DNA from: Bacillota bacterium
GTDB lineage: Bacteria > Bacillota > UBA4882 > UBA8346
DNA: 36,283 nt
Reading direction: 5' to 3'
Assembly: GCA_012735315.1 (NCBI GenBank)
Contig: JAAYHS010000105.1
Location: forward strand, 1-36,283
Part shown: piece after piece, positions 1 through 36,283 of the stretch
Layout: each line of letters begins with the position of its first letter
Position numbering within the stretch: position 1 is the stretch's first letter
Notes under the pieces: generated by a model
What the model saw: the letters and a program-made list of their open reading frames with translations, nothing else
The model's database searches: none
Told to the model about the DNA's origin: nothing
Program-made: the position numbers and the translations under genes

Positions 1-104
1 AATCTTTTCTCGCTGACCCGGACCACCTCGTACATTTTGGCCGCTTGCATTCCTACGGCTTCAACCAGTGGGCCGGAGACCCTAGTAATTTTTCCTACAT
101 TCAT
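1..104 (-). CDS. ntpA: V-type ATP synthase subunit A, N-terminus only (cut by window edge)
   Basis: Only the first 34 codons lie in the window. The translated start, MNVGKITRVSGPLV, followed by a GMxxAKMYEVVRV stretch, is the N-terminal beta-barrel of the catalytic A subunit of V/A-type ATPases. The nucleotide-binding domain would lie beyond the left edge. The ATG lies three bases after the stop of subunit F, with an AGAGG sequence about 12 bases upstream inside the end of F, so it is the next cistron of the same operon. Subunit A hydrolyses or makes ATP in the A3B3 head. Identification rests on a short but characteristic sequence and on gene order. Confidence 0.9.
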   Translation of the reverse strand, partial: MNVGKITRVSGPLVEAVGMQAAKMYEVVRVSEKR

Positions 105-107
105 CGC

Positions 108-443
108 TTATTCAACCTCTTTCCCTGACAGAATGTCCGCGCCAACCGCTTTTTCAATTATCTTCCGGATCCTCTGCATAGCAAAACCCCTACTCCCTTG
201 ACTCCCCGGGATATATACCACGCTCGGCAGAGGCCGGACGCCGATTTCTGCCATTACCAGCTCTACTTTATCAGCGATCGATTCGGTTACGAAAATAATA
301 CCGTATTCATCGGTTTCGAGCAGCCGTCCCAGAATCTCCGGAACCGCCTCCGGGGAAGAAGCCGGATAAATCTCAATTCCCAAAGCTTTAAAACCTAAAA
401 TGATATCTTCCTCGCCGATAGCGGCAATTTTATGCGTAAGCAC
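108..443 (-). CDS. ntpF: V-type ATP synthase subunit F
   Basis: This 111-residue protein has the length and fold signature of subunit F, the small central-stalk protein that binds subunit D in the V1 rotor. It begins KIAAIGEEDIILGFKALGIE, the usual first beta strand and helix, and has an IIFVTESIA strand and a VYIPG segment further on, as in the Rossmann-like F family. The start is GTG, supported by AGGAGCG eight bases upstream. The start overlaps the end of subunit C by 14 bases, which suggests translational coupling. Its position between C and A matches the H-I-K-E-C-F-A order of bacterial V-type operons. Confidence 0.92.
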   Translation of the reverse strand: MLTHKIAAIGEEDIILGFKALGIEIYPASSPEAVPEILGRLLETDEYGIIFVTESIADKVELVMAEIGVRPLPSVVYIPGSQGSRGFAMQRIRKIIEKAVGADILSGKEVE

Positions 444-1413
444 GTCGCAAACGCTCCTTTATCTCCGGACCGGACAATTGATTGGCCTTGCCCACCAAAA
501 TAATCCGGAGTAATTTGACTTCGTTTTCCTTAGCCAATAAATATCCGACCAAGGGTTCGATCCCCAAAGAAATCATCTTGGCCGGCGCAATTTTGTCCAG
601 CAAAAAATTATCGCAATCTCGCTCCAATTGGGTCAATGAACCTAAAGTCCCCGCCCCATCCGACAATAATTTTGAATAATCGGTATTTGCGAGCCAAGCG
701 GTTACCTTTTCGTCGGGTTGTTCCCATAACTCTTTAAAATCTTGCAATTTGACGCCGCCGTTATCGATGAAAAACCTTTGCAACTCTCCAAATCCGGAAC
801 CGATCATCCGTAGCCGGATGAAAGTACGCAGATTGGTCAGATCGATGAAAGCCACCCACCAATTAAAGAGCAATTCGGAGATTCCTTCTTTTAAGACTTG
901 ATAGCCATAGTCAAACCAGGCCGCATCCATTATCCGGTCGATCTCCTGCGTATCCCCGGTGGCTTTAAAAGTCGCTTTAGCCAGATCAATCGCCCGGCGA
1001 AAGGCTTCGGGCAACTCCGCCAAATCATTCTCGTTTAACCTCTGAATCAGCCACTCCGGATTCCAGACGCCCAGATGTGACAAGCCGGTAGGATTGCCAT
1101 CCGCCGTTTTTAAAATCAGTTTGATATTCTGCAGATCATACCGGTGCACGAAGGCTTTTACTTCCGGAGCGCCGCCGGATAACTCAGTCACCAATTTGAT
1201 GACCCTGGCCAGTTCGGCGTTAAGGGCCGCTTCAAACTGGTTCGGATCTTTCAAATTACCGATTGCCGGGCCGTATTCCGATTCACCCAACCCGGAGAGA
1301 ACTTCGTTGAGGCTTCCCGCTTCGCTCAGCCTCTCCAATTTGGCGCGATCAAGGAGTTTGGTTTCAAGAGCGCGAATGCGGCCGACTGCGTATGCAAAAT
1401 CACGTTCCCGCAT
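430..1413 (-). CDS. ntpC: V-type ATP synthase subunit C (AC39/d family)
   Basis: The 327-residue protein belongs to the V-ATPase subunit C/d (AC39) family, the funnel-shaped collar that couples the central stalk to the membrane K-ring. It opens with FAYAVGRIRALETKLL, which resembles family starts, and carries the typical repeated helical pattern, including YDLQNIKLILK at about residues 92-102 and a second LTNLRTFIRLR at about 192-202, reflecting the internal repeat. It ends VKLLRIILVGKANQL, also typical. The ATG follows the stop of subunit E by four bases, with a GGAAGGG ribosome site inside the end of E. Length and order agree with the family, so I am confident. Confidence 0.93.
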   Translation of the reverse strand: MRERDFAYAVGRIRALETKLLDRAKLERLSEAGSLNEVLSGLGESEYGPAIGNLKDPNQFEAALNAELARVIKLVTELSGGAPEVKAFVHRYDLQNIKLILKTADGNPTGLSHLGVWNPEWLIQRLNENDLAELPEAFRRAIDLAKATFKATGDTQEIDRIMDAAWFDYGYQVLKEGISELLFNWWVAFIDLTNLRTFIRLRMIGSGFGELQRFFIDNGGVKLQDFKELWEQPDEKVTAWLANTDYSKLLSDGAGTLGSLTQLERDCDNFLLDKIAPAKMISLGIEPLVGYLLAKENEVKLLRIILVGKANQLSGPEIKERLRRAYA

Positions 1414-1417
1414 TACT

Positions 1418-2017
1418 TCACCCTTCCTTGATCAAGTATTCGGCGATCTCCGGGACCAGAGTCTCCCTAAGTTCCTCCAAGATCGCCCGGTAGGTGCAAT
1501 TAACGGTATAATTAGGCCCTTTTAGGATAAATCCGCCCTCAAAATCCGGTTTTTCCTTGGAAAGCGTCAATTGAACCGCTTTGCCTGAACGGGCGATCAT
1601 TTCATTGGCTGCGGAAATGATTGCGGTCCATTCATTAGGAGTTCCCACACCGATAACTTCGCCGCCGCCCTGCATCCCGGCCGTGGCTAAATGCCCCGCT
1701 AAAAACCGGATTCTTTTTTCAGCCGGCAAACCCTTCAGCGCCAGCAACGCCTCGTCAAAAACCCGACTTATCAGCCGCTGCTTGCTCTCGAGCAATAATT
1801 TTCCGCCTTCCATTTCCGCCTCAATCTTGATGCGGCGTTCCTCGGCTTCAGCTTTGCGTTGATATTCCGCGGCTATTTTTGCCGCTTGTTCCCGAGCTTT
1901 TTCCTTGGCTGCCGCGATAATCTCCTCGGCTTCCCGACGGGCTTTTTCTAAAATAGAGTCGGCTTCAGCCTTTGCTTTGGAGATTATATTTTCGGTAAGC
2001 GCCCGAAGATCATCCAT
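1418..2017 (-). CDS. ntpE: V-type ATP synthase subunit E (peripheral stalk)
   Basis: The 199-residue protein shows the two-part build of subunit E. An N-terminal coiled coil spans about residues 1-85, rich in Ala, Glu, Lys and Arg (for example AEEIIAAAKEKAREQAAKIAAEY). A compact C-terminal domain follows, containing GGFILKG and a terminal LVPEIAEYLIKEG. Subunit E pairs with the small H/G subunit to form the stator stalks that hold the A3B3 head against rotation. The start ATG has AGGAGAT upstream. It follows the proteolipid gene by 12 bases in the same operon. Confidence 0.93.
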   Translation of the reverse strand: MDDLRALTENIISKAKAEADSILEKARREAEEIIAAAKEKAREQAAKIAAEYQRKAEAEERRIKIEAEMEGGKLLLESKQRLISRVFDEALLALKGLPAEKRIRFLAGHLATAGMQGGGEVIGVGTPNEWTAIISAANEMIARSGKAVQLTLSKEKPDFEGGFILKGPNYTVNCTYRAILEELRETLVPEIAEYLIKEG

Positions 2018-2029
2018 CGCACAATCTCC

Positions 2030-4481
<2,452 letters not shown>

Positions 4482-4482
4482 C

Positions 4483-4794
4483 TTATCTCACGACCTTTTC
4501 CATAATCAAATTTACGGCGCCGGAAATCCGGGATTCGCCAAGTTTGGAAATGGATTGCTGTCGGCTTTGAAATTCCCGGATCCGTTCCCCTTGATAAGCT
4601 TGGGCTTTTTCAATCCTTTCCGCCACAAGAGCTTCGCCTTCTTGGATCGCCTTTGCCTCAGCGTCTTTAATCAGCCGGGCCGCCTCTTCCCTGGCTTTTT
4701 TGATTATGTCAACACTCTGAAGTTTGGCGTTTTCGATCAGTTTTTCGGCTTCCGTTTCGGTTTCCTTTATTTTATCCCAAACTTCTATAGCCAT
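4483..4794 (-). CDS. V-type ATPase small peripheral-stalk subunit (H/G type)
   Basis: The 103-residue protein is almost entirely a charged coiled coil rich in Ala, Glu, Lys and Arg (for example ETETEAEKLIENAKLQSVDI and KKAREEAARLIKDAEAKAI). This is the make-up of the small stator subunit called H in archaea and Clostridia and G in Thermus, which pairs with subunit E. It is the first gene of the operon, as in Thermus, and has a good ribosome site (GAGGTGA, four bases before ATG). The upstream gap to the DUF502 gene (4795-4919) is AT-rich and must hold the operon promoter. A TATAAA lies at 4854-4859 on this strand, but I see no convincing -35 partner. Confidence 0.85.
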   Translation of the reverse strand: MAIEVWDKIKETETEAEKLIENAKLQSVDIIKKAREEAARLIKDAEAKAIQEGEALVAERIEKAQAYQGERIREFQSRQQSISKLGESRISGAVNLIMEKVVR

Positions 4795-4919
4795 CTTCTC
4801 ACCTCATCGCTTAAATAAACGTTTAGATTAATACTTAAAAAAATACGCCATAGTTTATATTTTTTTCGACATTGAACTGAAAATTACCTTCTAAGCAGCC
4901 AAATAATATCATAAAAATA

Positions 4920-5582
4920 TTATCCTTTAACGTCCCCACGGTCAAACGAAGGTCCGTTGAACGAATAGCCGCCGTTATTTTCTTTAAGTTTGATAACTCC
5001 CGCGGAGATAAACAACTTAAAACCGTCATCGATACTCATATCAAGCATAATTACGTCTTCAAAAGGCACAAACACCAGAAATCCCGTAGTCGGATTGGGA
5101 GAAGTCGGGACAAATACGTTTACCAAGCGCTTATCGGTCTTGTCGTTGGCTTCCGCCGGGGTGTCCCCCGTTAAAAAGCCGGGACTAAAAATACCGGGGC
5201 GGGGATATTCTATTAAGACAACTTTCCGAAAGGCGCTTTTTTCTTTATTGGAAAAACTCTCCATTATTTGTTTGGTCGTATTATAGATTCCGTTCAAAAT
5301 CGGAATCTTAACTAAGATCATTTCGCCAATGGATAGTAACTTCTTACCGATATAATGTTTGGCGAAAATTCCGGTTAAAGTAATCAAAATTACCAAAACC
5401 GCCAAGCCCAACCCGGGGATCGGCTTCGAAAAATTAAAATACCTTAATATTATTTGATGCAAAAGATTCCCTAAAATTTGATCCGCTTTTTCAAACCCCC
5501 AGACAAAAAGCTTGATGGAAATGATGATCGGCAATAGGACTAAAAGACCGGTAAAGAAAAAGTTCCGTAAATGTTTCAACAA
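4920..5582 (-). CDS. DUF502 family membrane protein
   Basis: The 220-residue protein matches the DUF502 family of inner-membrane proteins of unknown function. Two membrane helices are visible, near residues 9-30 (FFFTGLLVLLPIIISIKLFV) and 55-78 (LGLAVLVILITLTGIFAKHY). They are followed by the family's soluble beta-rich tail with IPILNGIYNTTKQIMESF, VVLIEYPRPGIFSPGFLTG and VFVPTSPNPTTGFLVFVP. The start is one of two adjacent TTG codons behind a GGGGGTGG sequence. It lies between the V-ATPase operon and pepF on the same strand. The role is unknown; the family is widespread and not restricted to any one pathway. Confidence 0.85.
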   Translation of the reverse strand: MLKHLRNFFFTGLLVLLPIIISIKLFVWGFEKADQILGNLLHQIILRYFNFSKPIPGLGLAVLVILITLTGIFAKHYIGKKLLSIGEMILVKIPILNGIYNTTKQIMESFSNKEKSAFRKVVLIEYPRPGIFSPGFLTGDTPAEANDKTDKRLVNVFVPTSPNPTTGFLVFVPFEDVIMLDMSIDDGFKLFISAGVIKLKENNGGYSFNGPSFDRGDVKG

Positions 5583-5695
5583 AGTTCCACCCCCACTCCG
5601 CGGCTTGATTCACTAATAACTTCCAGCCGCGCTTATCAATTATCCCCAGTGTTTTATCAGTTCTTACCATATCTTGTCTATCAGCATTTATCAGC

Positions 5696-5768
5696 TTATC
5701 AGCGACATCAGCGTTATCTGCGCTATCAGCGTTATCAGCGTCATCAGCGTAATCTGCGTTAATCAGCG
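5696..5768. repeat. Period-9 tandem repeat, consensus NNATCAGCG
   Basis: Eight consecutive units of nine bases (the last of ten) read NNATC(A/T)GCG, from TTATCAGCG at 5696 to TTAATCAGCG ending at 5768. The first two bases of each unit vary (TT, AC, TT, CT, TT, TC, TA, TTA), and two units have TCTGCG instead of TCAGCG. Looser related units (TATCAG) extend leftward to about 5655. The array ends one base before the pepF stop codon and fills the gap to the DUF502 gene. It is too short-period and spacerless to be a CRISPR. Confidence 0.9.
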
Positions 5769-5769
5769 G

Positions 5770-7593
5770 TCAGACTTGGACCCCCGCTAGCTCCGCCATT
5801 TCATCGATTAACTTTTTAAAAACGTCGAGGGCGGCCGCGACCGGCGCCGGAGATTCCATATCAACTCCCGCTTTGCGCAACAAGTTCAGCGGGTGATCGG
5901 AATCGCCGCTTTTTAAAAATTCCAAATACCGCTCGCGGGCTTCCCGGCCCTGCTCTAAAATTCCACGGGACAACGCAATCGAGGCGGAATAACCGGTGGC
6001 GTATTTATATACATAAAAACCGGTGTAAAAATGAGGAATTCGGGCCCACTCCAAGGCGATCTCCGGATCGATCACCGTTTCCGCGCCGTAATAGCGCTTA
6101 TTCAAATCCAAATAACATTCACAAAGCCACTCGGTGGTCAAAGCCCCTCCGTTTTCGATTTCTTGATGAGTCAACTTTTCAAACTCCGCGAACATGGTTT
6201 GTCTGAAGACCGTTGTCCGGAATTGTTCCAGATATTGATTGATCAGATACTGCTTTTCGAGGGGATCCGTAGACTTGCTAAGCAGATGCTCCATCAACAG
6301 CGCCTCATTAACGGTTGAGGCAACTTCGGCCACAAAGATACGATACCCGGCGTTAATATAAGGTTGGGCGCGGTTCGAATAGTAACTGTGCAAGGCATGA
6401 CCCATTTCATGAACGATTGTAAAGACGTCCCGGATCTTGCCTTGGTAATTTAACAGAATATAAGGGTGGGTGTCGTAAGCGCCCCACGCATAAGCTCCGC
6501 TGGTTTTGCCTTCGTTTTCAAAAACATCGATCCAACCGCTTTCCAAGCCGTTTCGGGCCAACTCGACATATTCGTCTCCCAGCGGTTTCAAAGCCTCAAG
6601 CGCCAATTGCTTGGCTTCCCGGTAGTCATAATCTTTCCGGTACTCCGGCAGCAACGGCGCATATAAATCATAAGTATGCAAGTCCGGTAAACCCAGCATT
6701 TTTTGGCGCAGTTTCAAATAACGGTTCAATTCAGGCAGGTATTGATGAACAACTTCAATCAATTGATTATAAACCGACTCCGGTATGTTATCATTGAAAA
6801 GGGAAGCCTCGAGAGCAGTTTTGAAACGCCGCGTCCGCGCGTAAAAAAGATCCGCCTTCACGGAAAAGTTCAGAGTCGCGGCCAAGGTATTACGCACTTT
6901 GCCGTAACTGCTATAAAGCGCCTCAAAAGCTTCCTTGCGGACCCGGCGATCCGGACTTTCCAAGAACTTGGAATACCGCCCCTTGGTTAATTCCACTTCC
7001 TCGCCGTTTTCATCACGGATTACCGGAAATTTGAGATCGGCGTTATCGAGCATCCCGAAGATCGTTCCCGGACCATCGGCCAGATCGGCGCTTTCAGCCA
7101 GTAATTTCTCTTCCACGGCCGATAAAATATGAGCTTTTTGCCGTTGGATCTCATCCAAAAAACGTTTATAAATTCGGAGCTCCGGTAGTTCATCCAGATA
7201 TTTTTGAATTTGCCCCGATTCCAAGGCGCTCAAGGCGGGCACAATAAATGAAGTCACGCTTCCCGCCTCGGTCGCCAGGCTTTGAATCCGATCAGTCATC
7301 GCCTGGTATACCGGGTTGGCGTTATTCTCATCCTTATGCATCCGGGCGTAAACAAAAAGTTTATCAAGAAGCCTTCCAATGGCGTCTTTCAGTTGCAAAA
7401 CCTCTAAAATATTGACGGCTGATTCTAAAAAGTCCGGCTGTTTCCCCTTCATCTCCTCCAAAAGAGTTTTTAACCGTTTAAAATCAGCTTCCCATGCCTC
7501 ATCCGAACTGTAAATATCCGTCAGTTTCCATTTAAATTCATCGGGGATCTCTTCCCGCGACGGTTGCTTTTTTAGAGTAGCGATCTTTTCCAT
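5770..7593 (-). CDS. pepF: Oligoendopeptidase F (M3B zinc metallopeptidase)
   Basis: The 607-residue protein is a full-length PepF of the M3B family, a cytosolic zinc peptidase that cuts short peptides. The zinc site is visible as HEMGH at residues 395-399, with the third ligand E423 in FVAEVAST. The N-terminal helical lobe (REEIPDEFKWKLTDIYSSDE) and the downstream GFYVYKYATGYSASIALS, typical of the substrate-binding region, are present. The start ATG has GGAGGAACGCGGGAAG before it. It is flanked downstream by the period-9 repeat and stands alone as a transcription unit. Roles in peptide nutrition or in degrading protease products and signal peptides are known for the family. Confidence 0.96.
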   Translation of the reverse strand: MEKIATLKKQPSREEIPDEFKWKLTDIYSSDEAWEADFKRLKTLLEEMKGKQPDFLESAVNILEVLQLKDAIGRLLDKLFVYARMHKDENNANPVYQAMTDRIQSLATEAGSVTSFIVPALSALESGQIQKYLDELPELRIYKRFLDEIQRQKAHILSAVEEKLLAESADLADGPGTIFGMLDNADLKFPVIRDENGEEVELTKGRYSKFLESPDRRVRKEAFEALYSSYGKVRNTLAATLNFSVKADLFYARTRRFKTALEASLFNDNIPESVYNQLIEVVHQYLPELNRYLKLRQKMLGLPDLHTYDLYAPLLPEYRKDYDYREAKQLALEALKPLGDEYVELARNGLESGWIDVFENEGKTSGAYAWGAYDTHPYILLNYQGKIRDVFTIVHEMGHALHSYYSNRAQPYINAGYRIFVAEVASTVNEALLMEHLLSKSTDPLEKQYLINQYLEQFRTTVFRQTMFAEFEKLTHQEIENGGALTTEWLCECYLDLNKRYYGAETVIDPEIALEWARIPHFYTGFYVYKYATGYSASIALSRGILEQGREARERYLEFLKSGDSDHPLNLLRKAGVDMESPAPVAAALDVFKKLIDEMAELAGVQV

Positions 7594-7693
7594 CTTCCCG
7601 CGTTCCTCCTTCGATCCTATAAACCAAAAGACAGACTTATTTTCCCCGAATTTGAGTATTATAAAAAACTATTTGAAAATATGATTCAAAAAA

Positions 7694-7733
7694 GACGATT
7701 ACGAGCACCGCTTCGCTGAGCACGAGAACGAGT
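7694..7733. repeat. GAGCAC/ACGAG-rich low-complexity patch
   Basis: In the 260-base gap between hisC and pepF, a GC-rich patch reads ACGAGCAC, then CGCTTCGCTG, then AGCACGAG and AACGAG. GAGCAC occurs twice in direct orientation and ACGAG three times. It stands out from the AT-rich surroundings. It resembles the short repeat patches dispersed in many bacterial intergenic regions, but only one copy is present here, so its status is uncertain. Confidence 0.4.
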
Positions 7734-7762
7734 AAGACTCATTTTCATCCTTTAATATGTAA

Positions 7763-7775
7763 TATACCAGGTATA
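7763..7775. promoter_or_regulatory. Palindromic operator-like site TATACCAGGTATA
   Basis: A perfect 13-base palindrome (TATACC, central A, GGTATA) lies in the gap upstream of pepF, about 170 bases before its start codon. Such a symmetrical site is typical of dimeric repressor binding. On the minus strand it overlaps a possible -10 (TATATT). No regulator gene is adjacent, so the binding protein cannot be named. Confidence 0.35.
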
Positions 7776-7853
7776 CTGTGATGGACGATTATCTAGTTAT
7801 AAAAGATAAAGATTATAATGATAATTCCGCCCGGCGCTCTATTTATTAACCGG

Positions 7854-8963
7854 CTATGGTTTAAGTTTTCTGATTCCTTCGCGCAAAACCCGGAAAAATC
7901 GGTCGTTTTGTTCGGCCGTGCCGAAAGTGACCCGAAAATAGTCGGGCAACCCAAATGAATGAGTGGGCCTGACGATAATTCCGTTTTGCAATAAGAACCG
8001 GCAAATCTCGTTGCTTTCACGGCCCCATTTGATCAGGATAAAATTGGCCTGGGTCGGCAGATATTCGATTCCCAGTTCCTCCAGTTCCTTATAGAATAAA
8101 CGCCGCCCGGTTTGGACCAATTCCTTGCTTAGCAAAACATGTTTTTTGCTCTTCAAAGCCGCCAACCCGGCAACTTGGGCCAATAAATTAACGTTAAACG
8201 GATCCTTGACCTTTAACATGTTCCGAACCAATTGCGGCGCGGCGACGGCAAAACCCAACCGCAGACCGGCCATTCCATGGATTTTGGAAAAGGTTCTAAA
8301 GACGATGATCTGTTCAAAACCGGTTTTAAAGAGTTCTATTCCATTCGGGAAATCGGGGTCGTCGGCAAAATCCGCATAAGCCTCATCGATTACCACCAGG
8401 ATATTCTTCGGCAAATCCTTTAAAAAATCGATCAATTCCCTTTTCTTGACGATGGTTCCGGTAGGATTATTAGGATTGCAGATATAAATCAGCTTGGTTT
8501 TTTTAGTAACCGCCGCCGCCAACGCCGCCGGATCGTTTCCCAAATCCCTTCCTTTTACTAATACCGGTTTGGCTCCCATTAATAGAGTAACGCTTTGATA
8601 CATGCTAAAAGTCGGTTGCGGAATTACCACTTCATCGCCGGGATTTAAAAGAGTTTCGGCTAAAATTCGATTGACGTCGTCAAGACCGCTTCCGATTAAA
8701 AGCTGATCTTCATCCACTTCGAATTCTTTCGCCAATGCTTTTTTAAGATAATAATTGTCGGCGTCCGGATAATACGATACCCGGTCCAAAGCTTGCATTA
8801 AAGCTTGACGGACCTCTTTGGAAGGCCCCAGCGGGTTTTCGTTGGAGGCCATTTTGATCACCCCGGTAAGCCCCATTTCCCGCTCCGCTTCTTCAATGGG
8901 TTTCCCCGGCACATAGGGAGGAATCTTTTCAATGCAAGGCCTAACCATCCGTTCGATATTCAA
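7854..8963 (-). CDS. hisC: Histidinol-phosphate aminotransferase (PLP, class I/II)
   Basis: The 369-residue protein is a HisC-type fold I aminotransferase, which converts imidazole-acetol phosphate to histidinol phosphate and, in many bacteria, also serves phenylalanine and tyrosine synthesis. Visible motifs are KMASNENPLGPS near the start, YICNPNNPTGT at about 160-170, VIDEAYADF, and FSKIHGMAGLRLGF with the PLP lysine at K227. The best start is TTG at 8963, with AAGGAG at the right distance; the next ATG is five codons in. It follows chorismate mutase on the same strand after a 199-base gap, so aromatic amino acid synthesis is as likely as histidine synthesis. Confidence 0.93.
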   Translation of the reverse strand: MNIERMVRPCIEKIPPYVPGKPIEEAEREMGLTGVIKMASNENPLGPSKEVRQALMQALDRVSYYPDADNYYLKKALAKEFEVDEDQLLIGSGLDDVNRILAETLLNPGDEVVIPQPTFSMYQSVTLLMGAKPVLVKGRDLGNDPAALAAAVTKKTKLIYICNPNNPTGTIVKKRELIDFLKDLPKNILVVIDEAYADFADDPDFPNGIELFKTGFEQIIVFRTFSKIHGMAGLRLGFAVAAPQLVRNMLKVKDPFNVNLLAQVAGLAALKSKKHVLLSKELVQTGRRLFYKELEELGIEYLPTQANFILIKWGRESNEICRFLLQNGIIVRPTHSFGLPDYFRVTFGTAEQNDRFFRVLREGIRKLKP

Positions 8964-9162
8964 GGGGATCGCTCCTTAATTTTTTAAACGCGCGGACGTT
9001 CGTAAGAGGATCGCGACCTAACTTCATTGGGACCGCGCCTTTTCTTAGTGCGGCGGATCCGATTTCCGGTTACAATCACGACATCAGCGCGACAATCAGT
9101 TTTTGCGCTTGAAAACTTCCAAACGCCGGTAGCGCAACGTCAACTTTACACGCAACTTCGCC

Positions 9163-9540
9163 TTATTCCTCGGGATTTTGCAGATCGGGGCGTAGTTTTA
9201 CGGCTTCTCTCAGGTAAACGGCTTTTATCTCCGATTTAGTTAAGATAGTATAAAAATGAATCAAGATCCGAATGCATAAAGGTAAGGCGCCCGGTTTGGG
9301 AATTTCCTGGGCGCACATTAACGGCGTGTCAACCAACCCCAGACGGCGGGCGGCCACCGCCGGAAACTCACTGGAAATGTCGGGAGTCGTCGTAAAAATA
9401 ATACTAACGATCTTTTCCGGGTCGATCCGGTTTTTTTTTAAAATCGCGGTTAGCAATTCTTCGGTGGCGGCGATAACCTCTTCCGAAGCGTCCCGGGGAA
9501 TCGTAATCGCTCCCCGGACGGCCCAAAGCCTTTCCCGCAT
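9163..9540 (-). CDS. aroH: Chorismate mutase, AroH type
   Basis: The 125-residue protein matches the trimeric AroH family, which rearranges chorismate to prephenate at the entry to phenylalanine and tyrosine synthesis. Family signatures are WAVRGAITIP at residues 6-15 with the active-site arginine, ATEELLTAILKKN, IIFTTTPDISSEFPA, MCAQEIPKPGALPLCIRILIH with the second set of ligands, and VYLREAVKLRPDL near the end. Length agrees with the Bacillus subtilis type. The ATG overlaps the stop of the upstream HutP-like gene by one base (TAATG), so the two are translationally coupled. hisC lies downstream on the same strand. Confidence 0.95.
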   Translation of the reverse strand: MRERLWAVRGAITIPRDASEEVIAATEELLTAILKKNRIDPEKIVSIIFTTTPDISSEFPAVAARRLGLVDTPLMCAQEIPKPGALPLCIRILIHFYTILTKSEIKAVYLREAVKLRPDLQNPEE

Positions 9541-9953
9541 TAAGCAATCGCCCGGTGGCTCAACCCGACGGCCACCTCATCCAGATGAATTAATCCGATG
9601 CTAAAAAACACCGCCACGCTCACATGATCGCCTTTACGTGCGATGCCGACCTTGCCGCCGATATTCAAACCAATTGCTTTTGTAAATATTTGAGATAAAG
9701 CCTCCCGGGTCGCTCCCGCAATGGCGCCTTCCTCGGCGTGGCAATCCTTGATCAAAAATTCCCTTTTAGCGGCCACCACCGCCCGTTCAACGATGATTTT
9801 CATCGCCGGAACCGCTTCCCCGCCATAATCAACGGCTGCCGCTCTAATCTCCCGGCTCCGCAACTCTTCCTTAAGTTTTTTTTCATCTTCCCGCGTGGAG
9901 GTCATAGCCATTGAAAGGGCCGCCTTGGCAACTTCTCTGCTGCCGCTATCCAT
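9540..9953 (-). CDS. HutP family protein (possible ligand-dependent RNA-binding antiterminator)
   Basis: The protein of about 137 residues resembles the HutP family, whose B. subtilis member binds L-histidine and Mg2+ and then RNA to prevent termination in the hut operon. The match is best at the C-terminal half: KAIGLNIGGKVGIARKGDHVSV and the final VAVGLSHR. Counting from a GTG one codon earlier, H73 and H134 line up with the metal ligands H73 and H138 of B. subtilis, but the position of H77 is a glycine within HAEEG, so the metal or ligand site has changed. The ATG at 9953 has GGGGGA at good spacing. It is coupled to aroH, not to a histidine-use operon, so its ligand is unknown. Confidence 0.75.
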   Translation of the reverse strand: MDSGSREVAKAALSMAMTSTREDEKKLKEELRSREIRAAAVDYGGEAVPAMKIIVERAVVAAKREFLIKDCHAEEGAIAGATREALSQIFTKAIGLNIGGKVGIARKGDHVSVAVFFSIGLIHLDEVAVGLSHRAIA

Positions 9954-9998
9954 CACCGATTCCCCCTTCCCGAGGAATTTCTACTTAGAAAATGATTT

Positions 9999-10062
9999 CT
10001 CTGTGTCTCCGTGTCTCTGTGGCAAATAATGATTTTAGCCACGGAGACGCAAAGACACAGAG
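9999..10062. repeat. Inverted repeat with period-8 arms (CACGGAGA / TCTCCGTG)
   Basis: Two 25-base arms face each other across 14 bases. The left arm (9999-10023) reads CTCTGTGTCTCCGTGTC and so on, and the right arm (10038-10062) is its near-perfect complement, starting GCCACGGAGACG. Each arm is itself made of 8-base units (TCTGTGTC, TCCGTGTC, TCTGTGGC). It would form a long hairpin but has no T-run beside it. It lies in the 256-base gap between the HutP-like gene and the small membrane protein gene; I see no gene in that gap. Confidence 0.85.
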
Positions 10063-10136
10063 TTAAAACTATTTTTCAACCTTTAACGTAACCCGGCGAA
10101 CCGGCAATTACTTAGCGTTTTTAGCCTTAAAAGCTA

Positions 10137-10163
10137 CAAAAAGCACCCTGATAGAGCGCTTTT
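10137..10163 (-). terminator. Rho-independent terminator downstream of the 72-residue membrane protein gene
   Basis: On the minus strand AAAAGCGC, a nine-base loop and GTGCTTTT form an eight-pair stem with one G-U pair, followed by more T. It lies about 50 bases past the stop of the gene at 10213-10431. Confidence 0.5.
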
Positions 10164-10212
10164 ATTTTCGGTTTAAAACTATTTAGATAAATTTAACATA
10201 ATTTTAGAGTTC

Positions 10213-10431
10213 TTACAAGTCCTCTCCCTTAAAACTTTTGTAAAACTTAACCGGATTACCCTCGTATTTTTCAACCAACAGCAAATGTTTTCTTATGAAA
10301 GGGACCGTCAATAAACCTTGGCACAGAAAAAGAAGTAGGATCAAGTAAATAACCAGTCTAAAACAACTGCGCTCCCGGACCAACAATCGGTAAAAAAGCT
10401 TTTCATACCAACGGTAAGCAGATTTGGCCAC
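10213..10431 (-). CDS. Small single-pass membrane protein, function unknown
   Basis: The 72-residue product starts at GTG behind AAGGATGG. It has a basic N-terminus (residues 1-24, with YRWYEKLFYRLLVRER), one strongly hydrophobic helix at about residues 27-44 (VIYLILLLFLCQGLLTV) and a short charged tail ending FKGEDL. By the positive-inside rule the N-terminus should be cytoplasmic. I do not recognise a family. It has its own terminator and lies between the flavoprotein gene and the HutP-aroH pair on the same strand. The ribosome site and membrane-protein composition support a real gene. Confidence 0.6.
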   Translation of the reverse strand: MAKSAYRWYEKLFYRLLVRERSCFRLVIYLILLLFLCQGLLTVPFIRKHLLLVEKYEGNPVKFYKSFKGEDL

Positions 10432-10536
10432 CGATTACCATCCTTCGCGATTATAATTTTTAAGTTACACTATTAGCCGTTAGCCGTTATCCTTAAATAA
10501 ATTATGACCAAGCGGATCGCGACCGCAAACCGTAAT

Positions 10537-11826
10537 TTAGATTATCCCCAATTGCTGTTTCCGGTTTGCCGGAATCTTACGGGCCGCTTCCAGCCCCGCC
10601 ACATAACCCATTGAAAAAGCGATTTGCAGGTTGTAACCGCCGGTATAAGCATCAACATCCACAACTTCCCCGGCAAAATAGAGTCCTTTAATCAGCTTCG
10701 ACTCCATCGTCTTGGGGTTTAGTTCTTTGGTGTCAACACCGCCCGAGGTTACGATCGCTTCCGTAAAAGAACCGCTCCGCTCAACTACCATCGGTAAACT
10801 TTTCAGCAGCCGGACGAGGCGTAAACGCTCCTTCCTGGTTATTTGATGGACCGGTTTTTGGGGATCGATCCCCGACAATTCAATGATGACCGGAATAATT
10901 TTTCGGGGAAGCAGATCATCGAGAGAGTTTTTATAAAGTTTCCGCGAATATTCCTTAAAATCCCGTTGTACCCTTAAGTCCAATTCCTCAAAGGATAAAG
11001 CCGGTTTTAAATCAATGGTCAAGCCGACCGAGCCCGGTTCTTTAGCGACCAGCGGCGCTATCATACGGCTTAAGCTTAAAACTATCGGACCGGAAACACC
11101 ACCGGCGGTGAACAGCATTTCTCCGAATTCGGCGGCGAGTTTCCGGCCTTCATGCCAGGCGGTGAGGTTAACATTGATCAAGGACAGTCCTTCAAGCTGT
11201 TTAGGCCATTCTTCCTTGGTAACCAAAGGCACTAAAGAAGGAAAACAAGGAACTACCTTATGCCCCGCCTCCTCCGCCCACCGCAAGCCGTCTCCGGTAC
11301 TGCCCGTTCCCGGGTAGGAAAGACCGCCGGTAGCCACAACGACCGCTTCGGCCCGAATCGTCCTTCCGTTTTCACATTCAACGCCGGTAACTTGATTTTT
11401 TTCCCGGTTAAAAGTCAACCCTTTAACCTCAGTGGCGGTTAAAAGATTCACTTTTAACGATTGCAGCCTGCGACAAAAGGCTTCTATGACTTCGCGGGCT
11501 TGATCCGAAACCGGAAAAACCCGGCGGCCCCGTTCTACTTTTAAAGCTACCCCCAGTTCTTCCTGGAAAAACCTGATTACCTGTTCCGGCCCGAAACGAC
11601 GAAAGGCGCTATACAAAAATCGCCCGTTACCGGGGGTATTATTAATCAATTCCTCCAAATCGGCTTGATTGGTTAGATTACAGCGCCCCCCGCCGGTGAT
11701 CCCCAATTTACGCCCCAGTATTTTATTCTTTTCAAGCAGCGTCACTTCAACGCCCGCTTCGGCGGCAATAAGAGCCGCCATCATTCCGGCGGCCCCGCCT
11801 CCGACCACAATCAAATCGGATCTCAA
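10537..11826 (-). CDS. BaiN/HI0933-type NAD(P)/FAD-dependent oxidoreductase
   Basis: The 429-residue flavoprotein belongs to the HI0933 (BaiN) family. It has the N-terminal dinucleotide fold VVGGGAAGMMAALIAAEAG, then LEKNKILGRKLGITGGGRCNLTN, the VVATGGLSYPGTGSTGDG signature in the middle and a C-terminal FAD segment GLYFAGEVVDVDAYTGGYNLQIAFSMG. The family is annotated variously as an aminoacetone oxidase-like enzyme or bile-acid reductase; the true substrate is not established in most organisms. The start is TTG overlapping the stop of the patatin-like gene (TTGA), so the pair is translationally coupled. Confidence 0.92.
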   Translation of the reverse strand: MRSDLIVVGGGAAGMMAALIAAEAGVEVTLLEKNKILGRKLGITGGGRCNLTNQADLEELINNTPGNGRFLYSAFRRFGPEQVIRFFQEELGVALKVERGRRVFPVSDQAREVIEAFCRRLQSLKVNLLTATEVKGLTFNREKNQVTGVECENGRTIRAEAVVVATGGLSYPGTGSTGDGLRWAEEAGHKVVPCFPSLVPLVTKEEWPKQLEGLSLINVNLTAWHEGRKLAAEFGEMLFTAGGVSGPIVLSLSRMIAPLVAKEPGSVGLTIDLKPALSFEELDLRVQRDFKEYSRKLYKNSLDDLLPRKIIPVIIELSGIDPQKPVHQITRKERLRLVRLLKSLPMVVERSGSFTEAIVTSGGVDTKELNPKTMESKLIKGLYFAGEVVDVDAYTGGYNLQIAFSMGYVAGLEAARKIPANRKQQLGII

Positions 11827-12629
11827 CCCACTTGGTTCCTTTCGACGGAATATTTATCGATTAAATCCCGTATTTGAGGCATTGCTTCCTCAGCGGCGTT
11901 TCTGCCGATTTCAATACATTCATCCCCTCTCCCAAAATCCATGACTCCGATATCTCCTAATTTGGGAGTAATCACCAAATCGGCGTCCGGGAGTTGATAA
12001 GCGTCCAACCGGTTTCCCATAATATCCATGACTTTGGAGATTACATCGAACAGATTACGAACCTGATGTTGGGTATGGTCAAATCCGACATTGACGCCGA
12101 TCGTCAAATCCCCTCTCATCATTTTCGCGATTTTTATCGGGACCCCGGCGACCACGGCGCCGTCCACCAATGTTCTTCCATCCAGTTCAACCGGTTTAAA
12201 AACACCGGGTATCGAGATACTGGCCCTTATCGCCGGGGCCAAAGGACCCTTTTTAAAAATAACTTCTTCACCGGTCTCCAAATCGGTGGCCACCGCCCAA
12301 AACTTGATGAAGGCATCTTCAAAACTCTTACCTTTCGTTAGTAATTCAATTAAAGCTTGGATCTTTGCGCCGTCAACCAACCCCAACCTCGGGAATCTGA
12401 TGTCTACTAGATCCTCCCATCCCAGATACTCGACCAGGCGTCCCAAGTAATAAATGTCGGTCTTTACCGCATAAGTGCTTCCAATTAAAGCCCCCATACT
12501 GGTCCCCACAATTCCGGCCACGGTAATTCCGTGTTCCTGAAATACTTGCAAAACGCCAATATGAGCAAATCCTCTGGCGCCCCCTGCGCCGAGGGCTAAG
12601 ATAATCCGGGGAAAATGATTTTTGCGCAT
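11823..12629 (-). CDS. Patatin-like phospholipase family protein (RssA/NTE type)
   Basis: The 268-residue protein has all elements of the bacterial patatin family. They are the oxyanion-hole loop GAGGARGFAHIGVL at residues 14-27, the nucleophile elbow GTSMG with S44, and the DG motif LVDGAVVAGVP with D156, giving the Ser-Asp catalytic dyad. Family members hydrolyse acyl esters of lipids. There is no signal peptide, so it should act in the cytosol or at the inner membrane face. A GAGGTG ribosome site precedes the ATG. Its end overlaps the start of the flavoprotein gene by four bases. Confidence 0.92.
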   Translation of the reverse strand: MRKNHFPRIILALGAGGARGFAHIGVLQVFQEHGITVAGIVGTSMGALIGSTYAVKTDIYYLGRLVEYLGWEDLVDIRFPRLGLVDGAKIQALIELLTKGKSFEDAFIKFWAVATDLETGEEVIFKKGPLAPAIRASISIPGVFKPVELDGRTLVDGAVVAGVPIKIAKMMRGDLTIGVNVGFDHTQHQVRNLFDVISKVMDIMGNRLDAYQLPDADLVITPKLGDIGVMDFGRGDECIEIGRNAAEEAMPQIRDLIDKYSVERNQVG

Positions 12630-12774
12630 CGCGTGACACCTCTTACTTGATAATTACCAATTAAAAAGTAAGATTTCTTTTTAAAATAGATCCTCGGCAA
12701 CCGGTTTCGAGCGTCTACTTCTTAAATTTTATTCGCGATCAACCGTTCTTAACCTTCTAAACGTTATCAAAAGC

Positions 12775-12822
12775 TGAAATTTAAATTCCGGCAAATACTT
12801 GCGCCGGATTTACAAAATTTCA
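12775..12822 (-). terminator. Long imperfect hairpin at the lonB stop codon
   Basis: TGAAATTT ... TTCCGGC at 12775-12792 pairs with GCCGGA ... AAATTTCA at 12803-12822. The core stem is TCCGGC/GCCGGA around a ten-base loop, with outer AAATTT arms. The lonB stop codon lies inside the outer arm. On the minus strand the 3' side is followed by ATTTAAATTT rather than a clean T-run, so termination is plausible but not certain. Confidence 0.45.
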
Positions 12823-14493
12823 AGCAGTAATCAAATGATCGGGATTCCGGAGCGCCACGGCGGCTACTTCTTTTTGGGGTTTGACGACCGCATGCTTGAT
12901 AACATCCTCGATTCGTTCCACGGGAATGATCCGGATTGAGCCTTCATTTTCGAACATTTCCTGCCAATTTTCCTTGGGTATCAACACCTTTTTAGCTCCC
13001 GCCTCTACGGCCGCATTGATTTTGGGAACAATTCCCCCAACCGGCATTACTCCTCCCCGGATCGAGATTTCTCCGGTCATCGCCAATTCATTATCGACCG
13101 GCTCCCCGGTGATCGCCGAATAAATAGCGGTAGCTAGCGTAATCCCGGCCGACGGCCCATCGATGGGAATGCCGCCCGGGAAATTAATATGCAAATCATA
13201 ATCAGCCGGATTAACGTTCAAAAATTTTCTGATAGCGGTCAACACATTTTCAACCGAACCCAGCGCCATGCTTTTACGGCGGATTGTCCGCCCCGCCCGG
13301 CCCATCTCTTCTTCGTCGACCACGCCGGTGGTGGTTACCCGTCCTTTGCCGGGTTCAGCCGGAATGGCGGAGACTTCGACCTGAATCACGGTTCCCATAT
13401 TCGGGCCGAACACGGCGAGTCCGTTAACATACCCCACTTGCGGTTGCGGGGGTATTTTAATGTTGGGCCGGGGCGAATATTGGCTGCTGTGAATCACCCA
13501 TTCAATATCCTTAACCATGATTTTATTTCGTTCCTCGGTTATCGCCAATCCGGCGGTAATTTGAATCAAATTTACCGCATCCCGGCCGTTGGCGGCATAC
13601 TTTGTAATAATATCCAAAACACCCGGCTCACATTCGAAGTTAATCTTACGCATAGCGTTACTGGCGATTAGCCTAACATCATCCGGAGCTAAATTGTTGA
13701 AAAATATTTCAACACAACGGGAACGGATCGCCGGCGGGATCTCTTGAGGAGTCCGAGTCGTGGCGCCGACCAAACGAAAATCCGCGGGAAGTCCGTTTTG
13801 AAAAACATCATGAATATGATGGGGGATATTAGGATCCTCGGAACTGTAATAAGCGCTTTCCAGAAATACCTTCCGGTCTTCCAACACTTTTAAGAGTTTA
13901 TTCATTTGCACCGGGTGCAGTTCCCCGATCTCGTCGATGAACAAAATCCCCCCATGGGCTTTAGTAACGGCGCCGGGTTTCGGCTGAGGTATTCCCGCCA
14001 TTCCCATGGGACCGGCGCCTTGATAAATCGGATCATGGACCGATCCGATTAAGGGGTCGGCGATGCCGCGGTCGTCAAATCTGGCGGTGGTTGCGTCGAT
14101 CTCTACGAATTTGGCGTTTTCTTTAAAAGGTGATATGCTTCGCTTTTTGGCTTCTTCCAAGATAACCCTGGCGGCGGCGGTTTTGCCGACTCCCGGAGGT
14201 CCATAAAGGATTACATGTTGCGGGTTGGGACCGCACAAAGCGGCGCGCATCGCCTTCAAGGCGTCATCCTGTCCGATGATCTCCTCAAAAGAACCGGGCC
14301 GGGTCTTTTCCGACAGCGGTTCGGTTAAAGAAATCCGGCGCAATTTTTGAAGCCTTTCCATTTCCTTGCGGGATTCCCGATCGATCGCAACCTTATTACC
14401 CTGTTGGGAACGGAGTAAATTCCAGAAATATAACCCAATTACAATCGCAAAAAAAAGATTGATCAGCCCGATAATATTGGCAACAAATTCCAT
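12820..14493 (-). CDS. lonB: LonB-type ATP-dependent serine protease
   Basis: The 557-residue protein is the Bacillota LonB type. It has a short N-terminal membrane helix (about residues 5-27, FVANIIGLINLFFAIVIGLY) instead of the LonA N-domain, an AAA+ module with Walker A GPPGVGKTA and Walker B ILFIDEIGEL, and a C-terminal Lon protease domain. The catalytic dyad is visible as S448 in PIDGPSAGITL and K491 in GGIVPK. In B. subtilis lonB lies beside clpX and is expressed in the forespore. The same neighbourhood occurs here, but a terminator separates it from clpX, so it must have its own promoter in 14494-14625. Confidence 0.93.
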   Translation of the reverse strand: MEFVANIIGLINLFFAIVIGLYFWNLLRSQQGNKVAIDRESRKEMERLQKLRRISLTEPLSEKTRPGSFEEIIGQDDALKAMRAALCGPNPQHVILYGPPGVGKTAAARVILEEAKKRSISPFKENAKFVEIDATTARFDDRGIADPLIGSVHDPIYQGAGPMGMAGIPQPKPGAVTKAHGGILFIDEIGELHPVQMNKLLKVLEDRKVFLESAYYSSEDPNIPHHIHDVFQNGLPADFRLVGATTRTPQEIPPAIRSRCVEIFFNNLAPDDVRLIASNAMRKINFECEPGVLDIITKYAANGRDAVNLIQITAGLAITEERNKIMVKDIEWVIHSSQYSPRPNIKIPPQPQVGYVNGLAVFGPNMGTVIQVEVSAIPAEPGKGRVTTTGVVDEEEMGRAGRTIRRKSMALGSVENVLTAIRKFLNVNPADYDLHINFPGGIPIDGPSAGITLATAIYSAITGEPVDNELAMTGEISIRGGVMPVGGIVPKINAAVEAGAKKVLIPKENWQEMFENEGSIRIIPVERIEDVIKHAVVKPQKEVAAVALRNPDHLITA

Positions 14494-14625
14494 CGTCCAA
14501 ACCCCTTTCTCCGGAAATTTACCAATAGTATCTGCTGAAATATCCGAATTTAAACAGTTATTTAAAATATTTCAACTCCAAAAACGCCGAAATTCACGGG
14601 ATGATCCGTCGGCTAAATTACCATA

Positions 14626-14655
14626 CAAAAAGACCCGACGCAATCTCGGGTCTTT
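14626..14655 (-). terminator. Rho-independent terminator downstream of clpX
   Basis: AGACCCGA (14631-14638) and TCGGGTCT (14646-14653) form an eight-pair stem with a seven-base loop. On the minus strand it is followed by a run of T. It lies 27 bases past the clpX stop and separates clpX from lonB. Confidence 0.85.
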
Positions 14656-14681
14656 TAAATCTAATCTCAAATTGATTCTCC

Positions 14682-15947
14682 TTAAGCCGTTTCTTCCTTC
14701 TTTTTCTTCCGGTTTTCCGTGGCAGTCACCAAAATCGGGTCGCCTTTCTCCTCGACCATTTTCTTGGTTACCACACATCGTTTGACATCGGCGCGGGAAG
14801 GCAATTCGTACATCAAATCAAGCAACAAGGATTCGATAATCGATCTTAACCCCCTGGCGCCGGTATTGCGCTTAATAGCCATTTTGGCGATTAGCTCCAA
14901 GGCTTCGGGCTCAAAAGAGAGATCGATCGCATCCAGCTCGAACATTTTTTGAAATTGTTTTACCAAAGCGTTTTTGGGTTCGGTCAAAATTCGGACCAGC
15001 GCTTCTTCATCCAAAGCATCCAAGGCCACTACGATCGGCAACCGGCCCACAAATTCAGGGATCAAACCGTATTTCAACAGGTCTTCCGGCATAATCTGAC
15101 GCAGGATTTCCCCCATGGACTTCTCGGCTTTCGCCTTGATGTCGGCCCCAAATCCCATCGTCTTTTTCCCGGTTCGGGCTTCGATTATTTTTTCAATCCC
15201 GTCGAAAGCTCCGCCACAGATGAATAAGATATTGGTGGTATCGATTTGAATAAACTCTTGATGCGGATGTTTGCGTCCGCCCTGGGGAGGAACCGAGGCG
15301 ATAGTCCCCTCCAGGATCTTCAATAACGCCTGTTGGACTCCTTCCCCCGACACATCCCGAGTAATCGAGGGATTCTCCGATTTACGGGCAATTTTATCGA
15401 CCTCGTCGATATAGATGATTCCTCGCTCAGCCCGTTCAACATCATAATCCGCGGCTTGAATCAGTTTTAAGAGGATATTTTCCACATCTTCGCCCACATA
15501 ACCGGCTTCCGTCAGCGAGGTGGCATCGGCGATGGCGAAGGGAACATTCAATATTTTAGCTAAAGTTTGAGCCAACAAAGTCTTCCCGCAACCGGTCGGA
15601 CCAAGCAGTAAAATATTGCTCTTTTGAAGCTCTACATCTTCAAACCGATCTTCGGCATTGATCCGTTTATAGTGATTATAAACGGCAACCGAAAGGACTT
15701 TCTTGGCGTCCTCCTGGCCGATAACGTACTGATCCAGTATATCCTTGATCTCTTGCGGCTTGGGGTTATTAATCAGATCGAGATTGACCTCTTCATTCAA
15801 CTCTTCATCAATGATCTCGTTGCAAAGTTCAATGCATTCATCGCAGATATAAACCCCGGGACCGGCAATCAATTTCTTTACCTGTTCCTGAGCTTTTCCG
15901 CAAAACGAGCATTTTAACTGGCCCTTTTCGTCTCCGAACTTAAGCAT
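14682..15947 (-). CDS. clpX: ATP-dependent Clp protease ATP-binding subunit ClpX
   Basis: The 421-residue protein is a complete ClpX unfoldase. The N-terminal zinc-binding domain is visible as CSFCGK and CDECIELC (four cysteines). The AAA+ core has Walker A GPTGCGKT, pore loop GYVGED, Walker [11 protein letters not shown] and the RKH loop in [10 protein letters not shown]. The C-terminal domain has [12 protein letters not shown] with the sensor-2 arginine. ClpX recognises tagged proteins, unfolds them and feeds them to ClpP. The ATG has GAGGTGAGATC before it. It follows clpP in the same direction and ends at a strong terminator. Confidence 0.97.
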
Positions 15948-15985
15948 GATCTCACCTCATTTCGGAATAATTCCGGGGGCTTCGG

Positions 15986-16573
15986 TCACTTCTTCTTGCT
16001 AAGGAAAATCTCATCAATCAAACCGTAATCCTTAGCTTCAGTGGCGGACATCCAAAAATTGCGATCAACATCCCGTTCGATCCTTTCGATGGGCTGACCG
16101 GTATGTTTGGCGAGAATTTGATTGCCGATCTCGCGCAGTCTTAAAATTTCACGGGCTTGGATATCGATATCAACAGCCTGACCTTCAGCGCCGCCGTGCG
16201 GTTGATGAATCATTACCCGCGAATTCGGCAAAGCGTAACGTTTGCCTTTGGCGCCCGCCGCCAAAAGAATCGCGGCCATACTGGCGGCAATTCCGACGCA
16301 AGTGGTGACCACTTGAGGCCGGATATATTGAATGGTATCGTAAATCGCCAGACCGGAATAGACTACCCCTCCGGGGCTATTGATATACAAGTAAATGTCT
16401 TTTTCCGGATCTTCGCTTTCCAAAAAAAGCATTTGGGCGATGACCAGGTTGGCGACATTATCGTCAATCGGCCCACCCAAAAAAACGATGCGGTCCTTTA
16501 ATAAACGCGAGAAAATATCATAAGCGCGTTCACCGCGGTTAGTCTGTTCAACTACCATTGGCACTAGATTCAA
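15986..16573 (-). CDS. clpP: ATP-dependent Clp protease proteolytic subunit ClpP
   Basis: This is a full-length ClpP. I place the start at TTG 16573 because GGAGG lies eight bases upstream and the resulting [11 protein letters not shown] fits the family. A TTG three codons earlier (16582) touches the ribosome site. With this start the catalytic residues are S98 (GIAASMAA), H123 (MIHQPHGG) and D168, matching usual ClpP numbering. Fourteen subunits form the barrel peptidase that works with ClpX. Trigger factor lies immediately upstream, so tig-clpP-clpX is probably one transcript. Confidence 0.96.
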
Positions 16574-16591
16574 ACTGATCAACCTCCGGTC

Positions 16592-17899
16592 TTATTTTGC
16601 GGCTTCAATTGCTTTAGTGTTTTCTTTAATAAAGTCGGCTGCTTTTTCCAATAAGATCGCTTGTTTGATTGCGCTTAACTGACCTCTGCTTTCCAAAATT
16701 TCTCTAAGTTTGGCGGGATTTTTGTGTTGGTAACGAACCGCCAGTTCTTGTATTTTTTCAGTCAGTTCCTCTTCGGTAACCTCTAAATTTTCAACTTGGG
16801 CAATCTGGGTCAACACCAAATCGGACTTTACTCTTTTTAAAGCCTCGGGCCGGAAATCTTCCAATACTTCTTCCCTGGTCTTCTTAGTGTACTCCAGATA
16901 TTTTTCCAAAGTCAATCCCTGATAAGCCAGGTTATGTTCAAAACGGTGGAGTAAATCATCCATTTCCCGTTTTACCAGAGTCTCCGGAACGTCGACTTTC
17001 GCGTTTTCAACCGCTTTGTTAACCGCGGCTTGGGCAAAGCTCGTTTCCGCGTCTTGGATGGCCCACTCGGTTAATTTTTTACGTAAATCCTCCTTTAACT
17101 CGTCAATAGTATTAAAATCACCGACGCTTTGAGCAAATTCATCATCAGCGGCCGGGATCTCCTTGACCTTAATCTCTTTCAGCGTTACCTTAAAGGTGGC
17201 CTCTTTACCGGCCAAATCCTCCCGGGGATAATCTTCCGGAAAAGTAACCTTAATATCTTTATCGGTACCGATCTCCATTCCGATTAATTGTTCTTCAAAT
17301 CCGGGGATAAAACTTCCCGAACCTATTTCCAAGCAATAAGCCTGGGCCGCTCCTCCGGAAAAGGGCTGTCCGTCAATATAGCCCTCAAAATCAATAACCG
17401 CAAAATCGCCTTTTTCCAAGTTCTTTTTATCGCTGAGCGTTAATTCGGCATGACGTTCCTGAAGCGCGGCCAATCTTTCCGTAACTTGCTCGTCTTTAAT
17501 TTCAACTTTGGCCTTTTCTATTTCCAACCCTTTATACTGACCCAATTCGACTTCCGGAACCACTTCCACCTTCGCTGTGAATACGAAGGGCTTTCCGGCT
17601 TCAAAAGCCTGTTTTACCTCGAGTTTCGGTTGATCAATCGGTTCTAATTTATAGTCTTCCAAGGCTTTCAAATAACCCTTTGGAACGATAATATCGACTG
17701 CGTCTTCATATAATACTTCCTTGCCGAAATGTTTCTCCAGAATAGCCCGGGGGACGTGTCCCTTACGGAAACCGGGGATGTTGACTTTTTTTACGACCCT
17801 TTTATAACTTTCCGCCAGCGCTTCTTCGACTTCCTCTTCGTTGACGGTTACTTCCAAGGCTACAAAATTCTTGTCTAGCTTTTCCAAGTTAAACTGCAT
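16592..17899 (-). CDS. tig: Trigger factor (ribosome-associated chaperone, peptidyl-prolyl isomerase)
   Basis: The 435-residue protein has the three domains of trigger factor. The N-terminal ribosome-binding domain shows the signature GFRKGHVP at about residues 43-50. An FKBP-type domain follows, with GDFAVIDFEGYIDGQPF and IPGFEEQLIGM at about 165-215. The C-terminal helical chaperone arms run from about 250 to the end. It binds L23 at the exit tunnel and shields nascent chains. The ribosome site is AGGAGGAG. A TATAAT hexamer on the minus strand at 17924-17929 is a possible -10, though its -35 is poor. It heads the tig-clpP-clpX series. Confidence 0.96.
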   Translation of the reverse strand: MQFNLEKLDKNFVALEVTVNEEEVEEALAESYKRVVKKVNIPGFRKGHVPRAILEKHFGKEVLYEDAVDIIVPKGYLKALEDYKLEPIDQPKLEVKQAFEAGKPFVFTAKVEVVPEVELGQYKGLEIEKAKVEIKDEQVTERLAALQERHAELTLSDKKNLEKGDFAVIDFEGYIDGQPFSGGAAQAYCLEIGSGSFIPGFEEQLIGMEIGTDKDIKVTFPEDYPREDLAGKEATFKVTLKEIKVKEIPAADDEFAQSVGDFNTIDELKEDLRKKLTEWAIQDAETSFAQAAVNKAVENAKVDVPETLVKREMDDLLHRFEHNLAYQGLTLEKYLEYTKKTREEVLEDFRPEALKRVKSDLVLTQIAQVENLEVTEEELTEKIQELAVRYQHKNPAKLREILESRGQLSAIKQAILLEKAADFIKENTKAIEAAK

Positions 17900-18200
17900 T
17901 TATGCTCCTCCTGAATCTGTACTATTATATGTTCCCCGTTATGGTTTCTTTCCCCCTAACCAGCATTTCGACAATTCGTGTTGAAATCCTTTTCTTTTTT
18001 AGGCGCGTTTTGAATTAACAGGCTGGTTGGACGCTATTACGCGACTGGCAGAAACCGGGTTGCCTGGCGCAATATGAACTCTAACTCGACCTATTTAACA
18101 AAATAAACCCCATTTTAGGGGTCGAGGCTTCATAAAAATAATATCTTTCTGATAGTTTCTTGTCAATACTAAGTTTGTTAAAATTTTAACCACTTCCCGA
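17900..18200. other. Intergenic region between trigger factor and tRNA-Leu
   Basis: About 300 bases without a recognisable gene. It contains the likely tig promoter near 17924-17929 (TATAAT on the minus strand) and, at its right end, the terminator of the tRNA. A short reading frame over the right part only mirrors the tRNA sequence. I see nothing else. Confidence 0.5.
18101..18122 (-). terminator. Terminator downstream of tRNA-Leu
   Basis: On the minus strand ACCCC, loop TAAAAT and GGGGT are followed by TTATTTTG. The stem has only five pairs but is all GC but one, and lies about 80 bases past the tRNA 3' end. Confidence 0.5.
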
Positions 18201-18282
18201 TGGTGCGAGAGGCGGGACTTGAACCCGCACGGTCTCCCACTAGATCCTAAGTCTAGCGCGTCTGCCGTTCCGCCACTCTCGC
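18201..18282 (-). tRNA. tRNA-Leu, anticodon UAG
   Basis: On the minus strand the acceptor stem GCGAGAG (5' end at 18282) pairs with CTCTCGC followed by A, and CCA is encoded at 18203-18201. The anticodon stem-loop is CTAGA-CTTAGGA-TCTAG, giving anticodon TAG (UAG), which reads CUA and related leucine codons. The T arm is GCGGG-TTCAAGT-CCCGC, and the extended variable arm TGGGAGACCGT is typical of class II leucine tRNAs. It has its own promoter and terminator and appears to be a single-gene unit between purC and tig. Confidence 0.97.
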
Positions 18283-18293
18283 ATCGCATAAAG

Positions 18294-18322
18294 ATTATAG
18301 CAAAGGCATGGTCTTTAGTCAA
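18294..18322 (-). promoter_or_regulatory. Sigma-A promoter of tRNA-Leu
   Basis: On the minus strand, -35 TTGACT (18322-18317), a 17-base spacer and -10 TATAAT (18299-18294). The -10 ends 12 bases before the tRNA 5' end, so transcription would begin a few bases upstream of the mature tRNA. Spacing and hexamers are near consensus, as expected for stable RNA. Confidence 0.75.
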
Positions 18323-18381
18323 GTATGGCGTAGTAGCGGGATATTGCCGCGCTCCGCGGTCTATTGTTTGTGTTGAGAGTC

Positions 18382-19059
18382 TCATGGAAAGTATTTATCT
18401 GATTCCACCGTATGCAACCATTGATCACCTTTATAAACGCGCATACAACCCGACGAAATTTCGTCAATCAGCGCCACTTTGCCGTTGATTCGCCCAAATT
18501 CCAGTTTTATATCATACAAGGTCAATCCTTTGGCGCTTAAATCATCACGGATTATCGTCGTTATCCGCTTGGTCAGGGTTCGCACTTCCTCGTATTCGGA
18601 TAGGCTCATAATACCCAACATATCAAGAGTATCCGGAGTTATCATCGGATCGCCGCGTTCGTCATCCTTAAGGCTGACTTCAATTAAGAAATCCAAGTCC
18701 TGTCCTTCTTTGCAGTAATCGCCATAGCGACGTATGAAGCTGCCTGTGGCTTTAAGCCGGCAGATAATCTCTACTCCTTTGCCGAAAAATGCGGCCGGTC
18801 TGACGGTCATCGTTCCTGCGTCCAAGTCGCTGTCGATATAATGGGTTAAGATGCCGGCGGCATTGATCTTTTCAAAATAATATTTGCTCATCCGCAAAGA
18901 TGCCAGTCCCAATCCTGCGATCGTCGCGCCGACCTTATTTCCGCCCGGATCGAGCCGCCCGTCCTCGTTAACGGTTGCGTCATCTTTAAATTTGAGCAGG
19001 ATGGCGCCGTTTTCCAAAGCGTAAACATCCTTTGTTTTGCCTTTTTTAATCAAATTCAA
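18382..19059 (-). CDS. purC: Phosphoribosylaminoimidazole-succinocarboxamide (SAICAR) synthase
   Basis: The 225-residue protein is PurC, which joins aspartate to CAIR using ATP in purine synthesis. The N-terminal KKGKTKDVYALENG is the ATP-binding lobe. ICRLKATGSFIRRYG, SLKDDERGDPMITPDTLDMLGI and LYDIKLEFGRINGKVALIDEIS follow in the expected order. It starts at TTG with AGGAGGAG six bases upstream. No other pur gene is adjacent: a tRNA lies on one side and a HAD gene on the other, so here purC stands outside a purine operon. I see no purine riboswitch in the 151-base leader. Confidence 0.93.
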   Translation of the reverse strand: MNLIKKGKTKDVYALENGAILLKFKDDATVNEDGRLDPGGNKVGATIAGLGLASLRMSKYYFEKINAAGILTHYIDSDLDAGTMTVRPAAFFGKGVEIICRLKATGSFIRRYGDYCKEGQDLDFLIEVSLKDDERGDPMITPDTLDMLGIMSLSEYEEVRTLTKRITTIIRDDLSAKGLTLYDIKLEFGRINGKVALIDEISSGCMRVYKGDQWLHTVESDKYFP

Positions 19060-19210
19060 TTAATTCTCCTCCTTGATTTACTTTGTTTACTTTATGCTTT
19101 TTAGCTATTTTCCAATAACATCATTATTTTTGTGATCAGCTATCCAAATGCCGCAGTTTTACCTTTAGACCTCCCTTGCTGTTACTGTTGCCAAGACCTT
19201 GTGAGTGCGA

Positions 19211-19816
19211 TTATAGAATCCGAAGCAATTGCCGAAACGAATCCACCTGAATCCCGTTATATTGGCGGTTTTCTCTGTTAAATAATATGGGTATAATGCC
19301 GAGCTCAGCAGCGGATTTAAGTCTTTCAGGATAGTCGTCGATAAAAATGCATTCCCGAGGTTTCGCATCCATTTGCTTAAGCGCATCTATATATATCTTT
19401 TTATCAGGCTTTCTCACCCGCATGTTACTGCTAATAAACGCATAGTCGAAATACTGATCGATTTGATGAAACGCCCGCAAATATTGGCTCCATTCGGCTA
19501 TATCATTGGAGAGCAAGGCGATCCTGTACTTATCTTTTAGTTTTTTCACGCAAGCGATGAATTCCGGATCCAATGTGGGCCTGGTCTCCAAATACTCCCT
19601 CTCGATCGACGGTATTTCCGCTTCACTGAAACCAACGCCCTGCCATAAACTTTTTGGCGAAATATTACCGAGACTTGCCTCATGATACAAGCTTAAAATT
19701 CTTTCTTTTGCCACATTGGGCTTCTTTTCCAAAATGTAGGGAACCAGTAGGTCATTGGTGTCGTCGCCTACGGTAAATACAACGCCCATGGCATCGAAAA
19801 TAATATGCTTGATCAA
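19211..19816 (-). CDS. HAD family hydrolase (subfamily IA type)
   Basis: A HAD-type hydrolase of about 201 residues. I choose the TTG start at 19816 because GAGGTGG lies five bases upstream and the product then begins MIKHIIFDAMGVVF; a GTG three codons earlier overlaps the ribosome site. Motif I has the nucleophile D8, but the usual acid two residues on is M10. Motif II is ALLSNDIAEW, motif III KPDKKIY and motif IV FIDDYPERLKSA. The missing second aspartate resembles YihX and epoxide-hydrolase-like HADs. The substrate is unknown; small phosphate esters are the usual targets. Confidence 0.85.
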   Translation of the reverse strand: MIKHIIFDAMGVVFTVGDDTNDLLVPYILEKKPNVAKERILSLYHEASLGNISPKSLWQGVGFSEAEIPSIEREYLETRPTLDPEFIACVKKLKDKYRIALLSNDIAEWSQYLRAFHQIDQYFDYAFISSNMRVRKPDKKIYIDALKQMDAKPRECIFIDDYPERLKSAAELGIIPILFNRENRQYNGIQVDSFRQLLRIL

Positions 19817-20042
19817 AATACCCACCTCGCCATCAAAATACGGGGGTTTTCACGCTTCGGTCGGAACCGGCGCATGATGCCCAAAAAAGCGAGCGTAACG
19901 GTTTGGCCATCTGTACTATTAACCGCGAATCATAATTAACTCCTCTTTTTTTGATATTACAATATCGCAAATTTTAGATAAAAACTTTATAGCTAATTCC
20001 AAAGACGGGGCTGAAATCCTTCTTTCGGCAGACCGTTTTTAA

Positions 20043-20068
20043 TAAAAAAACCGCGGACAACCGCGGCT
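20043..20068 (-). terminator. Rho-independent terminator downstream of gerW
   Basis: CCGCGG (20051-20056), a four-base spacer and CCGCGG (20061-20066) form a GC stem, followed on the minus strand by seven T. It begins just past the gerW stop codon. Confidence 0.9.
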
Positions 20069-20071
20069 GAT

Positions 20072-20506
20072 TCAGTGCATTTCTTGAGGTTTGGGCCTTA
20101 CTATAGTCTGTATTTTATCGAGTAATTGGGGAGCGGAGTCCAGGATTCGATCCACCAAGACATTACTTTCAACGGGCAATAATTTGATCTGCTCTTTCCC
20201 AACCACTAAAAAAGCTACCGGATTAATAGTAATTCCGGCGCCGCTGCCTCCTCCGAAAGGGAGGTTGTTTAATTCGGCAGCCGCTCCTTGTTGAGTACGA
20301 TCCTTCTCTTTTTCTTTAGGCGTAATTCCATTAGTTTCAAACTCGCTGCCCCCGGCGGCAAATCCGAACGAAACCCTGGAAATAGGCACAATTACGGTTC
20401 CATCGGGAGTCTCCACCGGATCTCCCAAGATGGTATTGACATCAACCATTTCCTTGATATTTTCCATGGCGGTTTTCATCAAACCCTCTATCGGATGATT
20501 AATCAA
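20072..20506 (-). CDS. gerW: GerW family sporulation protein (YtfJ)
   Basis: A protein of about 144 residues of the GerW/YtfJ family, needed in B. subtilis for normal spore germination. Diagnostic segments are HPIEGLMKTAMENIKEMVDV, the glycine-rich FGGGSGAGITINPVAFLVV and the C-terminal LDKIQTIV. I prefer a TTG start at 20506: GGGAGG is then eight bases upstream, whereas the GTG at 20515 overlaps it. It overlaps the end of the DUF2953 gene, as in the ytfI-ytfJ pair of Bacillus. It points to a spore-forming host. Confidence 0.93.
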   Translation of the reverse strand: MINHPIEGLMKTAMENIKEMVDVNTILGDPVETPDGTVIVPISRVSFGFAAGGSEFETNGITPKEKEKDRTQQGAAAELNNLPFGGGSGAGITINPVAFLVVGKEQIKLLPVESNVLVDRILDSAPQLLDKIQTIVRPKPQEMH

Positions 20507-21185
20507 TTCCGACACCTCCCTTCATCAACCGATGGCGCCAATATGCCAGAAAAGAAGCAATAATAATATAGCCCAGTTTGACACGGAATATACAGTCGAA
20601 GAGCGTGTCCAAACCGAGAGATTGATAATCGACGATCACTTTTATTTCCGGTTTTTGCGCAAATCGCAATTCACGATTGAGGGTTTGGAGCAATCCCGCT
20701 TTCAATCCCCAAATCAATCCGAAAGCGACGGCGGTTGCCGCCGATTGACCTAGCCCCACCTTGGTGATCCAAACCAAGCGGCGAAACTCGCCCTTTTTTT
20801 CCAATTTCTCCGCTACCAACAACCAGCGATGGAAACGCGCCGGAAGAAAGTAACTAAGCAAAGTAATGCCCAAACCGTAATGACGGTAACGGTGTAAAAA
20901 TTCCCGCAAACCGCGGGAATTTCCTTGATAAGGCGATACCTTTTCAATTGTTTGCTTTCTTTGATAAAACAGCCAGTTTCCTGAGATTTTTTCCCTGACC
21001 TTTACCCCCCGGGGGGTCGGATTAAGCAAACTAATCTGACGTCGCCGCTTTAATAAACCGTTCAAAAAAGTCAATTCCATGATCAGCGTATCGTCCCAGG
21101 CGACTTTTTGGTAGTAAAACCTGAATTGCACCGGCAAAAAGAAAAATAGACAAAACATTCCGATAAAGAGCGTTAATTCAACCAC
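20499..21185 (-). CDS. DUF2953 domain protein (YtfI-like)
   Basis: The 228-residue protein resembles DUF2953 (YtfI), regularly encoded next to GerW. It has an N-terminal membrane helix (residues 2-20, VELTLFIGMFCLFFFLPVQ), a basic soluble middle part with FLNGLLKRRR, a GLGQSAATAVAFGLIWGL helix, a beta stretch ending KIVDYQ-like residues (EIKVIVDYQSLGLDTLFDCIFRVKLGYII), and a final helix. The function is unknown; pairing with gerW suggests a role in sporulation or germination. The start is GTG behind GGGGTGG. The two genes share a terminator. Confidence 0.85.
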   Translation of the reverse strand: MVELTLFIGMFCLFFFLPVQFRFYYQKVAWDDTLIMELTFLNGLLKRRRQISLLNPTPRGVKVREKISGNWLFYQRKQTIEKVSPYQGNSRGLREFLHRYRHYGLGITLLSYFLPARFHRWLLVAEKLEKKGEFRRLVWITKVGLGQSAATAVAFGLIWGLKAGLLQTLNRELRFAQKPEIKVIVDYQSLGLDTLFDCIFRVKLGYIIIASFLAYWRHRLMKGGVGID

Positions 21186-21314
21186 TAAGCCACCCCGGTC
21201 GCCGTTGAAGTCAAATTTTAATTCAATTTACCCATCTCTATGCCTGAAAGGAGGCATTAGCGAGCAGCAAGAAGACAACTTTTGTCAAATTTACTTCATC
21301 ATATCTGTTTTATC

Positions 21315-24038
21315 CTATTTTACCACCGCCTTTACAGCCCTATTCGTATTCCAATGAAAGTAAGCCAGGTGTTTCCGGATTACTCTGCGGAACCTAAATG
21401 CCAGATCGCCGCAAAAAGCGACCGAAACAACAGCGAATAAAATTAAAAACCAATCCCTTTCCGTTAATGACCCGGTATCGAAGATTTTTTGGAACCAAGG
21501 CAGATAGACGACGGTAAGCTGCATCAAGGTTGAAATCATCACCGCCCCTACTAAATAGAGGTTTTGAAAGGGATTGTTCTTTAAAAAACTATGGCGTTCG
21601 GAACGGCACTGAAAAACGAAGCACAATTGGGCAAAGACTAAAGTGGTAAATGCCGTCGTCCTGGCCAAGACCAAACCCTGGCCGTCGCGGAGCTGAATGA
21701 GATAAACGCCTAAAGTGGCCAAGCCGATTAACAAACCTTGCAGGACGATCTTCCAGCCCAACCCCCGGCTGAAAATTCCTTCCCGGGACGGACGGGGCGG
21801 CCGGGACATGACTCCCGGTTCGGCGGGGTCCATGCCCAGGGCGATCGCCGGCAACCCGTCGGTCACCAGATTAACCCATAACATTTGAATCGGCAACAGC
21901 GGGAACGGCAAACCCAATAAGATTCCGCCGAACATCGTTAAAATCTCGCCGATGTTGCAGCTTAACAAATAACGAATGAATTTCCGGATATTATCGTAAA
22001 TGATCCGGCCTTCTTCCACCGCCGCCACGATCGTTGCAAAATTGTCGTCGGCGATGATCATCGACGAGGCCTCTTTGGTGACGTCGGTGCCGGAAATTCC
22101 CATGGCCACTCCGATATCGGATTCCTTGACCGCGGGAGCGTCATTAACGCCGTCGCCGGTCATCGCCACAACCTCCCCGTTTTGCTTCAGGGCTTTAACC
22201 ACTCTCAATTTATGGTGCGGCGAGACTCGGGCAAAGATGTCAATCTCTCCGATTACCCGCGTCAGTTCCGCATCGGAGAGTCGGTCCAACTCCACCCCGG
22301 TGATAATTTTTCCTTCCGGCCTTAATAATGAAATCTGTTTGCCGATTGCCGCCGCGGTCCGCGGATAATCCCCGGTAATCATCTTAACCTGGATCCCCGC
22401 CCGTTTCGCTTTTATGACCGCTTGCCCGGACTCGGGCCGGGGCGGATCGGTCATGCCCATTAAACCGGTAAAGATCAAGTCCCGCTCCGGGTCGCCGGGG
22501 TCCCTTTCCTTGATTTCCCCCGGTTCTACCAGACGATAGGCAAAGGCCAAGACTCTTAACGCCTCCGCCCCCCAGCGGTCGATTTCCGCTTTGATTTGCG
22601 ACTTTAATTCGGGAGTCAACTCAATCACGGATTGACCTTTCAAAAAATGGACGGACCGCTCTAAAATTACGTCGGCCGCTCCCTTTACCATTAACAGCCG
22701 GCCTTCTTGCGCTTCTTTCACCCATACTCCCATCCGTTTCCGTTCCGAACTGAAGGGGATCTCCCCTTCGCGCCGCAGCCTCTTAGCCAACCCTTGGGCG
22801 GTTATTCCGTACCCGGCGGCAACGGCGACGATCGCGGCTTCGGTCGGTTCGCCGGTTATTTGATACCGACCCTTTTTTTGATGATTCTCTTCCAAATAGG
22901 CATTATTGCATAAGGCGCCGATTTCCAGTAACCGCTTGATATCGAACGAGAGTTTAACCCCATTTCTCGGGCTGCTTTCAGGTTTCAAAAGGTATTCCCG
23001 GCCTCCGGCCCAAATCTTGGTGACCGTCAATTTATTCTGAGTCAGGGTGCCGGTTTTGTCGGAGCAAATCACCGTAGCGCAACCGAGAGTTTCCACCGCC
23101 GGCAGTTTGCGAACAATCGCCTTCCGTTTGATCATCTTTTGGACCCCCACCGCCAACGCAATAGTGACTATCGCCGGTAAACCCTCCGGGATTGCCGCTA
23201 CCGCCAGGCTGACCGCGGCCATAAACATCTGCCGGGGCGGTTCCCCCCTCAACACTCCCAAAGTTCCGACCATCGCGCAAACCCCGAGACAAATAACGAC
23301 CAACCATCTTCCCAATTGTTCCAACCGTTTTTGCAGCGGGGTGGCTTCATCCTCGGTTTGGCTAATCATTCCGGCGATCTTTCCGATCTCGGTCTTCATC
23401 CCGGTAGCGCAAACCACGGCTTTTCCCCTGCCGCTGGTAACCACGGTTCCGGCAAAAACCATGTTCCGTTGGTCGCCCAGGACCGGATTGGTCTGCGATA
23501 GGACTTCCTCCGTCTTCGCCACCGCCATCGACTCGCCGGTTAAAGTAGCTTCGTTTATTTCCAGATTTATCGCTGCAACGATCCGGCCGTCGGCCGGAAC
23601 CCGGTCGCCGCTCTCCAAGGCGATAATATCGCCGGGAACCAATTCTTTAGCGGGGATCCTTTGCGGCTTTCCGTCGCGCCAAACATGCGCCAGGGGCGAA
23701 GTTAATTCTTTCAAAGCCTCCAGGGACTTTTCCGCCCGATATTCCTGAAAAAAACCCAGAAGCGCGTTTAAAATTATAATCGCCAGGATCGTCAGCGCAT
23801 CCTCTTGTTCCCCCAAAAATCCGGAGACCAACGCGGCTCCGATTAAAACCAGCACCATAAAATCGGTAAACTGATCGGCGAAAATCCGCCACGGGGAGAT
23901 TTTGCGCACGGCGCTGAGTTGATTTTGACCAACCTCTTCCAACCGCCTGCTTGCTTCCGCCGCGGTCAAACCATGTTCGATATTGGTGGATAACGCCTTA
24001 ACCGTTTGCGCCGCGCTTAAATTAAACCAGTTGTTCAT
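21315..24038 (-). CDS. Calcium-translocating P-type ATPase, SERCA type
   Basis: The 907-residue protein is a type IIA P-ATPase. It shows the TGES loop (TLTGESMAVAK), the phosphorylation motif DKTGTLTQ with D327, the Ca2+-site helix AAIPEGLPAIV with E285, the hinge TGDGVNDAPAVK and the sixth membrane helix NLVTDGLPAIALGMDP, whose N, T and D are also Ca2+ ligands. Ten membrane helices are expected. It pumps Ca2+ out of the cytosol at the expense of ATP; in spore formers such pumps are linked with Ca2+ handling in sporulation. The ATG has GGAGGT upstream. It is a single-gene unit divergent from rqcH. Confidence 0.95.
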   Translation of the reverse strand: MNNWFNLSAAQTVKALSTNIEHGLTAAEASRRLEEVGQNQLSAVRKISPWRIFADQFTDFMVLVLIGAALVSGFLGEQEDALTILAIIILNALLGFFQEYRAEKSLEALKELTSPLAHVWRDGKPQRIPAKELVPGDIIALESGDRVPADGRIVAAINLEINEATLTGESMAVAKTEEVLSQTNPVLGDQRNMVFAGTVVTSGRGKAVVCATGMKTEIGKIAGMISQTEDEATPLQKRLEQLGRWLVVICLGVCAMVGTLGVLRGEPPRQMFMAAVSLAVAAIPEGLPAIVTIALAVGVQKMIKRKAIVRKLPAVETLGCATVICSDKTGTLTQNKLTVTKIWAGGREYLLKPESSPRNGVKLSFDIKRLLEIGALCNNAYLEENHQKKGRYQITGEPTEAAIVAVAAGYGITAQGLAKRLRREGEIPFSSERKRMGVWVKEAQEGRLLMVKGAADVILERSVHFLKGQSVIELTPELKSQIKAEIDRWGAEALRVLAFAYRLVEPGEIKERDPGDPERDLIFTGLMGMTDPPRPESGQAVIKAKRAGIQVKMITGDYPRTAAAIGKQISLLRPEGKIITGVELDRLSDAELTRVIGEIDIFARVSPHHKLRVVKALKQNGEVVAMTGDGVNDAPAVKESDIGVAMGISGTDVTKEASSMIIADDNFATIVAAVEEGRIIYDNIRKFIRYLLSCNIGEILTMFGGILLGLPFPLLPIQMLWVNLVTDGLPAIALGMDPAEPGVMSRPPRPSREGIFSRGLGWKIVLQGLLIGLATLGVYLIQLRDGQGLVLARTTAFTTLVFAQLCFVFQCRSERHSFLKNNPFQNLYLVGAVMISTLMQLTVVYLPWFQKIFDTGSLTERDWFLILFAVVSVAFCGDLAFRFRRVIRKHLAYFHWNTNRAVKAVVK

Positions 24039-24111
24039 CTTTTACCTCCAGATTGATCTACTCAATCATATGTTTGAATATATTTCAGCAGACCAATGAG
24101 AAGGAAAAATG

Positions 24112-24140
24112 TTGACGTCCGGAAAAGTGACGGATACAAT
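24112..24140 (+). promoter_or_regulatory. Sigma-A promoter of rqcH
   Basis: -35 TTGACG (24112-24117), a 17-base spacer and -10 TACAAT (24135-24140), each hexamer one base off consensus. It lies about 130 bases before the rqcH start codon; the predicted transcript begins inside the following direct repeat. Confidence 0.7.
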
Positions 24141-24145
24141 AAAGC

Positions 24146-24173
24146 AGGAGTCGGGAGTTGAGGAGTCGGGAGT
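24146..24173. repeat. 13-base direct repeat AGGAGTCGGGAGT in the rqcH leader
   Basis: AGGAGTCGGGAGT occurs at 24146-24158 and again at 24161-24173, separated by two bases, and is followed by CGG. The units are themselves made of GGAGTC/GGGAGT words. It starts about six bases past the -10 of the rqcH promoter, so it would form the 5' end of the transcript. Confidence 0.85.
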
Positions 24174-24269
24174 CGGCACTAGAAGCTGCGAATCAAAGCG
24201 TTAGCGCCCAACCAACCTACCGGCTTCCGTCTACCGACTATAAATACTGAAATTATCGGAGGTTCCCCT

Positions 24270-26042
24270 ATGCCGCTTGATGCTCCCGTTATCGCAGCGC
24301 TTGCCGGTGAAATTAACCGTCTGCTGCCGGTTAGGGTCGACCGGATCCATCAGCCACGCCAGGATGAATTTATCCTGTCTTGTTTTGGAAAGGGCCGGCC
24401 GTTCGAGCTTTTATGCTCGATGCACCCCCGGTTTGCCCGAATTCAGCTATTTGAAGATCCTTTGGAAGACCCGGCAACCCCCTATCCCTTTTGCATGCTG
24501 CTCCGCAGGCATTTTGGCGGCTCCAAGTTGGTTAGCGTCGCTTCCGTTCCTTTTGAAAGGATCGTTGAGCTAACCTTTGAAGTTTATGAAGAGTTGAGCG
24601 GCCTTACCAAAAAAACGGTCCATCTGGAACTCACCGGTAAAAGCTCAAATTTAATCGTCACCGATGAACGGAAAATCATTATCGATCTGTGGCGGAAAGC
24701 GGACGATTTCAAATCCCGGGAAAGAGAGCTTGCTCCGGGAAGCAAATACGAACTCCCTTCAACCGGAGGACGTTGGCGGCCGGTTACCGTCGGCCGCGCC
24801 GATTTTATCGACCTGGCTTCCCAACTACCGCCGGAGGTTACACCCGCTCAATTTTTATTAAAGCACTGGTATGGCCTTTCAACGTTAATGGCCGCTGAAA
24901 TAATAAGGGACGCCGGCTTAAAACCGGATCTGCCCTGCAGTCAATATTCGGAAACCGGTTTCGCCGCTCTTTGGGAGTCTTTTCAAAAGTGGGCCGATTC
25001 CGTCGCCGCAGGCGACTTTGAACCGTGTTGTCTGTATGATAATGAAGGAAAACCGGTGGATTGCTCCGCATTGCCGATCCGTCATCCCGGAACGGGATTA
25101 ACCGTCAAACCTGTTTCTTCGCTGAACCGGGCGGTAGCCGAGATCTTCGGAAGCAGACAAGCGAAGGAATACTTGATGGAACAACAACGCAATTTATTAA
25201 AAAAAGTCGGAGCCGCCCTTAAAAAAACCCGAAACAAACTGGAGAAACAAGAACAAGAGGCGATTCAAGCGGAACAAGGGGACGAATGGCGGATCCTGGG
25301 GGAACTACTGACCGCTTACGGCTCCCAAATCCAACCCGGAAGCAAGTCGGTCCGTATACCCAATCATTATGATCCGGATAACCGGGAGGTGGAGATACCG
25401 CTTAACCCGGCTCTCACTATTTGGGAGAACGCGCAAATCTACTTTAAAAAATATCAAAAAGCCAAAAAGGGGCGGCTCGCCATCGCCGCCCAAATTCAGA
25501 AAACCAAGGAAAGCCTCGACTATCTGGAAAGCATCGAGACAATGATTCTCAATGCAACCACACCGGTCGACTTGAATTTGATTCGGGAAGAATGGGAGTT
25601 AACCGAAGACGAAAAGGTTCCCAAAGGGAAAAAAACCGTTCCGAAGAAGGAATCCCCGGTTGAACCGCGCCAATTTCAAACCCCGGCCGGACATCTCTTA
25701 TTGGTTGGAAGGAACAATCTCCAAAACGACCGGCTTACCTTTAAAATCGCGGCTCCGTCCGACTGGTGGTTTCATACTCAAAAGATCCCCGGCTCCCATG
25801 TGATTTTACGTCCCAAACCGGGAACCGCGGTGGATGAAACGACTATCAATTTCGCCTGCCATTTGGCGGTCTACTATTCCAAAGCCCGTGAGTCCACCAA
25901 AGTACCGGTTGATTACACCCAACGTAAATATGTAAAAAAACCACGGGGGGCCAAACCGGGATTCGTGATTTACGATAACTATAAAACCGCCGTGATCACG
26001 CCGGACCGGGAATTATTGAAGACTTTAGGAATAATCGAATAA
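24270..26042 (+). CDS. rqcH: RqcH/FbpA-type NFACT protein (ribosome quality control)
   Basis: The 590-residue protein has the NFACT architecture. There is an NFACT-N domain (about 1-180, DAPVIAALAGEINRLLPVRVD), a helix-hairpin-helix part, a long coiled coil (about 300-430, KKVGAALKKTRNKLEKQEQE), and a C-terminal NFACT-R RNA-binding domain (about 465-570, with DWWFHTQKIPGSHVIL). RqcH binds stalled 50S-peptidyl-tRNA complexes and directs alanine tailing. The usual Asp-Arg pair of the N domain is Glu-Arg here (E96-R97). ATG with GGAGG seven bases upstream. Older names are fibronectin-binding protein or FbpA. Confidence 0.94.
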   Translation: MPLDAPVIAALAGEINRLLPVRVDRIHQPRQDEFILSCFGKGRPFELLCSMHPRFARIQLFEDPLEDPATPYPFCMLLRRHFGGSKLVSVASVPFERIVELTFEVYEELSGLTKKTVHLELTGKSSNLIVTDERKIIIDLWRKADDFKSRERELAPGSKYELPSTGGRWRPVTVGRADFIDLASQLPPEVTPAQFLLKHWYGLSTLMAAEIIRDAGLKPDLPCSQYSETGFAALWESFQKWADSVAAGDFEPCCLYDNEGKPVDCSALPIRHPGTGLTVKPVSSLNRAVAEIFGSRQAKEYLMEQQRNLLKKVGAALKKTRNKLEKQEQEAIQAEQGDEWRILGELLTAYGSQIQPGSKSVRIPNHYDPDNREVEIPLNPALTIWENAQIYFKKYQKAKKGRLAIAAQIQKTKESLDYLESIETMILNATTPVDLNLIREEWELTEDEKVPKGKKTVPKKESPVEPRQFQTPAGHLLLVGRNNLQNDRLTFKIAAPSDWWFHTQKIPGSHVILRPKPGTAVDETTINFACHLAVYYSKARESTKVPVDYTQRKYVKKPRGAKPGFVIYDNYKTAVITPDRELLKTLGIIE

Positions 26043-26076
26043 AAGGGCCGCGCAAAAAGCGCAGCCCCTTTTTTAA
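26041..26076. terminator. Bidirectional terminator between rqcH and the acyl-CoA ligase gene
   Basis: GGGCCGCGC (26045-26053), loop AAAAA and GCGCAGCCC (26059-26067) form a nine-pair stem with one wobble or mismatch. A-rich sequence precedes it and six T follow it, so it can end transcripts from both convergent genes. Confidence 0.9.
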
Positions 26077-27698
26077 TCCCGTACCCCGACCGCCGCGACT
26101 TGCTCCTTGAGCAACCGGCGCAGCACTTTACCCACCGAATTACGGGGCAGTTCCTGAATAAACTCGATTTTATGAGGAACCTTGAACTTCGAAAGATGAT
26201 CGGCGCAATAATTACGCAGTTCTCTTTCGGTAGTCGCCGCGGTCTCTTTTAAAACCACATACGCCTGAGGCACTTCGCCGCGGAGCGGATGGGGAACGCC
26301 GATGGCGGCCGCCTCTTTGACCGCGGGATGAGCATAAAGCACATCCTCGATCTCCCGGGGATAAATTTTTTCGCCCCCCATAATTATCATATCTTTTAAA
26401 CGATCGGCGATAAAAACGTATCCATCCTCGTCCAAGCTCCCCAAATCCCCGGTGCGTAACCACCCGTCCTTTAGCACCAAGGCCGTTTCCTCCGGTTGTT
26501 GCCAATAACCTTGCATCACTTGAGGGCCTTTCACTACGATTTCCCCAACCACGCCCGGTTCGGTAATCTCCCGGCCGGTTTGGGGATCCACGATTTTAAC
26601 ATCCGTATCCGGAATCGGTACGCCGACGCTGCCGTACTTTACCCGTCCGTAAATCGGAGTCAAGGCCACCGCCGGGGAACATTCCGAAAGGCCGTATCCT
26701 TCCCGCAACTTACCGCCGGTTATTTTTTCAAACTTCTCGTGAACCGCGACCGAAAGCGGCGCGGAACCGCACATGCAGGCCTCAATCGAACTCAAGTCAT
26801 AATTATGCCCGTCACGCATGGCAATCGCGCCGTACATCGCCGGAACGCCCATGAACAGGTTGGGTTTATATTTGTCGATTAATCGCATTAACTCATTGAG
26901 ATCGAATTTGGAAAGAATTATGATTGAAGAGCCGCTGAGGACGGCGTGGTTCATGGTGGTGCTCATGGCGTAGATATGAAACATGGGAATCACACAGACA
27001 AAACTCCCTTGTCCGTCCTGATAAACATTTTTAAACCAATAACGGAACTGGGTGGCGTTGACCACCAAATTGGCGTGGGAAAGCATGGCGCCTTTATAAA
27101 TCCCGGTAGTGCCCCCGGTATACTGCAGATTGGCGATGGTATCCGGAGTTATTTCAATTTGCGGATCAACCGCCGGGTATTTAAATAATTCCTCTTCAAG
27201 CCTAATAACGCCGGTCGGCGCTTCATACCGATGATTTTCTTTGAAGGGAACCCGGATATCGGTTACAATTACTTTTAATCCTTCAGTTCCAATTTGTTTT
27301 AATACCGGAAAATTTTCGATCCCGGCGACAATCAATCTCATGCCGCTATTTTTAATGATATAAGCCAAATCGTTGCCAGTAAAATGAGGATTAATCGGGA
27401 CCGCTATCGCCCCGGCGCGTAAAATTCCAAAATAGGAAAAAACGAACTGCGGCGAGTTGAGCAGTTGGATTCCGACTCGGTCTCCCGGTTTAATCCCCGA
27501 TTCGATAAGCAGGTTTGCCATCCTCGATACGAGATCGTTGAGTTCCCGATAAGTCCATCGTTCATCCAAATAAATCATGGAGGTTTGACCGCCGAACCTG
27601 ATTGTTGTATCATGCAAAACCTCGGACAAAGTCACGTTCGGATAGTCGATATGAGCTGAAATACCCGGTTCATAGGCATTATGCCATTTTCGTTCCAA
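26073..27698 (-). CDS. Long-chain fatty-acid-CoA ligase (AMP-binding family)
   Basis: An ANL-superfamily enzyme of 541 residues that activates a fatty acid with ATP and CoA. Motifs in order are YTGGTTGIYKGAMLSH (P-loop-like A3), GYGLSECSPAV (A5), GWLRTGDLG (A7), DRLKDMIIMGGEKIYPREIE (A8) and PRNSVGKVLRR with the catalytic lysine (A10). I place the start at TTG 27698, behind AAGGGG at good spacing; the product then begins MERKWHNAYEPG, as in the family. An in-frame ATG at 27773 would add 25 hydrophobic or basic residues and is poorly served by a ribosome site. No other fatty-acid gene is adjacent. Confidence 0.9.
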   Translation of the reverse strand: MERKWHNAYEPGISAHIDYPNVTLSEVLHDTTIRFGGQTSMIYLDERWTYRELNDLVSRMANLLIESGIKPGDRVGIQLLNSPQFVFSYFGILRAGAIAVPINPHFTGNDLAYIIKNSGMRLIVAGIENFPVLKQIGTEGLKVIVTDIRVPFKENHRYEAPTGVIRLEEELFKYPAVDPQIEITPDTIANLQYTGGTTGIYKGAMLSHANLVVNATQFRYWFKNVYQDGQGSFVCVIPMFHIYAMSTTMNHAVLSGSSIIILSKFDLNELMRLIDKYKPNLFMGVPAMYGAIAMRDGHNYDLSSIEACMCGSAPLSVAVHEKFEKITGGKLREGYGLSECSPAVALTPIYGRVKYGSVGVPIPDTDVKIVDPQTGREITEPGVVGEIVVKGPQVMQGYWQQPEETALVLKDGWLRTGDLGSLDEDGYVFIADRLKDMIIMGGEKIYPREIEDVLYAHPAVKEAAAIGVPHPLRGEVPQAYVVLKETAATTERELRNYCADHLSKFKVPHKIEFIQELPRNSVGKVLRRLLKEQVAAVGVRD

Positions 27699-27854
27699 AA
27701 TTATTCCCCTTTCAGTTACCGGTTTTTTGAAATAAAAAAGTAACTTAAAAAAATTCGTTAAAAAGTCTGCCATTCCTGCCGTGATTTATTAAGTCGCGGT
27801 TCAGTTTAATAATCCGGCGGTTTATTATGTTTCAGTTTCTCTTAATATAAATTG

Positions 27855-27880
27855 AAAAAGCTCGCCCTGTTGGACGAGCC
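27855..27880 (-). terminator. Rho-independent terminator downstream of the secreted 190-residue protein gene
   Basis: On the minus strand GCTCGTCC, loop AACA and GGGCGAGC form an eight-pair stem with one mismatch or wobble, followed by TTTTT. It lies about 30 bases past the stop of the gene at 27910. Confidence 0.85.
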
Positions 27881-27909
27881 GCTATTTATTTAAGCCTGTT
27901 AAATCTAAA

Positions 27910-28482
27910 TTATAGATATTCAATCACTAAATCATCAATCACTACCGAACCTTCGGACTCTACCCGAAGCTGAATAAAGGAATTGGCAGTGCCAACCTCC
28001 GGTGTGACTTCAAAGGGGCCGGGCTTAAGCTGGCTCAGTTCTACGCTTACAACTCTGGAGGCGCCGCCATGCGGGGAGTTTGCCATCCCGGTCGTATTAT
28101 TGTCTACGTAAATTTGGAGTTTCTTAGCCATATTACCGTCGACTTCAAGAATTTTGAAGGAAATTTTATAAGGTTTGCTTAAATCCAAAACTCCTCCCGG
28201 CGTCGAAGAAGCGCTGGTCGGCGCTTTGTCCAAAGCTCCGATGGTAAACCTGCTGTTGCCAAGGGTGAAGGTCCCATCCTTAATAACACACTCACCGCCG
28301 GTAGCGATATACATCGGCTTGGATGAATCATTCGGCAACGACTTGTAAGCGGCGCTGTAAAAGGTCTCTAAATCCTTGGCGCTGAAATCTTCACTCAAGA
28401 TTACCTTGCCATTAGCATTTACCGCTACTACAGAGAATAACATTACCCCAACCAGTAATAACAAACCCAACGTCCTCTTCAT
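27910..28482 (-). CDS. Secreted stand-alone beta-sandwich protein, likely carbohydrate-binding
   Basis: The 190-residue product has a clear Sec signal peptide (MKRTLGLLLLVGVMLFSVVAVNA, cleavage near residue 23). The mature part is one predicted beta-sandwich: VILSEDFSAKDLETFYSAAY, then GGVLDLSKPYKISFKILEV, LQIYVDNNTTGMANSPHGG and VVIDDLVIEYL. This pattern resembles non-catalytic modules attached to secreted pectate lyases, but no catalytic domain is present. Binding of a plant-type polysaccharide is an inference from this resemblance. The gene has AAGGAGGT, a near-consensus promoter and its own terminator, so it is probably well expressed. Confidence 0.65.
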   Translation of the reverse strand: MKRTLGLLLLVGVMLFSVVAVNANGKVILSEDFSAKDLETFYSAAYKSLPNDSSKPMYIATGGECVIKDGTFTLGNSRFTIGALDKAPTSASSTPGGVLDLSKPYKISFKILEVDGNMAKKLQIYVDNNTTGMANSPHGGASRVVSVELSQLKPGPFEVTPEVGTANSFIQLRVESEGSVVIDDLVIEYL

Positions 28483-28517
28483 AAATGTAAATACCTCCTT
28501 TAAATTTATATAGATAT

Positions 28518-28546
28518 ATCATATTTGATCATTTTTATTTTGTCAA
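28518..28546 (-). promoter_or_regulatory. Strong sigma-A promoter of the secreted 190-residue protein gene
   Basis: On the minus strand, -35 TTGACA (28546-28541, consensus), a 17-base spacer and -10 TATGAT (28523-28518, one mismatch). The predicted start site gives a leader of about 30 bases with AAGGAGGT. The flanks are very AT-rich. Confidence 0.8.
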
Positions 28547-28638
28547 TTATATCTAATTCGGCTAAAAAACCGCTGCCCGTCCAAAAAAAGAACTCAATTC
28601 CATAAAACGAGCCTATTCGATGTTTGATGCCAACTTTT

Positions 28639-28713
28639 TCAATTTTCGATACGTAAACAGACAAAACCCTTTTCATCAATTCCTATCCATGAGCTTTTGT
28701 GTTCAATCTTCAT
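28639..28713 (-). CDS. Possible 24-residue small protein
   Basis: Fourteen bases past the stop of the 91-residue gene, an ATG with GGGGA eight bases upstream opens 24 codons that begin MKIEHKSSWIGIDEKGF and end in TGA. The composition looks protein-like. After the TGA the frame stays open for eight more codons before TAG, so this could also be the head of a decayed gene. It would share the transcript of the 91-residue gene. I recognise no family. Confidence 0.3.
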   Translation of the reverse strand: MKIEHKSSWIGIDEKGFVCLRIEN

Positions 28714-28727
28714 TATCCAAATCCCCG

Positions 28728-29003
28728 TCAATCAAGTAGCTTATCAACACCGCGTTCCTTTAACAAGACCGTATATCGTTGATCCGGATCATTCATTACC
28801 AAGTCCTCAGCGACCAGGCTCACCCATCTTGGAATCAACATCCGCACCGCTACCTCAATCTCTTCCTCGGTCGGCAACCGGTTGGGCCCTTCGATTTGAA
28901 TTGCCCATCCGCCGTGCAAGGTTCCGGCAATAATCGTACAGTTCCCCAACTGGTAACGACTGGCGGTTTCACTTACCTTCCCCAAAGCGATCATCATTTC
29001 CAT
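28728..29003 (-). CDS. Conserved-looking small cytosolic protein, function unknown
   Basis: The 91-residue product has no signal peptide or membrane helix. It has a beta-rich first half (YQLGNCTIIAGTLHGGWAIQIEG) and a helical second half (TEEEIEVAVRMLIPRWVSLV), then an acidic loop MNDPDQRY. The start ATG has AAGGAGG nine bases upstream, an excellent ribosome site that argues for a real gene. I do not recognise a domain. It may be followed on the same transcript by a 24-codon reading frame. The 272-base upstream gap is AT-rich and holds no gene I can support. Confidence 0.65.
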   Translation of the reverse strand: MEMMIALGKVSETASRYQLGNCTIIAGTLHGGWAIQIEGPNRLPTEEEIEVAVRMLIPRWVSLVAEDLVMNDPDQRYTVLLKERGVDKLLD

Positions 29004-29261
29004 TCTCTTCGCCCTCCTTGGTTATTAGTAACTTTCCAATCCACGGAACCTGAAACCAAGAAACCGGAACGAACCTTGGAAACTCAACTTTAATCAATTT
29101 TCGGAAACAACCTGCCGAAGCCGGAAGAACCCATGGGAAAAAATAAAGCTAGCACCTGGCGACTTTCATATTTAAAAATCAGGTCTAGCATAATATTATT
29201 CTTATTTATTAGATCGACATCTTTGATGAAAATGATTAGCCGTAAATCGTTAATAATTTAT

Positions 29262-29289
29262 AAAAAAACAATAGCTTATTCGGCTGTTG
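29262..29289 (-). terminator. Terminator overlapping the stop of the 651-residue protein gene
   Basis: On the minus strand CAACAGC, loop CGAATAA and GCTATTG form a stem of seven with one mismatch, followed by seven T. The stop codon is in the loop. Confidence 0.5.
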
Positions 29290-31231
29290 AGGGATACGAA
29301 TATTCCCCCCGATAATTTGAGGCGTTATAAGCCGGATATTTCCGAGGCCGGCACGGATCCTTGACTGTATTATCTTGAGTATAGATATACATCATCTTCT
29401 CATCCCAAACTACAATTTCATCGCGGGCGTCGCCGGTTAAGTCGATTACTTCCGCGCAAAGCTCCGGGTGGCCGTCATCGGGAAACCGGACCACTTGCCG
29501 GTTCCAGCCGTCAATCAAACCGCCCCGTTCGATATGGGCGTTTAGTAAAATCAAATCTCTTCCGTCTCCGGTCCAGTTTACCGGGGAAATAATATTTCCG
29601 TTAATGGAGGATTCGGTGGACCAGAGAAGCTTGCCGTGGCAATCATATAAATAGATGATTCCCTGATTGCCCCAATAAGTTGAGACACAGATTTCCAACC
29701 CGGGTAACTCCGGACGATAATTTCCGACACTGATCCTTTGAGCGTGGCCGATAATCTCCTTTACCAAAATATTCCCTTGAAGATCCGCCAACATGAATCC
29801 TTCAGACCCGGATACAATGGCGATTAGTTCATCCCGCTCCGGATCGAGCTTGCCGATGACAATTTCATCGGTATGGTCCTTATCGACCGGGAGAGACCAG
29901 AGACGCCGCCCGTCGGCGTCGACCAGATCATAGCCGACGAACATCTCCTCGCGGCCGTCTCCGTTGATGTCTTTGGTAAAAGGGAAATGCCCCGTATTCA
30001 CCGGCGCCTTATAGGTCCAAAGGAGATTAAGCCCGCTGTCGTAAGCCCAAACTTGACGATAACGGTCTTTGATTAAAATATCGGTAGGCCTGCCTTTACC
30101 CGAAAAATCGCAGAGCCGGATCGCATCCACGTTTAACCGGTCGAAAGGATAGTCTTGCCGCTCCATCAAAGGTGTATGAGTCCATCGCTTTACTCTGCCG
30201 TTGGCCCCATCCAAGATCATCAGCTTGAAATCCCTGGCGATAATCACTTCATCGCGGCCATCGCCGTCGATGTCGAATACTTGAAAGGGCAAGTCCGCGG
30301 TTAAAAAGGCGTGTTCCGGATTGGGTTCGCCGATTTGCCAGAGAATCTCGCCGTTCAAATCGATCGCCGTCAAGCAGCTGATCTGAGCATAGGCGTCACG
30401 GTGGATCCGCCGCTGGCACTGGGCTATTAGAATATGCCAATCTTCAGTCCCGGTAAGATGCCCAAAACGGATATTTCGCCCGGCTCCGAAATCCCGGAGA
30501 TTGATGACCTTCCATAAGAGGGGTTGGGGATACTTGGCCCGTTCGGCGGTGATTTCTTGAGTTTTTCGATTGCGATGGACAAGGATTTGTTGATAGATCG
30601 CGGCTTCCGTAACTACCCTAACCCCGGTAAACTGGGCCGGAGCCAAGGCGCTAACGGCGATTTTCCCGCTAAGGTAAGTAGCGTCTTCAACCTCAAATCC
30701 TTTCTCGCCGTTAAGATAACATTCAATCTTAGCGCCGCTACATTTTACCGTGAGTTCGTAAAATTCGTCGGGAGTATAGTGAATGTTTTTCCGCGCGAGG
30801 ACGGTCCGTTTTTGCTGGTCCCGTTTGGCCAACTCCAATGCTCCGTTATTAAAACCGAGCCAGTAATAGCATAAACTATTGTTATATCTGAAAATTAACC
30901 CGGCGGCGCCGGAAGTAAGCAATAACCGTAAGCGGCAGGTAACGGTATAGTCGGTCCAATCCGAATCGCCGGCGGCCAAAATGGCCAATGAATCCAGATC
31001 CGGTTTAACCGCGAAGGAATACTCGATGCACTTCAACCCATCTTGTTCGATGATATGCCAGGTTTTGACCCCGCCGGTGCCCATAATCGGCGTCGGATCG
31101 TACCATTGGCCGCCGTACCAATATTTGGGCCGGTAATGATACTCGCCCATCGCCCCTAAAAACGGTTCGTAGGGGAAATCACCGATTTTAAAACTTTGGA
31201 AATCATCTTGAAATAGAACTATTTCGCTCAT
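29276..31231 (-). CDS. Cytosolic protein with concanavalin-like domain and FG-GAP-type beta-propeller
   Basis: The 651-residue protein lacks a signal peptide. Residues 1-205 look like a LamG/3-keto-disaccharide hydrolase-like sandwich (FQDDFQSFKIGDFPYEPFLG, DSDWTDYTVTCRLRLL, GLIFRYNNSLCYYWLGF, ECYLNGEKGFEV). From about 240 to 630 there are repeated propeller blades with calcium-binding loops: FDIDGDGRDEVIIA, KDINGDGREEMFVG, NWTGDGRDLILL and DLTGDARDEIVVW. The order resembles family 11 rhamnogalacturonan lyase propellers, and the C-terminal tail (YPAYNASNYRGEYSYP) is reminiscent of them. I cannot assign catalytic residues. A polysaccharide role is inferred; a cytosolic location for such a protein is odd. 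Confidence 0.65.
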   Translation of the reverse strand: MSEIVLFQDDFQSFKIGDFPYEPFLGAMGEYHYRPKYWYGGQWYDPTPIMGTGGVKTWHIIEQDGLKCIEYSFAVKPDLDSLAILAAGDSDWTDYTVTCRLRLLLTSGAAGLIFRYNNSLCYYWLGFNNGALELAKRDQQKRTVLARKNIHYTPDEFYELTVKCSGAKIECYLNGEKGFEVEDATYLSGKIAVSALAPAQFTGVRVVTEAAIYQQILVHRNRKTQEITAERAKYPQPLLWKVINLRDFGAGRNIRFGHLTGTEDWHILIAQCQRRIHRDAYAQISCLTAIDLNGEILWQIGEPNPEHAFLTADLPFQVFDIDGDGRDEVIIARDFKLMILDGANGRVKRWTHTPLMERQDYPFDRLNVDAIRLCDFSGKGRPTDILIKDRYRQVWAYDSGLNLLWTYKAPVNTGHFPFTKDINGDGREEMFVGYDLVDADGRRLWSLPVDKDHTDEIVIGKLDPERDELIAIVSGSEGFMLADLQGNILVKEIIGHAQRISVGNYRPELPGLEICVSTYWGNQGIIYLYDCHGKLLWSTESSINGNIISPVNWTGDGRDLILLNAHIERGGLIDGWNRQVVRFPDDGHPELCAEVIDLTGDARDEIVVWDEKMMYIYTQDNTVKDPCRPRKYPAYNASNYRGEYSYPSTAE

Positions 31232-31290
31232 TTGCCCATTGGTCCTCGCTTCTATGTGAATTAATTAATAAGTCCCAACCTCCAGTTATT

Positions 31291-31319
31291 ATTCTAACAT
31301 ATCCACTCTTTTTCTCCAA
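31291..31319 (-). promoter_or_regulatory. Candidate extended -10 promoter of the 651-residue protein gene
   Basis: On the minus strand, -35 TTGGAG (31319-31314), 17 bases, then TGT-TAGAAT with the -10 at 31296-31291. The weak -35 is offset by the extended TGn element. It gives a leader of about 50 bases. Confidence 0.45.
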
Positions 31320-31420
31320 TTTAATTCGAGCTACTTACATCGCATTTTAATGCTCCGTCGAAATCGCCACCGCCTCACCCCGCCCGTTGGCGAATCGGTC
31401 TCAGTTATTCAACAGCCGCC

Positions 31421-31464
31421 TCCCTCTCCACAAACGCAACTGTTTTTGAAGGTTTGGAGAGGGA
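31421..31464. repeat. CCCTCTCC hairpin, first copy
   Basis: TCCCTCTCCACAAAC (31421-31435) pairs with GTTTGGAGAGGGA (31452-31464), leaving a 16-base loop. There is no T-run, so it is not a simple terminator. It shares the CCCTCTCC/GGAGAGGG arm core with the hairpin about 120 bases to the right. Confidence 0.8.
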
Positions 31465-31545
31465 CAGCATGTTATATCTCCGGTTAACGTTTTGCTTTTC
31501 CAAAAATAGCTAAGTAAAGAAGAAAACAAAAACTCGAATTAAACG

Positions 31546-31597
31546 CGCTCCCCCTCTCCCGGCCTTCAGAAATGCTTACGTTGCGGGAGAGGGGGCG
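31546..31597. repeat. CCCTCTCC hairpin, second copy
   Basis: CGCTCCCCCTCTCCCG (31546-31561) pairs with CGGGAGAGGGGGCG (31584-31597) around a 22-base loop containing GCCTTCAG. It shares the CCCTCTCC core with the first copy, but the loops differ, so the two arms rather than the whole element are conserved. Confidence 0.8.
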
Positions 31598-31681
31598 GCG
31601 ACCAGCTATCATTAAGCTCTCAGGGCATGCATGGGGGTGAAGCGAAGGTCTTTACTCCGCGATAAAAGATGGTAAAATATG

Positions 31682-31708
31682 AAAAACCCCACGTTAGACG
31701 CGGGGTTC
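31682..31708 (-). terminator. Rho-independent terminator downstream of the subtilisin gene
   Basis: On the minus strand AACCCCGCGT, loop CTA and ACGTGGGGTT form a ten-pair stem with one mismatch, followed by TTT. It lies 17 bases past the stop codon. Confidence 0.9.
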
Positions 31709-31724
31709 AAAAGAGCTTTATCAA

Positions 31725-33515
31725 TTACTTCCCGTAAACCTCAAACTCCCAAAGGGAATACCCGTAGGGAGTGCCGCGCCGGGTTCCCATTACCAATACA
31801 TACCGTCCCTGCATTCCGGCGTTGATCGTATCCGTTCCGCCGTCACCGTTATAGGTGTTGTAAATATTAGTCCAGTTTTGACCGTCGTTGGAGACGTAAA
31901 CCTGATACCCCCGGGCGAACGCGGCTTCCCATTTGAGGACGACTTGATCAATCCAATGAGTCCGTCCTAAGTCCACATAGATCCATTGCGGATCAACACC
32001 CGGTTGACTGGCCCAGCGGGTCGCCGTATTGCCGTCGACCGCCATGACCGCGGTCCTGCCGCCGCCTTCAACCGAGGAAGCGACCGCAGTCTTGTTTAAT
32101 GCCAAATTAACCCTCGGAGCCGGAGCCGGACTCGGCGTGGGAGCAGGCGTCGGACCGGGATTCCCCGTTTGGCCTTTTTGCGCCAGATCAACCGCTTTAG
32201 CGGCGTTCACCAATCCATAGCCGTAATAGTTGTCAAAACCGGCCGCTCCCAAATCGGTAGCGGATTGATTGATAATTCCGGCAATCTCGCCGGGAGCCAA
32301 ATTCGGATTGGCCGCCTTAACCAACGCCGCCACCCCGGAAACGAAGGGGGTCGCCATTGAAGTCCCGCTCATCGAGGTGTAACTGGAAGCGCTTCCTTTA
32401 TAAGAACTGAAAATATTGACCCCGGGAGCCGCCACGTCCATTTCCGGACCGTAATTGGAGAAGGAAGCCCGTTGATTATTACTATCCACCGCTCCCACGG
32501 TGATCACGCCTTCACAGTTCCCCGGAAACGCCACCGGTCCGTTGTTATTACCGGAAGCAGCCACCACGGATACCCCGCGGCTGACGGCATAATCCACCGC
32601 GTCCTGCATCGCCCGGCTGAAACCGGGACCCCCCAAACTCAAACTGATGACATCCGCGCCGTGGTCGACGGCGTATTTAATCCCATTGATAATACCGGCG
32701 TAATCACCAAAACCGCTGTCGTTCATCACCTTCACCGGCATGATTTTTGCTCCGCCGGCTATTCCGGCGATGCCTTTGCCGTTATTGACAGCGGCGGCGG
32801 CGATTCCCGCCACATGGGTTCCATGGCCGTGCCCGTCGGTTGGAGTGTTATTATTATTGATAAAATTATATCCCGGAACCAAGCCGGCCTGTAAATCTTC
32901 ATGGTTGAGGTTTACTCCCGTATCCAAAACGGCAATCGTCACGCCGCTTCTCTTTGCTGGAGAAACCTTGTCCCAAGCCAAATCGGCTTGAATGTTTCTC
33001 GGACCCCATTGTTGCGGGTAATAAGGATCATTGGGCGTTTGAACGATCCGCGCCACATAATTCGGTTCGGCATATTCAATATTGGCGTCTTTCGATAATT
33101 GATTTAGAGTGTGAAAATAAGCTTGTTGATTGCCCAATTTTACCAAAGCGAACCCTAATTGCTCATTAAGGCGGCTGATTTTTACCCCGGAATCGCTGAT
33201 AGTCCGCGCGAGGGAATCCATTTTTTCAGTGGTAACGTTGGCGTTTTTATATTTTACGATGATTTCGGTAGGATCAATCTCTCCGCCGTCAATAATAGCC
33301 GTGGATATCGGGACCGTAAACCCATAAAAAAAGGAGGCGGCGTTTCGATAAATGACGGCGCCGGATTTAGGATCCTTAACGATAATCGTCTTGGAACCGT
33401 TATCGGCTTGACCATCATTCCCAGCCACCGCGACTTGCGGAAAGATAACGAAGCATAATAAAAGAGTCGCTATTAAAAACCTTACCGTCAGAGATCCTTT
33501 GTACTTTTTCCCCAT
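31725..33515 (-). CDS. Secreted subtilisin-family (S8) serine protease with C-terminal discoidin domain
   Basis: The 596-residue preproprotein has a signal peptide (about 1-32, ending PQVAVA), a propeptide with the I9/fervidolysin-like DPTEIIVKYKNANVTTEKMDS to about residue 155, and a subtilisin domain. The triad is D198 (AVLDTGV), H234 (GHGTHVAG) and S386 (GTSMATP). A Pro-rich linker (TPAPTPSPAPAP, about 459-471) leads to an F5/8 type C (discoidin) domain with LALNKTAVASS, RWASQPG and WIYVDLG that could bind glycans or the cell surface. It acts outside the cell. Good ribosome site AGGAGG. It is divergent from an amidase gene. Confidence 0.95.
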   Translation of the reverse strand: MGKKYKGSLTVRFLIATLLLCFVIFPQVAVAGNDGQADNGSKTIIVKDPKSGAVIYRNAASFFYGFTVPISTAIIDGGEIDPTEIIVKYKNANVTTEKMDSLARTISDSGVKISRLNEQLGFALVKLGNQQAYFHTLNQLSKDANIEYAEPNYVARIVQTPNDPYYPQQWGPRNIQADLAWDKVSPAKRSGVTIAVLDTGVNLNHEDLQAGLVPGYNFINNNNTPTDGHGHGTHVAGIAAAAVNNGKGIAGIAGGAKIMPVKVMNDSGFGDYAGIINGIKYAVDHGADVISLSLGGPGFSRAMQDAVDYAVSRGVSVVAASGNNNGPVAFPGNCEGVITVGAVDSNNQRASFSNYGPEMDVAAPGVNIFSSYKGSASSYTSMSGTSMATPFVSGVAALVKAANPNLAPGEIAGIINQSATDLGAAGFDNYYGYGLVNAAKAVDLAQKGQTGNPGPTPAPTPSPAPAPRVNLALNKTAVASSVEGGGRTAVMAVDGNTATRWASQPGVDPQWIYVDLGRTHWIDQVVLKWEAAFARGYQVYVSNDGQNWTNIYNTYNGDGGTDTINAGMQGRYVLVMGTRRGTPYGYSLWEFEVYGK

Positions 33516-33537
33516 TGTAACCTCCTAAGATAATGTT

Positions 33538-33566
33538 ATTAACTAGGGTATGTACACGGTTTTCAA
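33538..33566 (-). promoter_or_regulatory. Candidate sigma-A promoter of the subtilisin gene
   Basis: On the minus strand, -35 TTGAAA (33566-33561), a 17-base spacer and -10 GTTAAT (33543-33538). The -35 has one mismatch and the -10 two. It would give a very short leader containing AGGAGG. Confidence 0.45.
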
Positions 33567-33587
33567 CAGGGGATCTCTTCCTGGAAG

Positions 33588-33616
33588 TTGACATTTACAA
33601 TTTATTTAGTGATTAT
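33588..33616 (+). promoter_or_regulatory. Candidate sigma-A promoter toward the amidase gene
   Basis: -35 TTGACA (33588-33593, consensus), 17-base spacer, -10 GATTAT (33611-33616, two mismatches). The leader to the amidase start would be about 245 bases and would include the hairpin at 33750-33790. Confidence 0.45.
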
Positions 33617-33749
33617 AACGTTCTTCGCTGGTTTTGTAAAATGTAATTGATAGTAATTCAAATAAGAATTCCCATTCAACAAGCAGGCCGCCCCGGATCG
33701 ACGCCGCCTCTTTCCCGACATTTGATGAACGGTGGTATTGTGGAATAAA

Positions 33750-33790
33750 TAAAAAAGACCGGAGCTGTCCCCAAAACAGACAGCAACCGG
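33750..33790 (-). terminator. Terminator-like hairpin on the minus strand with no gene directly upstream
   Basis: On the minus strand CCGG-TT-GCTGTC, a nine-base loop and GACAGC-T-CCGG form a ten-pair stem with a small internal loop, followed by TC and TTTTTT. No minus-strand gene lies immediately upstream, because the amidase gene on the other strand begins at 33869. Confidence 0.7.
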
Positions 33791-33868
33791 ATGCCTCGTT
33801 TCCTTTGAAAGCATTTTCTCAGCTTCTTTTTCATAAGATTTGATGATCTGTTCAACGGGAGCGCCGCC

Positions 33869-34987
33869 ATGATCTTAGTATTAACCCAAAAACAGCTGAT
33901 CAGAGTTTCCTTAATGTATGGCTTAATCCTATTTTTACTTGGCCGAACCCTCCGTTCGCTATGGCTCCAATGCTCCGCGCCCGAGCTACACATTTCCGAA
34001 AGTGAAGTATTTCGTTTAATCGACGACATCATCCACCAACGAAACCGGGCGATCCTTCAGGGCGACGTCGCTTCGTTGGCCAAAACCTATGACCGCGATA
34101 CCCGCGCCGGACTATGGGCTTATGAACATCAAGTCAAAAAACTGAAATATTTGCGTAATTGGCGCTACAAACAAGGGGTTGAATTCACGGCCATCAAATC
34201 CTTAGTTAGGCTCCGACGGGTCCAACCCGGAAATGAACGGGTTAGAGTAACATTCTTAACCTCAACCGAATACCGGTACCTTTACCTTAATCAACCCCAA
34301 ACGGTAAATTTGATGCGAATCGGCGCCTATCACTCGTTGGAGCTGATTAATAAAGATTCCCGCTGGTTAATCCGACGGGAATGGTATACCGATCCCTTTG
34401 CCGACGCTTTAGCCATGGACAGCGAGCAGCTCTTGGCCGATCGCCTTTTCATCCTGGCGCAACAACCGCGGACTTTTCCCGGCCTAAACCCCCGCCGTCT
34501 CAAAGCGGTCGCTTATGCCGACGAGTATTGCGGAGCCGCCGCCAATGACGAGCAAGGGTTCAAATATAATCCCAAGTATCGAAATTATAATTACAGCGGC
34601 GGCGACTGCGCCAATTTCGCCTCCCAAGTGCTGCATGAAGGAGGCGGTTTCCCGAAAACCAGCGCTTGGAATTATGGAAGAGGGGCCAGCCGGGCTTGGG
34701 GCAACGCTCATGCTTTTAACAGATATATGTTGAACAGCGGTCGAGCGTCCCGCATCGCTTACGGCACTTACAACCAAGTTTTAAAAGCGTCTTATCAATT
34801 ACTCCCCGGCGATTATATCGCCTATCAAAAAAAAGGCAAAGTAACCCACATCTCGGTGGTTACCGGCGCCGATTCCAAAGGATACACGGTGACCAACAGT
34901 CATAATGCCGATCGTTACCGGGTACCGTGGGATTTAGGTTATGGAGACAAAGGGATCAAATTTTGGTTGGTGAGGGTGCATTACTAG
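33869..34987 (+). CDS. Amidase_6 domain protein (putative secreted cysteine amidase)
   Basis: The 372-residue protein has a hydrophobic segment near its N-terminus (about residues 12-26, VSLMYGLILFLLGRT) that could be a signal anchor. A helical or beta middle part follows (about 45-190, with VRVTFLTSTEYRYLYL), and a C-terminal Amidase_6 domain (about 205-372). In that domain C247 in SGGDCANFASQVLHEGG, H327 in VTHISVVTG and the TNSHN segment form the expected NlpC/P60-like catalytic set. The substrate is probably a wall peptide or another extracellular amide, by family analogy only. A GGGAG sequence precedes the ATG. It is divergent from the subtilisin gene. Confidence 0.88.
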   Translation: MILVLTQKQLIRVSLMYGLILFLLGRTLRSLWLQCSAPELHISESEVFRLIDDIIHQRNRAILQGDVASLAKTYDRDTRAGLWAYEHQVKKLKYLRNWRYKQGVEFTAIKSLVRLRRVQPGNERVRVTFLTSTEYRYLYLNQPQTVNLMRIGAYHSLELINKDSRWLIRREWYTDPFADALAMDSEQLLADRLFILAQQPRTFPGLNPRRLKAVAYADEYCGAAANDEQGFKYNPKYRNYNYSGGDCANFASQVLHEGGGFPKTSAWNYGRGASRAWGNAHAFNRYMLNSGRASRIAYGTYNQVLKASYQLLPGDYIAYQKKGKVTHISVVTGADSKGYTVTNSHNADRYRVPWDLGYGDKGIKFWLVRVHY

Positions 34988-34993
34988 CGGATT

Positions 34994-35200
34994 TTAATCC
35001 CAAATTTTGAGGCAATTATCGGATTTACATCTGGCGGCGACCCTCTTTTTAAACGGTTTATAGACGATTAATTCGCCCCCGCAAATCGGGCATTCCATCG
35101 CCTGATTATCGCCGGGTTTTAATTTCTTTACCGCCTTCAGCAGCGTTTCCATAACCTGATCAAGCTTGTTTTTTTGGGCCGCTTCAAAATTTTGAATCAT
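34994..35200 (-). CDS. Small zinc-ribbon-like protein, function unknown
   Basis: The 68-residue product has a helical N-terminal half (EAAQKNKLDQVMETLLKAVKK) and a C-terminal putative zinc ribbon with two cysteine pairs, CPICGG at about residues 38-43 and CKSDNC at about 58-63. This resembles the small topoisomerase-type C4 zinc finger. AGGAGC lies seven bases before the ATG. It converges with the amidase gene, the stops being only six bases apart, and I see no shared terminator. Confidence 0.7.
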   Translation of the reverse strand: MIQNFEAAQKNKLDQVMETLLKAVKKLKPGDNQAMECPICGGELIVYKPFKKRVAARCKSDNCLKIWD

Positions 35201-35229
35201 TTGATTGCTCCTTTTTTGGGAAAGTTTGA

Positions 35230-35259
35230 ATAATAACAGTATTTATTGATCACTAGCAA
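35230..35259 (-). promoter_or_regulatory. Candidate promoter of the zinc-ribbon gene
   Basis: On the minus strand, -35 TTGCTA (35259-35254), 18-base spacer, TGT preceding -10 TATTAT (35235-35230). The -10 has one mismatch and an extended TGn; the -35 has two. Confidence 0.4.
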
Positions 35260-35412
35260 AGCCTATCAAAAAACATTATGTTTAATATTTTAAGGTAATA
35301 ATTCGTCAAAATCCATGGAATACCTGTACATCAAAAAAAAGCCAACATTCCCGTCCAAGCAAAGGATTTTATAACCGGATGTTGAATAGTTGAATAATTA
35401 ATGAAATCAAAT

Positions 35413-35443
35413 GAGCGTTAATTGCCGTATGCATTAACGGCTC
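35413..35443 (+). promoter_or_regulatory. Hairpin in the galM leader
   Basis: GAGCGTTAAT (35413-35422) pairs with ATTAACGGCTC (35433-35443), ten pairs with one bulged G, loop TGCCGTATGC, followed by GATTTTATTCC. It lies 46 bases before the galM start. The imperfect T-rich tail allows an attenuator or weak terminator; an operator is another possibility. Confidence 0.4.
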
Positions 35444-35488
35444 GATTTTATTCCTTCGAAGCATTTTCTAAATGGGGGTCTTGCTTTC

Positions 35489-36283
35489 ATGGAGATCATT
35501 AAAGAGCCGTTCGGTCGGACAAAAGACGGCCGGGAAGTTTTTTCATTTACTTTACGCAACCGCCAAAAGGTAACCATAAAAATAATTACCTACGGCGGGA
35601 TCGTCGCCTCCATCCTAACCCCGGATCAATATGGGGGACTGGCTGATATTGCGCTCGGCTTTAACACCTTGAACGATTATTTGGCGGAACATCCCTATTT
35701 CGGAGCGCTCATCGGCCGTTTCGCCAACCGGATCGCCAATGGCAAATTTACGCTGAACGGAAAAGAATACCGCTTGGCGATTAACGACGGCAACAACCAT
35801 CTCCACGGCGGGTTGGTCGGTTTCGACAAGGTGGTCTGGGACGCGGAAGAATTTAAAAACGCCGCTGAGACCGGAGTGAAATTGACATACCGCTCGAAGG
35901 ACGGCGAGGAAGGATATCCGGGGAATCTTCAGGTTACGGTGGTTTATCTTTTGAATGAACAAAACGAACTGACCATCACTTATGAAGCGACAACCGATCA
36001 ACCGACAGTGGTCAATTTAACGAATCACACTTATTTCAACTTGTCCGGCGAAGGTTCGGGGGATATCCTGGACCATCAAATCATGATTAACGCCGACCGG
36101 TACACTGCCGTAACCGACGATTTAATCCCCACCGGAGAGCTTTGTTCCGTAAAAGGCTCGCCTCTGGATTTTACCGGTCTAAAAAGAATCGGCGCTTCAA
36201 TTAACGCCCTAAAAGGCGGTTACGACCACAACTACGTGTTGAACAAAACCGGCAATGAGCTATCATTCGCCGCGAAGGTGTAT
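35489..36283 (+). CDS. galM: Aldose 1-epimerase (mutarotase), C-terminus beyond window
   Basis: The first 265 codons lie in the window; the family is about 340-350 residues long. The start ATG follows a GGGGG sequence. Signatures are TYGGIVASILTPD, DIALGFNTLNDYL, IGRFANRIANGKF, the substrate-binding NDGNNHLHGG and the catalytic-histidine segment VNLTNHTYFNLSG. GalM interconverts alpha and beta anomers of galactose and glucose in the cytosol. It is preceded by a hairpin-containing leader and lies beside a group of secreted hydrolases, which fits sugar use, but the downstream genes are not visible. Confidence 0.95.
   Translation, partial: MEIIKEPFGRTKDGREVFSFTLRNRQKVTIKIITYGGIVASILTPDQYGGLADIALGFNTLNDYLAEHPYFGALIGRFANRIANGKFTLNGKEYRLAINDGNNHLHGGLVGFDKVVWDAEEFKNAAETGVKLTYRSKDGEEGYPGNLQVTVVYLLNEQNELTITYEATTDQPTVVNLTNHTYFNLSGEGSGDILDHQIMINADRYTAVTDDLIPTGELCSVKGSPLDFTGLKRIGASINALKGGYDHNYVLNKTGNELSFAAKVY

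Follow-up and report, generated by a model that had tools for sequence, protein, structure and literature searches.

An AroH-linked HutP subfamily as a predicted RNA-binding regulator of aromatic amino-acid genes

The hutP-family gene next to aroH in the window (the whole 36,283-nucleotide stretch of Bacillota DNA analyzed here) is a member of a large HutP subfamily linked to AroH, and we consider it likely that this subfamily acts as an RNA-binding regulator of an aromatic regulon through leaders that carry tandem UAG octamers, with repression as the predicted output. Protein family, fold, linkage to aroH, leader element, the set of genes behind the element and its co-occurrence with HutP were each computed. 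The known role of HutP is to regulate histidine breakdown, and in the open-licence literature we found no report of a HutP-chorismate mutase pairing or of aromatic control by HutP. Judged from sequence, the UAG octamer is probably a HutP binding site and part of an unrecognised aromatic amino-acid control system. Should this pairing hold, a conserved family would gain a function, the aroF and trpX leaders in genomes of 35 family labels would have a possible mode of control, there would be a new RNA element that Rfam does not match at the thresholds used here, and a single RNA-binding fold would serve two amino-acid signals and give opposite outputs.

The hutP-aroH locus and the HutP protein

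The locus lies on the minus strand of the window and comprises the following features.

9540..9956, minus strand: hutP-family gene, 138 aa (PF09021; AF2 model; match to 1vea_B)
9163..9540, minus strand: aroH, monofunctional chorismate mutase (PF07736, 144.8 bits; TIGR01796 equivalog, passed with 136.8 bits against a cut-off of 82); adjacency to hutP conserved
8964..9162, minus strand: aroH-hisC spacer, without a UAG-octamer element by eye or by model R1
7854..8963, minus strand: hisC, histidinol-phosphate transaminase family (TIGR01141, 336 bits against a cut-off of 276.55)
9714..9728, minus strand: codons G77 to G81 (GAIAG), which replace the metal-binding H73-x3-H77 of B. subtilis HutP
9552..9557, minus strand: codons H134-R135, unchanged across the 78 sequences; H134 corresponds to B. 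subtilis H138 (MAFFT)

The window gene is a genuine HutP-family member, as a preliminary description of this DNA had proposed: its product matches the whole PF09021 profile (155.9 bits, Pfam cut-off 25), which is its sole Pfam match, and does not match PF02081 (TRAP). With phmmer, no PDB sequence matched the protein up to E 1. An AlphaFold (AF2) model built from 78 sequences (mean pLDDT 95.4) places the protein on the HutP fold, the structural check that the same description had called for; the best solved-structure matches are all HutP, both by Foldseek (E 2.6e-8 to HutP 1wpv_A) and by VIA (Z 17.5 to HutP 1vea_B over 128 residues, with the next unrelated chain at Z 7.8). Within the alignment, the window protein shares 51–89% identity with 76 of the 77 other members and 39% with the remaining one.

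Translation of hutP begins at a GTG or at an ATG 3 nt downstream. Its stop codon and the aroH start share one base at position 9540 (TAATG), the overlap that had been described, but the two genes are not fused in translation as had also been claimed, since they occupy separate frames with a stop codon between the ORFs. The hutP-aroH gap ranges from -4 to +105 nt among the loci found by tblastn, and the one-base overlap is therefore not conserved. The gene following aroH is indeed hisC, which begins after a gap of 199 nt and is perhaps part of the same operon; the order hutP-aroH-hisC is also present in close relatives. The other scanned neighbors of hutP in the window are a gene for an HI0933-type flavoprotein and a 72-aa ORF without a match, and hut genes are absent among these scanned neighbors. 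An Rfam search of the window returned nothing except one tRNA. By eye, an imperfect inverted repeat (CACGGAGACGCAAAGACACAGAG type) lies upstream of hutP at 9995-10065 and is possibly a dispersed repeat.

In B. subtilis HutP, H73, H77 and H138 are the metal-binding histidines. The preliminary description had located an altered metal site in the motif HAEEG, with H77 replaced by glycine. That register does not stand: in a MAFFT alignment with hut-type HutPs (PDB chains and natural loci), B. subtilis H73 aligns with G77 of the window protein and H77 with G81, an assignment confirmed by hhalign profile comparison (probability 97.6), and the H of HAEEG sits four residues upstream of the H73 position, so that residue numbers 73 and 77 match the B. 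subtilis numbering by chance only. The third histidine, at position 138, is kept as H134, a correspondence that comes from MAFFT only, the hhalign alignment stopping just before this residue. Nor is the altered site unique to the window gene, because none of G77, G81, H134 and R135 varies in the 78-sequence subtype alignment, which was drawn mostly, not wholly, from aroH-linked loci. The PDB titles of the matched HutP structures mention metal dependence and HutP-L-His-Zn. Because the helix histidines are glycine, a Mg2+-histidine complex is an unlikely signal for the AroH-linked protein; with two of three metal ligands missing throughout the subtype and an aromatic candidate regulon, it is plausible, as had been suggested, that the protein senses a small molecule other than histidine.

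Linkage to aroH extends well beyond the window. Among 398 sampled genomes of the phylum, 257 have a HutP match and 289 an AroH match. aroH adjoins hutP in 44 of the first 48 loci located by tblastn, window included, a set in which one locus (L027) stops at a contig edge. Of the larger set of 67 context loci, 48 have aroH immediately after hutP on the same strand, which bears out the conserved linkage for which the preliminary description had proposed a search; the corresponding figure is 34 of 50 for the phylum contexts (L079-L128), which were picked from strong HutP hits across many family labels. A recurrent gene order, in which most names were read off the sequence rather than profile-scanned, runs spmB-rluB-cobO-HI0933 type-small membrane protein-hutP-aroH-[variable]-cmk-plsC-ispH, where the variable block past hutP-aroH holds aroF-tyrA-aroA, trp genes or hisC-aroF. 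The other 19 context loci have hutP without adjacent aroH, and seven of them (L014, L102, L103, L104, L115, L120 and L126) keep cmk within a few genes. In L016, L117 and L127, hutP is the first gene of trpX-like ABC operons, whose TrpX-like binding proteins score 293-359 bits, below the 390-bit cut-off for tryptophan-binding proteins.

Several neighboring genes were recorded in passing. Short TrpF-like proteins (170-180 aa) are encoded beside hutP or hutP-aroH at L009:6797-7339 and L083:5865-6377, both with a partial PRAI match, and perhaps in L120, L103 and L115, which have none. A conserved protein of ~160 aa with a hydrophobic stretch is encoded directly upstream of hutP (L095:4387-4869; cluster c4 in 24 loci), and its scanned member has no Pfam or NCBIfam match. 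The AroH ORFs of L050, L049 and L097 extend well past the chorismate mutase domain and are perhaps fusions with another enzyme.

Tandem UAG octamers upstream of aromatic genes

Two kinds of repeat occur in the spacers that follow hutP or aroH: TRAP-like repeats before trpE, and octamers before trpX or aroF. The latter form a tandem element, (GGUAGKAY)2-3, with UAG every 8 nt, upstream of aromatic genes. An octamer-pair pattern (p8x2) gave 26 hits in the 67 contexts, all 26 on the HutP-sense strand; at least one of these (L105) is far from any recognised aromatic gene, and a looser pair pattern also matched the minus strand in L080 and L113, in what reads as coding sequence. Across the 398 genomes, the pattern GGTAGDRYGGTAGDRYGG occurs at 38 places in 33 genomes, 31 of which carry HutP, as compared to 10 places for the reversed pattern. 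The genes after 30 fetched pattern sites are chiefly aroF, followed by hutP, aroH, trpX and tyrA, with a tryptophanase/TPL-family gene and two symporter-like genes in the minority. Triplets of UAG with a period of 7 were rejected as a candidate, being represented by a few scattered sites and by the local repeat arrays of L085, with none seen before aromatic genes.

We then used a sequence-only model, R1, built from 36 elements. Its first training round left out L132, L146, L154, L156 and L105 as chance-like or inside genes, the first four being pattern hits that we rejected as chance-like; L135, L145, L157, L096 and the second L095 site were excluded later, and the near-duplicates L013, L148 and L153 (two) were dropped. 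Both R1 and the octamer pattern derive from HutP-linked loci. With a strict cut of E<1e-3, chosen after the list was inspected, and with the stricter filters of the genome-wide scan, under which weak matches are lost, R1 matches 68 places in 65 of 398 genomes, spanning 35 family labels. At E<=0.5, 253 of the 398 genomes have a match, and we take the matches at this level as mostly noise. Of 67 loci, 51 have a third NAG (YAG in 45) at +16, a position that R1 itself weights. Rfam gave no gathering-level match in 11 context loci, and ten element loci were without any match to it up to E 0.1.

The genes behind the element are predominantly aromatic: 62 of the 68 strict sites precede aroF (41), trpX (8), hutP (6), aroH (5), tyrA (1) or hisC (1). 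The remaining sites precede, one each, a tryptophanase/TPL-family gene and genes for a DctP binding protein, an SSF symporter, a PaaK-type CoA ligase and another AMP-binding ligase (L135), and an ORF without identification (L226). When only distinct sites outside the training set are counted, 34 of 39 strict sites precede aroF, trpX, aroH, hutP or hisC. Below the strict cut we examined 12 loci (L250-L261), of which one repeats L204 and L256 has no recognised gene; genes at these loci include shikimate kinase (L251), DctP (L252 and L253) and a PaaK-type ligase (L260). In the genus Heliobacterium, candidate sites also precede hutP in H. mobile and H. chlorum (E about 0.01 for 94 kb of sequence), and at the locus of H. 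mobile, a cultivated species, aroH is preceded by one as well (L012). In L006, the hutP-aroH spacer holds a weak R1 site (E 0.12).

The preliminary description had raised the possibility that HutP controls its own leader RNA. Such control is predicted in relatives, where strict sites stand before hutP or aroH, but not in the window, which has no R1 match up to E 10. The best R1 match of this genome is on a different contig (C89:789-818, E 5.9e-4), where the sequence GTAGGATGGTAGGGAGGCAG / ATGTAGGATGGTAGGGAGGCAGAAAA stands directly before the ATG of aroF (DAHP synthase); the repeats cover the aroF Shine-Dalgarno region, and by eye a tyrA-like frame comes next. This site was first found at 2 mismatches and belonged to the R1 training set. 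Own-genome pattern hits up to 3 mismatches are at control level (37 + 26 vs 34 + 27) and were disregarded as a class; L160 and L161 were read among four 2-mismatch hits. L160 is a weak site on C72 (E 0.18) with repeats, a terminator-like hairpin and a DctP gene.

Candidate readers of the octamer element

The element co-occurs with HutP. HutP is present in 63 of the 65 strict-site genomes vs 257 of 398 overall (hypergeometric P 1.8e-11, relatedness ignored), in 37 of the 39 strict-site genomes that contributed no training element (P 1.5e-6, relatedness ignored), and in 111 of the 117 genomes with sites at E<=0.011. The HutP-negative strict-site genomes are G121 (80% complete) and G356 (87% complete), both with sites before aroF; at weaker scores (E<=0.011) they are joined by G017, G133, where the site falls inside a gene, G295, and G333 (90% complete, 470 contigs), which has sites before a PaaK-type ligase (L260) and an SSF-like symporter (L157). 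Genomes with HutP are about four times as many as those with strict sites.

TRAP (MtrB) controls the aromatic pathway by reading NAG triplets, which are repeated in leaders, and the octamer could be bound by TRAP or by another NAG reader, with HutP a neighbor that merely shares its lineages. TRAP is widespread in the same genomes, with a PF02081 match in 54 of the 65 strict-site genomes (in the present genome, on C115), and it is carried by all HutP-negative genomes with sites at E<=0.011 except G356, five out of six. However, the element persists in TRAP-less genomes: ten HutP-positive strict-site genomes, including G010, have no PF02081 match (HutP being counted there regardless of subtype). 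Conversely, among 31 HutP-negative, TRAP-positive genomes, from a scan that covered 126 of the 141 HutP-negative genomes, G121 alone has a strict site. TRAP belongs to a Pfam family different from that of HutP, and TRAP-like repeats are many and spaced 2-3 nt apart, whereas UAG recurs every 8 nt in the octamer element; the two kinds of leader coexist as separate entities in L080 and L094, with TRAP-like repeats at trpE and the octamer at aroF. On balance, the co-occurrence data favor HutP rather than TRAP as the reader of the element, and we regard the TRAP explanation as unlikely. Separately, dense GAG/UAG triplets 2-3 nt apart were noted in the aroH-trpE spacers of L079, L080, L082, L084, L086, L094, L106, L107 and L111; several are followed by a terminator-like hairpin and resemble TRAP sites, and all nine genomes have a PF02081 match.

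Two further explanations were considered. HutP and AroH both have threefold symmetry, and HutP might bind AroH as a partner or serve as its allosteric subunit, with the RNA element unrelated. Such a partnership would fit the tight linkage of the two genes and the better conservation of HutP, which outside close relatives is about 58-69% identical among sampled loci vs 41-55% for AroH. Yet the 19 loci without an adjacent aroH, three of which head trpX-type transporter operons, argue against it, as do two genomes (G004 and G027) that have HutP and no AroH match; moreover, the element tracks HutP and in some genomes precedes hutP itself, and we give the AroH-partner explanation little credence. 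The protein might instead be an ordinary Mg2+/histidine-sensing HutP set with hisC to control histidine synthesis, an idea to which the downstream hisC of the window and close relatives and the retained H134 lend some appeal. This is very improbable, given that two of three metal histidines are invariant glycines and that the candidate regulon is aromatic rather than his; hisC-type enzymes can also perform aromatic transamination.

Predicted mechanism and relation to known regulators

HutP binding to the element, its ligand and the regulatory sign are what we infer from the computed features. In the proposed mechanism, an oligomer of the HutP type would recognise single-stranded leader RNA by two to three tandem UAG triplets 8 nt apart, (GGUAGKAY)n, in an element that adjoins an intrinsic terminator or else overlies the Shine-Dalgarno/start region. 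The bound protein would thereby mask an antiterminator or the ribosome-binding site; the output would be feedback repression, opposite in sign to the hut antiterminator, and the signal would probably be an aromatic amino acid or a pathway metabolite.

Both leader layouts were encountered. A terminator-like hairpin is present in 46 of 67 leaders vs 5.8 expected from neighboring windows, which are largely coding, and for 14 of 40 distinct strict aroF sites the first possible start codon falls within 20 nt of the modelled element. Pairing between the last repeat and the 5' arm of the terminator is possible in some leaders; the signal for antiterminator pairing is weak (mean z -0.50 for 46 leaders and -0.48 for 36 leaders), and such pairing stays a suggestion. 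Both the terminator and the start-codon layout point to lower expression when the protein is bound, the direction required for end-product feedback on aroF. Repression would be odd at one of the targets, the tryptophanase-family gene. In its broadest form, the proposal is that AroH-type HutP is a major unrecognised aromatic sensor in the phylum that, with a metal-poor pocket and UAG-octamer sites, represses aroF, tyrA, aroH, trpXYZ and aromatic transport and catabolic genes by termination or ribosome-site blocking, operating alongside TRAP and using the hut fold with the opposite sign; this broad form we hold with slightly more confidence than doubt.

The octamer leaders share with T-box and other Rfam aromatic leaders the predicted principle of leader-terminator control of amino-acid genes, but differ in that the element is a short tandem repeat, modelled by sequence alone, without an Rfam match in the loci searched. 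Relative to HutP of B. subtilis and Geobacillus (PF09021; 1VEA, 1WMQ, 4OK9), the AroH-linked protein has the same full-length fold and keeps the H138 counterpart, although the two are only 18-25% identical in structure alignments. It differs from hut HutP in having invariant glycines in place of H73 and H77, in its association with aroH and aromatic genes, and in its predicted repression as opposed to antitermination. The triplet period also differs, being 8 in the octamer element and 7 in hut RNA. One report describes HutP as binding clusters of up to three NAG triplets (PMC7430163), and the candidate octamer sites likewise hold up to three NAG triplets.

Other members of the family fall into further subtypes. 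Hut-type HutPs with HAxxH occur in L062, L063 and L068 and as a second copy in L015; a separate subtype carries a CBS-like extension at its N terminus, and there is also a third type. By eye, an extension with two CBS-like units precedes the HutP domain in L067, L069, L070, L071, L073, L074, L075 and L077, and two aligned HutPs with the CBS-like extension lack the helix histidines.
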